A DNA stretch of 64,000 nucleotides from Flavobacterium saliperosum (GTDB lineage Bacteria > Bacteroidota > Bacteroidia > Flavobacteriales > Flavobacteriaceae), in the NCBI RefSeq assembly GCF_900100625.1, contig NZ_FMTY01000003.1, positions 255,424 through 319,423 of the forward strand. Reading direction: 5' to 3'. Below, piece after piece: positions 1-64,000 of this stretch; positions within the stretch are counted from its first letter, which is position 1, and every line of letters begins with the position of its first letter. The translations under genes and the position numbers were made by a program. Under the pieces are notes generated by a model. The model saw only the letters and a program-made list of their open reading frames with translations. It was not told where the DNA came from and ran no database searches.

Positions 1-339
1 TTGTTAGATGCTTTCTTCACCGCAACTTCCTTTATCGGAATGATTGCTCTGGCGGGAGTTATGGTGCGGAACTCGGTGCTGCTCATCGACTTTATCGAAA
101 TCCGACTCAAAGAAGGAGCGCCTTTAAAACAAGCCATTATTGAAGCCGGAGCGGTACGAACCACCCCAATTTTATTAACAACCGGGGCCGTGGTAATCGG
201 AGCTTCCATCATTCTGTTTGACCCGATTTTCCAAGGGTTGGCGATTTCACTGGTGGCCGGAGCGATTGTATCGACATTATTAACATTGATTGTAGTTCCG
301 CTGATTTATTACATAACCGAAAAACATAAATACGAATAA
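1..339 (+). CDS. RND efflux transporter permease, C-terminal fragment
   Basis: This is the last 112 residues of an inner-membrane resistance-nodulation-division pump; the gene begins before the window. The stretch GMIALAGVMVRNSVLLIDF is the conserved late transmembrane segment of RND pumps, followed by a cytoplasmic loop, LLTTGAVVIGASIILFD and two more hydrophobic helices ending in a short charged tail. RND permeases use the proton gradient to export small molecules or metals with a periplasmic adaptor and an outer-membrane channel. The substrate cannot be told from this fragment. The next two small genes follow with 2-nt gaps, so the three are probably one operon. Confidence 0.9.
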   Translation: MLDAFFTATSFIGMIALAGVMVRNSVLLIDFIEIRLKEGAPLKQAIIEAGAVRTTPILLTTGAVVIGASIILFDPIFQGLAISLVAGAIVSTLLTLIVVPLIYYITEKHKYE

Positions 340-341
340 CG

Positions 342-647
342 ATGAAAATGATGCTCATAACCTCCGTAAAAGCTTTTGAAGACAATATCAAATTGTTTTT
401 AAAGGAAGCAGGAATTCAAAGTTATACCTATCAGGATGTTAACGGATTTAAAGACTGCTCCGGACTGTCCGTAAAGGATAACTGGTTTGCCAATGATAAG
501 AGTGAGTGTGAATCGGTTTTGTTTCATGTTTTTACTGAACAAATTAAAACGGATGGTTTTCTTCAAAAAGCCAAAATGTTCAATGAAAAACAAGCGACAG
601 CGAACGCTATTCATGCCGTAATAATTAACACAGATAAAACTTTATAA
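342..647 (+). CDS. Small PII-like protein
   Basis: The 101-residue soluble protein starts 2 nt after the RND pump gene. Its beginning (MKMMLITSVKAFEDNIKLFL, then an AGIQSYTYQDVNGF stretch) has the beta-alpha-beta pattern of PII signalling proteins, and a second pair of strands (SVLFHVF and AIHAVIINTD) fits the rest of a ferredoxin-like fold. The T-loop region is short. Small PII-like proteins (for example the DUF3240 group) are known next to RND efflux genes, so a sensor or modulator of the pump is plausible. This is an inference from pattern and position; the family is not certain. Confidence 0.6.
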   Translation: MKMMLITSVKAFEDNIKLFLKEAGIQSYTYQDVNGFKDCSGLSVKDNWFANDKSECESVLFHVFTEQIKTDGFLQKAKMFNEKQATANAIHAVIINTDKTL

Positions 648-649
648 TT

Positions 650-838
650 ATGATAAACAGAATTGTTAGAGCCGTAGCCGGCACGTTTATACTGATCAGT
701 TTGTTATTGGCAGTGTATGTCAATCAGAATTGGTTGTGGTTCACAGGATTTGTGGGAATCAATTTGCTTCAGTCGTCATTCACCAAATGGTGTCTGCTGG
801 AAGACATTCTCCGAAAAGTCTTCAAGATTCAGGATTAA
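650..838 (+). CDS. DUF2892 (YgaP-like) inner-membrane protein
   Basis: The 62-residue protein has two hydrophobic helices (about residues 8-24 and 28-44) and a short basic cytoplasmic tail. The motif FTGFVGINLLQSSFTKWC matches the DUF2892 family, the membrane part of the E. coli rhodanese YgaP, in which a conserved cysteine follows the second helix (here C48). It lies 2 nt after the PII-like gene and is followed by a terminator, so it closes the RND operon. No rhodanese domain is present. The function in this context is unknown. Confidence 0.75.
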   Translation: MINRIVRAVAGTFILISLLLAVYVNQNWLWFTGFVGINLLQSSFTKWCLLEDILRKVFKIQD

Positions 839-848
839 ATCAGAAAAT

Positions 849-871
849 AACCGTCGTAAGGCGGTTTTTTT
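849..871 (+). terminator. Intrinsic terminator of the RND operon
   Basis: A 7-bp stem (AACCGTC with GGCGGTT, one G-U pair) and a GTAA loop run directly into a T tract. It lies 10 nt after the DUF2892 stop codon. Confidence 0.75.
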
Positions 872-935
872 ATGCAATTTTATTCAGAAAAAAGCGTTAA
901 TTTTATTCTGAGTTTTTAATGTTTAAAATTTTGAT

Positions 936-1406
936 ATGAAAAAAATAGTAAGTCTTTCAGCAGCGGTTTTTCTGCTAATGGTTAGTTTGGGTTGTTCCGA
1001 TGATGATGACAATAGCAATTCGTCTTCGTCAAATAACAGTCAGACGATAACGGCAATACGAAATGCGGTTTCTTCGGGAACTTGGCGCATCACCTATTTT
1101 TACGATACCGATACGGATGAAACCGCAAACTTTACCGGATACAATTTTACTTTTGGTGCCAGTAATGTGTTAACGGCAACCAACGGTGGTAATACCTACA
1201 CCGGAACGTGGTCAGTAACCGACAGTAACAGCAATGACGACAGTCCGAGTGATGTCCATTTCAATGTAGGATTTACAGCGCCTCTCAACTTTGAAGATTT
1301 AACCGATGATTGGGAAGTGTTGGAACATACGGCTACCAAAATCAGATTGACCGATGTAAGCGGCGGTGGCGGCGGAACCGATTTTCTGACTTTCGAAAAG
1401 AATTAA
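936..1406 (+). CDS. Surface-type lipoprotein, lipocalin-like
   Basis: The 156-residue protein has a lipoprotein signal peptide with the lipobox ending at C20 (VSLGC). The cysteine is followed by SDDDD, which matches the Ser-plus-acidic export signal that sends lipoproteins to the outer face of the outer membrane in Flavobacterium. A Ser/Asn linker comes next. The rest alternates short beta strands (GTWRITYFYD, YNFTFGAS, YTGTWSV, KIRLTDV, FLTFEKN), a pattern like the lipocalin-type lipoproteins common in Bacteroidota. It stands alone between two terminators. Ligand and role are unknown. Confidence 0.75.
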   Translation: MKKIVSLSAAVFLLMVSLGCSDDDDNSNSSSSNNSQTITAIRNAVSSGTWRITYFYDTDTDETANFTGYNFTFGASNVLTATNGGNTYTGTWSVTDSNSNDDSPSDVHFNVGFTAPLNFEDLTDDWEVLEHTATKIRLTDVSGGGGGTDFLTFEKN

Positions 1407-1410
1407 ATAC

Positions 1411-1437
1411 AACACCAGTCTACGGACTGGTTTTTTA
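1411..1437 (+). terminator. Intrinsic terminator after lipoprotein
   Basis: A perfect 7-bp stem (ACCAGTC with GACTGGT) with a TACG loop is followed by six T residues, shortly after the lipoprotein stop codon. Confidence 0.8.
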
Positions 1438-1471
1438 TTCCTTAAAACCCAAAACTTTGCACCACTGTCAC

Positions 1472-1502
1472 TTTGCACCTTTGCGACTTTATATTATCTT
1501 TG
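1472..1502 (+). promoter_or_regulatory. Bacteroidota promoter of ffh
   Basis: TTTG at 1472-1475 and TATCTTTG at 1495-1502 are separated by 19 nt. They match the -33 TTG and -7 TAnnTTTG boxes used by the Bacteroidota primary sigma factor. The start codon is 24 nt downstream. Confidence 0.7.
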
Positions 1503-1525
1503 CACCTCATTAAACAAAAACTATC

Positions 1526-2866
1526 ATGTTTGATAATTTAAGCGATAAACTCGATAAAGCCTTCCATATATTAAAAGGGCACGGAAAAATTACCGAAGTA
1601 AACGTAGCGGATACTTTGAAAGAAGTACGCCGTGCTTTACTTGACGCCGACGTTAACTTTAAGATTGCCAAAGATTTTACCTCTCGTGTAAAAGACAAAG
1701 CAATTGGTCAGGACGTACTAACAACATTACAACCGGGTCAGTTAATGGTGAAACTCGTTAAAGACGAGTTGACCGAATTGATGGGTGGTGATGCGGCCGG
1801 AGTAAACCTTTCTGGAAATCCGTCTGTGATTTTGATGTCGGGTTTACAAGGTTCGGGTAAAACGACTTTCTCCGGGAAGTTAGCAAATTTCCTGAAAACA
1901 AAAAAAGGAAAAAAACCGCTTTTGGTTGCCTGTGATATTTACCGTCCGGCGGCTATCAATCAGTTGCATGTGGTTGGAGATCAGATTGGTGTTGAGGTAT
2001 ATTCGGAACCCGAAAACAAAAACGCGGTTTCCATTGCCGAAAACGCGATTAAACACGCAAAAGCAAACGGTTTTAATGTCGTAATTGTCGATACCGCCGG
2101 TCGTTTGGCAGTAGACGAGGAGATGATGACCGAAATCGCCAACGTACACAAAGCCATCCAGCCTCAGGAAACCTTATTCGTAGTGGATTCCATGACAGGA
2201 CAGGATGCCGTAAATACGGCAAAAGCGTTTAATGACCGATTGAATTTTGACGGGGTTGTATTAACGAAATTAGATGGTGATACCCGTGGTGGAGCCGCAA
2301 TTTCGATTAAATCCGTAGTAAATAAACCGATTAAGTTCATCGGTACGGGGGAGAAAATGGAAGCGATTGACGTTTTCTATCCGGCGCGTATGGCAGAACG
2401 TATTCTCGGAATGGGAGACGTTGTTTCCTTAGTGGAAAGAGCTCAGGAGCAATACGACGAAGAGGAAGCACGTAAATTACAGAAGAAAATCGCTAAGAAT
2501 GAATTCGGTTTCGACGATTTCTTAACGCAAATCCAACAGGTGAAAAAAATGGGTAACATGAAAGACCTTGTCGGAATGATCCCGGGAGCCGGAAAAGCGT
2601 TGAAAGATGTGGAGATTGAAGACGATGCTTTCAAACACATCGAAGCAATCATTCATTCGATGACCCCGGCAGAACGAACAAAGCCAGCGTTATTGGATGC
2701 AAAGCGTAAAATCAGAATCGCAAAAGGTTCCGGAACCGATATCCAACAGGTAAATCAATTGCTGAAGCAGTTCGACCAAATGAGCAAAATGATGAAGATG
2801 ATGCAGGGCGCAGGCGGTAAAAACCTGATGCGCATGATGGGCGGAATGAAAGGAATGAGACCATAA
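1526..2866 (+). CDS. ffh: Signal recognition particle GTPase Ffh
   Basis: Ffh binds signal sequences of nascent membrane proteins with the 4.5S RNA and delivers ribosomes to FtsY at the membrane. The 446-residue protein has the helical N domain, a G domain with the P-loop GLQGSGKTTF (about residues 106-115), DTAGRL and TKLDGDTRGG, and a methionine-rich M domain ending in repeated MM/GG motifs that bind RNA and signal peptides. The length is normal for the family. It is a single-gene unit with its own promoter and terminator. Confidence 0.98.
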   Translation: MFDNLSDKLDKAFHILKGHGKITEVNVADTLKEVRRALLDADVNFKIAKDFTSRVKDKAIGQDVLTTLQPGQLMVKLVKDELTELMGGDAAGVNLSGNPSVILMSGLQGSGKTTFSGKLANFLKTKKGKKPLLVACDIYRPAAINQLHVVGDQIGVEVYSEPENKNAVSIAENAIKHAKANGFNVVIVDTAGRLAVDEEMMTEIANVHKAIQPQETLFVVDSMTGQDAVNTAKAFNDRLNFDGVVLTKLDGDTRGGAAISIKSVVNKPIKFIGTGEKMEAIDVFYPARMAERILGMGDVVSLVERAQEQYDEEEARKLQKKIAKNEFGFDDFLTQIQQVKKMGNMKDLVGMIPGAGKALKDVEIEDDAFKHIEAIIHSMTPAERTKPALLDAKRKIRIAKGSGTDIQQVNQLLKQFDQMSKMMKMMQGAGGKNLMRMMGGMKGMRP

Positions 2867-2869
2867 ATA

Positions 2870-2899
2870 TAAAGACGTGAGCAATCGCGTCTTTTTTTA
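2870..2899 (+). terminator. Intrinsic terminator of ffh
   Basis: A 7-bp stem (AAAGACG with CGTCTTT) with a 10-nt loop is followed by a T tract, starting 4 nt after the ffh stop. Confidence 0.8.
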
Positions 2900-2946
2900 T
2901 ATAACAACAACACAATTAAGAAGCCAGGTTTTCAGGTTTTTATAAC

Positions 2947-2974
2947 TTTTACTTTCTGACTTCTGACTTTAAAC
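2947..2974 (+). repeat. Heptad repeat in the folD leader
   Basis: Four 7-nt units are visible: TTTTACT, then TTCTGAC twice in a row, then TTTAAAC. The tract ends 9 nt before the folD start codon, on its coding strand. It belongs to the heptad family described in the findings. Confidence 0.6.
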
Positions 2975-2983
2975 CAAATTAAA

Positions 2984-3865
2984 ATGCAACTACTGGACGG
3001 AAAAAAAGTATCGGAAGATATTAAAAATGAAATCGCTGCCGAAGTACAGCGCATGAAAGACAATGGCGAAAAAGTGCCTCATTTGGCGGCTATCATCGTA
3101 GGAAACGATGGGGCCAGTTTAACGTATGTGGGCAGTAAAGTAAAAGCCTGCGAGAGAGTTGGTTTTGAATCAACACTGATTAAAATGCCAAGTACCACTT
3201 CGGAAACCGAATTACTGAAAAAAATCAAGGAATTAAACACCAACGACGATATTGACGGATTTATCGTGCAGTTACCGCTTCCGGAACAAATTGATACGCA
3301 GGAAGTGCTGATGGCCATTTGTCCGAGCAAAGATGTAGATGGATTTCACCCGGAGAACTTTGGTAAAATGGCTTTGGACATGAGTACGTTTATCCCTGCA
3401 ACGCCATTCGGGATTTTGGAATTGTTAGAGCGTTACAACGTAGATACAGCCGGAAAACATACGGTGGTTATCGGAAGAAGTCATATTGTAGGCCGTCCGA
3501 TGAGTATTTTGATGGGACGTAAAGGCTTCCCCGGAAACTCAACCGTAACCTTAACGCACAGTCATACCAAAAACATTACCCAGATTACTTCTCAGGCCGA
3601 TATTATCATTACGGCATTAGGTGTACCCAATTATCTGAAAGCCGAAATGGTAAAGGACGATGTAGTGGTTATCGACGTGGGAATTACCCGTTTAGCCGAT
3701 GAAACCAACCCGAAAGGATATGTGATTACCGGTGATGTTGATTTTGAAAACGTAAGCAAAAAAGCCTCGTTCATTACGCCGGTTCCGGGAGGAGTAGGAC
3801 CTATGACCATTGCCATGTTGTTGAAAAACACCCTTTTGGCAAGAGAAAACAGAATGTGTAAATAA
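2984..3865 (+). CDS. folD: FolD methylenetetrahydrofolate dehydrogenase/cyclohydrolase
   Basis: This cytosolic enzyme interconverts 5,10-methylene-THF, methenyl-THF and 10-formyl-THF, supplying one-carbon units for purine and initiator-tRNA formylation. The 293-residue protein carries the family motifs: catalytic lysine in YVGSK (K52), GFIVQLPLP, KDVDGFHPEN, the NADP-site motif VVIGRSHIVGRPMS and the C-terminal PVPGGVGPMT. Length and order are typical. The leader holds a heptad repeat. The downstream acetyltransferase starts on the base after the stop codon, so the two are probably co-transcribed. Confidence 0.98.
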   Translation: MQLLDGKKVSEDIKNEIAAEVQRMKDNGEKVPHLAAIIVGNDGASLTYVGSKVKACERVGFESTLIKMPSTTSETELLKKIKELNTNDDIDGFIVQLPLPEQIDTQEVLMAICPSKDVDGFHPENFGKMALDMSTFIPATPFGILELLERYNVDTAGKHTVVIGRSHIVGRPMSILMGRKGFPGNSTVTLTHSHTKNITQITSQADIIITALGVPNYLKAEMVKDDVVVIDVGITRLADETNPKGYVITGDVDFENVSKKASFITPVPGGVGPMTIAMLLKNTLLARENRMCK

Positions 3866-4357
3866 ATGCGAATACTTCAAGCTGATAAAGACCAATTGTA
3901 CATCGTACGTGATTTAGCCTACACAATCTGGCCGGATGCTTATGGTGAAATCCTTTCGGAAGCGCAGTTGGATTATATGCTGGAAAATTTCTATGCCATT
4001 CCTGCCTTGGAAATGCAGATGGAAAACCATCACGTCTTTTTATTGGCCGAAGAAAACGGTGTCTTTTACGGATTTGCCTCTTATGAAGTAAATTGTAATG
4101 CTACCGGAAAAACCAAGCTGCATAAAATTTATGTTTTACCTGAAACGCAAGGAAAAGGATTAGGAAAACTTCTTTTGGCGGAAGTGGAAAAAGCAGCTTT
4201 ACAAGCGGGAAACCGCATCTTGTTTCTCAATGTAAACCGGTACAATATCGCTCAGGAATTTTACAAGCGTCTCGGTTTTGATATTGTCCATGAAGAGGAT
4301 ATCGAAATTGGAAATGGTTACCTCATGGAAGATTTCGTTATGGAAAAACCGTTATAA
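3866..4357 (+). CDS. GNAT family N-acetyltransferase
   Basis: The 163-residue protein has the GNAT fold with the acetyl-CoA-binding motif A (PETQGKGLGKLLL) around residues 90-103 and a typical end region (LNVNRYNIAQEFYKRLGF). Members transfer an acetyl group from acetyl-CoA to amines on proteins, antibiotics or small molecules; the acceptor cannot be predicted. It abuts folD with no gap and is followed by a strong terminator shared with the convergent hydroxylase gene. Confidence 0.9.
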   Translation: MRILQADKDQLYIVRDLAYTIWPDAYGEILSEAQLDYMLENFYAIPALEMQMENHHVFLLAEENGVFYGFASYEVNCNATGKTKLHKIYVLPETQGKGLGKLLLAEVEKAALQAGNRILFLNVNRYNIAQEFYKRLGFDIVHEEDIEIGNGYLMEDFVMEKPL

Positions 4358-4362
4358 AATAC

Positions 4363-4390
4363 AACCCGAGACGTAAGTCTTGGGTTTTTT
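4363..4390. terminator. Bidirectional terminator
   Basis: A 10-bp stem (4363-4372 with 4377-4386, one G-U) around a GTAA loop has T residues on the plus side and U-rich sequence on the minus side. It lies between convergent genes and overlaps the end of the minus-strand hydroxylase gene. Confidence 0.8.
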
Positions 4391-5099
4391 ATTTATAGGT
4401 CTTCATGATTTTATCCCAGACTAAAAAATAGAACCCAAAATTATGTTTCCCGTTTTTGTGATGCAGGTCATGATTCTCGGGAGTATTCTGAAAATTATTT
4501 TTTAAAAAAGGGGCTGTTATATTGTATCCTAAATGAATCCAGATATTGTAAAGGGTTAGAGTTGTTGAAAAAAACAACAGTGCAACAGGATGTACCGGCA
4601 GTAAAAAAACAATTACAGGTATGATACCTAAAGAGATTAATGCCTCTACAGGATGGAAGGAGAATGTTGTCCAAGGATTGGGATTGTGGGAACGATGATG
4701 GATTTTGTGAAAACGGTACAGGAACGGCAGTTTGTGCATTAACCAATGGGTCCAGTAAAAATAGGCGTCATGAAGAACAATCATAACAGCAATGCTGAAA
4801 ACAAGATACGGGTATCCATATTCTTCTATGGAAAGATAAATTCTTGTCCACCCGCTCTGATACCAAGAAATGAGCAGTAAAGTGGAAAAACTGTAAATGA
4901 GAAGGGTCATTCCGCCATAAATAAACTCTGTTTTTAGCTGGGCTGTTGAAGGATGTTTTTTGTTTAGTTTTAAATGAAAAAAAGATTTCTGTTTTTGTGT
5001 GTAAAAAATGTAATACAGTATGCCTGCAATAAAATAGTATCGGAAAGCAAATACTGCCATCGATGCTATAATGGATTGGTATTGATCAGTAAAAAACAT
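4389..5099 (-). CDS. Fatty acid hydroxylase/sterol desaturase family membrane enzyme
   Basis: The 236-residue membrane protein has three or more hydrophobic helices and the full histidine signature of integral-membrane di-iron oxygenases: H110 and HxxxH at 118-122, HKIHH at 131-135, FHP at 149, and HDLHH at 210-214. Such enzymes use O2 to hydroxylate or desaturate lipids, carotenoids or sterols. Its start codon overlaps the stop of the radical SAM gene by one base (TGATG), so translation is probably coupled. The substrate is unknown. A carotenoid or long-chain lipid is possible, but no isoprenoid synthesis genes are near. Confidence 0.85.
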   Translation of the reverse strand: MFFTDQYQSIIASMAVFAFRYYFIAGILYYIFYTQKQKSFFHLKLNKKHPSTAQLKTEFIYGGMTLLIYSFSTLLLISWYQSGWTRIYLSIEEYGYPYLVFSIAVMIVLHDAYFYWTHWLMHKLPFLYRFHKIHHRSHNPNPWTTFSFHPVEALISLGIIPVIVFLLPVHPVALLFFSTTLTLYNIWIHLGYNITAPFLKNNFQNTPENHDLHHKNGKHNFGFYFLVWDKIMKTYK

Positions 5100-6355
5100 C
5101 AGTCGGTACTTCCTTTAAATTGTTGGCATCCGTTTGTTTGTAATTCTTCCAAAACCGTTGGAAAATCGTCATTTAAAATGTTTCCGCTCTTTTTTTGGCA
5201 AAACGGACAAGCGTTCAAATCGCCATCGGAATCCACATATAAACTTCTGTTGCCTGCCCCGTAACACCCCATTCTTCTCTGGTAATAGCCATGATAGCTG
5301 ATCAGTGGAAAATCCTTATACTTCGGCGAATAATTCATTTCAAGATAAAATTTTTCCAACAGCTGAATTTGCTCTTCCGTTAAATCAACTTCTTTTTCTT
5401 TATAATGCCCTACCGCTCTCGGTTCCAAAATCTGAATGAAAGATACCCCCATTTTTTTGGCGAGCAATGCGTACTGCATCAGGTTGTTTTGAGTGACAAA
5501 ATCGCGCGTCACACAAATGGAGAGCGCCGTAGTCAAGTCGTTTTCAATGGCATTATGAACGGCTGTCTCCACCCAATAATAAGCGTCTTTAAATCCGCGA
5601 AACATATTGTGCTTTTCATGGAGATAATGGTCTAAACTTATCATTACACCTTTCACACCCGCTGCTTTGATTTTTTCTGCGTTTTCATTGTGTAGTTTGA
5701 ATCCGGAAGTCAGCACCCAGAAATCGGTTCCTTTTTGTGCTTTACGGACGATATCCGCAATCAAATTCACTTTAAGTAAAGGTTCGCCACCGGAAAGATG
5801 AATCTGGCTGATGCCTTTTTCCTGAAGCCGCGCAATCGTCTGATGAATTTTGTCTTCCGATTGTGTTTCTTTCTGGTTGAGGTTATCCCATTCGTAACAA
5901 TGCTCGCATTGCAGGGAACATTTTTTAGTGATGGCTACATAGGCACTTGTAAAGCGATTGGTTTTTCCTTTTATCGGAACGATTCGGTTCATTTCCGAGG
6001 CGATAAAACTTTTGAACGATGCGCTATTCCGGCTCCATCCCGGGGTGTAAAGACTCCAGTAATAGGTTTTGCCCACATTGGCGAGTTTATAGAGTCGGTG
6101 TTCCCCGATGTTTTTTCGTCTTTTTTTATCCAATGCCAAGGGAACCGCTAACCAGTGCCAGGGGTTAGAATAGTTTTTTACTGCGATTTTTATAATAGTG
6201 AACCGAAAAAGCAGTTCAATCCATTCTTTGCGGAATCCGGTTACCAAATGTTGTTTATTGTCCGAACGCGTTTGTTGCGCCAATTCGGTTTTGGAATCAG
6301 CATCCTTCTGAAAAAGATGCATCGGATTTACAAAGTAATTTACCTGATTATTCAT
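5099..6355 (-). CDS. Radical SAM enzyme with auxiliary-cluster cysteines
   Basis: The 418-residue protein has the radical SAM signature CSLQCEHC (C146, C150, C153), which holds the 4Fe-4S cluster that cleaves S-adenosylmethionine, and SGGEPL at 188-193. The C-terminus has further cysteines at 364, 383, 386 and 410 within a YVDSDGDLNACPFC setting, like the twitch/SPASM domains that bind an extra cluster. An unusual ~130-residue basic N-terminal extension precedes the barrel. SPASM-type enzymes often modify peptides, but no precursor peptide is seen nearby. The gene overlaps its upstream neighbour by 8 nt and its downstream one by 1 nt. The substrate is unknown. Confidence 0.9.
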   Translation of the reverse strand: MNNQVNYFVNPMHLFQKDADSKTELAQQTRSDNKQHLVTGFRKEWIELLFRFTIIKIAVKNYSNPWHWLAVPLALDKKRRKNIGEHRLYKLANVGKTYYWSLYTPGWSRNSASFKSFIASEMNRIVPIKGKTNRFTSAYVAITKKCSLQCEHCYEWDNLNQKETQSEDKIHQTIARLQEKGISQIHLSGGEPLLKVNLIADIVRKAQKGTDFWVLTSGFKLHNENAEKIKAAGVKGVMISLDHYLHEKHNMFRGFKDAYYWVETAVHNAIENDLTTALSICVTRDFVTQNNLMQYALLAKKMGVSFIQILEPRAVGHYKEKEVDLTEEQIQLLEKFYLEMNYSPKYKDFPLISYHGYYQRRMGCYGAGNRSLYVDSDGDLNACPFCQKKSGNILNDDFPTVLEELQTNGCQQFKGSTD

Positions 6356-8033
6356 GATTGAAAACGATTTCGTTTAAATTTTTGGAAGTTGTTATTCTCA
6401 GGAATTCTTCTTCGGAATAGTCAGATAACCTGCCGGGATTACGGAATGTTTTCAGTTTTGAAAAATCCGGATTGCCAGTATAATTTCGGATGTATTCGTA
6501 ATAGCCTTTGTTTTTAAGATAGACAGTCTGTTTCATCCCTTTTTGGGTAGTAGGAGCGTTGTATCGGACGGTAACGGCATTGTCGGGATTGGGCTGAACC
6601 AGATACTTTTTGTCTTCAGAGGTGAGCAGATTGGTTACCTCTTTTCCGTTTTCATCGATGGCAGAATTAGGTTTGATAACGGAAACGTTTAATTTCGGGT
6701 TGTCCGTCTGGTCGAGCGCGACATAATCGACTTCCCAAAACATAAATCCAGTTTCGAGTTTTATTTCGATGGTTTCCGAATCCGTTGCGATGTTGTTTAT
6801 CGGTACAACAAGATCACGAAAAGCCATTGGTCCGGTAGGGTTTATTTTTTCAACCAGTTTCCATTTTTCGTTGGATTTCACATAAACAGAAAGGGGAATG
6901 TGTTGCTCATCCCGCCATTTTATGACTTTATCAGAGGTCATTTTTCGCTGCTGTTTTTGAAACGTATTATAGTATGAACCAAACTGTTCGTTGAATTTAC
7001 CGTACAGATAATCGAACCAAAGTGAATTTTTGGCTCTTAAAACCAATTTTTTTTGGGTGGAACCGGTGTTTTTAAAGTTGAAAACCATTTCATTCGATTT
7101 TGATTCGGGTAGTTTTTTATCGAACAAATAAGAGTGGTCGTCTTTTAGCAGTGCAGGTTTTAGGTCGGATGGTGTATTGTTACTGCTAACCTCTTGTGGG
7201 GTAACAGGATTGGAAATGCATTGAATCGCACCTTTCTGATCCAATAACACGGCTGAATTTTCAGGATGTTCAATGGTGATTAATTCCGCAAGGTCGGTGT
7301 ATTGTACTTCCAATAATTCATTGGTGATTTTTAAAACATATTCGCCGTTATCCGGATTGAATTCCGGAAGCAGAAGATAATCGGTTCGTTCCAGCGATGG
7401 AAGGATGGCGCCCGGATACAGTTCTCCGGTAAAAACATAGGAATCTCCATTTTTTATATAGACATAGGGGCAAGAGCTTTTGAGGAGCAAAATTAGTATG
7501 AATACGAGTGCTAATGAAGCAAGTGTAATTCCTGTCGCTGATAAGGCAATTCTTCCGTGATTCAATTCGTATACTTCCACTTTTGAGATGTCGGAAAACG
7601 GAATTGTAATGACATCCGGAGTCACATCGATTTTTTTGTCGGCATAAAAATGAATTTCATAATGCTTTTTTGATTTGCTTCTGTCGAACCGTGCGGATGT
7701 TTTTCCCTTTTTCAAAGGATAGAGTAAATGACTGTTGTCAATTCCATTTGGAACTGCCGTGATTTCTTTTTTCACATCATCCAACACTATCTTGTCGAGA
7801 TTCACCTCTCCTCCTTCAAAATGCAGAATTACATATTTCTTAGGTTTTTCCGATGTATACTTGTATGCAGATGAAAAGTTGTCTTCTTTTGCAGGTAAAG
7901 ATCTGACTTTATAATAGGAACAACCGATGGTTAAATTTAAAAAGGCAGCTACAATGAAATAAGTAAAAGGTTTTAGCTTTTTTCTCAGCAGTTGTAAAGC
8001 GGAAGGGGACGTTAATCTTTGTTCTCTTTTCAT
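6348..8033 (-). CDS. Uncharacterised large lipoprotein/membrane protein
   Basis: I do not recognise a named family with certainty. The 561-residue protein has a basic N-region and a hydrophobic stretch ending in a lipobox-like LTIGC (C38), then a beta-rich region, one strong membrane helix (about 162-185), and a large beta-rich C-terminal part starting SCPYVYIKNGDSYVFTGELY. Two hydrophobic segments suggest either a lipid anchor plus a helix or a two-pass protein. It is the first gene of the operon with the radical SAM enzyme and the hydroxylase. A role in holding or presenting their lipid or polymer substrate is a guess. Confidence 0.7.
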   Translation of the reverse strand: MKREQRLTSPSALQLLRKKLKPFTYFIVAAFLNLTIGCSYYKVRSLPAKEDNFSSAYKYTSEKPKKYVILHFEGGEVNLDKIVLDDVKKEITAVPNGIDNSHLLYPLKKGKTSARFDRSKSKKHYEIHFYADKKIDVTPDVITIPFSDISKVEVYELNHGRIALSATGITLASLALVFILILLLKSSCPYVYIKNGDSYVFTGELYPGAILPSLERTDYLLLPEFNPDNGEYVLKITNELLEVQYTDLAELITIEHPENSAVLLDQKGAIQCISNPVTPQEVSSNNTPSDLKPALLKDDHSYLFDKKLPESKSNEMVFNFKNTGSTQKKLVLRAKNSLWFDYLYGKFNEQFGSYYNTFQKQQRKMTSDKVIKWRDEQHIPLSVYVKSNEKWKLVEKINPTGPMAFRDLVVPINNIATDSETIEIKLETGFMFWEVDYVALDQTDNPKLNVSVIKPNSAIDENGKEVTNLLTSEDKKYLVQPNPDNAVTVRYNAPTTQKGMKQTVYLKNKGYYEYIRNYTGNPDFSKLKTFRNPGRLSDYSEEEFLRITTSKNLNEIVFNHE

Positions 8034-8208
8034 AATACAATTTGTTAATTCGTAAAATGTTTAAAATCAAAGATTTGGAGTTACTAAAGTTAGTAAATAT
8101 TAATGAGAGATAACTGACTTTTGTAAAAAAAAAGTAAGGTTTCTTGTTATAAAAAAGGGTTTTGAAAACGGTATAGGCTGTACACTTAGAGAAATTGAAG
8201 GGAAAAAT

Positions 8209-8237
8209 AAACCCCAAGAGCAAATCCCGGGGTTGTA
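8209..8237 (-). terminator. Intrinsic terminator of the pseudouridine synthase gene
   Basis: Read on the minus strand, AACCCC pairs with GGGGTT around a 13-nt loop and is followed by TATTTTT. It lies about 15 nt after the end of the rluF-type gene. Confidence 0.7.
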
Positions 8238-8252
8238 TTGAAAAGAATTAAA

Positions 8253-9080
8253 TTAGGTATCGTTTCTGGAATTACGACGATTATCATTCCTTGGCGGCAA
8301 CGGTTTTCTGTGCTCCCGCTGAATGGGTCTTTTTGTTTCCACTTTTGGTAAACTCGCTTCTTCCGTTTTACTGGACGGTTCGATAAGCTGGTTGAGTTCC
8401 TGAATTTCGGCATCGGTTAACTCGCGGTAACGACCCACCGGAACATCTAAGGATATATTAATGATTCGGGTACGCTTTAAAGCCGTTACTTCATATCCTA
8501 AATACTCACACATACGACGGATTTGTCGGTTCAAACCTTGTGTAAGGACAATCCGGAACACAAACTTACTGATTTGTTCCACCTTGCATTTTTTGGTAAC
8601 GGTATCCAGAATCGGCACACCATTTCCCATGCGTTGGATAAAACGGTCTACTATGGGTTTGTTAACGGTTACCACATATTCTTTTTCGTGATTGTTACGC
8701 GCACGAAGAATCTTGTTCACGATGTCACCGTCATCGGTCATGAAAATCAAACCTTCACTGGCTTTGTCCAATCGTCCGATAGGGAAAATACGCTTAGGGT
8801 AATTGATGTAATCCACAATGTTGTTTTTCACACTCTGATTAGTTGTACATTCAATTCCTACCGGCTTGTTGAATGCCAGATAAATGGGTTTGGAAGTTTT
8901 TTCACGAATCAGTTTTCCATCCACGCGGATTTCGTCGTCCAACGAGACTTTGGTGCCCATTTCGGGAACGACGCCATTGATGGTTATGCGGCCTTCTTCC
9001 AACAGTCTGTCTGCTTCACGACGGGAGCAATAGCCTGTTTCGGAAAGGAATTTGTTAATACGGGTTTTGTTTTCTTCCAT
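8253..9080 (-). CDS. 23S rRNA pseudouridine synthase, RluB/RluF family
   Basis: The enzyme isomerises a uridine of 23S rRNA to pseudouridine. The protein (275 residues from the chosen start) has an N-terminal S4 RNA-binding domain ([20 protein letters not shown]), then the RsuA/RluB-type catalytic domain with the active-site motif [19 protein letters not shown], whose aspartate attacks the base, and [13 protein letters not shown] near the end. A basic low-complexity tail follows. The start at 9080 (MEENK) is preferred over one six codons upstream because the S4 domain begins right after it. The features lean towards RluF, but the target uridine cannot be assigned. Confidence 0.92.
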
Positions 9081-9146
9081 GATGCAAAAATAGCACATAT
9101 TTAAATAATAGACTGCTCCTCCTTAATAATGCGCTAACTTTTTTTA

Positions 9147-9154
9147 TATCTTTG
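9147..9154 (+). promoter_or_regulatory. -7 box upstream of the subtilase gene
   Basis: TATCTTTG matches the Bacteroidota TAnnTTTG box and lies 20 nt before the TTG start codon. No clear -33 TTG is present. Confidence 0.5.
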
Positions 9155-9174
9155 AACCTTAATTCGTTAGCCGA

Positions 9175-10836
9175 TTGAAAAAAATACTGGTACTATTACT
9201 TTTTTCTACTGTTTCTCTTTTTGCCCAAAGCAGAAAAGGGGAGTTTCAGTTGGCACCCAACACCGGACAACACGAATTGTATGTGTCTTTTTTTGATGTC
9301 CTTGTTTTTCAGGATGATAATTATGAACAGGTCCTTTCCCAAAAGGATGAAATCAAAGAACTGATTGCTCAATACGCCATTCGTTTTCATAAAGGCATTC
9401 AAATTTCCGATGAGAAAACGGAGGCTTTTTTTGAAGCAGCCAAGCAGAACGGACACGACGGAAAATCGGTTCTGAAACTTAAAAATATCGTCCGATTTGA
9501 AATCGAGAATCCTACCAATGAGCGTTTGTTGGCTTTAGCCACACAATTGGAAAAACTGGATGTTGTAGAATATTGCAGTCTGATGCCCCTAGAGCCCATT
9601 GCGCCTCCGGGTGACATTGCGCCCGCCACACCCAATTATGAAAACAACCAAACGTATTTGGATGCCAATCCGGGTGTGAACATGCGTTATGCCTGGGGAT
9701 TGGGCTTGACAGGAACGGGAATCCGAATTCGGGATGTGGAATACGGATTTAATAAAAATCACGAAGAATTAGTAGATCGCAATGCCTTTATTGCTCCTGG
9801 GATGACGATTTCAACCAGTGCAACCCCATCTTATACGGAACACGGCACATCGGTTTTTGGAATTATGTATGCCGATAAAGGTACTTATGGCGTATCAGGG
9901 ATGGCATATGACGCTGCGGAGATGGTACTGTTTCCGGAATGGCAGCAGACCGGATACAGCCGGGTGAATGCCGTAACACAGGCAATTGCGAATTCGGTTG
10001 CCGGGGATGTCATTGTGTATGAAATGCAGGCTTACGGTCAGGGAGGTAATTTCGTTCCGGCCGAATTTGATAATCCGGTTTGGGATTTGACCAAGGCTGC
10101 CACAGATGCCGGAATTGTTATTGTGGAAGCGGCTGCCAATGGAAATCAGAACCTGGATTCGGCCTATTACGCTTCTTATATGGCGAGAGGAAATTCGGGA
10201 GCAATAATTGTGGGCGGTGGAATACCCGATATTTCACATAACCGTATTTCTTACAGCACTTATGGTTCGCGTGTGGATGTACAGGGTTGGGCAAACAATG
10301 TTCGTGCCTGCGGAACCGGCGATTTTATCATGATTGGTGGTGATTTTAATCAGAGTTATACCAATTTCTCGGGGACGAGTTCGGCAACACCTATCGTAGC
10401 ATCGTGTGTGGTGGTTTTACAGTCGTATTACTACGGTTTGACCGGATTGTATCTTACCGGAGCACAAATGCGTCAACTGTTGCAGCAAACCGGAATTCCG
10501 CAAGGAACAAGTGTCGCCGGAAATATTGGACCGTTGCCCGATATGCAGGCGGCTATTTTGCAAATCAACCAGAATTTGAGTGTTGCTGACAATGAAACCA
10601 TCCGCTTTACGGTATTTCCTAATCCGGTAACCGATCGACTGAATGTGCTTATTCCTCAGTTAAAAGATACTGTTGCGCGACTGGAAATTTATACGGCATT
10701 AGGACAAAAAACGGCGGAGTACACACTACAGGCGGGTACCAATGAAATTGCTTTCGGAAACTTACCGCAAGGCATTTATTTTGTAAAACTTACCGACGGG
10801 AAAAGAACCCAGGTCAAGAAAATCGTGAAACGATAG
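9175..10836 (+). CDS. Secreted subtilisin-like (S8) protease with T9SS sorting domain
   Basis: The 553-residue protein is an exported serine endopeptidase. A signal peptide (MKKILVLLLFSTVSLFAQS) is followed by a propeptide-like region to about residue 140, then the S8 domain with D187, H223 (EHGTSVFGI) and S402 (SGTSSATP) as the triad and N322 as a likely oxyanion residue. The end (from about residue 475, FPNPVTDRLN to a basic last strand) is a type A T9SS C-terminal sorting domain for outer-membrane passage and surface attachment or release. The start codon is TTG: an in-frame stop lies just upstream and the signal peptide begins there. It converges with the hydrolase gene, 2 nt apart. Confidence 0.93.
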   Translation: MKKILVLLLFSTVSLFAQSRKGEFQLAPNTGQHELYVSFFDVLVFQDDNYEQVLSQKDEIKELIAQYAIRFHKGIQISDEKTEAFFEAAKQNGHDGKSVLKLKNIVRFEIENPTNERLLALATQLEKLDVVEYCSLMPLEPIAPPGDIAPATPNYENNQTYLDANPGVNMRYAWGLGLTGTGIRIRDVEYGFNKNHEELVDRNAFIAPGMTISTSATPSYTEHGTSVFGIMYADKGTYGVSGMAYDAAEMVLFPEWQQTGYSRVNAVTQAIANSVAGDVIVYEMQAYGQGGNFVPAEFDNPVWDLTKAATDAGIVIVEAAANGNQNLDSAYYASYMARGNSGAIIVGGGIPDISHNRISYSTYGSRVDVQGWANNVRACGTGDFIMIGGDFNQSYTNFSGTSSATPIVASCVVVLQSYYYGLTGLYLTGAQMRQLLQQTGIPQGTSVAGNIGPLPDMQAAILQINQNLSVADNETIRFTVFPNPVTDRLNVLIPQLKDTVARLEIYTALGQKTAEYTLQAGTNEIAFGNLPQGIYFVKLTDGKRTQVKKIVKR

Positions 10837-10838
10837 TT

Positions 10839-11693
10839 TTATTCTTCGAAAAGAAAGAGGTGTATTTTTTCGTATAATTCCTTATCGTGCAAACTGTGGC
10901 CTAATCCTTTAGTTTCAATAAATTGGGATGATTTCCAGGCTTCAGCGATTTGTTTTCCTTCATTAAAAGCAACTACCGTATCATCAATGTCGTGGGCAAT
11001 CAGTCCTTTAAAATTGAAACCCGAAGCGAATTTTTTTCCGGAGAATTCGGATGGATGAATGTTAAAACGCTCCACAATTTTTTCTTTCAGCAGTTGAAAC
11101 ACTTTATCGTTGAGGCTTATGGTTTTTTTATAATTGCTTAAAATGAGTTCAAATTCACTTGGAGAGCCCAGCAACACCATTTTTTGTAACAACGGATTGT
11201 TGTATTTGTATTGATAGTACAAACAGGTAGCGCCGCCCATGGAATGTCCGATAATGTATTGCGGTTGGTATTTTTCCATGAGTGTATTGACATGCTTGGC
11301 GTATAGCGGGATGTTAAATTCAATTCCGCTCGAAAGTCCTTGACCGGGACCGTCTAAAGCAATAATGGTGCATTTTGATTTTTTCAGAAGGATGATGAAT
11401 TCTTCCCAACGTGAGGCATTGCTTTCCCAACCGTGTACCAAAAGTATTTTGTTTTCATTGCCTCTCCACGTATAGGTTTGAATTGTGCAGTCTTCGTGGA
11501 AAAGCACTTCCTGTTCGGCCTCTTTTAAGATGTCGGGAATGGCGTTTGGAAGCAGTTTCCCTTCGCGTGGTTCACTGAAAAATTTATAGGCCAGTCCGGC
11601 TGCTTTTTTTGGAAATACGTAACCCATCAGGTTAATGTAGAGCCCAATAGATTTAGTGAAGGTAAAGTATGCTATTTTGTTAACGAGTTCCAT
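10839..11693 (-). CDS. Alpha/beta hydrolase
   Basis: The 284-residue protein has the alpha/beta-hydrolase fold: the oxyanion loop HGWES (about 87-91), the nucleophile elbow GHSMGG (S151), an acidic DIDDTVV loop and the catalytic histidine in GLGHSLHD. The first 60 residues include a hydrophobic stretch that may associate with the membrane. These features fit an esterase, thioesterase or lipase-like enzyme; the substrate cannot be predicted. It is a single gene separated from upstream genes by a terminator. Confidence 0.88.
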   Translation of the reverse strand: MELVNKIAYFTFTKSIGLYINLMGYVFPKKAAGLAYKFFSEPREGKLLPNAIPDILKEAEQEVLFHEDCTIQTYTWRGNENKILLVHGWESNASRWEEFIILLKKSKCTIIALDGPGQGLSSGIEFNIPLYAKHVNTLMEKYQPQYIIGHSMGGATCLYYQYKYNNPLLQKMVLLGSPSEFELILSNYKKTISLNDKVFQLLKEKIVERFNIHPSEFSGKKFASGFNFKGLIAHDIDDTVVAFNEGKQIAEAWKSSQFIETKGLGHSLHDKELYEKIHLFLFEE

Positions 11694-11722
11694 AAAAAAA
11701 GTCCCGATGTTTCGGGACTTTA
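11694..11722 (-). terminator. Intrinsic terminator of the nif3/zinc-ribbon operon
   Basis: A perfect 10-bp stem (11698-11707 with 11712-11721) with a 4-nt loop is followed on the minus strand by seven T residues. Confidence 0.85.
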
Positions 11723-11728
11723 AGTTAA

Positions 11729-12508
11729 CTATATTTTAGCAAATAATTGCTGAATTTTTTCTTTTTCTTCGTCAGCCAGAGCACTGTCAACTAAAATTCT
11801 TCCACTGTGTTCATCAGTGATGATTTTTTTGCGGGAAGCGATTTCCATTTGTGTTTGCGGCGGAATCGTGAAGAACGATCCTGCAGAAGCACCACGCTCA
11901 ATAGAAACCACAGCTAAGCCGTTTCTAACACTGGTACGGATTCTGTCGTAAGCCCCTAATAAACGCTCTTCGATTTGTCCGCGGAATTCTTCTGACTTAC
12001 CGGATAAGAAGTTTTCTTCTTTTTCCGTTTCAGCCATAATAGCGCTTAATTCTGCTTTTTTGTGTTTTAAATGGCTTTGTTTGGCGTCTAATTTTTCTTT
12101 AGTTTCACTTAAAACCACTTTTTTGTGCTCGATGGAAGCTTTCATTTCTTTAATGTGCTTCTCTGCCAATTGAATTTCCAACTCCTGGAATTCCACTTCT
12201 TTTGTTAAAGCGTTGAATTCTCTGTTGTTACGGACTTCTTTTTGTTGCGCCGAATATTTTTTGATTGATTCTTTATGCCCTTCAATAGCATTCTTTTTGT
12301 CTTTGATTTGTTCTTCGATAGATTCCAAATCACCTTTTAATTTGTCTAAACGAGTGCTTAACCCAGCTACTTCATCTTCTAAATCCTCCACTTCAAGAGG
12401 TAACTCCCCTCTAACATTTCTGATTTCATCGATTCTTGAATCGATAAGCTGTAAGTCATAAAGAGCTCTTAATTTTTCTTCTACACTTAATTCTTTAACG
12501 TTTGCCAT
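11729..12508 (-). CDS. Coiled-coil zf-RING_7 (DUF164) family protein lacking the zinc cysteines
   Basis: The 259-residue protein is a long coiled coil (about residues 20-180, rich in E, K and heptad leucines) followed by a small globular end. In this family that end is normally a C4 zinc ribbon. Here the equivalent stretch (ASAGSFFTIPPQTQMEIA to HSGRILVD) has no cysteine at all, although the surrounding IPPQ and GRIL motifs are kept. The protein is thought to act with nucleic acids, but its function is unproven. It lies 3 nt downstream of nif3 and is co-transcribed with it, as is common in this phylum. Confidence 0.85.
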   Translation of the reverse strand: MANVKELSVEEKLRALYDLQLIDSRIDEIRNVRGELPLEVEDLEDEVAGLSTRLDKLKGDLESIEEQIKDKKNAIEGHKESIKKYSAQQKEVRNNREFNALTKEVEFQELEIQLAEKHIKEMKASIEHKKVVLSETKEKLDAKQSHLKHKKAELSAIMAETEKEENFLSGKSEEFRGQIEERLLGAYDRIRTSVRNGLAVVSIERGASAGSFFTIPPQTQMEIASRKKIITDEHSGRILVDSALADEEKEKIQQLFAKI

Positions 12509-12511
12509 ATT

Positions 12512-13627
12512 TTAAAAGTACTTAACCGGATTTGTATTTTCTTGCGATAAAATGATTCCACCAAAAAGCGATGAAGGTGCAAAATTACTAATTTTTTCCG
12601 TAAGATAATCAACTATATGGTTTTTTGTAAATCTTTCACTTTCAAAGTGCCCGATGTCGGCTAAAACAACCTTGTTTTCGGCTTCATAGAACTGATGGTA
12701 TTTCAAATCGGCAGTAAGAAAAATGTCTGCTCCGGCCGCTATGGCGTTTTTAATGGCAAAACTTCCGGAACCTCCTAAAACCGCCACTTTTTTAATGGGT
12801 TTGTTTAAGAATTCACTGTGACGAATACTGCCACACTGCATTTTTTCCTTAACGAATTTCAAAAAATCCTGTTCTTTCATTGCAGTGGATAATTCTCCAA
12901 TCATTCCCAATCCGATATGCTGATGTTGGTTCTGTAATCCGTAAATTTCGTAGGCCACTTCTTCATAGGCATGATTCGAAAACAACGCTTTCAGGACTTT
13001 ACCCTGCAAATGTTTTTCAAAAGTGACTTCAATTTTAATTTCCTCATTTTCCACAAATTCAAAACGTTCCCCAATTTGCGGATTGCTGTCTTCATTGCCC
13101 ATATAGGTTCCGATGCCTTTTGAATTGTAACTGCAGTCTTCATAGTTGCCGATTTTTCCGGCACCGGCGTCGAATAGCGCATTACGTAATTCCTCCACGT
13201 TTTCGGGAATGGTATAGGTAACCAGTTTTTGAATGAAATTTTGTTTCGGAACCAGTATTTTGGTATTGATTAGTCCTAAAGCATCACAGAAAATCTTGTT
13301 GACTCCTTTTTTGTGATTGTCCAAAGCGGTATGAACGGCATAAATGGCGATATCGTTTTTGATGGCTTTGATAATGGCGCGTTCCACATAATTCTTTCCG
13401 GTGATTTTTTTTAAGCCCGAAAATAAGATAGGATGAAAGCAAACTACCAGATTGCATTTTTTAGTAATGGCTTCGTCAATAACAGATTCCAAAGCATCGT
13501 GACAAACCAAAACGCCGGTAGCTTCCGTATTGGCATCTCCGACTAACAGTCCGACATTGTCAAAATCTTCTGCATAGGCTAGAGGCGCCATTTCTTCTAA
13601 AACCGAAAGGATTTCCTGTATCTTCAT
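12512..13627 (-). CDS. Nif3-like dinuclear metal centre protein
   Basis: The protein (371 residues from the chosen start) belongs to the Nif3/YqfO family, hexameric toroids that bind two metal ions. Metal-ligand motifs are visible: FHPILF, VHTALDNH and near the end ADIGHFESER. The middle third is the extra PII/CutA-like domain found in the longer YqfO-type members. The biochemical activity is debated; a GTP cyclohydrolase-like or nucleotide-hydrolase role has been suggested for relatives. The start at 13627 (MKIQEIL) is chosen over an upstream ATG because family proteins begin there. The coiled-coil gene follows directly. Confidence 0.9.
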   Translation of the reverse strand: MKIQEILSVLEEMAPLAYAEDFDNVGLLVGDANTEATGVLVCHDALESVIDEAITKKCNLVVCFHPILFSGLKKITGKNYVERAIIKAIKNDIAIYAVHTALDNHKKGVNKIFCDALGLINTKILVPKQNFIQKLVTYTIPENVEELRNALFDAGAGKIGNYEDCSYNSKGIGTYMGNEDSNPQIGERFEFVENEEIKIEVTFEKHLQGKVLKALFSNHAYEEVAYEIYGLQNQHQHIGLGMIGELSTAMKEQDFLKFVKEKMQCGSIRHSEFLNKPIKKVAVLGGSGSFAIKNAIAAGADIFLTADLKYHQFYEAENKVVLADIGHFESERFTKNHIVDYLTEKISNFAPSSLFGGIILSQENTNPVKYF

Positions 13628-13709
13628 TTGAAATAATTTTCTGTATAACAAAGTAACGAATAAACCGATAACTTTTTTCAAAAAGATAAAAAATAGCTAC
13701 ATTCGTAGT

Positions 13710-14735
13710 ATGAATTTTTTCCGCAAAATACTCTTTCCGTTTGCCGTTTTGTACGGATTTATCACTGCCATCCGCAATTTTTTGTTTGATAAAGGAATTT
13801 TGAAATCGGTTGCGTTTGACATGCCAGTCATTGCAGTCGGTAATTTAAGCGTAGGTGGCACCGGAAAAACCCCTCAGATCGAATATTTGATTCGGTTATT
13901 ATCGGATAATCATAAAATTGCAACCTTGAGTCGGGGTTACAAACGGAAATCGGAAGGTTTTGTTTTGGCTGATGCCACTTCCAATGCTGAAATTTTGGGA
14001 GATGAACCCTACCAGTTTTATCAAAAATTCCCTAACATTCAGGTAGCAGTCGATGCGAACCGAGTAAATGGCATTACGCAATTACTTTCACAAATAAATA
14101 AGCCCGAAGTCATTTTGTTGGATGATGCCTTTCAGCACCGAAAAGTAAAAGCGGGATTTTACATACTGCTTACGGCTTATAACGATTTGTATTGCGACGA
14201 TTTGATTCTCCCGGCCGGAAATTTAAGGGAAAGCAGGAGCGGAGCGGAGCGGGCTGATGTGATAGTGGTAACAAAATGTCCGCCAGAATTGACACTGCAA
14301 CAACAGACGGAAATCAAGTCCAAATTAAACCCCGCGGCGTATCAGCAAGTATTTTTTACCTTTATAGAATACGATAACGAGGTGTATTCGGAAGAGAAGA
14401 AATTGTCGGTGGCAGAAATCGCCACTGTTGATAAATTACTTTTGGCCGGAATTGCAAAACCGGAACCTTTTTTCGCATATTTGCAGGCTGCGAAATCGGG
14501 AACGATGGTTTTTTCGGATCACCACGATTTTACGAAGCAGGATATAGAAACAATAAAAGAAAAAGCAAAAGACAAAATTATCATTACCACCGAAAAGGAT
14601 TTTGTTCGTTTAAAAGGGAAAGTACCCAAAGAACAATTATTCTGTTTGCCTATTAAAAGCTCGTTCGTAAATGATAAAGCGGATTTTGATAAAACAATTA
14701 TGAATTATGTGGGAACAAGTACAGCAAACCGTTAA
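13710..14735 (+). CDS. lpxK: Tetraacyldisaccharide 4'-kinase LpxK
   Basis: LpxK phosphorylates the 4' position of the lipid A disaccharide at the inner membrane, a late step of the Raetz pathway. The 341-residue protein begins with a hydrophobic helix, then the P-loop-like VGNLSVGGTGKTP (about residues 43-55), SRGYKRKS, LLDDAFQHRKV and the C-terminal TTEKDFVRL motif. All are hallmark LpxK motifs and the length is normal. Its last 29 nt overlap the start of the nucleoside phosphorylase gene in another frame, so the two are probably translated together. Confidence 0.97.
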   Translation: MNFFRKILFPFAVLYGFITAIRNFLFDKGILKSVAFDMPVIAVGNLSVGGTGKTPQIEYLIRLLSDNHKIATLSRGYKRKSEGFVLADATSNAEILGDEPYQFYQKFPNIQVAVDANRVNGITQLLSQINKPEVILLDDAFQHRKVKAGFYILLTAYNDLYCDDLILPAGNLRESRSGAERADVIVVTKCPPELTLQQQTEIKSKLNPAAYQQVFFTFIEYDNEVYSEEKKLSVAEIATVDKLLLAGIAKPEPFFAYLQAAKSGTMVFSDHHDFTKQDIETIKEKAKDKIIITTEKDFVRLKGKVPKEQLFCLPIKSSFVNDKADFDKTIMNYVGTSTANR

Positions 14736-15519
14736 TTACATTAAGGCTAAAACCAATTTCATTCCGGAATACGGTGTTATTTTAGGGTCGGGTTTGGGCG
14801 GATTTACAAACGATATCGAAATTGAATTTACCTTACCTTATGATGAGATTCCGAATTTTCCGGTTTCTACCGTGGAAGGGCATAAAGGTGCTTTAGTTTT
14901 TGGAACGATCGAAGGAAAAAAAGTGGTTGCCATGCAGGGACGTTTTCATTTTTATGAAGGTTACGACATGAAGCAGGTTACGTTTCCGGTTCGGGTAATG
15001 AAATATTTAGGCGTAACGAAGCTTATTGTTTCAAATGCTTCCGGAGGTGTGAATCCGGATTATAAAGTGGGTTCGGTGGTTATCATTAAAGATCATGTAA
15101 ACATGATGCCGGAACATCCGTTACGGGGAAAAAATGACGAACGTTTCGGTCCGCGTTTTGTGAACATGAGCGAGCCGTACAGCAGAAATATGATGGCTAA
15201 AGCAAAAGAAATTGCGGCGTCTCTGAATATTGAGATTCACGAAGGTGTCTATCTTGGGTTGCAAGGACCAACATTCGAAACTTTGGCAGAATACAAAATG
15301 GTGAAAGCAATAGGATGTGATTGTGTTGGAATGTCTACCGTTCCGGAAGTTATTGTGGCACGTCATATGGAATTGGAAACGTTCGGGGTTTCTGTAATTA
15401 CCGATATGGGTGACGAAGAAAGCATCGGTACCATTACCCATGCTGAAGTTTTGGAGGCTGCAAAAGAAGCAGAACCAAAAGTAAGAAGTCTGATTAAAAA
15501 TTTAATTATTCAGTATTAA
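14707..15519 (+). CDS. punA: Purine nucleoside phosphorylase
   Basis: The enzyme splits inosine, guanosine and their deoxy forms with phosphate to free base and (deoxy)ribose-1-phosphate, in purine salvage. The 270-residue protein shows the trimeric PNP family motifs: ILGSGLGGF for phosphate, MQGRFHFYEGY, VSNASGGVNP, GPTFETLAEY and the base-binding region around VGMSTVPEVIVARH. It starts inside the last 29 nt of lpxK. Its 3' end overlaps the convergent sensor-kinase gene by 14 nt with no terminator between them. Confidence 0.95.
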   Translation: MWEQVQQTVNYIKAKTNFIPEYGVILGSGLGGFTNDIEIEFTLPYDEIPNFPVSTVEGHKGALVFGTIEGKKVVAMQGRFHFYEGYDMKQVTFPVRVMKYLGVTKLIVSNASGGVNPDYKVGSVVIIKDHVNMMPEHPLRGKNDERFGPRFVNMSEPYSRNMMAKAKEIAASLNIEIHEGVYLGLQGPTFETLAEYKMVKAIGCDCVGMSTVPEVIVARHMELETFGVSVITDMGDEESIGTITHAEVLEAAKEAEPKVRSLIKNLIIQY

Positions 15520-17701
15520 TTCGCTGATTGATGGTGGTTGCAATTACCTCGTAGAACTTTTCAGGATTGAACGGTTTTGTAATCACCTCATTCATGCCGA
15601 AGGATAGCAGCATTTCTTTGTTTTCATCCAATGATATTGCGGTAAGTGCTACAATAGGGGTTTCGGGATCGAATTTTCGGATTTGTTCCGTAGCAATGGT
15701 TCCGTTGATACCTGGAAGGTGAACGTCCATTAAAACCAAATCATAGGTGTTGTTGCGCATGTGTTCCACCGCATCTTCTCCGTTTTCAATGATATGGCAT
15801 TTCATTTTCTTTCTTTCCAGCATTTTTTGGGTAATCATCTGGTTGATTTTGTTGTCTTCCACCAAAAGGACGTTTTTGCCAAGCAGCCATTTGTCATCAT
15901 AAAGCGGACCGGTTTTTTTCTCTAATTTCTTATCACTTGCTTTGAAGGATAAGTCAAAGTAGAATCTTGAACCTTTGTTTTCTTCACTGTCCAATTTGAT
16001 TTTTCCACCCAATAAATAAACCAGTCTTTTTACAATCGCAAGTCCCAGGCCAGTTCCGCCGTATTTTCTGTTTATCTCTACGGAACCTTGAGTGAAGCTG
16101 TCAAAAATAGTTTCTATTCTGTCTTTTGGAATACCAATTCCGGTGTCGCGTACTTCGAAATGGATTTTAACCGAGTTTGGTTTTTCCCTTTTAACGGATG
16201 CCGCAACCCAAACGTTACCGTTCTTGGTAAATTTGATGGCGTTGTTAATCAGGTTGATGAAAATTTGGGATAATTTCGTTGGGTCACCGATTAAGGTGGT
16301 GGGTATTTTTTCGTCCAATTCCAAATGATAGACCGTTTTGTTCTTATTGGCAATTTCCGCAAAAGAACCTAGGATGTTTTCAAGCAAATCCCGTAAATCG
16401 AAATCGATTTTTTCCACTTCCACCACATCCGATTCCACGCGGTTGATTTCAAGAATGTCGTTAATGAATGTCAACAGATAATTCCCCGAAAACTTAAGGG
16501 AGTTCAGGTAATTCATTTGGCTTGGTTTCGGGTTGTCTTCAATAAGAATGTGCGTAATTCCATTGATGGCATTTAAGGGAGTTCGCAATTCATGACTTAC
16601 TGTGGAAAGAAATTCGGCACGGGCTTTGGAGGCTCTTTCCGCTCGTTCCTTTTCAACTTCCAGTTCTTGGTTTTTGTCTTTTAGAAGTTGATTGGTTTTT
16701 GTTCGTATAATGTTGTTTTTATAGAGTGAAAGACTCAAAAGGGATAAGATGGAGATCAGAGCGATACTCAGAATACTGATTAGTTTGGAAAACTTAATGG
16801 ATTTTTCCTGCGCTTTATTTTCACGGTTTATTTTGTCGATGGTTTTTAACTGCTCTGTAGCGATGTACTTTTCATAAGCGGGAACATCAACTGTTTTTGT
16901 TCTGATGTTGAAAAGAGAATCCCTTATTGTTAAGAATTCTTTTAAATAATGATGGGAAAGATTGGTGGATTTAGTGGTGTCATACAATTCGCTTAAGCGT
17001 TTCAGTATTCGCAATTTTTGATTGGTATTTGAACTTTCTTTGGAAATAGCATAAGCCTTTTCCAGATTTTTAATTGCCGCTTTGGGATTTTTATCGGTTT
17101 CAATTTCAGCTAATTGAAAATAGGCTTCCGCTTTGGCTTCAAAAATACTTCCCGTACTGTTTTTGTTTATAATGGCATTAAACTGTTTTTTGGCATTGGG
17201 GATGTCACCTTTTTGTTTGGAAATAATTCCTTTCTGCAAATTAATTAAGTCTGCCGCATCAGGGATATTAATGGTTTTGTATTCAGAGGCTGCTTTGTTG
17301 AAATAATTTTCGGCAAGGCTCAAATTGTTTTTTTCCAAATAGCTCAAACCAAGGCTGTAGTAACAAAAAGCACTGTTTAATGACGGGTTTAAATTGTTGT
17401 AAATGGTTGTGCTTCGGATGTAGTTTTCAACCGCTTCGTCAAACCGGCTCAGTTCATGATAAATGCTTCCAATGGATAGGTGACTGTCGGCAAGTTCTCT
17501 CTTTAACTCGTTTTTGGTGGCATACTCTTTGGCTTTTCTTGCATAGAGCAGCGCTTTGTCATAATCAAAACTGCTTTTGTGGAAATTGGAAACTTCAAGG
17601 TAATACGAAACACTGTCAACTTTAACAGTTGCATTTTTCTCTTGGGAAAAGCAGTTAAATGTTGCTGATGATAAGAAGAGTAAAATGTATAGATACTTCA
17701 T
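15506..17701 (-). CDS. TPR-containing hybrid sensor histidine kinase/response regulator
   Basis: This inner-membrane two-component sensor has (731 residues from the chosen start) a signal peptide, a periplasmic TPR superhelix (about residues 30-265), one membrane helix (306-327), a coiled coil, and a HisKA domain with the phospho-accepting histidine in STVSHELRTPLNAI (H370). Next come an ATPase domain (N486, DTGIG, GGTGLGLAI) and a fused receiver domain with the phospho-aspartate in LVLMDVHLP (D659). Further transfer to a separate HPt or regulator is likely, since no DNA-binding output domain is present. The signal is unknown. A start seven codons upstream is possible. Confidence 0.93.
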   Translation of the reverse strand: MKYLYILLFLSSATFNCFSQEKNATVKVDSVSYYLEVSNFHKSSFDYDKALLYARKAKEYATKNELKRELADSHLSIGSIYHELSRFDEAVENYIRSTTIYNNLNPSLNSAFCYYSLGLSYLEKNNLSLAENYFNKAASEYKTINIPDAADLINLQKGIISKQKGDIPNAKKQFNAIINKNSTGSIFEAKAEAYFQLAEIETDKNPKAAIKNLEKAYAISKESSNTNQKLRILKRLSELYDTTKSTNLSHHYLKEFLTIRDSLFNIRTKTVDVPAYEKYIATEQLKTIDKINRENKAQEKSIKFSKLISILSIALISILSLLSLSLYKNNIIRTKTNQLLKDKNQELEVEKERAERASKARAEFLSTVSHELRTPLNAINGITHILIEDNPKPSQMNYLNSLKFSGNYLLTFINDILEINRVESDVVEVEKIDFDLRDLLENILGSFAEIANKNKTVYHLELDEKIPTTLIGDPTKLSQIFINLINNAIKFTKNGNVWVAASVKREKPNSVKIHFEVRDTGIGIPKDRIETIFDSFTQGSVEINRKYGGTGLGLAIVKRLVYLLGGKIKLDSEENKGSRFYFDLSFKASDKKLEKKTGPLYDDKWLLGKNVLLVEDNKINQMITQKMLERKKMKCHIIENGEDAVEHMRNNTYDLVLMDVHLPGINGTIATEQIRKFDPETPIVALTAISLDENKEMLLSFGMNEVITKPFNPEKFYEVIATTINQRINTE

Positions 17702-17734
17702 GTTTATGCTTGAAATTCGCATAAATATAAGGAA

Positions 17735-18736
17735 TTATTTTTTAGAAATAAAACTAATGAGGTCAATTATTCTTGAGGAATAGCCAATTTCATTGTCGTA
17801 CCAGCCCACTACTTTTACCATTTTATCAATAACCGATGTCAGTTGTGCGTCGAAAAGACACGAGTTGGTATTTCCTAAAATATCAACCGAAACTATGGGG
17901 TCTTCTGTGTAATCCAGGATTCCTTTCAGATGGGTTTCTGCTGCTTTTTTGAAGGCGCTGTTAATTTCTTCTATGGATACTTCTCTTTTTACATTGAAAG
18001 TAATGTCGGTCAACGAGCCGTCAGGAACGGGAACACGAATGCCGCAACCGCCCATTTTACCCTGCAGATGCGGAAAAATTTTGGTTATCGCTTTTGCTGC
18101 TCCGGTTGTAGTGGGAACAATCGATTGTGAGGCGCCTCGGGCTCTGCGTAAATCTTTATGCGGTTGGTCGTGAAGGCTTTGGTCGGTAGTATACGAATGA
18201 ACGGTTGTGATGTAAGCCTGTTCGATACCGCACAATTCTTCGATCACCTTAATCATCGGTGCAGCGTTATTGGTGGTACAGCTTGCGTTAGAAACGATGC
18301 GTTCGCTTCCCTCAAGAATGTGTTCGTTAACGCCTAAAACAACGGTTTTTATGGTGTCCACTTCGGCTGGAGCGGAAAGGATGACCTTTTTTGCGCCTGC
18401 AGCAATGTGTTTGAAGATGTCTTCGTAGGTTTTATATTTTCCGGTCGATTCAATAACAAAATCGATATCAAGATTTTTCCAGTTCAGGTTTGCAATTTCT
18501 TTTTCACAAAAGAATAAGAACGGTTTTTCGGTGACAATGATGGAAGTGTCGTTATAGGAAACCGGATAAGGCAACACGCCGTGAATACTGTCGTATTTTA
18601 CCAAATGCGCCATGGTTTTTATATCGGCAATGTCGTTTATGGCAACCACTTCAATCGTGGGATGATTGAGTAATAATCGGAACAGGTTCCGGCCAATACG
18701 ACCAAATCCGTTGATTGCTATTCTAGTTTTTGCCAT
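17735..18736 (-). CDS. gapA: Glyceraldehyde-3-phosphate dehydrogenase
   Basis: This glycolytic and gluconeogenic enzyme oxidises glyceraldehyde-3-phosphate with NAD and phosphate to 1,3-bisphosphoglycerate. The 333-residue protein has the N-terminal Rossmann motif INGFGRIGRN, the active-site SNASCTTNNAAP with nucleophile C153, H180 as base, and a WYDNEIGYSSR region near the end. ND in VVAINDIAD is compatible with NAD use. The gene is 6 nt downstream of lipA on the same strand and is probably co-transcribed. Flavobacteria often have a second gap gene, so this may be one of two. Confidence 0.96.
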   Translation of the reverse strand: MAKTRIAINGFGRIGRNLFRLLLNHPTIEVVAINDIADIKTMAHLVKYDSIHGVLPYPVSYNDTSIIVTEKPFLFFCEKEIANLNWKNLDIDFVIESTGKYKTYEDIFKHIAAGAKKVILSAPAEVDTIKTVVLGVNEHILEGSERIVSNASCTTNNAAPMIKVIEELCGIEQAYITTVHSYTTDQSLHDQPHKDLRRARGASQSIVPTTTGAAKAITKIFPHLQGKMGGCGIRVPVPDGSLTDITFNVKREVSIEEINSAFKKAAETHLKGILDYTEDPIVSVDILGNTNSCLFDAQLTSVIDKMVKVVGWYDNEIGYSSRIIDLISFISKK

Positions 18737-18742
18737 CCGAAA

Positions 18743-19615
18743 TTATAAAATATGTTTTTGGGCATGGTAGGAGGAGCGCACCAAAGCACCACTTTCCACA
18801 TGACGGAATCCTAATTCTTTTCCGATTTGCTCGTATTTGGCAAACTGTTCCGGTGTGATGAATTCTTTTACCGGAAGGTGTTTTTTACTGGGTTGCAAAT
18901 ACTGTCCGATGGTTACGATATCCACATTCGCCTCACGCAAATCTTTCATGGTTTGAATTACTTCTTCTTCGGTTTCGCCAAGTCCTAACATGATGCCGGA
19001 TTTGGTTCTGCGGATGCCTTGGTCTTTCAGATATTTTAAAACTGCTAAACTTCGGTCGTATTTTGCCTGAATACGTACTTCACGGGTTAAACGACGTACG
19101 GTTTCCATATTGTGCGATACTACTTCCGGACTCACTTCGACGATACGGTCAATGTTTCTTTCGATGCCCTGGAAATCGGGAATAAGGGTTTCCAGTGTTG
19201 TTTCCGGATTCATTCTTCGGATGGCTTTCACCGTCTCCGCCCAAATGATGGAACCACCGTCTTTCAAATCGTCACGATCCACACTGGTAATAACCGCATG
19301 TTTGATGTTCATGATTTTAATGGATCGGGCCACTTTTTCCGGTTCATCCCAGTCTACGGTTTCGGGTCTTCCGGTTTTTACACCACAAAAACCGCAAGAA
19401 CGCGTGCAAACATTTCCGAGTATCATGAAAGTGGCTGTTCCTTCTCCCCAACACTCACCCATATTCGGGCAACTACCCGACGTACAGATCGTGTTCAGCT
19501 TGTATTTGTCCACCAATCCTCTTAATTCGGTGTATTTTTTTCCTGTCGGAAGCTTTACGCGTAACCATTTTGGTTTTCCTACCGGAAGTATGTTGGATTC
19601 TAAAACAGTGTCCAT
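18743..19615 (-). CDS. lipA: Lipoyl synthase LipA
   Basis: LipA inserts two sulfur atoms into protein-bound octanoyl chains, making lipoyl cofactor for pyruvate and 2-oxoglutarate dehydrogenases and the glycine cleavage system. The protein (290 residues from the chosen start) has both iron-sulfur motifs: [12 protein letters not shown] for the auxiliary sulfur-donor cluster and CTRSCGFC for the radical SAM cluster, plus the conserved RSSYHA near the end (R-S-S). The start at 19615 (MDTVLE) is favoured; an upstream ATG adds seven residues unlike the family. A TATCTTTG box lies upstream. Confidence 0.97.
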
Positions 19616-19633
19616 GTTCTCAAATATTTGTAG

Positions 19634-19641
19634 CAAAGATA
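19634..19641 (-). promoter_or_regulatory. -7 box upstream of lipA
   Basis: On the minus strand this reads TATCTTTG, an exact match to the TAnnTTTG box, 18 nt before the chosen start codon. It supports that start, because the upstream ATG would leave no leader. No -33 TTG is evident. Confidence 0.5.
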
Positions 19642-19772
19642 AGCATTGTTGTTAATTTGACGATTGGTTTAACGCATTTTTAATAGGGTAAACAATAAAG
19701 GCTTTCGAGGGTTTTCCTGTCCGGATAAAATGTGTTATTTTAGCGGGAATTAATTTTAAATGCCACCATTGG

Positions 19773-20933
19773 ATGAGAGTTTCTAAGTTGTTTACCGAAT
19801 TTTTCGAAAGTGAAAAGGCTTCCGGAATCGTTTTGATAATTTGTACCCTGGTTTCCTTGTTTTTAGCAAATTCTGTGCTTCAGGAAAATTACGGACATCT
19901 TTGGCATTATCAGATAGGACATCATTCGGTGGAACATTGGATTAACGACGGACTGATGACCATTTTCTTTTTACTCATCGGTTTGGAGTTGGAGCGTGAG
20001 GTGTATATAGGTGAATTGTCCAAACTGAGAAATGCGCTTTTACCTATAATTGCGGCGTTAGGGGGAATGCTCGTGCCTGCGGGGATTTATATGATTTTTA
20101 ATCACGGAACGCCAACCCAATCCGGAGCCGGAATTCCGATGGCAACCGATATTGCTTTCGCATTGGGCGTTTTGTCGTTGTTGGGAAGCAAAGTGCCGAC
20201 ATCATTGAAAGTTTTTCTGACGGCGTTGGCGGTTATTGATGATTTGGGCGCCATTTTAGTCATCGCTCTTTTTTATACCGATAACCTTTCGCTTTTGAAT
20301 TTAGGGATTGCCTTAGCGATAATGGGTGTTTTATTCGTTTTTAACCGAATGAAAGTCAACAGCTGGATTCCGTATATCGTTGGTGGAATAGGAATGTGGT
20401 ATTTCATGCTGAATTCCGGTATTCACGCTACCATTTCCGGAGTTTTGTTAGCTTTTGTTATTCCTTTTGGCGATGGGAGTGAAAAAACGATTTCCTATAA
20501 ATTGCAGCATTTGCTTCACAAGCCGGTAGCTTTTTTTATTCTCCCGGTTTTCGCTCTGGCCAATACTGCGATTGTAATTGGTGATGATTGGATGGAAGGT
20601 CTGAAACACGAAAACAGTATTGGTATTTTTCTCGGATTGGTTGCCGGTAAGCCTCTTGGGATTTTATTGTTTTGTTTTCTGGCAGCTGCTTTAGGGCTTT
20701 GTCAATTACCGAAAGGGTTAAAGTGGAAACACATCTTTGCGACAGGTTTTATGGCGGGAATAGGTTTTACAATGTCTATTTTCATCACACTTCTGGCCTT
20801 TAAATCACAGCCTGAAGACATTACTATTTCCAAAATAGCCATTATGATTTCCTCACTGGTGGCCGGAATAATAGGGTATGTGTTTTTGAACAGGTCGCTT
20901 AAAAACACTGAAATTATAGAAGAGGAATTATAA
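19773..20933 (+). CDS. nhaA: Na+/H+ antiporter NhaA
   Basis: This inner-membrane antiporter exchanges cytoplasmic Na+ for external H+ and supports growth in salt and at alkaline pH. The 386-residue protein has about twelve membrane helices and the NhaA signatures: GLELERE, ATDIAFALGVL, and VIDDLGAI containing the two adjacent ion-binding aspartates (DD). The C-terminal region IGFTMSIFI is also typical. It is a monocistronic gene ending at a strong bidirectional terminator shared with the convergent tonB gene. Confidence 0.97.
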   Translation: MRVSKLFTEFFESEKASGIVLIICTLVSLFLANSVLQENYGHLWHYQIGHHSVEHWINDGLMTIFFLLIGLELEREVYIGELSKLRNALLPIIAALGGMLVPAGIYMIFNHGTPTQSGAGIPMATDIAFALGVLSLLGSKVPTSLKVFLTALAVIDDLGAILVIALFYTDNLSLLNLGIALAIMGVLFVFNRMKVNSWIPYIVGGIGMWYFMLNSGIHATISGVLLAFVIPFGDGSEKTISYKLQHLLHKPVAFFILPVFALANTAIVIGDDWMEGLKHENSIGIFLGLVAGKPLGILLFCFLAAALGLCQLPKGLKWKHIFATGFMAGIGFTMSIFITLLAFKSQPEDITISKIAIMISSLVAGIIGYVFLNRSLKNTEIIEEEL

Positions 20934-20937
20934 ACAA

Positions 20938-20969
20938 TAAAAAAGCAGAACTTCGGTTCTGCTTTTTTG
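20938..20969. terminator. Bidirectional terminator nhaA/tonB
   Basis: AAAAAGCAGAA pairs with TTCTGCTTTTT around a CTTCGG centre, with A and T tracts on both sides. It lies between convergent stops 36 nt apart. Confidence 0.9.
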
Positions 20970-21803
20970 TTAGTGTTCCACATTAACAGTGATGGGTAAG
21001 TTATAGGCGGTTCTCACCGGTTGTCCGTTCTTATACCCCGGTGACCATTTGGTTTTCATGTTGTTTAAGACTCTTGTCGCTTCTTTGCCAAGGCTGTAAC
21101 CCGGATCTCTTGTTACTCGAATGTTAGATAGCGATCCGTCTTTTTCGATAACAAAATATACCATAACCTGTAAGGTTTTAATGCCTTCGTCTACTTCCGG
21201 CGTTTTGAAATTCTTTCCTACAGTTTTTAAAAAGGCGCTGATGCCACCGGGATATTGTGGCTGTACCTCTAATGAAACCGGCATTTCAACAATAGCGCTT
21301 CCTCCAGTGCCGTTTCCGTTTTCGTTTGTTTTTGGCGCAGTTACCAGTGCGTTGCCTGTAGTTGTTATTCCTTCGTTGGTTACCTGTCCGATTTGCGCTT
21401 TTTCCAATTCCTTGTTGGTGGCGACTTCTTCCGTAACTTTTTGTTTTTCCGCAACCACCATATTAACATGTTTGATTACTTTTTCATCTGTTAGCGGTTT
21501 TGAAATTTCCGGACCGGCCTCTTCTTTTTTCGGTTCTTCTTTTTTGAAAACATCGGCGTCAACCGGAATGATTTCTTCTTCTGACGTATCCGGGATTACC
21601 AAGGCCGTTGTTTTATCCGGTTTAAGATAACTGATTGCCACAGGAATTGCTGCTACCGTACCAAATAAAGCCATTGCGGAGAAAAATGCTTTTACAGTTG
21701 TTTTCGGATTTTCGGTTCGTAACTGATACGCACCATAGGCTTTGTTTCGTCCTTCGAAAACCATGTTTACCCAACCGGTTTCGTAAATGTTGATTTTAGA
21801 CAT
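20970..21803 (-). CDS. Energy transducer TonB
   Basis: TonB couples the inner-membrane proton gradient (through ExbBD) to outer-membrane SusC/TonB-dependent receptors. The 277-residue protein has a short cytoplasmic region (VFEGRNKAYGAYQLR, typical of Bacteroidota TonB), one membrane helix at about 38-58, a charged Glu/Lys/Pro periplasmic linker (EEPKKEEAGPE), and a C-terminal TonB domain from about residue 180 (QPQYPGGISAFL to YNLPITVNV). No ExbB/ExbD genes are adjacent. It follows a 167-bp AT-rich spacer downstream of the sigma-factor gene and may be read separately. Confidence 0.92.
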   Translation of the reverse strand: MSKINIYETGWVNMVFEGRNKAYGAYQLRTENPKTTVKAFFSAMALFGTVAAIPVAISYLKPDKTTALVIPDTSEEEIIPVDADVFKKEEPKKEEAGPEISKPLTDEKVIKHVNMVVAEKQKVTEEVATNKELEKAQIGQVTNEGITTTGNALVTAPKTNENGNGTGGSAIVEMPVSLEVQPQYPGGISAFLKTVGKNFKTPEVDEGIKTLQVMVYFVIEKDGSLSNIRVTRDPGYSLGKEATRVLNNMKTKWSPGYKNGQPVRTAYNLPITVNVEH

Positions 21804-21970
21804 AATAGATAGTTTTTGAGGTTAATTAAATAGCTATTTTTATTTAATAACGAAAACTATGCTATCATAGTATTTAAAATGTTAAATATTTGTAAAAATA
21901 TTTTTCAATTAACATTTTTAGTTGTTAAAAATCAATAATAATACTTTTTATCTGAATGAAATTCAGCGTT

Positions 21971-22537
21971 TCAGCGTTTTTGTTGAATGATTTCCGCGAG
22001 AAGTTTTTTGGCACGCAAAAGTTTGATTTTTACGTTATTTAAAGGTTCTTCGAGTTCGTCGGCAATTTCCTGATAACTCATTTCCTGAAAATAACGCAAT
22101 TGTATCACTTCCTGGTATGCCGGTTTCAATTCTTTTATGAACAAAAGCAATCGGGCAAGGTTTTGTTCTTTGATGATTTCGTCTTCCACCGTAGGTGTGG
22201 TGTCGGCAACATCATACGCCTGACGGTCTTCTTCGTCGTTAAAATCCACGAATAAGGATGATTTTTTCTTGCGAAGCATGTCGATGTGCACGTTTTTGGC
22301 AATGGCAATCAGCCAGGTGTTGAACCCGAATTCCGGATTGTAAGTGGCGATTTTGTCAAACGCTTTGGCGAAAGTTTCAATGGCAATATCTTCGGTGTCG
22401 GTTTCATTTTCGGTGCGTTTGAGCATAAAGCCATAGACCTCGTTCCAGAAAAAATCCAATAAAAAAGTAAAGGCTACCTGGTCGCCCATTTTAGCCTTTT
22501 CGATGTTTTTCTGTATGATTTCTGAAGTTATTTCCAA
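21971..22537 (-). CDS. ECF RNA polymerase sigma factor
   Basis: The 188-residue protein has sigma region 2 (FLLDFFWNEVYGFMLKRTEN to DIAIETFAKAFDKI, GFNTWLIAIAKN) and a region 4 helix-turn-helix (LKPAYQEVIQLRYFQEMSYQ, EIADELEEPLNNVKIKLLRA), which is the extracytoplasmic-function type. It would direct polymerase to a small regulon. No membrane anti-sigma gene lies beside it; instead its start overlaps the end of the glycosyltransferase gene by 10 nt. In this phylum ECF factors without a partner often act in growth or envelope control. Confidence 0.94.
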   Translation of the reverse strand: MEITSEIIQKNIEKAKMGDQVAFTFLLDFFWNEVYGFMLKRTENETDTEDIAIETFAKAFDKIATYNPEFGFNTWLIAIAKNVHIDMLRKKKSSLFVDFNDEEDRQAYDVADTTPTVEDEIIKEQNLARLLLFIKELKPAYQEVIQLRYFQEMSYQEIADELEEPLNNVKIKLLRAKKLLAEIIQQKR

Positions 22538-23634
22538 TGTACGGGTTTTGAAACTAAATTAGTGAAAAACACATTCAACTGTGTGAAGATAAGGATTATT
22601 TCGATGATTGGGAACCAATACATTACGTCTTTTTCTTTCAGTTTCCCGGCGGCATAACCCAGAGTCGTCCAGGCGAAAATGTATCGGAAAACAATCAATC
22701 CGCCCACAATTATCCATTGGAACTGTATCGCCAGTAGCAAAACGGCTAAGATTAAAAAGGTCAATTGTGAGAAATAATACAGGCCTAACTGAAACTTGTC
22801 AAAACCTTTATACAATTTGGCTGTGGAAACATGGCGGCGCTTTTGACGGAACCAGTCTTTCCATGTCAATTTAGGTTCTGATATCGTAAAACTGTCCGGC
22901 GTATAACAAACGGTAGTGTTGCTTCCCTTAGCTGCCTGGTTGATAAACAAATCGTCGTCACCGGAGCGCACATTCATGTGGTCTATAAATCCGTTTACCC
23001 TAAAAAATTCCTCGCGTTTGTAGGCTAAATTTCTTCCGACACCCATATACGGTTTGCCCATTTTTGCCCATGAAAAATATTGTGTTGCCGTAAGCATGGT
23101 TTCGAATCGGATGATTTTATTCAGGAATGAACCTTTGATTTTTTCGTAAGCGCCATACCCTAAAACGATGGTTTTGTGCATGGTAAACTGCGCACTCATG
23201 TTTAAAATCCAGTCTTTGGAAGTCGGATAACAATCAGCGTCCGTAAAAAGTAAATATTCTTTGGAAGCGGCTTTAATGCCTAAGGTTAGAGCGAATTTTT
23301 TATTGCCCCAGAAGGCTTCGTTGTTTTGTACTTTGACCAATTTCACATTGGGATACTGACGTTCAAAAGCTTCGAAAATTTCAAGGGTATCGTCGCTGGA
23401 AGCATCGTCAATCAAGACAATTTCATAATCGGGGTAATTCTGCTCGGCTAAAAGCGGGATAAACTTTTTTACGTTTTCCTCTTCGTTTTTGGCGCATACA
23501 ATTACCGAAATCGGGATGCGTTTTGGAGTGATTTTCTGCGCTTTGGCAAACGCGAATTTTCCAAAAACTACCAGATAGTAAAACAGTTGGATGGCGATGA
23601 TTCCGATAAAAATGTAAAGTAAAATTAGCAGCAT
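22528..23634 (-). CDS. Membrane glycosyltransferase, family 2
   Basis: The 368-residue protein has an N-terminal membrane helix (residues 1-22), a GT-A domain with ISVIVCAKNEEENV and VLIDDASSDDT for nucleotide-sugar binding, the metal-binding FTDADCYP, an acceptor-site region NVRSGDDDLFI and the RQKRRH motif of processive or polyprenyl-linked GT2 enzymes. Several C-terminal membrane helices follow from about residue 280. It probably transfers a sugar to a lipid-linked glycan or exopolysaccharide. Sugar and acceptor are unknown. It is translationally coupled to the sigma factor gene. Confidence 0.9.
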   Translation of the reverse strand: MLLILLYIFIGIIAIQLFYYLVVFGKFAFAKAQKITPKRIPISVIVCAKNEEENVKKFIPLLAEQNYPDYEIVLIDDASSDDTLEIFEAFERQYPNVKLVKVQNNEAFWGNKKFALTLGIKAASKEYLLFTDADCYPTSKDWILNMSAQFTMHKTIVLGYGAYEKIKGSFLNKIIRFETMLTATQYFSWAKMGKPYMGVGRNLAYKREEFFRVNGFIDHMNVRSGDDDLFINQAAKGSNTTVCYTPDSFTISEPKLTWKDWFRQKRRHVSTAKLYKGFDKFQLGLYYFSQLTFLILAVLLLAIQFQWIIVGGLIVFRYIFAWTTLGYAAGKLKEKDVMYWFPIIEIILIFTQLNVFFTNLVSKPVHWK

Positions 23635-23724
23635 AGAGAATCCGAATCGGTGTTAAAATTGTGGTGCAAATGTACAAATCCTATGTTACATTTCAACCGT
23701 AATTCTTTAAAATAGCGGGATAAA

Positions 23725-24339
23725 TTACTTTCGCTGTTTTACCATTTCACCGGCGATGTCCTGCGCGTTTTGATGAGGACATTTCCGGAGTTCCGAAATA
23801 ATGCGTATGTGGTTTTTGTCGTCGCGGTTCTGCGAAAGTTTTTTTACCGCCTGAATTTCATTTATCTCGATTTCAAAAGCCACAAAACCATTGGTTTGTC
23901 TCATGGTTTCTTCGGATAAATTTTCAATTTTCACCGGATTTTTGGAAGTGGCTTCGTATTTGTCCACCAGTTTTTTCAAGGCGAAAAGCATTTCATCGCC
24001 CTCAATGATGCTGATTTTACCGTACACGTGAACGGCGATGTAATTCCACGTAGGCACATTTTCATGATCGTACCAGGAAGACGAAATATAGCTGTGCGGA
24101 CCCGAAAAAATAGCCAGAACCTCTTTGTTGTTTTCAAAAGCCTGCCATTGCGGATTTTCTTTGGAAACATGTCCGAACAACACTTCTTTGCCTCGCGCAT
24201 TAGTTTCCAGTTCCAATGGAATGTGCGTTCCCCAAAGTTTTCCTTCGGTCTGATTTATGAGAATGCCGAAACTGTTGCTTTTTAAAAAGCTTTTGATTTC
24301 TTCGGCGTTTTCGTTTTTGTAAAGTTCAGGGATGTACAT
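23725..24339 (-). CDS. PaiB-like FMN-binding protein
   Basis: The 204-residue protein matches the PaiB/FMN-binding negative transcriptional regulator family: MYIPELYKNEN at the start, HIPLEL, GPHSYISSSWY and a split-barrel flavin-reductase-like fold. PaiB of Bacillus represses sporulation and protease genes, but many homologues have no shown DNA binding and may be FMN-dependent enzymes. The leader, on its coding strand, is a tract of heptad repeats ending 3 nt before the start codon. Confidence 0.88.
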   Translation of the reverse strand: MYIPELYKNENAEEIKSFLKSNSFGILINQTEGKLWGTHIPLELETNARGKEVLFGHVSKENPQWQAFENNKEVLAIFSGPHSYISSSWYDHENVPTWNYIAVHVYGKISIIEGDEMLFALKKLVDKYEATSKNPVKIENLSEETMRQTNGFVAFEIEINEIQAVKKLSQNRDDKNHIRIISELRKCPHQNAQDIAGEMVKQRK

Positions 24340-24342
24340 TGG

Positions 24343-24403
24343 AAATTAGAAGTTAGAAATTAGAAGTTAGAAATTAGAAATGAGAAATTAGAAATGAGAA
24401 ATT
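24343..24403 (-). repeat. Heptad repeat in the paiB leader
   Basis: Eight 7-nt units plus a partial one are perfectly in phase: on the plus strand AAATTAG and AAGTTAG alternate, then AAATTAG and AAATGAG. They also form two pairs of perfect 14-bp repeats. On the coding strand of the PaiB-like gene the units read CTAATTT-like and end 3 nt from its start codon. Confidence 0.85.
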
Positions 24404-24472
24404 GAATGTTTGTAATCGTATTTCTAGTTTGTCTATAAGTAAGGATTGCTTCTTTGTTTTCTGCAATCTTTT

Positions 24473-24556
24473 TTCTGTTGACTGTCAACTGTAATCTGCC
24501 GTCTGGTAACTATTTCCTGCTAACTGAGACTGATCACTAATTACTGACTACTAATC
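24473..24556. repeat. CTG-type heptad repeat between paiB-like gene and murB
   Basis: About twelve 7-nt units follow NNCTGNN or ACTNNNN (for example GACTGTC, AACTGTA, ATCTGCC, then ACTAATT, ACTGACT), with one single-base slip near 24528. The tract runs into the murB stop codon. Confidence 0.75.
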
Positions 24557-24557
24557 A

Positions 24558-25571
24558 CTAAATAATATTCACCTCCGCTTCAATCGCAATGCCGTATTTC
24601 TCCAAAATGGTTTTCTGAATGGCTTTAGAAACATTTAAAATTTCCTGCCCGGTAGCGTTGCCGTAATTTACCAGAACCAAGGCTTGTAGCGTGTGAACAC
24701 CAGCATCGCCAAAGCGTTTTCCTTTAAAACCGGCCTGTTCGATGAGCCAGCCGGCAGGAACTTTCACTTCGTTTTCGCCAACCGTATAATGTGGCATGTC
24801 CGGAAATTGTGCGTGGGCTTTTTCGTAAACTGCTTTCGGAACAATCGGGTTTTTAAAGAAACTGCCGCTGTTGCCAAGCTCTTTCGGATCGGGTAATTTG
24901 CTTTTACGGATGGCAATCACCGCGTTGCTGACGTCCTGAATCGTAGGATTGGCAATGTTATGTTTTGCCAATTCCCCATCGATGGCGCCGTAAGACGTAT
25001 TGATTTTGTGGTTTTTCTTAGTCAGTTTGAAAACTACAGAAGTGATCACGTATTGGTTTTTTGCTTCGTTCTTGAAAATACTTTCGCGGTATCCGAATTT
25101 GCATTCGGCATTGGTAAAGGTTACGATTTCCTGGGTTTTGATGTTCATCGCTTCACAAGAAACCATGGTGTCTTTTATTTCGGCACCATACGCACCGATA
25201 TTTTGGATAGGCGTAGTGCCCACATTTCCGGGAATCAATGACATGTTTTCAATACCGCCAAAATTCTGCTCTAAATTCCACAACACAAATTCGTGCCAGT
25301 TTTCGCCGGCATTGCCCTGAACCCAAACAAAATCAGCGTCTTCTTTCAGGATGTTTTTGCCTTTCAGATTCACATAAATGACCAAAGCATCGATGTCCTG
25401 CGTTAAAAGCATGTTGCTTCCGCCACCCAAAATGAATAATTTTTCGTTTTGATGTTCTTTCAGGATTTGTGCCAGTTCCGTTGTATTACCGACTTCCACA
25501 AACGATTTCGCTTTGGCTTCAATGCTGAATGTGTTGTAGTTTTTTAAGGAGAAATTGTGTTCTATCTGCAT
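24558..25571 (-). CDS. murB: UDP-N-acetylenolpyruvoylglucosamine reductase MurB
   Basis: MurB is the cytosolic FAD enzyme that reduces enolpyruvyl-UDP-GlcNAc with NADPH to UDP-N-acetylmuramic acid, an early peptidoglycan step. The protein (337 residues from the chosen start) has the FAD motifs LGGGSNMLL and PGNVGTTPIQNIGAYG, the proton-donor serine in GNSGSFFKNP and a terminal acidic stretch AIEAEVN. It is a type I MurB like that of E. coli. The start at 25571 (MQIEHNFSL) fits the family; an upstream in-frame ATG adds an unrelated 19 residues. Confidence 0.97.
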   Translation of the reverse strand: MQIEHNFSLKNYNTFSIEAKAKSFVEVGNTTELAQILKEHQNEKLFILGGGSNMLLTQDIDALVIYVNLKGKNILKEDADFVWVQGNAGENWHEFVLWNLEQNFGGIENMSLIPGNVGTTPIQNIGAYGAEIKDTMVSCEAMNIKTQEIVTFTNAECKFGYRESIFKNEAKNQYVITSVVFKLTKKNHKINTSYGAIDGELAKHNIANPTIQDVSNAVIAIRKSKLPDPKELGNSGSFFKNPIVPKAVYEKAHAQFPDMPHYTVGENEVKVPAGWLIEQAGFKGKRFGDAGVHTLQALVLVNYGNATGQEILNVSKAIQKTILEKYGIAIEAEVNII

Positions 25572-25664
25572 ACTGTTTTTGTTTTCCTGCAAGGTTTTTG
25601 AAATTTTGCAGGTTTTGTTTCCAAACAAACGAATGGTTTATCTAATAGCCCCGATTAGAGGGGA

Positions 25665-25705
25665 AATTACCTTTGTCAAAGTTTTAAACTTTGACAAAGG
25701 TAATT
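25665..25705. repeat. 41-bp perfect inverted repeat
   Basis: Two 20-nt arms (25665-25684 and 25686-25705) are perfect reverse complements around one central T. The arm contains CCTTTGTCAAAGTTT. It lies in the spacer between the rhodanese-thioredoxin gene and murB, both on the minus strand. There is no strong T tract, so it is not a typical terminator, although it could fold as one in RNA. Confidence 0.85.
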
Positions 25706-25763
25706 GTAACGGAAAGCGGGAAAAGGGTAGACAAAAATGCCCAAGCCATTCGCTTCAAATTAC

Positions 25764-26459
25764 TTATTGCAATTGGGCTCTTAATTCGGCTTCCGATACG
25801 AATCCGGTTTTTTTCCAGACTTCTTTTCCGTCTTTAAAAATAAGCACCACTGGAAGTTCGCTGTAACCCAAACCGTTAAAAAGCGCTTTGTTTTTATCGG
25901 CATCCACGCGGACAATTTTGGCTTTGCCTTCGTATTCTTTTTCCATTTTGGTCAGGTAAGGCGCCATTTTTTTACAAGGACCACACCATTCGGCATAAAA
26001 ATCGATTACCACTACTTTGTCCGAAGCAATCAGTTTTTCGTACTCCGATTTGCTCATACCGATGTCGGTTTTCTTTTGCGTGTTGGGATGTGCCGCACTC
26101 CATTTCATATAGCCGCCTTCCATGTCGTAAACGGTGGTGAAACCTAATTCTTTCAGTTTGTTGGCTGCTTTTTTACTTCTTCCGCCGGCAAGACAGTACA
26201 CGAAAACCGGTTTTGATTTGTCCAGTTTTTGTACTTCGGTTTCAAACGAATCGCCGTTCCAGTCGATATTTTTGGAATTGTCCAAATGGCCTTCCGAATA
26301 TTCGCCGGTAGTTCTAACGTCGACCAATTGTGCGTTTTCGGTGGCTTTTAATTTTGTTTCAAAATCAGTAACGGCAATGGTTTCCACATTCTGACCTTTA
26401 CTGCAGTTGCTGAATAATAAAGCGATGGTAAGGGTTGCTAAGAATTTTATTGTTTTCAT
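25764..26459 (-). CDS. Rhodanese-thioredoxin fusion lipoprotein
   Basis: The 231-residue exported protein has a lipoprotein signal (lipobox FSNC, C19), a rhodanese domain with the sulfur-carrier cysteine C89 in VYCLAGGRS, and a thioredoxin domain with the redox motif WCGPC (C159, C162). It would be anchored in the periplasm. Rhodaneses pass sulfane sulfur and thioredoxins reduce disulfides or persulfides, so the fusion could discharge or repair protein persulfides; this is an inference. The residues after C19 (SKGQN) do not match the surface-export signal. It lies 25 nt downstream of recF. Confidence 0.9.
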   Translation of the reverse strand: MKTIKFLATLTIALLFSNCSKGQNVETIAVTDFETKLKATENAQLVDVRTTGEYSEGHLDNSKNIDWNGDSFETEVQKLDKSKPVFVYCLAGGRSKKAANKLKELGFTTVYDMEGGYMKWSAAHPNTQKKTDIGMSKSEYEKLIASDKVVVIDFYAEWCGPCKKMAPYLTKMEKEYEGKAKIVRVDADKNKALFNGLGYSELPVVLIFKDGKEVWKKTGFVSEAELRAQLQ

Positions 26460-26484
26460 TTTTTTTGATTTTTGTTGTGTAAAA

Positions 26485-27564
26485 TTACAAATTAAATAGT
26501 TTGTATGACTGATGTGTTGACTTTACGATGCTTTCGGTGCGTTCGGGATGAGTATCGGAAATAAACAACTGGCCGAAAGTTTCGTCGTTGACCATTTCCA
26601 CGATTTTGCTTACGCGGGTTTCGTCCAGTTTGTCGAAAATATCATCGAATAATAAAATGGGTAAAACGCCACTTTGTTTTTTGATGAATTCGAATTGCGC
26701 TAGTTTTAAGGCAATCAGGAACGATTTTTGCTGCCCTTGCGAACCGAATTTCTTTATCGGAAAGGTGTCGATTTCAAAAGACAAATCGTCTTTGTGGATA
26801 CCGACGCTCGTGTATTGTAAAACGCGGTCTTTGGCTAAATTTTCTTCGAAAAGCTGTAACAGCGGTTTTTCGGAGAGCTGACTTTCATAGACAATCTGTA
26901 CCGTTTCTGCCGAATTGGTTATGGATTGATGGTGTTGGTTGAAAATCGGAATGAAATTCTCCAGAAATTGTTTTCTTTTTTCGAAAATCGAAGAGCCTAA
27001 AACGTCCAATTGCTCGTTATAGATGGAAAGGGTGTCGTTTTCAAACGTTTGGTTTGCCGCGAAATATTTCAGTAGGGCATTCCTTTGTGCGATGATTTTC
27101 TGATATTGGATTAATTGCTGCAGATAGGTGCTGTCCAATTGCGAAATCACGCTGTCGATAAATTTTCGACGGGTTTCGCTGCCTTCGATAATTAAATCCT
27201 GATCGGAAGGCGAGATAATTACGAGTGGAATGAACCCGATATGATCGGAAAAACGCTCGTATGGTTTGTTGTTGCGTTTCAGGATTTTTTTCTGACCTTT
27301 TTTCAGACTGCAAATGATTTGTTCCTCACGTTGGTCTTTTTCAAAGACGCCGTCCACTACAAAAAACTCCTCGCCGTGTCGGATGTTTTGAACCGCAAGC
27401 GGATTAAAGTAACTTTTCCCGTACGACAAATGATAAATAGCATCCAGAATATTGGTTTTTCCGATACCGTTTTTCCCTACGAAGCAATTAATTTTCGCTT
27501 CGAAGTCGAAAGTGGCTTCGGTGATGTTTTTGTAATTAAAAAGGGAAAGGCGCTTTAGATACAC
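26485..27564 (-). CDS. recF: DNA replication/repair protein RecF
   Basis: RecF, an SMC-like ATPase, loads RecA at single-strand gaps with RecO and RecR. The 359-residue protein has the Walker A motif GKNGIGKTN (near residue 30), the ABC-type signature [10 protein letters not shown] and the Walker [15 protein letters not shown]. Length and order are typical. The start is GTG (MYLKRLSL, as in other flavobacterial RecF proteins). It is not next to dnaA or dnaN here, as is usual in Bacteroidota. Confidence 0.96.
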
Positions 27565-27698
27565 GAGAAATCCGAATTATTTCAGAGAATTTAAATCATT
27601 TTTTTAAAGTGGGTGCAAATTATTGAAAAATATCGACAAAAAGGATTTCCATATATGAATAAAAATTTTATTTTTGCCGTTCATTAAATTAAAAATAG

Positions 27699-28490
27699 AT
27701 GGCAACATATAACAAAAGAGGGTATAAAGCTCCAAAACCAAAAGACGAAGCGGCTGAAGATCAAATTGACGTTGATACATTAGACAACATTAAAGAGGAA
27801 GATAGCGCAACGGCAGAGGTATTTAATACTTTGGATGAAAGCGCTAATAAACTTGAGGATTGGGTTGCTAAAAATCAAAAATACATTTTCGGTGTTGTAG
27901 GTGCTATTGCAGTTGTGGCAGCCGGATATTTATTATACAACAAATTTATTGTTGAACCGAAAGAAGACGAAGCGGCGAACGAAATGTTCCAGGCTCAACA
28001 GTACTTCCAACAGGCAGTAGACGGTCAAACCGCTAATGATTCTTTATACAATCTTGCGTTAAAAGGTGGTGAAGGAAAATTAGGTTTCATCGGAATTACC
28101 GATAACTATTCCGGTACCAAAGCGGCTAACCTGGCTCATTACTATGCAGGTATGGCGTATTTAAATACAGGTAAGTTTAAAGAAGCGGTTGAGCAATTGG
28201 AGCAATTCAAATCGGATGACATGTTCCTGAAAGCGATTGCTACCGGAGCTATCGGAGACGCTTTCTCTGAATTGGGTCAGAAAGAAGATGCGTTAAGCTA
28301 TTACCAAAAAGCGGCTGAAGCTAACGCAAACGATTTTACCACACCAAGATATTTATACAAAGCAGGTCAAATGGCTTTGGAAATGGGTAAAAAAGCGGAA
28401 GCGTTGAAATTCTTTACCGAAATCAAAGACAAATACGAAACTTCTCAGGAAGGTGCAGGTATTGATGCAATGATTGCAATGGTTGAGTAA
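27699..28490 (+). CDS. Membrane-anchored tetratricopeptide repeat protein
   Basis: The 263-residue protein has a charged cytoplasmic N-terminus, one membrane helix (about 64-83, GVVGAIAVVAAGYLLYNKFI) and a periplasmic region with TPR units (for example GKFKEAVEQLEQF and QKEDALSYYQKAAEAN). This is the layout of the YfgM/TPR_21 group, ancillary factors of the Sec translocon in E. coli. A similar chaperone role is plausible but unproven. Codon use suggests high expression. ribH follows after a spacer filled with heptad repeats. Confidence 0.85.
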   Translation: MATYNKRGYKAPKPKDEAAEDQIDVDTLDNIKEEDSATAEVFNTLDESANKLEDWVAKNQKYIFGVVGAIAVVAAGYLLYNKFIVEPKEDEAANEMFQAQQYFQQAVDGQTANDSLYNLALKGGEGKLGFIGITDNYSGTKAANLAHYYAGMAYLNTGKFKEAVEQLEQFKSDDMFLKAIATGAIGDAFSELGQKEDALSYYQKAAEANANDFTTPRYLYKAGQMALEMGKKAEALKFFTEIKDKYETSQEGAGIDAMIAMVE

Positions 28491-28492
28491 AT

Positions 28493-28564
28493 AGAAGGCA
28501 GAAGACAGAATTTAGAATTCAGTTTCTTTTTTCAAACTTCTAATTTCAAACTTCTAATTTAAAT
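28493..28564 (+). repeat. Heptad repeats filling the spacer before ribH
   Basis: Five AGAANNN-type units (28493-28527: AGAAGGC, AGAAGAC, AGAATTT, AGAATTC, AGTTTCT) are followed after 2 nt by a perfect 14-bp repeat (TTTCAAACTTCTAA at 28530-28543 and 28544-28557) and TTTAAAT. The tract runs from just after one stop codon to 1 nt before the ribH start. Confidence 0.85.
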
Positions 28565-28565
28565 T

Positions 28566-29060
28566 ATGGCAACAGCAAATAAAAATTTATCCAATTACGA
28601 TAAAAACACAATCCCAAATGCGAAAGATTTTCGGTTTGGGATTGTTGTTTCAGAATGGAACGATAAAATTACCGAAGGATTGTATTCCGGAGCCGAAGCG
28701 GCACTTTTGGACTGTGGTGCTTTACCGGAAAATATTATCCGATGGAATGTTCCCGGCAGTTTTGAACTGGTTTACGGTGCACAACGCATGATTGTAACAC
28801 AGGAAGTGGATTGTGTCATCACCATTGGTTGTGTAATCAAAGGCGAAACGATGCATTTCGAATTCGTTTGTGAAGGCGTAACGCAGGGAATTAAAGATTT
28901 GAACGTGCAAACGGATGTTCCGGTAATTTTCTGTCTGTTAACCGATAATAACGAACAACAGTCGATCGATCGAAGCGGCGGCGTTCACGGCAATAAAGGG
29001 ACTGAAGCGGCAATCGCTGCCATCAAAATGGCCGATTTAAGAAGAACGACCAATCAGTAA
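28566..29060 (+). CDS. ribH: 6,7-dimethyl-8-ribityllumazine synthase
   Basis: RibH condenses 5-amino-6-ribitylaminouracil with dihydroxybutanone phosphate to give the direct precursor of riboflavin. The 164-residue protein has the active-site regions VVSEWND, WNVPGSFELVYGA, GCVIKGETMHFEFV (with the catalytic histidine) and a C-terminal GNKGTEAA helix. The family forms 60-mer or pentameric shells. The rest of the pathway is not in this window and no FMN riboswitch is evident in the 75-nt leader, which instead consists of heptad repeats. Confidence 0.97.
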   Translation: MATANKNLSNYDKNTIPNAKDFRFGIVVSEWNDKITEGLYSGAEAALLDCGALPENIIRWNVPGSFELVYGAQRMIVTQEVDCVITIGCVIKGETMHFEFVCEGVTQGIKDLNVQTDVPVIFCLLTDNNEQQSIDRSGGVHGNKGTEAAIAAIKMADLRRTTNQ

Positions 29061-29118
29061 GCAGGATTTTGATTGGCTGTAAAAGGAAATCATTTTACAA
29101 CGAAAATACAATATCAGA

Positions 29119-29150
29119 AAGCCTATTCGTAAGAGTAGGTTTTTTATTTT
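29119..29150 (+). terminator. Intrinsic terminator after ribH
   Basis: A 7-bp stem (CCTATTC with GAGTAGG, one G-U) around GTAA is followed by a long T-rich tract. Confidence 0.75.
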
Positions 29151-29190
29151 TTTATGATTCCATTAGGTATAATAACAAATTCCTTTTCCT

Positions 29191-29198
29191 TAAATTTG
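29191..29198 (+). promoter_or_regulatory. -7 box upstream of mutL
   Basis: TAAATTTG matches TAnnTTTG and lies 51 nt before the mutL start, just upstream of the heptad leader. No clear -33 TTG is seen. Confidence 0.4.
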
Positions 29199-29213
29199 TG
29201 AACCATGAGGCTG

Positions 29214-29248
29214 ATTCATAACTCATAATCTATAATTCATAATTACTT
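29214..29248 (+). repeat. Heptad repeat in the mutL leader
   Basis: Five in-phase 7-nt units (ATTCATA, ACTCATA, ATCTATA, ATTCATA, ATTACTT) end 1 nt before the mutL ATG. Confidence 0.8.
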
Positions 29249-29249
29249 G

Positions 29250-31130
29250 ATGTCAAGCATAATTCAATTACTACCCGATCACGTTGCCAACCAGATAGCC
29301 GCCGGAGAAGTCGTTCAGCGACCGGCTTCCGTGGTGAAAGAATTGGTGGAAAACGCGGTCGATGCTGGCGCTACCGAAATCAAACTTATCGTAAAAGATG
29401 CGGGAAAAACCCTGATTCAGGTAATTGACAACGGAAAAGGAATGTCGGTTACCGACGCGCGTTTGTGTTTCGAACGCCATGCCACTTCCAAAATCCGTCA
29501 GGCGGAAGATTTGTTTTCACTGCACACCAAAGGGTTTCGAGGTGAAGCTTTGGCTTCCATTGCAGCGATTGCCCATGTGGAAATGAAAACCAAACAGGAT
29601 CAGGAAGAATTGGGAACACACATTGTTATTGAAGGCAGCAAATTTGTTTCTCAGGATGTGGCGGTATTGCCCAGAGGCACTTCTTTTTCAGTCAAAAATT
29701 TATTTTTCAATATTCCTGCCCGTCGTAATTTCTTAAAATCTGATACGGTGGAATTTCGTCATATTGTGGATGATTTCGAACGCGTGGCTTTGGCACATCC
29801 CAATATTCACTTCATGTTGTTCCATAACGGAAGCGAAATGTTCAATTTGCCGCAATCCAATCTGCGTCAGCGTATTGTGAATGTTTTTGGCGGAAAGACC
29901 AACGAAAAATTGGTTCCGGTGAATGAAAGTACCGAAATTGTCGGTATTCAGGGATTTGTGGGGAAACCCGAATTTGCCAAAAAGAACCGTGGCGAACAGT
30001 TTTTCTTCGTGAACGACCGATTTATTAAAAGTCCGTATTTGCATCATGCGATTATGGCAGCCTATGAAGGGTTGCTGAAAGACGGAAGTCAGCCGAGTTA
30101 TTTCTTATACCTCGATGTGCCTCCGCATACGATAGATATCAACATTCATCCGACCAAAACCGAAATCAAGTTTGACGACGATCAGGCGTTGTATGCGATT
30201 TTGCGTTCCTCAATAAAACACAGTTTAGGACAGTTTAACGTAGCGCCGATATTGGATTTCGAACGCGATGCTTCGTTGGATATTCCGTATGATTACAAAG
30301 AAAAAGAAAGCGAAACGCCTTTAATACAGGTCGATTCGAATTTTAATCCGTTTGCTGCTGAGCTGCCTTCGCGAGGGTTTTCAGCGTCTTCGGTAGGCTC
30401 GCATTCTTTTGGTTCCGGTTATAAAAAACAAGACCATAATGCAAGTTGGGAAAGTCTGTATGTTGGATTGAAAACGGCTACCGATGAAATCGACGTAAGT
30501 GAAATCCAATTTGAAAGCGAGGAAGTGACCGGTTCCCTTTTCAGTGAAAACGAAGTGGAAACCGCCGGAAACAGAACTTATCAGATTCAGAAAAAATACA
30601 TCGTCAGTCCGATTAAATCCGGAATGATGATTTTATATCAGGAACGGGCACACCAGCGTATTTTATACGAGCAATTCCTGACAAGTATTACGATGCATCA
30701 GGCGGCGAGTCAGCAGTTGTTGTTTCCTTTGGAATTGCATTTTTCGCCCTCGGAAATGACGATGATAAAAGAATTGCGATCGTCGTTGGAAAATACCGGT
30801 TTCGTTTTTGATGCGATGACTACGGAAATCCTTGTAATTTCGGGATTACCGGTGAATGTGGCGGAAAGCGAAGTGAGTGTGCTTCTGGAAGAACTGATTC
30901 ACGATTTGCAGGGCGAACTTCCGGAGAGTAGTTTCAGTCAGAGTGACCGTATTGCCAAATCGATGGCACGAAGCCTTTCGGTGAAAACCGGCGCCTATTT
31001 AACCGAAAAAGAACAGGAAAGTATCGTGAATTCTTTATTTGCGTGTAAAGAACCCAACGTATCACCATTTAATAAACCGACTTTCATAACCATGGGTGTG
31101 GAAGATTTAGACAAACGTTTTGCCCTATGA
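29250..31130 (+). CDS. mutL: DNA mismatch repair protein MutL
   Basis: MutL is the ATP-dependent matchmaker of mismatch repair. The 626-residue protein has the GHKL ATPase motifs KELVENAVDAGA, IDNGKGM and TKGFRGEALASIA, the transducer domain, a low-complexity linker (about 355-430) and the dimerisation domain. The latent-endonuclease motif (normally DQHAxxExxxxE) reads YQERAHQRILYE at about residues 463-474, so its key Asp, His and first Glu are missing. The C-terminal metal motif is also altered (VSPFNKP). ATG at 29250 is chosen over the TTG one codon upstream. Its stop overlaps the next start. Confidence 0.97.
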   Translation: MSSIIQLLPDHVANQIAAGEVVQRPASVVKELVENAVDAGATEIKLIVKDAGKTLIQVIDNGKGMSVTDARLCFERHATSKIRQAEDLFSLHTKGFRGEALASIAAIAHVEMKTKQDQEELGTHIVIEGSKFVSQDVAVLPRGTSFSVKNLFFNIPARRNFLKSDTVEFRHIVDDFERVALAHPNIHFMLFHNGSEMFNLPQSNLRQRIVNVFGGKTNEKLVPVNESTEIVGIQGFVGKPEFAKKNRGEQFFFVNDRFIKSPYLHHAIMAAYEGLLKDGSQPSYFLYLDVPPHTIDINIHPTKTEIKFDDDQALYAILRSSIKHSLGQFNVAPILDFERDASLDIPYDYKEKESETPLIQVDSNFNPFAAELPSRGFSASSVGSHSFGSGYKKQDHNASWESLYVGLKTATDEIDVSEIQFESEEVTGSLFSENEVETAGNRTYQIQKKYIVSPIKSGMMILYQERAHQRILYEQFLTSITMHQAASQQLLFPLELHFSPSEMTMIKELRSSLENTGFVFDAMTTEILVISGLPVNVAESEVSVLLEELIHDLQGELPESSFSQSDRIAKSMARSLSVKTGAYLTEKEQESIVNSLFACKEPNVSPFNKPTFITMGVEDLDKRFAL

Positions 31131-31873
31131 TGAACATGACCGAAACTGTAAAACAGTTAATTATAATTAATGTGATTTTTTTTGTGGGCGCCCAGTTTGT
31201 TCCCGCAGCGCAGGATTTTTTGGCGCTTTTCTATTTTGAAAATCCGAGTTTTAAAGTTTGGCAACCCATTACGCATATGTTTATGCATGGCGGATTAATG
31301 CATATCTTATTCAATATGTTTGCGTTGTATTCTTTCGGAAGTGCCTTGGAGCATTTCTGGGGTGGAAAGAAGTTTTTGTTTTTCTATATTTCGTGTGGTT
31401 TGGGATCGGCTTTGTTGCATACGGCTGTAAATTATTTCAGTTTTCATGATGGTTTGAATTTTCTGATGGAAAACGGATTTCAAAAAGAAGAAATTATAAA
31501 AATTTTAGCCGAAGGGAAATTTGACACCCGTTGGCAGGAAATAATGGGAAATACTAATTTTACCAGTTTCTTACAAAGTTATATTGTGCCTGTTGTTGGA
31601 GCTTCCGGTGCCATTTACGGACTCTTGGTGGCTTTCGCGTTCATGTTTCCCAATGCCGAACTGGCTTTGATGTTTATTCCTGTTCCGATAAAGGCAAAAT
31701 ATTTTGTTCCCGGCTTACTGTTGGTCGATTTGTTTTTGGGTGTTTCCGGAAAATCGATTTTCGGAGGAAGCAGTGGAATTGCCCATTTCGCTCACATAGG
31801 AGGTGCTCTTGTTGGGTTTATTATGATGTCGTACTGGAAAAAGAATCAGTTTAATGACAATCGTTGGAATTAA
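31127..31873 (+). CDS. Rhomboid family intramembrane serine protease (first copy)
   Basis: The 248-residue protein has about six membrane helices and the rhomboid catalytic dyad: serine in VGASGAIYG and histidine in GIAHFAHIGG. The conserved HMFMHGGLMHILFNMFALY region (loop 1 and helix 2) is also present. Rhomboids cut membrane proteins within or near their transmembrane helices. A hydrophilic insert (about residues 105-145) between helices is unusual. The start codon overlaps the mutL stop (ATGA), and a second rhomboid follows, so these are likely one operon. Substrates are unknown. Confidence 0.93.
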   Translation: MMNMTETVKQLIIINVIFFVGAQFVPAAQDFLALFYFENPSFKVWQPITHMFMHGGLMHILFNMFALYSFGSALEHFWGGKKFLFFYISCGLGSALLHTAVNYFSFHDGLNFLMENGFQKEEIIKILAEGKFDTRWQEIMGNTNFTSFLQSYIVPVVGASGAIYGLLVAFAFMFPNAELALMFIPVPIKAKYFVPGLLLVDLFLGVSGKSIFGGSSGIAHFAHIGGALVGFIMMSYWKKNQFNDNRWN

Positions 31874-31875
31874 AA

Positions 31876-31942
31876 CAGAAGGCAGTAATCAGTACCGCTA
31901 ATCCGTTTGCAGAAGTTCTAAATTCTAATTTCTAAATTCAAA
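31876..31942 (+). repeat. Heptad repeats filling the spacer before the second rhomboid gene
   Basis: Five units (CAGAAGG, CAGTAAT, CAGTACC, GCTAATC, CGTTTGC), a 4-nt break, then GTTCTAA, ATTCTAA, TTTCTAA and ATTCAAA, the last ending exactly at the ATG. The tract fills the spacer between two stop/start codons. Confidence 0.85.
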
Positions 31943-32803
31943 ATGAATATTTTAGACGATTTTAAATTACAATACAAAACCGGGGATATTACCCAGAAAC
32001 TCATCTTTTGGAATGTGGGTATTGCGATTCCGTTTTTCATTTTAAGCGCTTTTGCACCGTCGGTTTTTCAACATGTGATTGATTGGTTGAGTCTGTCGTC
32101 AACTGTTTCCAAAGTTGTTGTCAAACCCTGGACGTTTATCACATATGCTTTTCTTCATGCCGATTTTTGGCATCTGTTGTTCAATATGATTGTGTTGAAT
32201 TTCTCCAGCCGCCTGTTTCTGACGTATTTCACTCAAAAACAATTCTTCGGATTGTATCTGTTGGGTGCTGTTTTTGCGGGATTGGTGTTTGTACTGTCCG
32301 ATTTGTTTCTTCACAGCAATACCATTTTAGTGGGCGCTTCGGGAGCGATTATGGCGGTTCTGATTGCTGCGGCAACCTATTCGCCGTTGTCGGAAATCCG
32401 GTTGCTGTTAATCGGAAACGTGAAGCTGTGGCACATTGCGCTGGTATTGTTTGTTTTGGATCTGATTCAGATTCCGATGAGTAATACCGGCGGACATCTG
32501 GCGCACATCGGCGGATCGCTTTTTGGTTTTTTGTACATCAAACTGTTACAAAACGGAACCGATTTGAGTAAAATAGTGTCGAATGTTATCGATTATTTTG
32601 TTTCTTTGTTTTCCCCAAGAAAAGCTACCCCGTTTAAAAAGGTTCACAGAAATGCGAACCAACAGACACAAACCAAACCGACGAAGCCGCAAAAGGACAT
32701 GACGCAACAACAAATCGATGAGATTTTGGATAAAATCAGTAAATCGGGTTACGACAGTTTAACCAAGGAAGAGAAAGAATTTTTGTTTAAAGTAGGGAAG
32801 TAG
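31943..32803 (+). CDS. Rhomboid family intramembrane serine protease (second copy)
   Basis: The 286-residue protein has six membrane helices, the nucleophile serine in VGASGAIMAVL and the histidine in GGHLAHIGGSLFGF. HADFWHLLFNMIVLNF matches the family's second-helix region. A cytoplasmic tail (about 215-286) is rich in Lys, Gln and Thr and ends in a small helical region (QIDEILDKISKSGYDSL) found in many Bacteroidota rhomboids. It is clearly different in sequence from the first copy, so this is an old duplication or separate recruitment. The EEP-fold gene starts 9 nt downstream. Confidence 0.93.
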   Translation: MNILDDFKLQYKTGDITQKLIFWNVGIAIPFFILSAFAPSVFQHVIDWLSLSSTVSKVVVKPWTFITYAFLHADFWHLLFNMIVLNFSSRLFLTYFTQKQFFGLYLLGAVFAGLVFVLSDLFLHSNTILVGASGAIMAVLIAAATYSPLSEIRLLLIGNVKLWHIALVLFVLDLIQIPMSNTGGHLAHIGGSLFGFLYIKLLQNGTDLSKIVSNVIDYFVSLFSPRKATPFKKVHRNANQQTQTKPTKPQKDMTQQQIDEILDKISKSGYDSLTKEEKEFLFKVGK

Positions 32804-32812
32804 AAACAACGA

Positions 32813-33850
32813 GTGAAGAACTTATCAATTATCAATAAAATAGCCTTTTTTTTCAACATCGTTTTGGCGATGCTTACGTTTGTGGCGTATTTATTGCCTT
32901 TTCTTGCTCCTAAAATGTTTCCTTTTCTGTCGGTTTTAACCTTGGTGATGCCGTTAATGCTGATACTCAACCTGGTCTTTTTGTTTTATTGGTTGTTGCA
33001 ATTTAAGAGGCAGGTGCTACTTTCTGCTTTTGTTTTTTTAATCGGAATCACGTTTTTCAATAAATTCTATAAATTTTCGGGAAAAGATCTGATTGTAGAG
33101 GACAATGACTTTACTGTGATGAGTTATAACGTGCGTCTTTTCAATGTTTTCGAATGGATGAGCAAACAGAATATTTCCGAAGATATAGTTGATTTTGTGG
33201 CTTCACAGGACCCGGATATTTTATGCATACAGGAATATTCCACGTCGGCTGATGTGAAGTTTTCGGATTACAAGTACAAATACATCCTGATGCAGGGTGA
33301 TAATATCCGAACCGGGCAGGCTATTTTTTCGAAATTTCCCATCATTGAAAAAGGGGAAATCGATTTTCCGGAATCCGATAATAACGTGATTTTTGCCGAT
33401 ATTAAAATGCGTCGTGATACCATTCGGGTGTACAGTATTCATTTGCAGTCCACTAAAATCAGTCCGGATATTAACGAGAAAATTGATGAAGCCAAGTCAA
33501 AAAAAATATTCCGAAGAATGAGCGAAGCTTTTAAAGAGCAACAGTTGCAGTCGGAACTTATAAAGGAACATAAAAACGAATGTCATTATCCAATGATTGT
33601 TTGTGGCGATATGAATAACAGTGCGTTTTCCTACGTGTACCGTAACATTAAAGGCAATATGAATGATGCGTTTGAAGAGGCCGGGGAAGGTTTCGGAAAA
33701 ACGTACGATTACGAATTCTATCCGGCGCGTATCGATTATATTCTAACGGATAAACGGTTTGAAGTAAAGAATTTTAAGAGTTTTGACAACTTCGTCAATT
33801 CCGATCACTTTCCGATTACTACCCGATTGATGTTAAAGCAGGAGGAGTAA
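32813..33850 (+). CDS. Membrane-anchored endonuclease/exonuclease/phosphatase family protein
   Basis: The 345-residue protein has three N-terminal membrane helices (within about 1-85) and an EEP catalytic domain: MSYNVRLFN, ILCIQEYS, YSIHLQS, VCGDMNNSAFSYVYR and DYILTDKRF with NSDHFPI at the end, giving the metal- and phosphate-binding residues. Family members cut nucleic acids, phospholipids or phosphoinositides; with this membrane anchor the domain would sit near the membrane. The start is GTG, forced by an in-frame stop 12 nt upstream. It ends on the base next to the convergent WbqC gene. Confidence 0.9.
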   Translation: MKNLSIINKIAFFFNIVLAMLTFVAYLLPFLAPKMFPFLSVLTLVMPLMLILNLVFLFYWLLQFKRQVLLSAFVFLIGITFFNKFYKFSGKDLIVEDNDFTVMSYNVRLFNVFEWMSKQNISEDIVDFVASQDPDILCIQEYSTSADVKFSDYKYKYILMQGDNIRTGQAIFSKFPIIEKGEIDFPESDNNVIFADIKMRRDTIRVYSIHLQSTKISPDINEKIDEAKSKKIFRRMSEAFKEQQLQSELIKEHKNECHYPMIVCGDMNNSAFSYVYRNIKGNMNDAFEEAGEGFGKTYDYEFYPARIDYILTDKRFEVKNFKSFDNFVNSDHFPITTRLMLKQEE

Positions 33851-34462
33851 TTATAAGGATTGTTTTTTCAGATAATCCACCGCATAACGTCCTTCATTGA
33901 ACAACAAATCCAGAATACTCAAATTGTTGATGAATCCGTGTTTGTCATCGAAAACCTGAGTGTACGGTTCGAAAACCAATGTATCTTTTTTACCGTTAGC
34001 CAAATGACGGAAATCTGTTAACCCTTCCACTTCATGGAAATATTCGGTAGTTTTTTCGATGTCGAATTTCACCCCTAAACATTCGGTAACCACTTCGATA
34101 GTCTGAAAATTCAGGTCCATCATGAATTCGTGTTTCTTTTCGAAAAGCGCACGGATATCGTCTTCAAAATACTCGAAGAAAGGTGACGTTCTATAAGCAG
34201 CTTCCAGCGATTTAAAATGGTTTTTACGCCAGTCGAAATCGTTTTCAATGCGCACGTCTTTAAATTTCTGATGTGCTGTCTTGCTGTGCTTAATCGGAAT
34301 ATTCAACATCTGAATGCCGTTAGGCGAATAAATATACATCCTGTTGCGATTGGTTTGTTTCTGGAAATTGTCTTCCATTTCAAAGGTAATCGAATCGGCT
34401 TTTACCATCGCTGTAAAATGGCTGATGGAAGGAAAGTAGGTAGGGTGTAATAAAATATTCAT
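33851..34462 (-). CDS. WbqC-like family protein
   Basis: The 203-residue protein matches the WbqC family, first named from a gene in an O-antigen cluster. It has the typical start (MNILLHPTYFPSISHFTAMV), a DNFQKQTNRNRMYI motif and IPIKHSK. The biochemical function is not established. It lies 67 nt downstream of lepB on the same strand, so it probably ends the parA-parB-dapB-lepB group. No O-antigen genes are nearby. Confidence 0.88.
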   Translation of the reverse strand: MNILLHPTYFPSISHFTAMVKADSITFEMEDNFQKQTNRNRMYIYSPNGIQMLNIPIKHSKTAHQKFKDVRIENDFDWRKNHFKSLEAAYRTSPFFEYFEDDIRALFEKKHEFMMDLNFQTIEVVTECLGVKFDIEKTTEYFHEVEGLTDFRHLANGKKDTLVFEPYTQVFDDKHGFINNLSILDLLFNEGRYAVDYLKKQSL

Positions 34463-34529
34463 GTTTGGGTATTGTTATGAGAGTACTGTTCACAGCTTAA
34501 TGATAACTGCAAACAATAAACTCTAAACG

Positions 34530-36221
34530 TTATGCATTTTTCGCTTTTCTCTTTCTGTAAAAATTATATCCAAAATAACCCAAAAGAGCAATCAGGAAGT
34601 ATTTGAAATAAGAAACCGGTTCGCCGTCTCCGCCTACGGTGGTGAACAAGCGCTCCCAACGTATCTTATCAATGGCTTTGCTCCAAGGAATGTTTTGGTC
34701 CAAACTCATCCAGATAAATACCGGTTTGCCCACAATATGATCGGCAGGTACAAATCCCCAATAACGCGAATCTTCCGAACGATGACGGTTGTCTCCCATC
34801 ATCCAGTAGTAATCCTGTTTGAAAGTATAGCTTTTGGCGATTTCTCCATTGATGCGGATTTCATCTCCGTTTACTTTTACATCATTGTGCTCGTATTCCG
34901 TAATAAGGTATTTATAAAACGGAAGTGTTTCTTTGTTAAGTTCAACTGTTTTTCCTGCTTCGGGAATATAAATCGGACCATAGTTATCAATGCTCCAGTC
35001 TTTTGAGTGAGGGAAACAAGAAGTGTTGGTCGCGTCTTTCGGAAGAATAACTCTCACAATGGAATCGAAAGCCTTACTGTTGCGTAATTCTTCCGCTCCC
35101 TTAAGTGTTAAATTCACATCGGCTTTGGCATCGTAAAGTTCCTGAGCATATAAACCGATGCTGGAGGTTAAGTTCTGTGATAAACCTTCAGCGGATGTGA
35201 TAACCGTTAAGGAGTTGTCTTTATTCTGCGTATAATCCGTAACATAAGGTTGTATGGCTGTCAATTGGTCCTGACTCGTTGGTTTTACGATGTATTTTCT
35301 GGAAAATTCGGTTGACCCCGTGTTTTTAACCAACTCCATATTGACCCCTTTTTTGGCGTAAGCGATGTGCATGAACTGAGGTTTGGCTCTTTCCGGTAAT
35401 ATGGATTCTTTGTCATTAATATAGATGATACCGTCTTTTATGGACAGACTATCACCCGGAATTCCCACGCAACGTTTTACGTAATTGGATTTTTTATCGA
35501 TAGGTTTTTCGGCTCTTCTTCCGGAACGGTCAAAAAACTGATATACGGTATCCATCGGCCAGTTGAAAACTACGATGTCATTACGCTTTATTTTTTGGAT
35601 TCCCGGGAATCGGAACGAAGGTAATTGCGGGAAATTCGAATACGATTTGGATTTAACCAGAGGAATACTGTCATGAACCATCGGCGCGGCAACAGTTGTC
35701 ATTGGTGTTCTCGCACCGTAATGAAACTTACTTACGAATAAAAAGTCGCCAATCAGCAATGATTTCTCCAAGGAAGAAGACGGGATGGTAAAAGGCTGAA
35801 TAAAATAAGTATGCACCAAAGTCGCAACGACTAAGGCAAAAAGCAATGCGCTAACCGTATTTTCGGTTTTTACCTCATTTTTATTCGGTATATAAGTTAC
35901 TTCTTGTGTATAGTTAATATAGTAAATGTAAAACCCAAGGGTTACGATACCTAAAGTGGTATCCATCTCTGATTTTTTACCAAAAGCCCGTAACGTTTCC
36001 ACCCAAATAACCGGAAACATAATCAGGTTTACTACCGGAACAAATAATAAAACGGTCCACCAGGTAGGGCGGTCGATGATTTTCATTAATACGATGGCGT
36101 TGTATATGGGAATGGCGGCTTCCCATCTTTTTCTGCCTGCTCTTTCATATAATCTCCATGTTCCTAAAAAATGCACTGCCTGAATAATTAGGAAAAAGAT
36201 AAACCATTGTATTAGTGTCAT
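34530..36221 (-). CDS. lepB: Signal peptidase I with N-terminal DUF5684-like extension
   Basis: The enzyme removes signal peptides from exported proteins at the outer face of the inner membrane. The 563-residue protein is far longer than E. coli LepB (324). Residues 1-112 hold hydrophobic helices and the motif RAGRKRWEAAIPIYN of the DUF5684 type. Then come the membrane anchor (about 123-141), TIPSSSLEKSL with the catalytic serine S150, NYVKRCVGIPGD with the lysine K249, a ~180-residue insert, and the late box GDNRHRSEDSRYWGFV. A short C-terminal helix ends the protein. It is encoded just after dapB. Confidence 0.95.
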   Translation of the reverse strand: MTLIQWFIFFLIIQAVHFLGTWRLYERAGRKRWEAAIPIYNAIVLMKIIDRPTWWTVLLFVPVVNLIMFPVIWVETLRAFGKKSEMDTTLGIVTLGFYIYYINYTQEVTYIPNKNEVKTENTVSALLFALVVATLVHTYFIQPFTIPSSSLEKSLLIGDFLFVSKFHYGARTPMTTVAAPMVHDSIPLVKSKSYSNFPQLPSFRFPGIQKIKRNDIVVFNWPMDTVYQFFDRSGRRAEKPIDKKSNYVKRCVGIPGDSLSIKDGIIYINDKESILPERAKPQFMHIAYAKKGVNMELVKNTGSTEFSRKYIVKPTSQDQLTAIQPYVTDYTQNKDNSLTVITSAEGLSQNLTSSIGLYAQELYDAKADVNLTLKGAEELRNSKAFDSIVRVILPKDATNTSCFPHSKDWSIDNYGPIYIPEAGKTVELNKETLPFYKYLITEYEHNDVKVNGDEIRINGEIAKSYTFKQDYYWMMGDNRHRSEDSRYWGFVPADHIVGKPVFIWMSLDQNIPWSKAIDKIRWERLFTTVGGDGEPVSYFKYFLIALLGYFGYNFYRKRKAKNA

Positions 36222-36391
36222 AATTGAGATTTTTAGATTTTTAGACTTCTTATATTTTTAGATTTTTGTACGGTTAAATCTTAATCTTTCAGAAGTTTTA
36301 TAATTCATTTTATTTTATCTTATCTTTTGCTTTTTATGTATGCTGTTTTATTCTTTTGTTTGGAATCTAATAATCTAAGAAATCTGATAAT
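36222..36391 (-). repeat. AT-rich spacer with 8-9 nt TCTAA-type repeats
   Basis: Near the lepB start the plus strand repeats ATTTTTAG with an 8-nt step. Near dapB it repeats AATCTAA-like words with an 8- to 9-nt step. This resembles the heptad tracts elsewhere but lacks the strict 7-nt period. No promoter or hairpin is clear. Confidence 0.4.
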
Positions 36392-37096
36392 CTAACGATT
36401 TAGATTCAAAACGTCTTTCATTGTGAAAACACCTTTTTTATTTTGTAACCATTCGGCAGCAATTACAGCACCTAATGCAAAACCTTCACGGCTGTGGGCG
36501 GTGTGCTTGATTTCAATCTGATCCACGTCCGAATCATAAAAAACACTGTGTGTACCCGGTACATTTTCGATGCGTTTCGCCTCAATATGAATCTGATCCG
36601 GTTTTGGGCTTTCTAATGTCCACGAAGTATAATCCGAATTTTCTATCACTCCGTTGGCCAATGAAATCGCCGTTCCGCTTGGTGCATCCAGTTTTTGCGT
36701 ATGATGAATTTCTTCCATCGACACTTTGTATTGCTCCAGATTGGCCATCATTTTTGCCAGATAATTGTTCAGTTCAAAGAAAATATTCACTCCCAGACTG
36801 AAATTCGATCCGTAAATGAAGGCACCGTTTTTGGCTTTACACAATGCAACCATTTCGTCATAATGTTCCAACCAACCGGTCGTTCCCGATAGTATAGGGA
36901 TATTAGTCTCCAAACAGGCTGAAATGTTACTCACTGCCGCTGAAGGCACGCTGAAATCGATGGCAACATCAGCAGTTGAAAGGCCTTCATAACCCATATC
37001 CTGATCTTTTCGCAGCACAATTTCATGACCTCTTTCCAAAGCAATGCGTTCGATTACTTTGCCCATTTTTCCATAGCCTAAAAGTGCAATTTTCAT
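36392..37096 (-). CDS. dapB: 4-hydroxy-tetrahydrodipicolinate reductase
   Basis: DapB reduces the cyclic product of DapA to tetrahydrodipicolinate with NAD(P)H, on the way to diaminopimelate and lysine. The 234-residue protein has the Rossmann motif LLGYGKMGKVIE, the LSGTTGW stretch and the catalytic region EEIHHTQKLDAPSGTA with its conserved His-His and Lys. It is slightly shorter than E. coli DapB (273), as usual in Bacteroidota. It is 10 nt downstream of the DUF5683 gene and upstream of lepB. Confidence 0.96.
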   Translation of the reverse strand: MKIALLGYGKMGKVIERIALERGHEIVLRKDQDMGYEGLSTADVAIDFSVPSAAVSNISACLETNIPILSGTTGWLEHYDEMVALCKAKNGAFIYGSNFSLGVNIFFELNNYLAKMMANLEQYKVSMEEIHHTQKLDAPSGTAISLANGVIENSDYTSWTLESPKPDQIHIEAKRIENVPGTHSVFYDSDVDQIEIKHTAHSREGFALGAVIAAEWLQNKKGVFTMKDVLNLNR

Positions 37097-37106
37097 GATA
37101 TTCGGA

Positions 37107-37673
37107 TTAGAAATTATAATTCAGCGTAAGTCCTATGTTGTGTTTGTAATTGATTTCGTTTTGGTACAAATCCGGGCGAACCGTAAGATTTTCATTTACG
37201 TTGAACTGCATTAAGTGCGCGTCAACATTGGCGTCTACAACATTCAGAATGTAAATAGCGGCTGTAATGAAAGCGGATAAATCCCTGTTTCTGCGGTAAA
37301 ACTTTTGTCCGTCAATTAATCGGCTATTGTCTAAACGACCGAAATAAGGGTCTTCCGGGTCATAGGTGTTGTTCAGACGTTTCTTGTATTCGTCGCGAAA
37401 ACGCTTGTATTTTTTGTTGTTATCGGCGTAGAAATAAATTCCGGCACCCAATCCCACATAAACAATAGGTACTTTCCAGTATTTTTTATTGTACACCTGA
37501 CCAAGTCCCGGGACCAATGCCGAATAAAACGCGGCTTTGGAAGGGGCTAAGACATTCATTTCGTCTGATTTTACAGAATCCGTGGCAATCAACAGCGGCA
37601 CTTCGGTTTGTGAAAAACCGGATTGCGATGTAAAAAACAGCGTAAAGAAGCATATGATTAGGAATCTAGTCAC
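37107..37673 (-). CDS. DUF5683 domain-containing exported protein
   Basis: The 188-residue protein has a signal peptide (cleavage after about residue 21, SGFSQ), the typical DUF5683 opening (PSKAAFYSALVPGLGQVYNKKYWKVPIVYVGLG region) and a hydrophobic helix at about 65-83. The rest is hydrophilic. The family is largely restricted to Bacteroidota and its function is unknown. It sits 1 nt after parB and 10 nt before dapB, so it is part of the par-dap-lep transcription unit. Confidence 0.85.
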   Translation of the reverse strand: MTRFLIICFFTLFFTSQSGFSQTEVPLLIATDSVKSDEMNVLAPSKAAFYSALVPGLGQVYNKKYWKVPIVYVGLGAGIYFYADNNKKYKRFRDEYKKRLNNTYDPEDPYFGRLDNSRLIDGQKFYRRNRDLSAFITAAIYILNVVDANVDAHLMQFNVNENLTVRPDLYQNEINYKHNIGLTLNYNF

Positions 37674-37674
37674 A

Positions 37675-38574
37675 CTATCCGTTGATTAGTTTGATAATTC
37701 GGTTGAAGTCTTCTTCCGAATGGAACGGAATGGTTATTTTTCCTTTCCCGTTTCCGGCTACTTTTACGTCTACTTTGGCTCCGAAGAAATCGGTAAACGC
37801 TTTTTTCTTATCGTTACTTACTTCGAACGAAGTACCTTTTGGCGCTTTTGCAGGAGCAGGTTTTAAGCTTTCGTGATAGGCTTTCACCAACGCTTCCGTT
37901 TCACGAACCGAAAGATTCTGGCTTACGATTTTCTGATATATATCCGTTTGAATGTCATGGTCTTCCACGTTGATAATCGCACGACCATGCCCCATAGTGA
38001 TGAAACCGTCGCGAATACCCGTTTGGATAATCGGGTCTAATTTAAGCAATCGTAAATAATTGGCAATCGTAGAGCGTTTTTTGCCCACACGGTCGCTCAT
38101 TTGCTCCTGTGTTAACTGAATTTCGTCAATCAAACGTTGGTAGGATAAAGCGATTTCAATCGGATCCAAATCATGACGCTGGATGTTTTCCACCAAGGCC
38201 ATTACCAAGGAATCGTTATCGTTTGCCAGGCGGATATAGGCCGGAACTGTTTTTAGTCCGATTAATTTCGAAGCGCGCAAACGACGTTCTCCGGAAATTA
38301 ACTGGTATTTGTTGAAGTCGGTTTTTCTTACGGTAATAGGTTGAATTACACCCAATTCACGGATGGAAGATGCCAATTCCTGTAACGATTCTTCGTTGAA
38401 ATTGGTTCTGGGCTGAAAGGGATTGATTTCAATCGCTTCAATGTCAAGTTCGATAATGTTTCCAACAACTTTATCTGCGTTTTTGTCCTCCGCCGATTTG
38501 ATATCGTTTTCAGGGTCTTTTAATAACGCCGATAATCCTCTTCCTAATGCCTGTTTTTTTATCGCTTTTGTCAT
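37675..38574 (-). CDS. parB: Chromosome partitioning protein ParB
   Basis: ParB binds parS sites near the origin, spreads as a CTP-dependent clamp and interacts with ParA. The 299-residue protein has the N-terminal CTPase region with LISGERRLRASKLIG and ENIQRHDLDPIE, a helix-turn-helix (LTQEQMSDRVGKKRSTIANYLRL region) and a C-terminal dimerisation domain after an Ala/Pro/Lys linker. A ParA-stimulating basic stretch opens the protein (MTKAIKKQALGRGLSALL). It starts 7 nt after parA. Confidence 0.97.
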   Translation of the reverse strand: MTKAIKKQALGRGLSALLKDPENDIKSAEDKNADKVVGNIIELDIEAIEINPFQPRTNFNEESLQELASSIRELGVIQPITVRKTDFNKYQLISGERRLRASKLIGLKTVPAYIRLANDNDSLVMALVENIQRHDLDPIEIALSYQRLIDEIQLTQEQMSDRVGKKRSTIANYLRLLKLDPIIQTGIRDGFITMGHGRAIINVEDHDIQTDIYQKIVSQNLSVRETEALVKAYHESLKPAPAKAPKGTSFEVSNDKKKAFTDFFGAKVDVKVAGNGKGKITIPFHSEEDFNRIIKLING

Positions 38575-38581
38575 ACAACTA

Positions 38582-39349
38582 CTAATTGCTGTTTTTCTTG
38601 ATTATTTCTTCTGCCAAACTCAGGTAATTCGTTGCGCCTTTGCTGGTTGCGTCATAATTGATGATGCTTTCGCCAAAACTTGGTGCTTCACTCAGCTTGA
38701 TGTTTCTTTGAATGATGGTATCAAAAACCATATTGTTGAAGTGTTTCTGTACTTCTTCCACAACTTGGTTCGATAAACGCAAACGCGAATCGTACATCGT
38801 TAACAATAATCCTTCGATATCCAGTTCCGGATTGTGGATTTTCTGAACGCTTTTGATGGTGTTCAATAATTTCCCAAGACCTTCCAAGGCGAAATACTCG
38901 CATTGAATCGGAATTACAACCGAATCTGCGGCTGTTAGAGCATTCAACGTCAGTAAACCTAACGATGGCGCACAGTCGATGATGATGTAGTCGTACTTAT
39001 CTTTTACGCTCGCCAATGCCTGTTTCAGCATGTACTCGCGGTTTTCCTTGTCAACCAATTCAATTTCAATAGCGACCAAGTCAATATGTGCCGGAATTAC
39101 CGAAACATTCGGAGCCGAGCAGGAGATAGTTGCTTCTTCGGGTGTATTGCTGTGTTCCAGAATCTGATAGGTTCCTATCTCGACACTTTCCACGTCAATT
39201 CCTAATCCGGAGGAGGCATTTGCCTGTGGATCAGCGTCAATTAGCAGTACTTTTTTCTCTAAAACGCCTAAAGAAGCCGCTAAATTAACTGAAGTCGTAG
39301 TTTTTCCAACGCCACCTTTCTGATTGGCTATAGCAATGATTTTACCCAT
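38582..39349 (-). CDS. parA: Chromosome partitioning ATPase ParA
   Basis: ParA, a Walker-type ATPase, moves ParB-parS complexes. The 255-residue protein has the deviant Walker A motif NQKGGVGKTTT near the start, VLLIDADPQANASSG, and the Walker B DYIIIDCAPSLGLLT. It is a Soj-like chromosomal type without an N-terminal DNA-binding domain. It heads the unit parA-parB-DUF5683-dapB-lepB, possibly with wbqC. A tandem heptad tract lies about 80 nt upstream on its coding strand. Confidence 0.97.
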   Translation of the reverse strand: MGKIIAIANQKGGVGKTTTSVNLAASLGVLEKKVLLIDADPQANASSGLGIDVESVEIGTYQILEHSNTPEEATISCSAPNVSVIPAHIDLVAIEIELVDKENREYMLKQALASVKDKYDYIIIDCAPSLGLLTLNALTAADSVVIPIQCEYFALEGLGKLLNTIKSVQKIHNPELDIEGLLLTMYDSRLRLSNQVVEEVQKHFNNMVFDTIIQRNIKLSEAPSFGESIINYDATSKGATNYLSLAEEIIKKNSN

Positions 39350-39430
39350 TTTGTCTTTACAAATTTTGAAGCGTAAAAATACAATTTATTATGGTTTATG
39401 AAAATGTTATTTGTTAACAATCTCTCAAAG

Positions 39431-39479
39431 TTTACAGTTATCAGTTTGCAGTTAACAGTTTGCAGTTAACAGTTTGGAT
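39431..39479 (-). repeat. AACTGNN-type heptad repeat upstream of parA
   Basis: Seven in-phase 7-nt units appear on the plus strand: TTTACAG, TTATCAG, then TTTGCAG and TTAACAG twice each, then TTTGGAT. On the parA coding strand they read AACTGNN. The inner four units form a perfect 14-bp tandem repeat. Confidence 0.85.
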
Positions 39480-39489
39480 TGTCTAAAAA

Positions 39490-39522
39490 AGAAAAAGGAC
39501 GAAATTTTCGCCCTTTTTCTAT
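39490..39522 (-). terminator. Intrinsic terminator of the SDR gene
   Basis: A long imperfect stem (GAAAAAGG and CCTTTTTC arms, with CGAAA/TTTCG inside) is followed on the minus strand by CTTTTTT. It lies about 28 nt after the reductase stop. Confidence 0.7.
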
Positions 39523-39523
39523 A

Positions 39524-39551
39524 AACTGTTGACCGTAAACGGGCAACTATT
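39524..39551. repeat. Short AACTGTT-type heptad tract
   Basis: Four 7-nt units (AACTGTT, GACCGTA, AACGGGC, AACTATT) lie between the terminator and the stop codon of the reductase gene, the last overlapping that stop. Confidence 0.5.
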
Positions 39552-40431
39552 ATTTATTCCCTTTCGATTTGATCATCATTTCCAGCATATCCCATAATTC
39601 GGTAGGAACGGCTTCCAGCAAGTTGAACTGACCGGCACCCTGTAACCATTCACCGCCATCAATAGTAACTACTTCACCGTTGATATAAGCTGAGAAATCG
39701 GATACCAAATACGCGGCTAAATTCGCCAATTCCTGATGGTCGCCCACACGTTTTAACGGTACTTTTTTGGCTAAGTCGAATTTCTCTTTCAGGTCACCCG
39801 GCAATAAGCGGTCCCATGCGCCTTTTGTCGGGAAAGGTCCCGGTGCGATGGCATTCATGCGAATCCCGTATTTTGCCCATTCCACAGCCAAACTGCGTGT
39901 CATGGCCAAAACTCCGGCTTTCGCTGTGGCTGAAGGAACTACATAAGCGGAACCGGTCCAGGCATACGTAGTTACAATATTTAAAACATTGGTGTTTTGT
40001 TGCTTGGCAGCAATCCAGTGTTTGCCGAAAGCCAGCGTACAGTTTTTCGATCCTTTCAATACGATATCAATGATGGTGTCCCAAGCATTAGCCGATAAAC
40101 GCTCGGTAGGTGAGATGAAGTTTCCGGCAGCGTTGTTTAATAAGACATCGACTTTCCCGTAAGCTTTTAAAACCTCGGCCAACATGGCTTCGACTTGATC
40201 GTAATGACGCACATCACATTGTATCGCCAAACATTTTCCACCGGTTTCGGTTTCCAGTTCTTTGGCTGTGGTTTGCAGTTTTTCCAGGTCTCGGGAAGTG
40301 ATGGCCACTTTAGCGCCCAATTCCATAAAATATTTGGTCATCGCTTTCCCCAAGCCGCTTCCGCCGCCGGTTACCACGATTACTTTATCTTCGAGTGCGT
40401 TATCGCGGAGCATTTTTGCTGAAAAATTCAT
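39550..40431 (-). CDS. Short-chain dehydrogenase, 2,4-dienoyl-CoA reductase-like
   Basis: The protein (293 residues from the chosen start) is an SDR with the NADP motif VTGGGSGLGKAM, NNAAGN, and a catalytic segment VVPSATAKAGVLAM. The usual YxxxK tyrosine is replaced by an S-x3-K arrangement, as in peroxisomal-type 2,4-dienoyl-CoA reductases. Such enzymes help beta-oxidation of unsaturated fatty acids; that role is an inference from the motif. The start at 40431 (MNFSAKM) is preferred to one 20 codons upstream. It stands between a terminator and the SRPBCC gene. Confidence 0.85.
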   Translation of the reverse strand: MNFSAKMLRDNALEDKVIVVTGGGSGLGKAMTKYFMELGAKVAITSRDLEKLQTTAKELETETGGKCLAIQCDVRHYDQVEAMLAEVLKAYGKVDVLLNNAAGNFISPTERLSANAWDTIIDIVLKGSKNCTLAFGKHWIAAKQQNTNVLNIVTTYAWTGSAYVVPSATAKAGVLAMTRSLAVEWAKYGIRMNAIAPGPFPTKGAWDRLLPGDLKEKFDLAKKVPLKRVGDHQELANLAAYLVSDFSAYINGEVVTIDGGEWLQGAGQFNLLEAVPTELWDMLEMMIKSKGNK

Positions 40432-40505
40432 ATTTGTAAAGTGTTTTTGATGGTTTTTAGAATCGTAAAGATAATTAAATTTTATATGCACGCATAATAG
40501 ATAAA

Positions 40506-41015
40506 TTAATTTTTGAGCAGGTAATCTTCCAATCGGTCAAAAGTACCTGTGAAACCGATTTCCATATTTTCGTGGTTTTCACCGAAAGTATTCACTTCCG
40601 CTTCGGAGGCATTGTAGGGTGAAATATGAAGCTGTATCGTGGTATTTCCGTTGGTTTCTTCGAAAGTCAGCTTATTGTACATTTCCAACGGCCAGGTTTC
40701 GCTGAAAGGCGCCCGAATGGTGTTCGCGTTTTCATCCGTAAAAGAATTCAGAAACACGATTTTGGTATTGGGTTCGATTGTTTTATACACAAATTTCCCC
40801 CACATTTTCAAATCGTCCGGCGATTGAATGCAGTAATGAAAAACGTCTTCCGGATGGAATTCCAAGTGCTCGACTAGTAACGAAAAACCTTTCGGACCCC
40901 ACCATTGTTCCAGTCGTTCGGCTTCCGACCAGGCTTTAAAAACCAGATTTTTCGGCGCTTTAAAAGTTCGGGTGATAATGAGTTCCTGCTCTCTGAAAAT
41001 GTTGTGTTGCGACAT
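40506..41015 (-). CDS. SRPBCC (AHSA1-like) domain protein
   Basis: The 169-residue protein is a single START/Bet v1-like domain of the AHSA1 type: LIITRTFKAPKNLVFKAWSE at the start, WWGPKGFS in the middle and a C-terminal helix ending GTFDRLEDYLLKN. These helix-grip folds bind hydrophobic ligands or act as stress-linked co-factors. The function here is unknown. It shares a strand with the downstream reductase (74 nt apart). Confidence 0.85.
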   Translation of the reverse strand: MSQHNIFREQELIITRTFKAPKNLVFKAWSEAERLEQWWGPKGFSLLVEHLEFHPEDVFHYCIQSPDDLKMWGKFVYKTIEPNTKIVFLNSFTDENANTIRAPFSETWPLEMYNKLTFEETNGNTTIQLHISPYNASEAEVNTFGENHENMEIGFTGTFDRLEDYLLKN

Positions 41016-41092
41016 AGTGTTTTTTTGATGTTCTTAAAGGTAAGAAAAAAACATCAGGAAACGAATACTCAGAAAGTGCCGCTTGTCGAAAA

Positions 41093-42220
41093 TTAAATAC
41101 TATTCAACTTCTCCGCGGCCGCAATCAACGTTTCCTCTGTCTTGGCGAAGCAAAATCGCAGCATGTGCCTGTCGGTGGCATCGTTGTAAAATACCGAAAT
41201 CGGAATCGCCGCCACCCCGTGTTTGGTAATCAGTTCCTTGGCAAAATCCACATCATTCTGTGTACTGATTTTATTGTAATTCACTACCTGAAAATACGTT
41301 CCGTCGCAAGGCAGTAATTCGAAGCGACTGTTTTGAATCAGACTTTGGAACAAATCCCGTTTCTGTCGGTACATTCTCGAAACGGCGTTAAAATCCACTA
41401 CGTCCAAATACTCGGATATGGCGTGTTGTGAAAAACTGTTGACACTGAACACCAAAAACTGATGCACTTTTTTCATTTCCGCCATCAGCTTTTCCGGTGC
41501 GATGAGATAACCGACTTTCCAACCGGTAACGTGCAGTGATTTTCCGAAAGACGAAGCGATAATCGTTCTGTCAACCAACTTCGGACGCGTATGGAACGAA
41601 ATGTGTGGGTGCGAAAATGAGATATATTCATAGACTTCATCTCCTAAAATCAGCACCTGCGGATGTTTTTCCAAGAGCAGTTCCAACGCTTCAAATTCGG
41701 CATCGGTCCAGATTCTTCCCGTCGGGTTGTGCGGATTGTTGATGACCATCATTTTGGTTTTTGAAGACAACGCCGCTTCAATACGGTTAAAGTTGGGCGA
41801 AAAATCGTCATTCAGCGAAATGCGCACCGGAACACCGCTTGCCACCAAAACCGAAGGCTCGTAACTGTCATAACTCGGATCCAGAATAAGCACCTCGTCG
41901 CCTTTATTCACAAACGTATTGATTGCCGTAAAAACGCCCTGAGTTGCTCCGGCCGTAACCAGTATTTCAGTTGCGGTATTTACTTTTCGCTGATACTGTT
42001 TTAAGGTCAACCCCGCAATTTTCTCCAACAACGAAGGCAATCCCGCCATCGGGGTATATTGGTGAATGTTCTCGCGAAGCAGGCGTTCCGAAATCTGTAA
42101 GAGGCGCTCATCCACAGGAAAATTCGGAAATCCCTGTGAGAGGTTAATCGCACCATATTCGTTGGCCAATTGCGACATCACGGAAAAAATACTGGTGGTT
42201 ATATGGGGTAGTTTCGACAT
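41093..42220 (-). CDS. PLP-dependent aminotransferase, methionine/kynurenine type
   Basis: The 375-residue protein is a fold-type I, class I aminotransferase. Visible motifs are INLSQGFPNFPVDERL at the start, NNPHNPTGRIW for cofactor and substrate, GDEVYEYISF, and the PLP lysine in SSFGKSLHVTGWKVGY. The sequence is closest in type to YbdL-like methionine aminotransferases and kynurenine-oxoglutarate transaminases, so it probably moves the amino group of methionine or aromatic amino acids to a 2-oxoacid. The exact substrate is not shown. Its leader holds copy A of the dispersed element. Confidence 0.92.
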   Translation of the reverse strand: MSKLPHITTSIFSVMSQLANEYGAINLSQGFPNFPVDERLLQISERLLRENIHQYTPMAGLPSLLEKIAGLTLKQYQRKVNTATEILVTAGATQGVFTAINTFVNKGDEVLILDPSYDSYEPSVLVASGVPVRISLNDDFSPNFNRIEAALSSKTKMMVINNPHNPTGRIWTDAEFEALELLLEKHPQVLILGDEVYEYISFSHPHISFHTRPKLVDRTIIASSFGKSLHVTGWKVGYLIAPEKLMAEMKKVHQFLVFSVNSFSQHAISEYLDVVDFNAVSRMYRQKRDLFQSLIQNSRFELLPCDGTYFQVVNYNKISTQNDVDFAKELITKHGVAAIPISVFYNDATDRHMLRFCFAKTEETLIAAAEKLNSI

Positions 42221-42292
42221 GCTTGTGTTTTTAAGGAGCGTAAATTTACGGATTTTTTTGGAGCACCACTTCTGGCGTTTTTTTAGCGTCGG

Positions 42293-42390
42293 TTCCTGCT
42301 GTCCGCTGTATCTGTCATTGCGAAGGAAGCAATCTAAAAAGAGATTGCCGCGCCCGTTAGCAATGACAGGATGCCGCTCCCATCAGGGCT
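42293..42390 (-). repeat. Dispersed ~98-bp element, copy A
   Basis: Read on the minus strand, it begins AGCCCTGATGGGAGCGGCAT and ends GATACAGCGGACAGCAGGAA. In between is an inverted repeat of TGTCATTGC and GCAATGACA with a variable centre. Copy B at 58638-58736 has nearly the same ends (about one difference in 20 nt at each side). It lies between divergent genes, 72 nt upstream of the aminotransferase start. Confidence 0.85.
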
Positions 42391-42507
42391 GGAAGATAAC
42401 TTTAGGAATTCTTTTGAATTTTATTTTGCTGATATTGAATGAAATATAGGATGGAAAGTCGTATTATTTTGTAACTTTAAGTAAGGGAATTTTTAAAAAG
42501 GAACGCC

Positions 42508-42828
42508 ATGAAAATGTTAGTTACGATAATTTTACCGATTGAACCTTTCAATTCAATGGTACGAAACGGGAAAGCGGGAGATATTCTCATGCGCGTCATG
42601 GAAGATATCAAACCGGAAAGTATTTATTTCACCGATATCGAAGGATGTCGTGCCGCCATTATGATTGTAGAAGTTACCGATCCGTCTTCGATTCCGTCCA
42701 TTGCAGAGCCCTGGTTTTTAAATTTTGAAGCCAGTTGTGAATTCAAGATGCTGATGGCTCCCGAAGATATAATGAAAGCGGATTTGGCCAAACTCGCTGC
42801 AAAATGGTATGATGTGCATTTGCTTTAG
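42508..42828 (+). CDS. Conserved hypothetical small protein
   Basis: I do not recognise a named family. The 106-residue protein has no signal peptide or membrane helix. Its strand-helix pattern (KMLVTIILPIEPFN, KPESIYFTDI, CRAAIMIVEV, CEFKMLMAP) suggests a small ferredoxin-like alpha/beta-barrel fold, as in many DUF3303-like or antibiotic-monooxygenase-like proteins. It is followed by a methyltransferase gene, 78 nt away on the same strand. Confidence 0.65.
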   Translation: MKMLVTIILPIEPFNSMVRNGKAGDILMRVMEDIKPESIYFTDIEGCRAAIMIVEVTDPSSIPSIAEPWFLNFEASCEFKMLMAPEDIMKADLAKLAAKWYDVHLL

Positions 42829-42906
42829 TTAAAAAAGCAGCATTAGTTTTCTTAAGAAAAATCAGAAAAGAATACGTGAATAATCATTAAATAAAAACAG
42901 TCAGTT

Positions 42907-43719
42907 ATGAATCCAAATAAAGCACTGTGGGAAAAGGGAGATTTTACGCAACTGGCAGCAACTATGCGGGAAAGCGGAAAGAAATTGGTTAGTCAAATCG
43001 GTGTCAGCAGCGGAATGGATATTTTAGATTTGGGTTGTGGTGATGGAACCACTGCGATTCCGGCAGCACAATTGGGGGCGAATGTTTTGGGAGTGGATAT
43101 TGCTTCAAACCTTGTGGCAGCTGGAAATAGTAGAGCTAAAGCGGCAGGACTTCCCAATTGCAAGTTTCAGGAGGGTGATGCCTGTGATTTACAGGATCTT
43201 AAAGAGAACAGCTTCGATCTCTCGTTAAGTGTGTTTGGCGCTATGTTTGCTCCCAAGCCTTTCGATGTCGCAAAAGAAATGGTAAGGGTAACCCGATTTG
43301 GTGGTAAAATAATCATGGGTAACTGGATACCGGGTGATCCCACTTTGGTAGCGCAAATTCTGAAAATCTGTTCTGCTTATACGCCGCCGCCGCCGGAAGG
43401 ATTCATAAGTCCGATGTTATGGGGCGTGGAAGATCATGTTGTGGAACGATTTGGTGCTGCGGGTATTCCAAAAGAGAACATCTCCTTTACCCGAGATACC
43501 TTTTTATTCGAAGCGGCGTTTTCACCTTTACACTTTTTGGATAAATTCAGAAACTTCTACGGTCCGACCATGAATGCATACGAAGCAGCGGAAAAGGAAC
43601 GTAAAAGCAATGCTTTGCAAGAAGAGTTGGAAATCCTTTTTAATGCCCAGAACCAAAGTCCGGATAAAAATAAAACGGAAATTCCGGCAACGTTTCTTAA
43701 GGTGACAGTTCAGTGTTGA
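42907..43719 (+). CDS. Class I SAM-dependent methyltransferase
   Basis: The 270-residue protein has the SAM-binding motif I ILDLGCGDGTTAIPAAQLGA, motif II VLGVDIASNLV and a post-motif FDLSLSVFGAMF. It resembles small-molecule methyltransferases of the UbiE/Coq5 type. The C-terminal half (residues about 170-270) is helical and probably forms the substrate lid. The acceptor is unknown. It converges on mutB, with a terminator between. Confidence 0.88.
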   Translation: MNPNKALWEKGDFTQLAATMRESGKKLVSQIGVSSGMDILDLGCGDGTTAIPAAQLGANVLGVDIASNLVAAGNSRAKAAGLPNCKFQEGDACDLQDLKENSFDLSLSVFGAMFAPKPFDVAKEMVRVTRFGGKIIMGNWIPGDPTLVAQILKICSAYTPPPPEGFISPMLWGVEDHVVERFGAAGIPKENISFTRDTFLFEAAFSPLHFLDKFRNFYGPTMNAYEAAEKERKSNALQEELEILFNAQNQSPDKNKTEIPATFLKVTVQC

Positions 43720-43744
43720 TTTTGAGTGGGTAGACAGATTTTTT

Positions 43745-43783
43745 GAAAAAAAACACCCGACAGAAAAAATCTCATCGGGTGTA
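43745..43783 (-). terminator. Terminator between methyltransferase and mutB
   Basis: ACACCCGA (43753-43760) pairs with TCGGGTGT (43775-43782) around a 14-nt loop. On the minus strand it is followed by eight T residues, just after the mutB stop. Confidence 0.8.
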
Positions 43784-43789
43784 GTATGT

Positions 43790-45913
43790 TTAGTCTTCCA
43801 GTAAAACCTTCAAAATCGTAATGGCCGCTTCGCTGATTTTAGTTCCGGGACCAAAAACCGCAACCGCTCCCGCATCAAACAAGTATTGATAATCCTGTGC
43901 CGGAATCACCCCGCCCACAATCACCATGATGTCTTCACGACCGTATTTTTTCAGTTCTTCAATTACCTGTGGAACCAATGTTTTGTGTCCTGCGGCAAGA
44001 GAGGAAACGCCTAAAATATGCACGTCGTTTTCCACCGCTTGTTTGGCTGCTTCGGCCGGAGTTTGGAAAAGCGGACCAATATCTACGTCAAATCCAACAT
44101 CGGCATAACCGGTTGCGACTACTTTTGCGCCACGGTCATGTCCGTCCTGACCCATTTTTGCAATCATGATACGCGGACGACGGCCTTCTTTTTTGGCAAA
44201 TTCGTCGGCCAATTGTTTTGCTTTTTCGAAACTTTCGTCGTTTTTAATTTCTTTGCTGTACACGCCGCTAAATGATCTGATTTGTGCTTTATATCTTCCG
44301 AAAACGGCTTCCAATGCATCACTGATTTCCCCTAAAGTGGCTCTGTGTCGTGCAGCATCTACCGCTAAATCCAATAAGTTACCTTCTTCACCTTTTGCAC
44401 ACGCGGTTAGTTTTGCCAAACATTCCTGTACTTTTTGGGTGTTTCGGGTTGCCTTTATGTGTTCCAGACGCTCAATCTGTTCTTTACGAACGGTTTGGTT
44501 GTCTACTTCCAATATGTGTAACGGGTCTTCTTTTTCCAGACGGAATTTGTTCACCCCTACAATAATATCCTGTCCGCTGTCAATACGCGCTTGTTTACGC
44601 GCTGCCGCTTCTTCAATTCTAAGTTTCGGGATTCCTTCTTCAATGGCTTTGGTCATACCGCCCAACGATTCCACTTCTTCGATTAACGCCCAGGCTTTAT
44701 CCGCAATTTCTTTGGTTAAGCTTTCCACGTAATAACTTCCCGCCCAAGGATCTACGGTTTTACAGATTTTGGTTTCTTCCTGTAAAAAGATTTGGGTGTT
44801 ACGGGCAATACGCGCGGAGAAATCAGTAGGTAAGGCAATCGCCTCGTCCAACGCGTTGGTGTGTAAGGATTGTGTGCCTCCGAAAGCCGCTGCAGCCGCT
44901 TCAATGGCGGTACGCGCCACGTTATTGAACGGATCCTGCTCGGTTAAACTCCACCCGGAAGTCTGACAGTGTGTTCTCAATGCCAATGATTTTTCGTCTT
45001 TCGGTTCGAATTGTTTCAGGAGTTTTGCCCAAAGCATACGACCGGCGCGCATTTTGGCAATTTCCATAAAATGATTCATTCCAATCGCCCAGAAAAACGA
45101 TAAGCGCGGAGCAAATTCGTCGATTTTCATTCCGGCAGCCAATCCGGTTCGGATGTATTCCAATCCGTCGGCTAAAGTATAGGCCAATTCAATATCGGCG
45201 GTAGCTCCGGCTTCCTGCATGTGATACCCCGAGATGGAAATCGAGTTGAATTTCGGCATTTTTTTACTGGTGTAGTCAAAAATGTCGGCGATGATTTTCA
45301 TCGATGGTGTAGGAGGGTAGATGTAGGTGTTACGCACCATGAACTCCTTTAAGATATCGTTTTGAATTGTGCCCGAAAGTAATTTGGCATCAACACCTTG
45401 TTCTTCGGCAGCTACGATATAGAACGCCATAATGGGCAATACCGCACCGTTCATGGTCATGGAAACCGACATTTCGCCTAACGGAATCTGGTCGAATAAT
45501 ATTTTCATATCTTCTACCGAGTCGATGGCTACTCCGGCTTTTCCAACGTCTCCCACAACACGTTCATGATCGGAGTCGTACCCGCGGTGAGTTGCCAAAT
45601 CAAAGGCTACAGATAGTCCTTTTTGTCCGGCAGCTAAGTTACGACGATAGAAGGCGTTACTTTCGGTTGCGGTCGAGAATCCGGCGTATTGGCGCACGGT
45701 CCAAGGTCGGCGCACGTACATGGTGGCGTACGGTCCGCGTAAATTCGGCGCAAAACCCGCCCCGAAACCTAAATGTTCCAAGCCTTCCAAATCTGCTTCG
45801 GAATAGGTTGGTTTTACTTCGATGCCTTCAGCGGTTAGGAAGTTTTGCTCTTGTGACTGTGAACTTTTAACTTCAGAAGTTTCTAATTTGATATGTTGAA
45901 TGTCTTTTCTCAT
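43790..45913 (-). CDS. mutB: Methylmalonyl-CoA mutase large subunit
   Basis: The B12-dependent enzyme interconverts succinyl-CoA and (R)-methylmalonyl-CoA by a radical mechanism. The 707-residue catalytic subunit has the TIM-barrel region ([21 protein letters not shown] segment with the substrate-radical tyrosine) and a C-terminal cobalamin-binding domain with the D-x-H-x-x-G motif in [10 protein letters not shown] (D590, H592, G595), whose histidine ligates cobalt. A non-conserved 40-residue N-terminus is normal. It lies downstream of mutA with a small membrane-protein gene between them. Confidence 0.98.
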
Positions 45914-45945
45914 TTGTTTCCGCTAAAGCGCAAAGATTAAAGTTT

Positions 45946-46146
45946 CTATTTTTTGAAAGGTTTTAATATTATTTCAATCAGAATATAATAAGGTAAATAA
46001 TAACAGGTTATACTTATTACAAGGCTGGATAATGAAAGCAATATTTTTCTCCAATTTTTATATGTAATGCCGATGATAAAATATATAATTCCAAAAACAG
46101 CAAATCCAAAAGATAATACCCAAGAAATGAGGAATAAAATCTCCAT
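45946..46146 (-). CDS. Small hypothetical membrane protein
   Basis: The 66-residue ORF is strongly hydrophobic, with two predicted helices (about 5-27 and 35-58) and a basic end. It starts 6 nt after mutA and ends 32 nt before mutB, on the same strand. Its base composition is more AT-rich than its neighbours. I do not recognise it, and it may be a recent insertion or a real lineage-specific gene. Position is the only clue. Confidence 0.5.
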   Translation of the reverse strand: MEILFLISWVLSFGFAVFGIIYFIIGITYKNWRKILLSLSSLVISITCYYLPYYILIEIILKPFKK

Positions 46147-46152
46147 TTGTAA

Positions 46153-47517
46153 TTATTTCTCTGTTTCCAAACGTTCCTGTTCCAATTTCTCGGCCAATCG
46201 TTTTTCAATAATCGGAACAATCAATGTTTTTCGCGGATTGGTTTTTACAAACGGGAACAATTCCAGATCGTGGTGCATGCGGTCGTCTTTGTTCGGGTAT
46301 TTGTTGGTACCCAATAAGATTTCCTTGCCGTTGTCGAACAATTCCTGTTCTTTTTCGGCGCTTTCCTTAATTTTTCGTTGGATGTTTCCTCCGATTAATT
46401 GTGTGATGAAACCGCCGTTTGCTTCAATATCTTTGAATAACAATAACGCTTTTTCGGCCAATTGTTCGGTTACCACTTCAATATAATAAGCACCATCTGC
46501 CGGATTGTTTACCTTGTCGAAATAACTCTCGTGTTTTAAAACCAACAATTGGTTACGCGAAATTCGGTCGCCAAACTCGTTGTCCTTATGATAGATGGCA
46601 TCGTAAGCTAAATTTGAAACGGCATCGGCACCACCTAAAATGGCACTCATGCACTCGGTTGTCGTACGAAGCATATTTACGTTGTAATCGTATAAGGTTT
46701 TGTTGCGTTTGGTTGGCGTTGCAAGGATATGACAACTGATTTTGTCGCTGTATTCTTTTGCTAAGGTGTTGAATAATAAGCGCAAGGCTCTCAATTTGGC
46801 AATTTCAAAGAAATAATTCGTTCCTACAGCAACCTGAATCGTAACTTGTTGGTTGAAATTGGTAATACGGTTGAAATATTCGTTGGCATGGGCTAAAGTG
46901 TACGCCAATTGCTGTACCATGTTGGCACCCGCGTTTTGATACAAAGCCGCGTTGATACTTAAAAACTGAATGTTGGTACAACTTTTTGCCAGATGGTTTA
47001 AGGTGGCAAAATCGCCTTCCACGTTGGAAAACAGGTTGCCGTCTTTGGCAAATTGTCCGATCGGATCCACCAAAACGTGAATAACAGCCGAATGGTTGGA
47101 GGCAATTTCGTCAATCTTTTTTATGAACTCTTCCGATAGGAAATGCATCGAAATGTATATCGGAGTAGTGGCAAGCGGAAGGGAAGTCAGTAATTTAGTG
47201 ATGTCAACCGATTCGTTTTCCAATGTGAATCGGATACTTTCTGCTCCTCGTGATAAAGTTTCCAACGCTCTTGCAATGGATTTGTCTAAATCGTGTACAA
47301 AAATATCCTGTACGATTTTAAAATTAGTCGCTTCGGTATTGGCCGGAAATGATTTCTTATCCTCATCAGCATGGTAAAACGGACGGACTTTAATGCCTTC
47401 CGGACTTTCCCAAACCAAGGTTTCGTTGTAATCGGCACCTTTCAGTTCGTATTGAATCTGGTTTTTCCATTGTTTGGAGGAAACGTCTTCAAATTCAGTA
47501 AACAGCTTCTCGCTCAT
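46153..47517 (-). CDS. mutA: Methylmalonyl-CoA mutase small subunit
   Basis: The small subunit pairs with MutB in the heterodimeric enzyme. The 454-residue protein has the MutA/MutB-like barrel (VWESPEGIKVRPFYHADE near the start, NAGANMVQQLAYTLAHANEY, GDRISRNQLLVLKHESYF) but lacks the cobalamin-binding histidine domain, as usual for small subunits. It is shorter than actinobacterial MutA (about 600+), which is typical of flavobacteria. It lies 15 nt downstream of the ftsB/divIC-like gene. Confidence 0.95.
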   Translation of the reverse strand: MSEKLFTEFEDVSSKQWKNQIQYELKGADYNETLVWESPEGIKVRPFYHADEDKKSFPANTEATNFKIVQDIFVHDLDKSIARALETLSRGAESIRFTLENESVDITKLLTSLPLATTPIYISMHFLSEEFIKKIDEIASNHSAVIHVLVDPIGQFAKDGNLFSNVEGDFATLNHLAKSCTNIQFLSINAALYQNAGANMVQQLAYTLAHANEYFNRITNFNQQVTIQVAVGTNYFFEIAKLRALRLLFNTLAKEYSDKISCHILATPTKRNKTLYDYNVNMLRTTTECMSAILGGADAVSNLAYDAIYHKDNEFGDRISRNQLLVLKHESYFDKVNNPADGAYYIEVVTEQLAEKALLLFKDIEANGGFITQLIGGNIQRKIKESAEKEQELFDNGKEILLGTNKYPNKDDRMHHDLELFPFVKTNPRKTLIVPIIEKRLAEKLEQERLETEK

Positions 47518-47532
47518 AATGTGTTTTTTGAG

Positions 47533-47874
47533 TTATTCCGCGCCTTCATCAGGAGCTTCACCTTCAAATTCTATAATGTAAATGTCTTCGTTGTCGCGTT
47601 TCATGTAGTATTTCTCGCGAGCATATTTTTCTACCTGTCCCGGATTTTTCAGTTTTTTGATGTTCTCGTTATCTTTTCTGATTTCGTCCTGATAGTATTT
47701 TTTATTGTCTTCGAGTTCGTCGATTTCTTTATTCAGAACCCGGTGTTCCAAATAGGAGTAATTGTCCAGAAAAAGCATCCACACGGTAAAAAAAAGCAAC
47801 ACCAATACGTATCGGCTTCCGAAGATTTTCAGAAACGGGTATCGGGTTACTAAATTTTGAAATGCTTTTCTCAT
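47533..47874 (-). CDS. FtsB/DivIC-type septum formation initiator
   Basis: The 113-residue protein has one membrane helix (about 22-42), then a coiled coil (residues 45-85, SYLEHRVLNKEIDELEDNKK) and the motif VEKYAREKYYMKR, which ends the FtsB/DivIC domain. These small bitopic proteins form a complex with FtsL and FtsQ at the division site. The acidic tail EDIYIIEFEGEAPDEG is common in Bacteroidota. It lies between udk and mutA with short gaps, so it is co-transcribed. Confidence 0.88.
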   Translation of the reverse strand: MRKAFQNLVTRYPFLKIFGSRYVLVLLFFTVWMLFLDNYSYLEHRVLNKEIDELEDNKKYYQDEIRKDNENIKKLKNPGQVEKYAREKYYMKRDNEDIYIIEFEGEAPDEGAE

Positions 47875-47897
47875 CAGCTATAAATGTACTGAAAAAT

Positions 47898-48506
47898 TTA
47901 TGAAATACGTTGGTTGATTACCGCACGAACCACGTCAATGGCTACCGTGTTGTATTTGTCGTTCGGGATGATGATGTCGGCAAACCCTTTGGTTGGTTCG
48001 ATGAATTGCTGGTGCATTGGTTTTAAGGTATTCTGATAACGGTTCAGAACTTCTTCCATATCACGGCCACGTTCGGCAATATCACGTTTTAAACGACGGA
48101 TTAAACGTTCGTCGGAATCCGCATGCACGAAAATCTTAACGTCAAACATATCGCGTAATTCGGGATTGGCAAGGATAAGAATACCTTCCACAATCATTAC
48201 TTTTCTCGGGTGGGTAACGATGGTGTCGTCCGTTCGGTTGTGTGTAACAAAAGAATAAACCGGTTGTTCGATGGTTTTTCCTTCTTTTAATTCTTTCAGA
48301 TGGGTTACCAGTAATTCGAAGTCAATTGCTCTCGGATGGTCGAAATTAATCAGCGCACGTTCGTCGAAACTTAAATTGTGAGTGGCTTTGTAGTAAGAGT
48401 CCTGAGAAATGATTCCCACTTCGGTTTCCGGCAGTTCATTCATGATTTGATGCACTACAGTTGTTTTTCCGCTTCCTGTGCCACCGGCAATTCCTATAAT
48501 CAGCAT
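47898..48506 (-). CDS. udk: Uridine kinase
   Basis: Udk phosphorylates uridine and cytidine with ATP or GTP, the first step of pyrimidine nucleoside salvage. The protein (202 residues from the chosen start) has the P-loop GIAGGTGSGKTTVV, the substrate motif DSYY, NFDHPRAID, and VEGILILAN with the RDIAERGRD helix. The start at 48506 (MLIIGIAGG) is chosen because family members start there; an in-frame upstream ATG would add 15 unrelated residues. It heads the udk-ftsB-mutA-mutB group. Confidence 0.95.
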   Translation of the reverse strand: MLIIGIAGGTGSGKTTVVHQIMNELPETEVGIISQDSYYKATHNLSFDERALINFDHPRAIDFELLVTHLKELKEGKTIEQPVYSFVTHNRTDDTIVTHPRKVMIVEGILILANPELRDMFDVKIFVHADSDERLIRRLKRDIAERGRDMEEVLNRYQNTLKPMHQQFIEPTKGFADIIIPNDKYNTVAIDVVRAVINQRIS

Positions 48507-48584
48507 AAAATGTTGTGTTAATTTGTATTGGCAAAAATAGGAATTTATCAATTGAAAAAACGATAATCGGGAAGGAAAGCAAAC

Positions 48585-48613
48585 AAAAAATCCCTTCCGA
48601 AACGGAAAGGATT
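48585..48613 (-). terminator. Terminator of the metal-binding-domain gene
   Basis: AATCCCTTCCG pairs with CGGAAAGGATT around AAA; the minus-strand copy is followed by TTTTTTG, about 25 nt after the gene. Confidence 0.7.
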
Positions 48614-48635
48614 TGAATGCTTTGAATTTAATAGT

Positions 48636-48992
48636 TTAAACTTTACAACATCCGTCCAGTTTTTCATAACCTTCAGGACTCGCTTTGACGTCATCGGCAT
48701 CATAGCCCAAACTGCTAATGGCGTTTTTAATTGCGGTAAGATCTGTTTTTTTGGAATTGAAAATCACTTCGATAGTCATTGCTTCCGCATTCAGAGTGAC
48801 CATTTGTATGCCTTTTTCGCGAAGCAGTGTTTTTTCAAATAATTGTCCGCAGGTTTCGCACTCCTTACAATGATCGCAGGTAATGGTGGTTTTGATTACC
48901 GCTTTTTGCGTTTTCTTTTCCTGTGCGAAGGATGTAGTGGAAGCTGATAATAATAAAAAAAGTACCGTTATGAATTTGAAAATTGGTTTCAT
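48636..48992 (-). CDS. Exported heavy-metal-associated (HMA) domain protein
   Basis: The 118-residue protein has a signal peptide (cleavage after about residue 23, SFAQ) and one HMA domain (about 33-105). The metal loop has four evenly spaced cysteines, TCDHCKECETCG (C39, C42, C45, C48), instead of the usual single CxxC. A further CC pair lies at the end (GCCKV). Binding of copper or another soft metal in the periplasm is likely, but the target is unknown. It has its own terminator and is otherwise isolated. Confidence 0.85.
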   Translation of the reverse strand: MKPIFKFITVLFLLLSASTTSFAQEKKTQKAVIKTTITCDHCKECETCGQLFEKTLLREKGIQMVTLNAEAMTIEVIFNSKKTDLTAIKNAISSLGYDADDVKASPEGYEKLDGCCKV

Positions 48993-49071
48993 GATTTTAA
49001 ATTGATTGGTTTCAAAAATAGTAAAATTATGGACTCACGGAGAAAAGGCAGTAATTTTTAAAATAATATTT

Positions 49072-49164
49072 TGGGCGTTCCCACAAGGGTCGGGCTTTCC
49101 GTTACAATCTTTTTTGAAGCAAAAAGAGCTTCAAAAAAGGATTTCCACTACAATCCCTAACGCA
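49072..49164 (+). repeat. Foldable ~93-nt element with GGGTCGGGCTTTCCG core
   Basis: GCGTT (49075-49079) can pair with AACGC (49159-49163), enclosing GGGTCGGGCTTTCCG and a long inner hairpin, in which TTTTTTGAAGC pairs with GCTTCAAAAAA around about 7 nt. From memory, very similar sequences recur in spacers of other Bacteroidota genomes, but I cannot search here. It may be a dispersed element or structured RNA. Confidence 0.6.
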
Positions 49165-49166
49165 AG

Positions 49167-49224
<58 letters not shown>

Positions 49225-49245
49225 GACTTTGGCTATTATTAGATT

Positions 49246-49281
49246 GCAGGATTACTCTGTGATTCTTTTTTGGGTTTGATG
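49246..49281. repeat. 36-bp direct repeat, copy 1
   Basis: The unit begins GCAGGATTACTCTGTGATTC and is identical to copy 2. It is followed within 10 nt by TTCTGCGAAACTTT, which also recurs after copy 2. Confidence 0.95.
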
Positions 49282-49351
49282 TTTAAATTTTCTGCGAAAC
49301 TTTGGTTTTTTCTCTTGAATGAATTTAAAAGAAATATTTAAGTAATTCATG

Positions 49352-49387
49352 GCAGGATTACTCTGTGATTCTTTTTTGGGTTTGATG
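49352..49387. repeat. 36-bp direct repeat, copy 2
   Basis: This is identical to copy 1, with 106 nt between their starts. Repeats of TTCTGCGAAACTTT at 49290-49303 and 49409-49422 suggest a duplicated segment of about 106-118 bp with later changes. Confidence 0.95.
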
Positions 49388-49473
49388 CTAAACAAATCCT
49401 TTTAAAGTTTCTGCGAAACTTTCGGTCTTTTTTGTTTTCAATAAAATATCAAGCGAGCTTGAATTTTCCTGAA

Positions 49474-49511
49474 AACAAAAAAATCCCTTCAGCAAAACTG
49501 AAAGGATTTGT
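49474..49511 (-). terminator. Terminator of tRNA-Pro
   Basis: AAATCCCTTCAG (49481-49492) pairs with CTGAAAGGATTT (49498-49509), one mismatch, around CAAAA. The minus strand continues with a T-rich tract, about 7 nt after the tRNA. Confidence 0.8.
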
Positions 49512-49515
49512 TTGT

Positions 49516-49589
49516 CGGGGTGGCAGGATTCGAACCTGCGACCTCCTGGTCCCAAACCAGGCGCGATGACCGGGCTACGCTACACCCCG
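49516..49589 (-). tRNA. tRNA-Pro (anticodon UGG)
   Basis: The minus strand folds into a full cloverleaf: a 7-bp acceptor stem (CGGGGTG with CACCCCG), an anticodon stem CCTGG/CCAGG with loop TTTGGGA giving anticodon UGG, and a T loop GTTCGAATC. The 3' CCA is not encoded, so it must be added by the CCA-adding enzyme. It is a single tRNA with a terminator right after it. Confidence 0.97.
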
Positions 49590-49688
49590 TGTAATTGTGG
49601 GTGCAAATATAGGACTAAAATTCTATTTCCAAAATATTTTTACAGATAAATCTAATTTATTTTTGAATAGTTAATTCTGATATCTTTT

Positions 49689-49721
49689 TTGAGAAACTTT
49701 TTTAATTAAAACTTACATTTG
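49689..49721 (+). promoter_or_regulatory. Promoter of trxB
   Basis: TTG at 49689-49691 and TACATTTG at 49714-49721 are separated by 22 nt, fitting the Bacteroidota -33 and -7 boxes. The start codon follows 31 nt later. Confidence 0.65.
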
Positions 49722-49752
49722 TGAACTTGAAAATAAAAAATACAATACGATT

Positions 49753-50700
49753 ATGTCTGATACGATAGAAAGAATTAAATGCCTTATTATAGGTTCTGGT
49801 CCAGCAGGTTATACTGCTGCAATTTATGCAGCCAGAGCGAATATGTATCCGGTTTTATACCAAGGAACGCAGCCGGGTGGTCAATTAACCACAACTAATG
49901 AAGTAGAAAATTTTCCGGGGTATCCCGACGGCGTAACCGGACCTGAAATGATGGTTCAGTTGCAGGAACAGGCAAAACGCTTCGGAACCGACATACGTGA
50001 CGGTTGGGCAACCAAAGTCGATTTTTCGGGAGAGGTTCATAAAGTATGGATCAACGATACCAAAGAAATTCACTGTGATACCGTTATTATTTCAACCGGA
50101 GCTTCTGCAAAATATTTGGGATTGCCTTCAGAACAACATTATTTGAAACTGGGAGGCGGAGTTTCTGCCTGTGCGGTTTGCGACGGGTTTTTCTACAGAA
50201 ATCAGGAGGTAGTGATTGTTGGCGCGGGAGACAGTGCCTGTGAAGAAGCGCATTATCTGTCCAAATTGTGTAAAAAAGTAACGATGTTGGTGCGTAGCGA
50301 AAAATTCCGTGCTTCCCGAATTATGGAAGACCGTGTCCGTAAAACCGAAAACATTGAAATTTTGTTACATACTGAAACCGAAGAAGTTTTAGGGGACGGG
50401 CAAGTGGTAACCGGCGTATTGGCGAAAAACAAAGCGACCGGAGAAATTACAGAAATTCCGGCTACCGGATTTTTCGTGGCTATCGGTCACAAACCGAATA
50501 CTGATATTTTCAAAGACTATCTTACGTTGGATGAAACGGGTTATATCATTAACGAACCGGGTACTTCCAAAACAAATGTTCCGGGAGTGTTTGTGGGTGG
50601 TGATGCTGCCGATCATGTGTACCGTCAGGCGGTAACTGCCGCAGGAACCGGTTGTATGGCGGCTTTGGATGCGGAACGTTATTTGGCGGCAAGAGAATAA
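49753..50700 (+). CDS. trxB: Thioredoxin-disulfide reductase
   Basis: TrxB uses NADPH and FAD to reduce thioredoxin, keeping cytoplasmic thiols reduced. The 315-residue protein has the FAD motif IIGSGPAGYTAAIYAAR, the redox centre SACAVCDGFF (C140, C143), the NADPH motif VVIVGAGDSACEEA and the C-terminal FAD motif VPGVFVGGDAAD. Length and order are standard. The next gene, a DUF2007 protein, starts 14 nt after the stop. Confidence 0.97.
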   Translation: MSDTIERIKCLIIGSGPAGYTAAIYAARANMYPVLYQGTQPGGQLTTTNEVENFPGYPDGVTGPEMMVQLQEQAKRFGTDIRDGWATKVDFSGEVHKVWINDTKEIHCDTVIISTGASAKYLGLPSEQHYLKLGGGVSACAVCDGFFYRNQEVVIVGAGDSACEEAHYLSKLCKKVTMLVRSEKFRASRIMEDRVRKTENIEILLHTETEEVLGDGQVVTGVLAKNKATGEITEIPATGFFVAIGHKPNTDIFKDYLTLDETGYIINEPGTSKTNVPGVFVGGDAADHVYRQAVTAAGTGCMAALDAERYLAARE

Positions 50701-50714
50701 TTAAAAAAGACAAT

Positions 50715-50933
50715 ATGGGATTAATTAAAGTGTTTTCGGGGAGTGAGATTTTAGCATTGGCATTACAGGCTAAAATTGAGGAAGCAGGAGTGGAGACACT
50801 TTTGAAAAATAATATCCAATCGGCAAAACTGGCTGGATTTGGAACTTCGGGTTCGGCAGTGGAACTGTTTATTCAGGAAACGGATTTTCATAAGGCAAAT
50901 CCTGTCATTGAGGAATTCCGGATGAGTATTTAA
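50715..50933 (+). CDS. DUF2007 domain-containing protein
   Basis: The 72-residue protein (MGLIKVFSGSEILALALQAK) matches the DUF2007 family: a small fold in which a strand-helix-strand unit is followed by a loop of Gly/Ser and a closing helix. The family has been linked to signal-transducing or PII-like folds, but function is unknown. The ATG at 50715 is chosen; a longer reading frame opens inside trxB but the family starts here. It ends at a bidirectional terminator. Confidence 0.8.
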   Translation: MGLIKVFSGSEILALALQAKIEEAGVETLLKNNIQSAKLAGFGTSGSAVELFIQETDFHKANPVIEEFRMSI

Positions 50934-50947
50934 ATTCTAAAAACTGT

Positions 50948-50983
50948 ATAAAAAAAGCTTCAACATTGTTGAAGCTTTTTTGT
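50948..50983. terminator. Bidirectional terminator
   Basis: AAAAAAGCTTCAAC pairs with GTTGAAGCTTTTTT around ATT. It serves the DUF2007 gene and the convergent P1 peptidase gene. Confidence 0.9.
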
Positions 50984-52141
50984 TTACTTTTTATAACGGT
51001 TGTATTTTTTCAGAATCGTCTGTAAAGCATCATGCGGTAACCCAAATATTTTGTTGTTGTTAATGCCTTCCATGTCTTCGGCAGCGACCAAGGTATTGAT
51101 GATTGCTTCCTCTGTAGCCTGTACCGTAGCTTTGAAGATCGGATTCAAATGTTCTTTCGGAATCACATTCCAGGTTTGCATTGTTTCTTTTTCATTATTC
51201 ACCGGTTCGGCAGTCGAGAGCGCTAAAAAGATTTCACCCGAACCGTCACTGGTAAATGTTCCGGTTCTGGCAATGCCATGTGTAACCCTTTTGGCTATCA
51301 ATTTAAGTTGGCTGGGTAATAGCGGTGCGTCGGTAGCCACAATAACAATGGCGGAACCGTCTTTTCGTTTCGGATCGTTGAAAATGGGTTTGTAGTCTTT
51401 GATTTCTTTTCCGACAGGCACTCCGGAAATCATCAGCTCGTTTCTGCCTCCAAAATTCGCCTGAATGAATACGCCTAATGTATAGGTTTTTCCATCAATC
51501 GTAAAGGTTCGTGATGCTGTTCCGCTTCCGCCCTTGAAATGATAAAGCGCCATTCCGGTGCCACCTCCAACATTCCCTTCCTGTACCTGACCGGTTTTGG
51601 CATTGTCTAAAGCATCCCAAACGTGTTCTTTTTTAACGTGAAAACCGTTAATGTCGTTCAGTAAGCCGTCCCAGGTTTCTGCTGCAATCGGCAGTCCGAA
51701 GGAGAAATCGATGAAATCGCCCTCCGAAAATTTCTTATAGCTCCATTCTCCGATAGCATCCCTCACGGTACCTACGCTGTTGGTGTTTGTAATTCCAATC
51801 GGACCATAACCTAATCCATAATCCTCAATATTAGCCAGTCCGGTCATTTCACCATCTCCGTTTAGGCTGTACCAGGCGGCGGGGTAGTTTTTGGCTGTTT
51901 TTCCCTTTGGAAGAATTACCGTAACACCCGTGCGTACCGGACCTTTTCCGGGTTCCAGTTTTCCGTTACCTTCAATAATGGTTTTATATCCCACTTCAAT
52001 TCCGGGCACATCCGTAATAGCGTTGTATTTTCCGGGTGTTCCTTCAAACGGAACCCCTAAATCTCTGGCTCGTGGTTTTGTTTGGGCTGCCACTGTGATT
52101 ACGGCAAATAATACAGCTGTTGTTATGATATTTTTTCTCAT
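50984..52141 (-). CDS. P1 family peptidase (DmpA-like aminopeptidase)
   Basis: The 385-residue exported protein has a signal peptide (cleavage after about residue 20, VAAQ), the conserved opening PRARDLGVPFEGTPGKYNAI, GNVGGGTGMALYHFKGG and the GTASR motif, where family S58/P1 enzymes cleave themselves and expose an N-terminal nucleophile serine. They are aminopeptidases for D- or L-amino acid amides and beta-peptides. A perfect 9-bp inverted repeat lies 7 nt upstream of its start. Its natural substrate is unknown. Confidence 0.9.
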   Translation of the reverse strand: MRKNIITTAVLFAVITVAAQTKPRARDLGVPFEGTPGKYNAITDVPGIEVGYKTIIEGNGKLEPGKGPVRTGVTVILPKGKTAKNYPAAWYSLNGDGEMTGLANIEDYGLGYGPIGITNTNSVGTVRDAIGEWSYKKFSEGDFIDFSFGLPIAAETWDGLLNDINGFHVKKEHVWDALDNAKTGQVQEGNVGGGTGMALYHFKGGSGTASRTFTIDGKTYTLGVFIQANFGGRNELMISGVPVGKEIKDYKPIFNDPKRKDGSAIVIVATDAPLLPSQLKLIAKRVTHGIARTGTFTSDGSGEIFLALSTAEPVNNEKETMQTWNVIPKEHLNPIFKATVQATEEAIINTLVAAEDMEGINNNKIFGLPHDALQTILKKYNRYKK

Positions 52142-52147
52142 TTCTTA

Positions 52148-52169
52148 ATTGTTTGATATGTCAAACAAT
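52148..52169. promoter_or_regulatory. Inverted repeat in the P1 peptidase leader
   Basis: ATTGTTTGA and TCAAACAAT are perfect 9-nt arms around TATG. It starts 7 nt upstream of the start codon, so it would lie in the mRNA leader. It is a possible operator or RNA hairpin; no binder is known. Confidence 0.5.
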
Positions 52170-52249
52170 ATTATTGAAAATTCTGAAATGAAATTGCTAA
52201 AAGTTTGTTAATATTAAATCGGAAATCTTGTTTGGGAAAGTAACCCAAA

Positions 52250-52286
52250 TCAAAAAAGCTCCAACATTACGTTGAAGCTTTTTAGT
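52250..52286 (-). terminator. Terminator of the adhesin-like T9SS gene
   Basis: AAAAAGCTCCAAC and GTTGAAGCTTTTT form a stem with one mismatch around ATTAC. The minus strand continues with T residues, about 20 nt after the stop. Confidence 0.8.
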
Positions 52287-52305
52287 AGTTGTGTAAAGGA
52301 CGGGG

Positions 52306-53985
52306 CTAGTTTTTCACGATTTTAAAAGTGCTTTGTTTTTTATCGGATTCCACCGAAATAAAGTAAATACCGGTTTTCAAACCTGAAAAGTCCAATTGCA
52401 CTTCATTGTTATTGTAATTTCTCTCAAGAACCATCTGTCCTAATTGATTAAAAGCTGTCACCTTATTGATAATTTGATTGTTTTTGATGTTCAAAATATC
52501 GGTTACCGGATTTGGACTTAAAAGGAAGTCTTGCGAATTGAAACTGTTAGCGCTTAAATTTGGGCTTACATTCACTGTAACATAAATTGGAGCTCCGGTG
52601 CAACCATTTACATTAGGTGTTATAATGTAATCAACGGTTCCTGATTGGGTAGTATTCATCAGTGAAATCTGTTGATTAATAATGTTTCCAACCCCGGAAG
52701 TTGCTCCCACTGCATTTGATTGAAATACCGTCCAAGTAAATGTTGTGCCTGATACATTGCTTGTAAGTACAATATTGGTTGTGTCTCCTGAATTTATGGT
52801 ATCGCCAGGGGGACTCGGTGTTACTATTGGTGATGGATTGACATTTATTGTAACCGTTGTAGGGGTTCCTACACAACCATTTGCCGTAGGGGTAATGTTG
52901 TATACTACTTGTCCAGTGTAATTCCCAATTGCAGTTAGTACATGATTAATGGAATTTCCAGAACCTGCGGACGCACCTATCACTCCTGCCTGAACAACGT
53001 TCCATTGAAAAGTTGTGCCGGGAATATTACTGGTTAGTGTAATATTTGTCGATTCTCCGGAACATATTGAAGGGGAACCTGATGAAACAGACATGGTAGG
53101 ATTCGGCATTACAGTAATTACTGCAGATCCTGAAGTTGGGCTTGAACAGCCTGTAGCCGATGAAGTACTTTCCAAGTTATAAACGGTATTTGATGTTAAG
53201 GGAGGGGTAGATAATGTTGCAAACCCTGAAGAATTTAATACAATGTTCTGGATTGCTCCACCATTTATAGTATAGGAAACGGTTGCATTTGCTGTTCCTG
53301 TGAAAGAAATCATTGCGGTATTACCGGAGCAAATGGTTTGATTCGATCCTATAGTTGCTGTTGGAGAAGGTAATACTATAATAGTTCCGGAGTAATTTGC
53401 TGGAGGAAAGCAGTTTCCTCCGGTAGTATAAATGGTATAATTATATGCTCCCGGAACCGTTGGAACACCAAAAATAGTTATAGTGTTTGACGACCATGCT
53501 GAAGTTACACCCGGTGGCAGCCCCGTGGCTGAGGCTCCTGTTGCATAAGTAGTTGCTGCGGTAATGTTTATTATGGGCTGGTTTAGGCAAACCGTCTGAT
53601 TCATAAAAGCCGAAGTTGGCGTAATTTGGTCATCGCCAAGTATTGTTACTGCTGCGGTTGCCATGAAATCTGGGCAGCTACCACCTGATGGAATTGTGTA
53701 AGTAACAGTATAAGATCCCGGAGTACTCAAACTAGGGGTTATCGCTCCGGTCATAGGGTCAAGTGCCAAACCAACGGGTACACTGCTGAAAACGCCACCT
53801 GTATAAGCATCAGTACCTGTTAAAGAAACATTTTGAGGTGTGCCTGTATTTGTACAAAATGGAGAACCACTATAACTTATTGTAGCCGTTGGGCAAGCAA
53901 CGATTTTATCATCGTTTATTTTGGAAGTATTTGAAAAAAGTAATCCAAAGGATAAAACAAATAAAAGAGTAAAGATTTTCTTCAT
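52306..53985 (-). CDS. Secreted PKD/Ig-like repeat protein with T9SS sorting domain
   Basis: The 559-residue protein has a signal peptide and then tandem beta-sandwich units of roughly 90 residues, each ending in a pattern like NGCTGAPIYVTVNVSP or NGCVGTPTTVTINVNP, typical of the PKD-like/HYR-like repeats of Bacteroidota surface proteins. The last ~75 residues (LLSPNPVTDILNIK to a Lys-rich end) are a type A T9SS C-terminal domain. A surface or released adhesin or scaffold is likely. It stands alone with its own terminator. Confidence 0.88.
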   Translation of the reverse strand: MKKIFTLLFVLSFGLLFSNTSKINDDKIVACPTATISYSGSPFCTNTGTPQNVSLTGTDAYTGGVFSSVPVGLALDPMTGAITPSLSTPGSYTVTYTIPSGGSCPDFMATAAVTILGDDQITPTSAFMNQTVCLNQPIINITAATTYATGASATGLPPGVTSAWSSNTITIFGVPTVPGAYNYTIYTTGGNCFPPANYSGTIIVLPSPTATIGSNQTICSGNTAMISFTGTANATVSYTINGGAIQNIVLNSSGFATLSTPPLTSNTVYNLESTSSATGCSSPTSGSAVITVMPNPTMSVSSGSPSICSGESTNITLTSNIPGTTFQWNVVQAGVIGASAGSGNSINHVLTAIGNYTGQVVYNITPTANGCVGTPTTVTINVNPSPIVTPSPPGDTINSGDTTNIVLTSNVSGTTFTWTVFQSNAVGATSGVGNIINQQISLMNTTQSGTVDYIITPNVNGCTGAPIYVTVNVSPNLSANSFNSQDFLLSPNPVTDILNIKNNQIINKVTAFNQLGQMVLERNYNNNEVQLDFSGLKTGIYFISVESDKKQSTFKIVKN

Positions 53986-54068
53986 GAACTGAATTTTATA
54001 TTTCAGTGCGAAAATAATCTTTTTATTACAATTTTAAGGTAATTAAATTGTTACATTTTTATGCTTCG

Positions 54069-54506
54069 TTATGCTTCCGCCAATTCTTTGACTTTGTTTA
54101 AGGCTATAGGAAATTTTTCATTGAAATAATCCTGATAGTCAGCGACAATATCCATTTCAACTGTAAGGGTTGTGACTCCGTTTGCTTCTTTTAAAGTGTA
54201 ATTCTCAGTGGAACCCGACCAGCTTTCGGTTGTCGCATCCAAGGGCAATTCGACTCCGTTTTTGATATTACCGATGTGTTTGAAATTCATGATTTCATTA
54301 TCCACACGTTTATCGATGGTGCTGTACATACCGTCATTGTTTTCGTTCAGAAAATGAATTCTACTGCCTTCCTTCCAATCGGAAACTGCTTTTGAACCTT
54401 CACTGAAAACCGAAGTCCACTTTTGGTAGGTGTCGTCATTCCAGAGGGTTTGCCAAACTTTTTCTTTCGGGGCATTGATACTGATGGAGAATTGCATTTT
54501 TTTCAT
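54069..54506 (-). CDS. SRPBCC domain protein
   Basis: The 145-residue protein is a single Bet v1/START-like domain (MQFSISINAPKEKVWQTLWN, then AVSDWKEGSRI and a final helix NEKFPIALNKVKELAE). It is different in sequence from the AHSA1-like protein at 40506-41015. Function is unknown; such folds bind lipids, polyketides or co-chaperone clients. It is on its own between the T9SS gene and the ABC-F gene. Confidence 0.8.
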   Translation of the reverse strand: MKKMQFSISINAPKEKVWQTLWNDDTYQKWTSVFSEGSKAVSDWKEGSRIHFLNENNDGMYSTIDKRVDNEIMNFKHIGNIKNGVELPLDATTESWSGSTENYTLKEANGVTTLTVEMDIVADYQDYFNEKFPIALNKVKELAEA

Positions 54507-54568
54507 GATTACTATTTTAGATAATCTAAAGTTACTGAATTATTCATTTCGGTAATCTAACATTCTAA

Positions 54569-54598
54569 TTGTCCAATAATCTAATTAAACTATCTTTG
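54569..54598 (+). promoter_or_regulatory. Promoter of the ABC-F gene
   Basis: TTG at 54569-54571 and TATCTTTG at 54591-54598 are separated by 19 nt, matching the Bacteroidota -33/-7 pair. A 59-nt leader with heptad repeats follows. Confidence 0.7.
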
Positions 54599-54621
54599 CA
54601 CCTTTAAAAATGGTTTGGACT

Positions 54622-54656
54622 CTTCTGATTTCTAACCTCTAAATTCTAAATTCAGA
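54622..54656 (+). repeat. Heptad repeat in the ABC-F leader
   Basis: Five in-phase units (CTTCTGA, TTTCTAA, CCTCTAA, ATTCTAA, ATTCAGA) end 1 nt before the ATG, downstream of a good promoter, so they would be transcribed as leader RNA. Confidence 0.85.
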
Positions 54657-54657
54657 A

Positions 54658-56292
54658 ATGATTACAGTAAACGATATCGCCGTAGAATTTGGCGGAACCA
54701 CATTGTTCAGCGATGTGACTTTTGCCATTAATGAGAATGATAAAATTGCCCTTATGGGGAAAAACGGCGCAGGAAAGTCGACATTGTTAAAGATAGTTGC
54801 CGGAGAAAACAAACCAACGCGGGGTGGAATTTCGGCGCCGAGTGATGCTGTAATTGCCTATTTGCCACAGCATTTACTGACTTCCGATGATTGTACCGTT
54901 ATAGAAGAAGCCTCCAAAGCATTCGCCGATGTGTTGAACATGAAGAAAGAAATCGACGAAATCAACGAGCAGTTAACCATCCGTACCGATTATGAAAGTG
55001 ACGCATACATGAAACTGATTGAGCGTGTTTCCGAATTGAGTGAGAAATACTATTCGATTGAAGAGGTGAATTACGAAGCGGAAGTGGAAAAAGTACTAAA
55101 AGGGCTTGGTTTTGAAAGAGAAGATTTTACCCGTTCGACATCCGAGTTTTCCGGAGGTTGGAGAATGCGTATCGAATTGGCCAAAATCCTTTTAAAGAAA
55201 CCCGATTTGATTTTGCTGGATGAGCCTACGAATCATATGGATATCGAAAGTATTCAGTGGTTGGAGGATTTCCTGATCAATTCGGCGAAAGCGGTAATGG
55301 TGATTTCCCACGATAAAACGTTTGTTGATAATATTACCAACAGAACCATTGAAGTTACGATGGGTAGAATTTACGATTACAAAGCCGTGTATTCCGAATA
55401 TTTGGAATTGCGGAAAGACAGAAGAATTCATCAGCAGAAAGCGTACGACGAGCAACAGAAATTCATTGCCGAAAATCAGGCATTTATCGATCGTTTCAGA
55501 GGAACTTTTTCAAAAACAGAATCGGTGCAGTCGCGTGTGAAAATGTTGGAAAAAATTGTGCCGATTGAAGTGGATGAGGTTGATACTTCAGCTTTAAAAC
55601 TGAAATTCCCGCCATCGCCACGTTCAGGACAATATCCTGTGGTAGTGGATGGTTTGTCAAAATCCTATGGTGACCATGTGGTGTTTAAAGACGCCAATCT
55701 GGTGATTGAACGCGGACAAAAAGTGGCTTTCGTAGGGAAAAATGGGGAAGGGAAATCGACCATGATTAAAGCCATCATGAAAGAAATCGATTATGACGGC
55801 GGAAAACTGGAAGTAGGACATAATGTTCAGATTGGATACTTTGCACAAAACCAGGCATCGTTGTTAGATGGTGAAATGACAATTTTTGAAACCATCGATC
55901 AGATTGCGGTGGGTGATGTGCGTACTAAAATCAAAGACTTGTTAGGCGCTTTCATGTTTAAAGGCGACGATATCCAAAAGAAAGTAAAAGTGCTTTCCGG
56001 AGGAGAAAAAACACGTTTGGCCATGATTAAATTATTGTTGGAACCGGTAAACGTATTGATTCTGGATGAGCCAACGAATCATTTGGACATGAAAACCAAA
56101 GACATCATCAAAGATGCGTTGAAAGATTTCGACGGAACTTTGATTTTAGTTTCCCACGATCGTGATTTCTTAGACGGTTTGGCGGAAAAGGTATTCGAAT
56201 TCGGACACAAACGCGTGAAAGAACATTTCGAAGATATCAAAGGTTTCCTGGCTCACAAGAAAATGGAAAGTTTGAAGGAGATTGAGAAATAG
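54658..56292 (+). CDS. ABC-F family ATPase
   Basis: The 544-residue cytosolic protein has two ABC domains with Walker A motifs GKNGAGKST (about 34-42) and GKNGEGKST (about 361-369), signatures SGGWRMRIELA and SGGEKTRLAM, and two LLDEPTNHMD/LILDEPTNHLD Walker B motifs. A linker with charged helices joins the domains. There is no membrane part. ABC-F proteins act on ribosomes as translation factors or target-protection factors. The sequence looks like the EttA/YbiT housekeeping group rather than a resistance type, but that is an inference. Confidence 0.93.
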   Translation: MITVNDIAVEFGGTTLFSDVTFAINENDKIALMGKNGAGKSTLLKIVAGENKPTRGGISAPSDAVIAYLPQHLLTSDDCTVIEEASKAFADVLNMKKEIDEINEQLTIRTDYESDAYMKLIERVSELSEKYYSIEEVNYEAEVEKVLKGLGFEREDFTRSTSEFSGGWRMRIELAKILLKKPDLILLDEPTNHMDIESIQWLEDFLINSAKAVMVISHDKTFVDNITNRTIEVTMGRIYDYKAVYSEYLELRKDRRIHQQKAYDEQQKFIAENQAFIDRFRGTFSKTESVQSRVKMLEKIVPIEVDEVDTSALKLKFPPSPRSGQYPVVVDGLSKSYGDHVVFKDANLVIERGQKVAFVGKNGEGKSTMIKAIMKEIDYDGGKLEVGHNVQIGYFAQNQASLLDGEMTIFETIDQIAVGDVRTKIKDLLGAFMFKGDDIQKKVKVLSGGEKTRLAMIKLLLEPVNVLILDEPTNHLDMKTKDIIKDALKDFDGTLILVSHDRDFLDGLAEKVFEFGHKRVKEHFEDIKGFLAHKKMESLKEIEK

Positions 56293-56327
56293 ATTTTATA
56301 TTTAGGGCAATAAATAAAGGACATTAG

Positions 56328-57707
56328 ATGAAAAAAATATTTGTTTTAATATTTGTGCTTGCTTTTTTAAATTCTTATGCACAATGTTGGCGGTCTGTTT
56401 CAGCAAAGGTATACCATAGTGTTGCTATCAAGACGGACGGAACATTATGGTCTTGGGGAATTAATAATGCAGGGCAAATTGGAGATGGAACATTGATTGA
56501 CAAACACCAGCCGGTTCAAATAGGTACAGATACGGATTGGCAATATGTTGTAGCCGGAATGAATCATACTCTTGCACTAAAGACTAACGGAACTTTATGG
56601 GGCTGGGGTGAGAATTTTTATGGCCAGCTTGGAGATGGAACATATGTTAGAAAAACCTCTCCAATACAAATCGGAACAGATACGGATTGGCAATTTATTG
56701 ACGCAGGTAACAGCCATTCTATTGCCCTTAAAACTAATGGGACATTATGGCTTTGGGGCGCTAATGTTCAGGGGCAGCTTGGTGATGGTACAACAGTGAA
56801 GAAGAACATTCCTGTTCAATTAGGGACTTTGAATACTTGGCAATCGATTTCTACTGGTTCAGCTAATTCAATGGCAATAAAAACGGATGGCACTTTATGG
56901 GCTTGGGGTTGGAATACCAGTGGGCAATTAGGAAACGGTACCAATACAAATTTGTATTTTCCTACTCAAATAGGAAACGACATAGACTGGCAAAAAGTTG
57001 ATGCAAGCGTTACTCATACTGTTGCATTGAAAACTAATGGCACCTTATGGGCTTGGGGAGAAAATATTGATGGACAATTAGGTGATGGCACATACATTGA
57101 AAGGTTTAGTCCAGTACAAATGGGGGCAGAAACAAATTGGCAAAATGTTATTGCCGGGAGTTACCATACTTGTGCTTTTAAGACTGATGGCACTTTATGG
57201 GCTTGTGGAAGAAATGATTACGGTGAATTGGGAGATGGTAATGGTGGTTTAAATACTAGAAGGAATTTTTTTCTTCAGATTGGGGTTGATACAAGTTGGC
57301 GGAGTATTTCTGCTGGTACTCAGAATCTTGCGGTTAAAAACGACAATACCTTGTTTTCATGGGGGTATAACCTTTACGGACAATTAGGAGATGGTTCAAC
57401 TACAAATAAATACACACCAAATCAGGTAAGTTGTGTCACATTAGGAGAGGAAAATTTAATTTTTGATAAAAAATCTATGAGTATTTACCCTAATCCAACT
57501 TCAAAAGGATTTACAATTGATTTAAAAGAAGAACATTCGGAGATTTCTCTGGAAATTTACGATGTGTATGGAAAAGTGGTTAAAAAGGAAACTTACTATA
57601 ATACAAAAGAAATTGTTTCCGGTATGGATAATAATACTTTCGGTATCTACTTTGTTAAAGTGAAGTATAACGAAAATACACAATGGTTGAAATTAATTAA
57701 AAATTAA
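56328..57707 (+). CDS. Secreted RCC1-repeat protein with T9SS sorting domain
   Basis: The 459-residue protein has a signal peptide (MKKIFVLIFVLAFLNSYAQ), then seven RCC1-type repeats of about 47 residues, each with TDGTLWxWGxNxxGQLGDGT and a DWQ...ALKT pattern; these form a seven-bladed propeller. The end (SIYPNPTSKGFTID to the last Lys-rich strand) is a T9SS type A domain. The eukaryotic RCC1 acts on Ran, but bacterial copies are surface proteins whose partner is unknown. Its codon use is more AT-rich than that of its neighbours. Confidence 0.88.
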   Translation: MKKIFVLIFVLAFLNSYAQCWRSVSAKVYHSVAIKTDGTLWSWGINNAGQIGDGTLIDKHQPVQIGTDTDWQYVVAGMNHTLALKTNGTLWGWGENFYGQLGDGTYVRKTSPIQIGTDTDWQFIDAGNSHSIALKTNGTLWLWGANVQGQLGDGTTVKKNIPVQLGTLNTWQSISTGSANSMAIKTDGTLWAWGWNTSGQLGNGTNTNLYFPTQIGNDIDWQKVDASVTHTVALKTNGTLWAWGENIDGQLGDGTYIERFSPVQMGAETNWQNVIAGSYHTCAFKTDGTLWACGRNDYGELGDGNGGLNTRRNFFLQIGVDTSWRSISAGTQNLAVKNDNTLFSWGYNLYGQLGDGSTTNKYTPNQVSCVTLGEENLIFDKKSMSIYPNPTSKGFTIDLKEEHSEISLEIYDVYGKVVKKETYYNTKEIVSGMDNNTFGIYFVKVKYNENTQWLKLIKN

Positions 57708-57737
57708 TCCCTGGTGAATCCAACACTTTTAAAGTAA

Positions 57738-57775
57738 ATAAAAGGGAGAAGTTAAAAGACTTCTCCCTTTTATTT
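57738..57775 (+). terminator. Terminator after the RCC1 gene
   Basis: A perfect 13-bp stem (57740-57752 with 57759-57771) around a 6-nt loop is followed by a T-rich tract. It also serves the convergent beta-propeller gene. Confidence 0.9.
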
Positions 57776-57785
57776 TGTCTAAGTT

Positions 57786-58619
57786 TTATTTTTTTATCCC
57801 TAACTTAAAAATACCCGCATTCAACTCCTCGGTATCATTGTCCTCACAAAGTAAAAAGGTGATTTCCTTTTCGGTTTCCTGAAACAACGTCAAACCTTCA
57901 AATTTTTGGGTGTCGGTGATTTTTTTCGTGAAATCGATTTTCATTTTTGACAGGTCGATGCAACCAATAATGCTTCCCAACACTTCGCCATCATTGTAAG
58001 TCGAATCGGTGTTTTCCGCCGTTGCGAGAAAGTACATTTTATTACCCACCGTAACGGCATCGGTAAAACTGGAGCGGATTCCCTTTAGTTTCGGGAGTTT
58101 GAATTCGGTGGCAATGATGTTGAATTCTTCGGTAAGGTTTTTGCCCTGAACCGTAAAAACAATATTTTTTCCTTTAACCCCATTGCCGCGATTGAAGAAA
58201 AACCACTCCGTTCCGTTAAAAGCGGCGCCTTCGATGTTGAGATCGTCTTGCGGTAATTCGGCAAACGATTGCATGGCCAGATACAAATCGCTGAGGTCCG
58301 TCGTCGCGATGATTTCCTTTGATTTTGCATCCAAAGTGACCATTTTGTTGCGTTTTTCGGTGGAACCGGAGCCGAAAACGTAGATTTTACCGTCAAATTC
58401 GGTTACCGCTTCAAAATCGGGTTTTTCTTTTTTGGGAATGTTTTCGGATGGGTTTTCCGTTAGCGGATGGCGTTTCAGTTCTTTATTATCGATACGGTAT
58501 TCATACAAATAGCTGCTGTTGTCGCCAATGATGAACAACTGATTGTCTTTATAAATGAGTCCGGATGCCGAACCGATTCCGATAATCTGAAACAGGATTT
58601 CCAACGTGAATTTATGCAT
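57786..58619 (-). CDS. Beta-propeller-like conserved hypothetical protein
   Basis: The 277-residue protein has no clear signal peptide (MHKFTLEILFQIIGIGSASG). Its repeated pattern of strands with DGKIYVFGSGS, IEGAAFNGTEWFFFNRG, VGNKMYFLATAEN and FEGLTLF is like a phytase-like or DUF6929 beta-propeller. Acidic residues are frequent. Ligand or activity is unknown. It is divergent from ppk2, with copy B of the dispersed element in the shared spacer. Confidence 0.7.
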   Translation of the reverse strand: MHKFTLEILFQIIGIGSASGLIYKDNQLFIIGDNSSYLYEYRIDNKELKRHPLTENPSENIPKKEKPDFEAVTEFDGKIYVFGSGSTEKRNKMVTLDAKSKEIIATTDLSDLYLAMQSFAELPQDDLNIEGAAFNGTEWFFFNRGNGVKGKNIVFTVQGKNLTEEFNIIATEFKLPKLKGIRSSFTDAVTVGNKMYFLATAENTDSTYNDGEVLGSIIGCIDLSKMKIDFTKKITDTQKFEGLTLFQETEKEITFLLCEDNDTEELNAGIFKLGIKK

Positions 58620-58637
58620 GATTGTGTTATTTGGTTT

Positions 58638-58736
58638 AGCCCTGATGGGAACGGCATCCTGTCATTGCGAGCTAGCGTGGCAATCTTTTTTGATTGCTTC
58701 ATTTTTCGCAATGACAGATACAGTGGACAGCAGGAA
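58638..58736 (+). repeat. Dispersed ~98-bp element, copy B
   Basis: It begins AGCCCTGATGGGAACGGCAT and ends GATACAGTGGACAGCAGGAA, with an inverted TGTCATTGCGA/TCGCAATGACA pair inside and a centre different from copy A. A half-unit (GATTGCTTCGAAAACTCGCA, then ATGACAA) follows at about 58746-58771. It lies 78 nt upstream of ppk2 on its coding strand. Confidence 0.85.
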
Positions 58737-58814
58737 AAAGCTTCAGATTGCTTCGAAAACTCGCAATGACAATCGGAAGAATTTTTTATATTTACAAATA
58801 TAAACCAAAAAACT

Positions 58815-59687
58815 ATGGCAGTATTTAATCCGGATAATTTTAAAATCACAAAGCCTTTTTACATCAACGATTTTCCAACGACTGTGCAAACCCATTTGGA
58901 TGATGACGATAAAGAGGAGAAACTCGACAAGGTGCAGGCGAAACTGAGCGAGTTACAAGACGTGATGTATGCACACAACCGTTATGGTGTGTTAATTTGT
59001 TTGCAGGGAATGGATACGTCCGGAAAAGACAGTCTGATTCGGGAAGTTTTTAAAGAATTCAATCCGCGTGGCGTAGTGGTGCACAGTTTTAAAACTCCGA
59101 ATTCCACTGAGTTGGAGCACGATTACTTATGGCGTCATTATTTGGCGTTGCCGGAAAAAGGGAAGTTTGCGGTTTTCAATCGTACGCATTATGAAAATGT
59201 GTTGGTTACGCGTGTGCATCCGGAATATATTTTAAATGAAAACCTTCCGGGAATTGAACAGGTGGATGACATTACGCCCGAATTCTGGGAAAACCGTTTT
59301 GAGCAAATCAACAATTTTGAGAAACACATCACGCAAAACGGAACAATCGTGTTGAAGTTCTATTTCCATATGAGTAAGGAAGAGCAACGCAAACGCCTGT
59401 TACGCCGATTGGAAGAGGAAGAACACCATTGGAAATTCTCACCCGGCGATTTGAAAGAGCGCGAGCGCTGGGACGATTACATGAAGTTTTATGAAGAGGC
59501 AATTAACAAAACCTCGAAACCTCATGCACCCTGGTATGTGATTCCGGCGGATGATAAGGACATGGCCCGCTATATGGTAGCCAAAATCATTTGGGAAGAA
59601 ATGCAGCTTCGTGCGGATATTAAAGAACCGGAGCTGGACGAAAAAGTGAAAGCAAACTTCACGATGTATCGGGATCAGTTAAAGTAA
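58815..59687 (+). CDS. Polyphosphate kinase 2 family protein
   Basis: PPK2 enzymes transfer phosphate between polyphosphate and nucleotides (ADP/GDP, or AMP in some classes). The 290-residue protein has the Walker A-like GMDTSGKDS (about 65-73), the PRGVVVHSFKTPN region, a Walker B-like FNRTHYENVLVTRVH and the lid helix with RLLRRLEEEEHHWKFSP. It is a single-domain form. The class (ADP- or AMP-phosphorylating) cannot be assigned from these motifs alone. It ends at a terminator shared with the META-domain gene. Confidence 0.93.
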   Translation: MAVFNPDNFKITKPFYINDFPTTVQTHLDDDDKEEKLDKVQAKLSELQDVMYAHNRYGVLICLQGMDTSGKDSLIREVFKEFNPRGVVVHSFKTPNSTELEHDYLWRHYLALPEKGKFAVFNRTHYENVLVTRVHPEYILNENLPGIEQVDDITPEFWENRFEQINNFEKHITQNGTIVLKFYFHMSKEEQRKRLLRRLEEEEHHWKFSPGDLKERERWDDYMKFYEEAINKTSKPHAPWYVIPADDKDMARYMVAKIIWEEMQLRADIKEPELDEKVKANFTMYRDQLK

Positions 59688-59689
59688 GA

Positions 59690-59728
59690 GAAAAGGTTGT
59701 TCGGTAAAGAACAACCTTATTTTTTTTC
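59690..59728. terminator. Bidirectional terminator ppk2/META gene
   Basis: A perfect 10-bp stem (AAGGTTGTTC with GAACAACCTT) around GGTAAA is followed by a T tract. It overlaps the stop codon of the META-domain gene. Confidence 0.85.
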
Positions 59729-60151
59729 GGCTTCAAATTTTAAAAGCGGTGCCATTCTTGCCCTGTTCAGTTGCAAGCTGTTTCCGTTTAGGTTGTAATT
59801 GTCAACCGTTTGCATCAGTTTCAGGAACTGGGTTTCCGTTTCCATATCGGCACAGGCCATCATGGTTCCCATCATTTTGGAAAAAGCAATCCGGTTTCCG
59901 TCTGTAAGTTCATAATTTCCACCAAACCCGTTACAACCACTGTGTCCGTTGATTCGGTCTTCGTTTGTGTCGAGATAAACATAAATGTCTTTTCCGTTTT
60001 GGGAAGAGGGGATGGGTTTTCCCATCATTTCAACTAAAATCCATTTTGTGCCTTTAAGCGGACTTTCGGTTGCAGATTGCTGATTTAGCTTGGTTTTACA
60101 ACCTGAAAGTGTCAATAGTGTTAGAACAAGTAACGCGGTTATCTTTTTCAT
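59717..60151 (-). CDS. META domain lipoprotein
   Basis: The 144-residue protein has a lipoprotein signal (lipobox LSGC, C18) and one META domain (about 28-138): GTKWILVEMMGKPIP, INGHSGCNGFGGNYEL and a MMGTMMACADME stretch. Its relative HslJ of E. coli is a heat-induced periplasmic protein; the family's role is unclear. The residues after C18 (KTKLN) do not match the surface-export signal, so it may face the periplasm. Confidence 0.88.
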   Translation of the reverse strand: MKKITALLVLTLLTLSGCKTKLNQQSATESPLKGTKWILVEMMGKPIPSSQNGKDIYVYLDTNEDRINGHSGCNGFGGNYELTDGNRIAFSKMMGTMMACADMETETQFLKLMQTVDNYNLNGNSLQLNRARMAPLLKFEAEKK

Positions 60152-60190
60152 GGTAAGATGTTTTTTTGTTGTAATAAAGGTACCAAAAAA

Positions 60191-60694
60191 TTACAACAGA
60201 AAACCATAGGCCAATCGGAGCGATATCTGTCCGGTATTGAAATCACTGTAATTTTCATAACGCAAACTAACATCGATATGTTTGGTGGCTACTCCAATTC
60301 CGGGTGCCCATAAAAAGGAGTTGCCCAATTCTTTTGTTGTTCCGAAGGCACCACCGGCTTCCCCTAACACGTAAAACTGATTGCCTAAAAAAGCCTTGAA
60401 ACCCAATTTGGCAGGAAGGAATCCGCCATCATCACCAGGGCTGAACAAGTGGGTATATCCTGTAGTTACTGCCAGAGATGTTTTTCGGGTTAAATCGTAT
60501 TGCAAACGGCCATCGGCACCCAAACTGAAATTGTAAGTATCGTTGGTGGGAATACCGCCGTTTAGTCCGTATCCGATACGCCAGTGGTGTAAGTATTCGG
60601 GTTGCGAGTTTGATTCCTGAGCTTTTACATTGGTCGTAAATAACAGTCCTGTTGTTAAAGTAAAAAGTACTAAAAGTCCGTTTACATTTTTCAT
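60191..60694 (-). CDS. Outer-membrane beta-barrel-like protein
   Basis: The 167-residue protein has a signal peptide (cleavage after about residue 25, NVKAQ) and alternating strands (HHWRIGYGLNGGIP, RLQYDLTRKTSLAVTTGYTH, KAFLGNQFYVLGEAGG, HIDVSLRYENYS) ending in a phenylalanine/leucine-terminated strand. This matches an 8-stranded outer-membrane protein of the OmpW/OmpA-barrel type. No specific family is recognised. It follows a 39-nt gap upstream of the META gene. Confidence 0.75.
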   Translation of the reverse strand: MKNVNGLLVLFTLTTGLLFTTNVKAQESNSQPEYLHHWRIGYGLNGGIPTNDTYNFSLGADGRLQYDLTRKTSLAVTTGYTHLFSPGDDGGFLPAKLGFKAFLGNQFYVLGEAGGAFGTTKELGNSFLWAPGIGVATKHIDVSLRYENYSDFNTGQISLRLAYGFLL

Positions 60695-60897
60695 ATTAAA
60701 ATAGATTTAAGGGTAATTATTGTGTAGTAAAACAAGGAATTCGGGGTTTTGTTTTGATGAAAATGATAAACTTCTGTTAAAAAGTCATAAAGAGTCTTAA
60801 TGGATTTGTGTAATATGCTGGTTGTGAAATAATTGTAAAAACATCGAAAAACACTTAAATTTTCAATTTTCAATACAATTCCCCAAAATCTAGTGCT

Positions 60898-60905
60898 TAC
60901 CTTTG
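60898..60905 (+). promoter_or_regulatory. -7 box upstream of the MATE gene
   Basis: TACCTTTG matches TAnnTTTG and lies 16 nt before the start codon. No -33 TTG is clear. Confidence 0.45.
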
Positions 60906-60921
60906 CCCAAAATTTGCAAAA

Positions 60922-62307
60922 ATGCGTTTGTCAGCCTATACCAAAGAGTTCTCTTATAATTTAAAACTGGCCTATCCGATCATTCTCGGGATGTTGGGAC
61001 ATACCTTAGTGGGTATAGTCGATAACATTATGGTGGGTAAATTGGGTCCGACCGAATTGGCAGCAGCGTCATTGGCAAACAGTTTCGTGTTCATTGCCAT
61101 GTCCATCGGAATAGGATTTTCAACGGCCATTACGCCTTTGGTAGCGGAAGCTGATGGTGAAAAAAATGTGGATAAAGAGCGAACCATTTTCCATCACGGA
61201 TTAATATTGTGTACCTTTTTGGGTGTTTTCCTTTTCCTGGCGATTTACTTTTCGAAACCCTTGATTGTGTATATGGGGCAACCCGAAGCTGTAGTGGAAA
61301 TGGCAAAACCGTTTTTGGATATTGTGGCGTTCTCCTTAATTCCGCTCATTATTTTTCAGGGGTACAAGCAATTTGCCGACGGGAAATCGGAGACAAAAGT
61401 GGCGATGTGGGCGAACTTACTTTGCAACGTAGTACACATTTTGTTAAATATAGTGCTGATTTACGGTCTTTGGTTTTTTCCGAAATTAGGCATGTTGGGT
61501 GCGGCATACGGTACCGTGATTTCCCGTTTCGTAATGCTGATTTTTATTCATTTCTCCTTAAAACACAAGGAACGATTTCAGACGTATTTCGAGCAGTTTT
61601 CGTTTAAGGAATTGCAAAAAGATATCGTAAATAAAATTGTGAATCTTGGTTTGCCATCTTCGATGCAGATGTTTTTCGAAGTGGCGCTTTTCACCGGTGC
61701 CGTTTGGCTTTCCGGTGTTATTGGCACGACCAGTCAGGCAGCAAATCAGATAGCATTGAGCTTGGCTACGTTTACGTTTATGTTCGTATCCGGTTTCGGA
61801 GTGGCGGGAATGGTGCGTGTTGGGAATTTCAAAGGATCGCAGGATTTTATCGGTTTGCGTATTGTGGCCCGTTCCATATTCCTATTGGCCATTAGTATTC
61901 AGGTCGTTTTTGCCCTGATTTTCGTGGTTTTCCACCAATATTTACCCGAATTGTTCATGAATGCCGAAAATTTATCGCAATTAAAAGACAATACCGAAGT
62001 AATTTCAATCGCGTCCCAACTAATTATCATCGCCGCTATTTTCCAGATTTCCGATGGGGTGCAAGTGGTGGTTTTAGGCGCACTTCGCGGTTTGCAGGAT
62101 GTGAAAATACCCATGTATATTACCTTCATTTCCTATTGGATTATCGGTTTCCCGATTTCAATTTACCTGGGATTGTATACCGATTTGAAAGCAGTCGGCA
62201 TCTGGATCGGACTTTTAGCCGGATTAACGGCAGCCGCAATATTTTTGTATCTTCGTTTCAATCATTTGACACGCCAATTAATTTTAAATAATCATACCAA
62301 TAAATAA
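60922..62307 (+). CDS. MATE family multidrug efflux transporter
   Basis: The 461-residue inner-membrane protein has twelve helices in two six-helix halves, with the NorM-type opening (YPIILGMLGHTLVGIVDNIMVG) and MATE motifs such as GATRS-like turn replaced by LADGKSETKVAMWA after helix 4. MATE pumps export cationic drugs in exchange for Na+ or H+. The substrate is unknown. A small acidic gene follows 6 nt later on the same strand. Confidence 0.92.
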   Translation: MRLSAYTKEFSYNLKLAYPIILGMLGHTLVGIVDNIMVGKLGPTELAAASLANSFVFIAMSIGIGFSTAITPLVAEADGEKNVDKERTIFHHGLILCTFLGVFLFLAIYFSKPLIVYMGQPEAVVEMAKPFLDIVAFSLIPLIIFQGYKQFADGKSETKVAMWANLLCNVVHILLNIVLIYGLWFFPKLGMLGAAYGTVISRFVMLIFIHFSLKHKERFQTYFEQFSFKELQKDIVNKIVNLGLPSSMQMFFEVALFTGAVWLSGVIGTTSQAANQIALSLATFTFMFVSGFGVAGMVRVGNFKGSQDFIGLRIVARSIFLLAISIQVVFALIFVVFHQYLPELFMNAENLSQLKDNTEVISIASQLIIIAAIFQISDGVQVVVLGALRGLQDVKIPMYITFISYWIIGFPISIYLGLYTDLKAVGIWIGLLAGLTAAAIFLYLRFNHLTRQLILNNHTNK

Positions 62308-62313
62308 AAGCAT

Positions 62314-62541
62314 ATGGAATTACCAAAATTTGTATTAGCAGACAACACCGATTTTCCGGAAGATATTTTCATCATTCACTTGGACTACCCAAGATTCATT
62401 ATCAATTTAAAAGATGATGAAGTGGAATTTTTAGAAGAGCTGGATGAAGAAGAGGAAGAGGAAATCGAAGCCGAAATGGAAAAACTAATCAACCTGGCAG
62501 GTGAATTTTACGACAGGGAGATGAAACTTTACGAAGAGTAA
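62314..62541 (+). CDS. Small acidic conserved hypothetical protein
   Basis: The 75-residue protein is very acidic in its centre (ELDEEEEEEIEAEME) and begins ELPKFVLADNTDFPEDIFII, a short beta-hairpin-like start. No signal or membrane helix is present. Its tight linkage to the MATE gene (6 nt) and normal codon use suggest a real gene. I do not recognise a function. Confidence 0.7.
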   Translation: MELPKFVLADNTDFPEDIFIIHLDYPRFIINLKDDEVEFLEELDEEEEEEIEAEMEKLINLAGEFYDREMKLYEE

Positions 62542-62542
62542 T

Positions 62543-62605
62543 CAGAGGGCAGGTTTCAGATAGCAGTTAGCAGACTTTTACTGAGAAATTGCATTCTGCG
62601 TTCTC
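62543..62605. repeat. CAG-type heptad repeat between convergent genes
   Basis: Five clear 7-nt CAG units (CAGAGGG, CAGGTTT, CAGATAG, CAGTTAG, CAGACTT) are followed by weaker ones up to about 62605. The tract separates the stop codons of the acidic-protein gene and meaB. Confidence 0.75.
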
Positions 62606-62611
62606 CCAACA

Positions 62612-63697
62612 CTATTTAAAATAGGCATTCAAAAGCAACTGAGCGGCGGCAAACGGTGAAATTTCATTGTTTTGCACCGCTTTTTTAGTTTCTTCCAACA
62701 GTTTCTGGATTTCCTGATGGTTGTAGAAATTCAGTTTCAACTGCTCGTTGATGGTTTCCAGCATCCAGTATTGGCTCTGTTCTTTTCGTTTTTTATCGAA
62801 ATATCCGTTTTCTTTGGTTAGTGTGAAATAGTCGGTAATCGTTTCCCATACCTCTGAAATCCCTTCATTGGTCAAAGCACTGCAGGTAGTCGCTTTCGGA
62901 GACCAACCGGAATTCTTCAATGGGAACAAATGCAAAGCACGGTTGAAATCGACTTTCGCCAATCGGGCCCGTTTGATGTTATCGCCATCGGCTTTATTGA
63001 TTACAATCGCATCCGCCATTTCCATGATACCGCGTTTGATGCCCTGTAATTCATCTCCGGCTCCGGCTAAATTCAGCAGTAAAAAGAAATCGACCATACT
63101 GTGAACGGCCGTTTCACTCTGACCCACACCCACGGTTTCAATCAGAATTGTATCAAATCCACAAGCTTCACATAAAATAATCGCTTCTCGGGTTTTTCGC
63201 GCCACACCACCCAAACTTTCCCCGGAGGCACTCGGACGGATATAGGCATTTTCATCTTTTACCAATTCTTCCATACGGGTTTTATCACCCAAAATACTGC
63301 CGTGGGAAATCGAACTGCTCGGATCTACCGCCAAAACAGCCACTTTCTTTCCGATGGACGTCAGGTATTTTCCAAAGGCTTCAATAAACGTACTTTTTCC
63401 AACCCCGGGAACTCCTGTAATCCCAATCCGCAACGAATTATTCGCGTAAGGCAAACACCCTTTGATGACTTCATTCGCTTTTTCCAGATGGGTGGCACTG
63501 GTGCTTTCCACCAAAGTAATGGCACGACTCAATGCTACTTTGTCGCCTTTCAGAATGTTGGAAATCAATTCCTCGGCGGAAGGTTGTTTTCTCCGGAACT
63601 GCTGAATGTGTTCCACAGACGTAGCGCTAATGCTGTCCGGTTGTTCAATACCGTCATTTTCTTTTAAGGCTGATGGATGTGATTTTTTCTGTGCCAC
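62612..63697 (-). CDS. meaB: Methylmalonyl-CoA mutase-associated GTPase MeaB
   Basis: MeaB is the G3E GTPase that protects methylmalonyl-CoA mutase and gates its cofactor loading. The 361-residue protein has the P-loop GITGVPGVGKST (about 92-103), DPSSSISHGSILGDKTRM, ETVGVGQSE and INKADGDN. The N-terminal arm (residues 1-45) and C-terminal dimerisation helices are present. It lies about 15 kb from mutAB but is functionally linked. An inverted repeat lies 31 nt upstream of its start. Confidence 0.96.
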   Translation of the reverse strand: MAQKKSHPSALKENDGIEQPDSISATSVEHIQQFRRKQPSAEELISNILKGDKVALSRAITLVESTSATHLEKANEVIKGCLPYANNSLRIGITGVPGVGKSTFIEAFGKYLTSIGKKVAVLAVDPSSSISHGSILGDKTRMEELVKDENAYIRPSASGESLGGVARKTREAIILCEACGFDTILIETVGVGQSETAVHSMVDFFLLLNLAGAGDELQGIKRGIMEMADAIVINKADGDNIKRARLAKVDFNRALHLFPLKNSGWSPKATTCSALTNEGISEVWETITDYFTLTKENGYFDKKRKEQSQYWMLETINEQLKLNFYNHQEIQKLLEETKKAVQNNEISPFAAAQLLLNAYFK

Positions 63698-63728
63698 AGG
63701 AATGAATTAGTGCAGTAAAAATAAGGAA

Positions 63729-63770
63729 AAAGTGCACAATGTTCAAGGATATTCAAACATTGTGCACTTT
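63729..63770. promoter_or_regulatory. 15-bp perfect inverted repeat upstream of meaB
   Basis: The arms AAAGTGCACAATGTT (63729-63743) and AACATTGTGCACTTT (63756-63770) are perfect complements around a 12-nt loop. It lies in the divergent spacer, 31 nt from the meaB start and about 190 nt from the next gene. It could be an operator or an RNA hairpin. No T tract follows, so a terminator is unlikely. Confidence 0.6.
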
Positions 63771-63956
63771 CGATATGTGAATTGCTGTGCTTTTTGTCAT
63801 TATCTAGTATAGATTTTAAATCCGTGAAAATCCGCGTTGCTTGCATCCGTGTCATCCGCGTTCCAAAAAAACAATAGTCTTAATCAAATGCTAAAGTTGA
63901 ATAAAATCGGGGCTTAAAAATGAAATAGTAGTAATTTTGTCTCGCTTTAAACCACT

Positions 63957-64000
63957 ATGGAAAACATTTTACTTATTTTCGTCTGCATGCTTTTGGGTTT
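63957..64000 (+). CDS. Probable AEC family transporter, N-terminal fragment
   Basis: Only the first 14 codons are in the window (MENILLIFVCMLLG), a strongly hydrophobic start that fits the first helix of a membrane transporter, and by likeness to flavobacterial AEC (auxin-efflux-carrier-like) proteins. A TAATTTTG box at 63932-63939 lies 17 nt upstream. The identity is a guess from the short start only. Confidence 0.4.
   Translation, partial: MENILLIFVCMLLG

Follow-up and report, generated by a model that had tools for sequence, protein, structure and literature searches.

A radical SAM enzyme and a predicted membrane lipoprotein as a near-inseparable gene pair of Bacteroidota, with a possible role in tailoring an envelope lipid

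In the 64,000-nucleotide stretch of Flavobacterium saliperosum DNA analysed here (the window), a predicted membrane lipoprotein (L) and a radical SAM enzyme (R) are encoded together with a di-iron hydroxylase (H) (Table 1). L and R form a near-inseparable core pair in which H is not an equal partner; H is accessory and belongs chiefly to the Flavobacteriaceae branch. The association of enzyme and lipoprotein is near-fixed over much of Bacteroidota, L has no family model and R lies under the cut-offs of the NCBIfam models listed. No description of the pair has been found in the open PMC literature, as judged by titles and the beginnings of abstracts. We favour, tentatively and with slightly less than even confidence, the reading that L and R stand at the centre of an accessory module of Bacteroidota which is sometimes lost and which tailors an envelope lipid.

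Table 1. Genes and stem-forming sites of the unit (positions in the window)
Feature	Position	Strand	Remarks
L, lipoprotein gene	6348-8033	minus	561 aa (ORF call)
R, radical SAM enzyme gene	5099-6355	minus	418 aa (ORF call)
H, di-iron hydroxylase gene	4389-5099	minus	236 aa (ORF call)
Terminator-like stem, 10 pairs	8210-8234	minus	between the upstream minus-strand gene and L; pattern only
Terminator-like stem, 10 pairs	4363-4386	listed plus	between the end of H and the convergent gene 3866-4357; pattern only

The three genes overlap as originally predicted, L and R having 8 nt in common (6348-6355) and R and H 1 nt (5099), and the close spacing of L and R recurs in relatives. With ORF starts set by rule to the longest frame, 33 of 76 loci have an L-R gap of zero or less; the gap is -8 nt in 9 loci and -4 nt in 5. 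The 76 loci belong to a set of 80 named ones, the top 80 among the 94 confirmed, which were retrieved with two sequence patterns of R and among which Flavobacterium orientale is represented; more distant R genes, of which that of L177 is an example, therefore lie outside the sample. L is immediately upstream of R in 76 of the 80. It adjoins R in the opposite direction in L098 and lies upstream of it at a distance of four genes in L126; in L079 and L080 R begins at base 2-3 of the contig. Among 249 genomes of the host's family the same 14 encode a strong R (E below 1e-80) and a strong L, adjacent every time, and among 395 genomes of the host's class L lies beside R in all 14 that have R at E<=1e-45. 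The original prediction of a three-gene unit thus stands for L and R, whose homologues are anything but rare in co-occurrence, and only half for H, which is present at 22 of the 80 loci. A fixed three-gene pathway has been rejected on this count and because H follows the R phylogeny: its presence clusters on the R tree with 4 changes against a shuffled mean of 17.8. Outside the Flavobacteriaceae-type branch, H was seen beside the pair only in L087, L195 and L176.

R is predicted to be a Twitch-type radical SAM enzyme. It matches Pfam Radical_SAM at 70.2 bits, and the match starts at residue 142, so that the N-terminal extension of about 130 residues noted earlier is real. The alignment of R (A5) comprises the window R and all 68 R candidates left after removal of near-copies and truncated rows. 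In all 69 rows the SAM-cluster motif CxxxCxxC (C146/C150/C153) is invariant, as are the cysteines C364/C383/C386/C410 of the original prediction. The latter are arranged as C364-X13-G378-X4-C383 followed by C386 and C410, with G378 kept in 13 of 13 sequences. The Twitch motif, in the passage devoted to it in PMC6231123, reads CX9-15GX4C with further cysteines for one auxiliary cluster; on that description R has the CX13GX4C motif and two further cysteines in common with Twitch/SPASM enzymes, its own cysteines being invariant. The radical SAM barrel and Twitch domain are likewise common to R, SkfB, SuiB, anSME, PqqE and MoaA.

Several more specific assignments of R have been rejected. A full SPASM enzyme would carry a seven-cysteine motif, whereas R has only four C-terminal invariant cysteines and scores 15.5 bits against the cut-off of 21.5 for Pfam SPASM. 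R reaches the cut-off of none of the best 25 among the 93 matching NCBIfam models; there the curated cut-offs for MoaA and PqqE are not reached, and GeoRSP (TIGR04303) is matched at 81.5 bits against a cut-off of 400. The radical SAM/SPASM family TIGR04133 (rSAM_w_lipo), whose name suggests a lipoprotein-tied enzyme, is matched at 67.6 bits, far under its cut-off of 425, and L has no NCBIfam match at E<=1.

The predicted structure of R (pLDDT 91.8) is similar to SkfB (Z 25.8, rmsd 3.0, 289 aligned residues, 19% identity over the aligned part), SuiB (Z 22.6) and anSME (Z 20.8). To judge by structure names, peptides, proteins or nucleotides are the substrates of most of the nearest solved relatives. 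The alignment with SkfB begins at R residue 110, and the N-terminal extension is left unaligned with the RRE of SkfB; its predicted order of elements is E-H-H-E-E-H. The N-terminal helices have little amphipathic moment (0.04-0.10). R differs from SkfB-type enzymes in its near-obligate lipoprotein partner of 561 residues.

H is a predicted membrane di-iron enzyme of the fatty acid hydroxylase superfamily (Pfam FA_hydroxylase, PF04116, 113.5 bits against a cut-off of 31). The full eight-histidine set claimed earlier (H118, H122, H131, H134, H135, H210, H213, H214) is intact and invariant in 9 of 9 sequences. This set is typical of the superfamily, from which H stands apart in having a radical SAM enzyme as gene partner. 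The nearest NCBIfam model is the ornithine lipid hydroxylase OlsE (NF052566), an assignment rejected at 35.1 bits against a cut-off of 475.

At loci of some other lineages, lipid-type genes accompany the pair. In L126 the genes upstream of R encode a desaturase, an alpha-oxoamine synthase (named by similarity to solved structures), a 398-aa protein and a sulfotransferase; in L108 those upstream of L encode an epimerase, an MBL protein, an F390-synthetase-related protein (TIGR02304, 470.7 bits against a cut-off of 251.9), KAS III and a sulfotransferase. Downstream of R are a sulfotransferase in L080, KAS III and H in L087 and L195, a fatty acid desaturase in L196 and a CDP-alcohol transferase in L139; in L200 the last enzyme is encoded upstream on the same strand. 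An AMP-ligase/aminotransferase and DUF3419 lie beside the pair in L085 and L089, and in L176 a 195-aa gene after R points towards opposite-strand genes for a desaturase and an H homologue. The earlier remark that no polyketide-type gene is near fits what was examined of the first 13 kb of the window, but KAS III and AMP-ligase genes adjoin the pair in some of these relatives. The proposal of an undescribed lipid-modifying pathway fares similarly: the unit has no description found and lipid-type enzymes recur in some other lineages, but the fixed trio is lost.

A background control has been made for these neighbours. Of 105 chained neighbours, on mechanically called ORFs, 95 were scanned, 10 being dropped for length or unknown residues, and they were compared with 95 length-matched background genes out of 731 eligible (of 863). 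Neighbours were chosen by position, but the sulfotransferases and KAS III among them were already known before the control. Among the 25 of 80 neighbour families listed, each OMP beta-barrel model occurs five times, Sulfotransfer_3 and Lipocalin_4 three times each, and KAS III, DUF3419 and AMP-binding twice each; none of these recurring families is among the 25 of 123 listed for the background, and rarer families, lipid-type ones included, may therefore hide in either set. The lipid-type enzymes vary between loci, and outer-membrane barrels recur oftener than any of them. Of the 58 named loci that lack H, 22 consist of L and R alone and 36 contain further reading frames in the chain; a lipid-type gene has been identified in the same-strand chain in L080, L085, L089, L108, L126 and L139.

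In the envelope-lipid reading, R would use radical chemistry to alter a lipid or a lipid-linked precursor, either within the cytoplasm or at the inner membrane face, and L, held in the membrane, would bind, present or pass on the product. H would hydroxylate the same lipid with O2 in Flavobacteriaceae, and in some of the other lineages desaturases, sulfotransferases, KAS III or CDP-alcohol enzymes would occupy places comparable to that of H. The data establish the gene pairing, the folds at the level of predicted models, the intactness of the active-site residues and the partners particular to each lineage; we infer the lipid substrate, the direct action of R on it and the role of L. Counted in favour were the L-R pairing, the lipid-type partners of some lineages and a background control free of such recurrence among the families listed. 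Counted against were the presence of a lipid-type gene in only 6 of the 58 loci lacking H, the variation of these enzymes, the commoner barrels, the lack of a serine palmitoyltransferase above cut-off, solved relatives of R that act mostly on peptides, proteins or nucleotides, the low amphipathic moment of its helices and the lack of a shared desaturase. Few radical SAM enzymes are known that change lipids or large exported proteins; if the pair does tailor a lipid, it would give genetic access to an envelope lipid not known so far.

A classical sphingolipid pathway, suggested by the L126 operon, has been rejected. Not one of the 40 genomes searched contains a serine palmitoyltransferase above the curated cut-off, and each has weaker relatives, so this route is unsupported in the host's family; the L126 enzyme itself scores 306 bits against 640. 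A desaturase shared by the pathway has been rejected as well, since some homologue occurs in 39 of 40 genomes and close ones in two positives only. The desaturase near the pair in genome G013 is closely matched (51%) in just one other of the 14 positive genomes.

L can be assigned to no known family, in line with the original prediction: no Pfam family is above cut-off and no NCBIfam family matches at E<=1. Its predicted structure (pLDDT 87.0) comprises an N-terminal helix (11-35), a lipobox-like Cys38, a beta domain (41-157), a second helix (159-183) and a C-terminal beta domain from residue 185 with an invariant Cys188-Pro189. Lipoboxes have Leu, Val or Ile at -3 and a small residue at -1 before the cysteine; L has Thr and Gly at these positions, the -3 residue varies among relatives, and Cys38 is kept in 69 of 69. 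Removal of near-copies and truncated rows left 68 L candidates; L098, L100, L115 and L131 were excluded from the L alignments, A4 has 68 rows, and A6, the alignment used for the structure of L, has 65 after exclusion of three more. Foldseek gave no convincing whole-protein match (best E 1.9e-05, TM 0.08), and a second comparison gave at best Z 11.8, mainly over residues ~259-448, to jelly-roll, CBM-like and other domains; as these Z values are middling, no function is drawn from the fold.

In R-linked L proteins the beta domain 41-157 contains a hairpin (~95-135) with His128, in an LNEVHFY-type motif, invariant in 69 of 69. Lipoproteins with the same Ser-Cys-Pro beta domain and no R in view have Cys188-Pro189, Asn238, Glu242, Asp298 and Gly510 in common with L; they differ at the His128 hairpin, where 8 of the 10 paralogues regarded as unlinked to R show a gap. 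In this comparison L149 and L150 were counted as R-less though L150 adjoins an R-like gene, and the absence of R from the others rests on short stretches (15-19 kb for L149, L151 and L152). The main rival reading, possible if on balance unlikely, is that R is a maturase of L, modifying it before export, most plausibly in this hairpin, L then working outside the cytoplasm on a lipid or at the surface. Anaerobic sulfatase-maturating enzymes, which modify sulfatases, offer an analogy. Since the hairpin lies after the export helix, a cytoplasmic R would have to act before export. The near-inseparability of L and R while all other partners vary, the peptide and protein modifiers among the closest folds of R and the hairpin distribution are consistent with maturation, but no RRE-like unit is recognised in the predicted model of the R extension, L150 (R-like gene, 228 bits) lacks His128, the hairpin could be a binding site for a ligand or metal instead, and maturation alone leaves the lipid-type neighbours unexplained. 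Rather improbable is the combined form in which R introduces a new type of protein modification into the hairpin near His128 before export and the modified, membrane-held L is the working part of an envelope-lipid system with tailoring enzymes that are exchanged between lineages. If R modifies L, a large lipoprotein would be added as client of a radical maturase; if the His128 hairpin is the site, the maturase would be phylum-wide, with a large lipoprotein in place of a small peptide as client.

Helix 159-183, absent from the earlier note and seen in both model and hydropathy, is strongly hydrophobic (19-residue mean 2.63). As it follows an export-type helix, residues 185-561 could be cytoplasmic, and together with the tight gene pairing this would suit L as a membrane scaffold whose C-terminal domain docks R at the membrane, H being an independent lipid enzyme. 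We consider this quite improbable, as this C-terminal domain is also found in lipoproteins that lack R within the stretch examined and, over about model positions 185-310 of L, behind UnbV_ASPIC in long FG-GAP proteins, which are usually exported. It is highly improbable that R is a viperin-like enzyme making an antiviral nucleotide with L as defence partner: PADLOC pVip models match at 56 bits and the structural matches include viperins and enzymes like them (Z ~22), but the NCBIfam viperin model NF038283 scores 48.7 bits against a cut-off of 180, R has auxiliary-cluster cysteines that viperins, to our knowledge, lack, and the identified neighbours are lipid-type, outer-membrane or housekeeping genes.

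Three neighbour genes read by eye as GNAT-like have no family match behind that name. Terminator-like sites number 5 in the region against 4.2 in shuffled sequences, a number not above chance; two of the stems found by the pattern search flank the L-R-H unit, one at each end.

The membrane lipoprotein of 561 residues (L), the Twitch-type radical SAM enzyme of 418 residues (R) and the di-iron enzyme of 236 residues belonging to the fatty acid hydroxylase superfamily (H) are encoded in the window (255424-319423 of its contig, in a genome of 2.89 Mb) by three minus-strand genes. Their reading frames agree with the original prediction in position and in the overlaps of 8 nt between L and R and 1 nt between R and H. 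Terminator-like sites in the region are in no excess over shuffled sequence.

Coordinates of the three genes and of the terminator-like stems at the ends of the unit
Feature	Position	Strand	Location	Basis
L	6348-8033	minus		ORF
R	5099-6355	minus		ORF
H	4389-5099	minus		ORF
Terminator-like stem, 10 pairs	8210-8234		one end of L-R-H unit	pattern
Terminator-like stem, 10 pairs	4363-4386		other end of L-R-H unit	pattern

The L and R genes form a nearly fixed pair. Of the 249 family genomes, 14 have a strong R match (E below 1e-80) and precisely these have a strong L match; the two genes are adjacent in all of them, R being split by a stop codon in G061. In 395 genomes of the class, L lies beside R in 14 of the 14 having R at E<=1e-45, divergently in locus L197 and in the order R-L in L199 and L201; an 80-residue reading frame on the opposite strand separates the two in L195. 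The three-gene order that was to be sought across Bacteroidota holds in part: L is directly upstream of R in 76 of the best 80 named loci, but H is present in only 22. In L098 the two genes are neighbours of opposite orientation, in L126 four genes separate the upstream L from R, and in L079 and L080 R begins at a contig edge. One contig of Lutibacter oceani carries two L-R pairs about 13 kb apart (L103 and L110), an apparent duplication. In L177 (8626-11706) a remotely related R (228 bits, with Pfam SPASM at 22.9, above cut-off) likewise has an L-type protein next to it, arranged R-L, and the pairing may therefore be older than the sampled clade.

R is matched by the Pfam family Radical_SAM (70.2 bits), while SPASM scores 15.5 bits, below its cut-off of 21.5. 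None of the best 25 of 93 NCBIfam models reaches its cut-off, the highest being GeoRSP (81.5 against 400) and MoaA models. The four C-terminal cysteines from which an auxiliary cluster had been proposed (C364, C383, C386 and C410), together with three SAM-cluster cysteines, are invariant in 69 R sequences, and C364-X13-G378-X4-C383 conforms to CX9-15GX4C, which PMC6231123 gives as the pattern of Twitch/SPASM domains. The predicted model (pLDDT 91.8) is nearest to SkfB over residues 110-418 (Z 25.8, rmsd 3.0, 289 aligned), followed by SuiB, BlsE, viperins and anSME; residues 1-108 lie outside the region covered by these matches. The closest relatives of R on the tree are Flavobacterium sequences.

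L is above the cut-off of no Pfam or NCBIfam family, as had been anticipated. In its predicted model (pLDDT 87.0) an export-type helix (11-35) is followed by a beta domain and then by a helix that is strongly hydrophobic by hydropathy (159-183), and a second beta domain forms the C-terminal part. The residue Cys38 is invariant. The L family is wider than the R-linked set, since the Ser-Cys-Pro C-terminal domain is also found in lipoproteins with no R in view. In an alignment of 69 L proteins whose loci contain R with 10 relatives counted as lacking it, Cys188, Pro189, Asn238, Glu242, Asp298 and Gly510 are common to all 79. What sets the R-linked proteins apart is a hairpin at 95-135, about 40 residues long, in which His128 is invariant (69/69), whereas the 10 relatives have a gap (eight) or Asp or Ser (two) at this position. 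The contrast is weakened because one of these two, L150, has a distant R-like gene beside it. The hairpin may be the site of modification by R, or of binding of its product.

Small lipoprotein-like or barrel-like genes, as judged by eye, adjoin L-type lipoproteins in place of R in L151-L157 and L167, a second pairing of the L family. Part of the Ser-Cys-Pro domain also occurs behind UnbV_ASPIC in long FG-GAP-repeat proteins of the phylum (L158, L159, L161 and similar), with no Pfam match of its own.

H is an add-on to the L-R pair. It retains 8 of 8 histidines, in keeping with the membrane di-iron enzyme that had been suggested, and lies beside R in 9 of the 14 strong-match family genomes. On the 69-row R tree its presence changes 4 times, against a shuffled mean of 17.8. 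Beyond the Flavobacteriaceae-type branch, the order is L-R-KAS III-H in L087 and L195, and an H homologue faces the pair from the other strand in L176, where it and a desaturase lie opposite a 195-residue gene after R that has no family match.

Lipid-type genes recur among the frames chained to the pair in other lineages. They include sulfotransferases (L080, L108, L126), KAS III (L087, L108, L195), fatty acid desaturases (L126, L196), CDP-alcohol transferases (L139, L200), an AMP-ligase/aminotransferase with DUF3419 (L085, L089) and, by similarity to solved structures, an alpha-oxoamine synthase (L126). As a control, a family scan compared 95 of the chained neighbours with 95 genes of matched length taken from other parts of those loci. 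Among the 25 of 80 families listed for the neighbours, two outer-membrane beta-barrel models occur 5 times each, Sulfotransfer_3 and Lipocalin_4 3 times each, and KAS III, DUF3419, AMP-binding and class-III aminotransferase twice each; the 25 of 123 families listed for the background include none of the recurrent ones and none above 2. Against this, a lipid-type gene was identified in the same-strand chain of only 6 of 58 H-less loci (22 have L and R alone, 36 other chained frames), the commonest partners after H are outer-membrane barrels, and serine palmitoyltransferase is above cut-off in none of 40 genomes tested. On balance a lipid of some kind is the likeliest theme.

In L085 (11183-17800) and L089 (11058-18049), R is followed by a protein of 1471-1510 residues that combines an AMP-ligase, a class-III aminotransferase and a dehydrogenase-like part (by Pfam in L085); DUF3419 and a 370-residue gene come next, making this possibly an unusual aminolipid cluster.

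We tentatively read L-R(-H) as a lipid-tailoring module. The sequence data establish the pairing of the genes, the intactness of the catalytic residues and the recurrence of lipid-type partners. As to substrate, reaction and the role of L, we infer that R would alter a lipid or lipid-linked precursor, L would handle its product at the membrane, and H, in this lineage, would hydroxylate the same molecule. That R is instead a maturase of L is the strongest rival, less likely in our judgement, and accounts best for the inseparability of L and R alone; lipid tailoring and maturation may both be partly true. The parts are of known kinds (Twitch radical SAM, fatty acid hydroxylase, lipoprotein). Among the matches listed, no curated model describes R and L as a pair, and we found no description of this pair in the open-access (PMC) literature searched.

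From one to another of the 14 family genomes, the surroundings of the module are mostly dissimilar. Flavobacterium, however, has conserved the site, as the window, L064 and L065 show: their upstream gene on the same strand matches window 8253-9098 at 84.8-86%, and two convergent genes past H match 1526-2866 and 2984-3865 at 90-91%. G005 has an R fragment and a separate H fragment and G098 a broken L fragment, indicating loss; among the genomes listed, 17 others of the genus have no L match and 5 no R match. We conclude that the module is accessory and that its site in Flavobacterium is old. The upstream gene at this site (window 1526-9098, L064 and L065) is pseudouridine-synthase-like. The nearby gene at 9175-10836 encodes a subtilase that carries a secretion C-terminal sorting domain (Pfam), and its homologues (53-55%) lie near the cassette in L064 and L065 as well.
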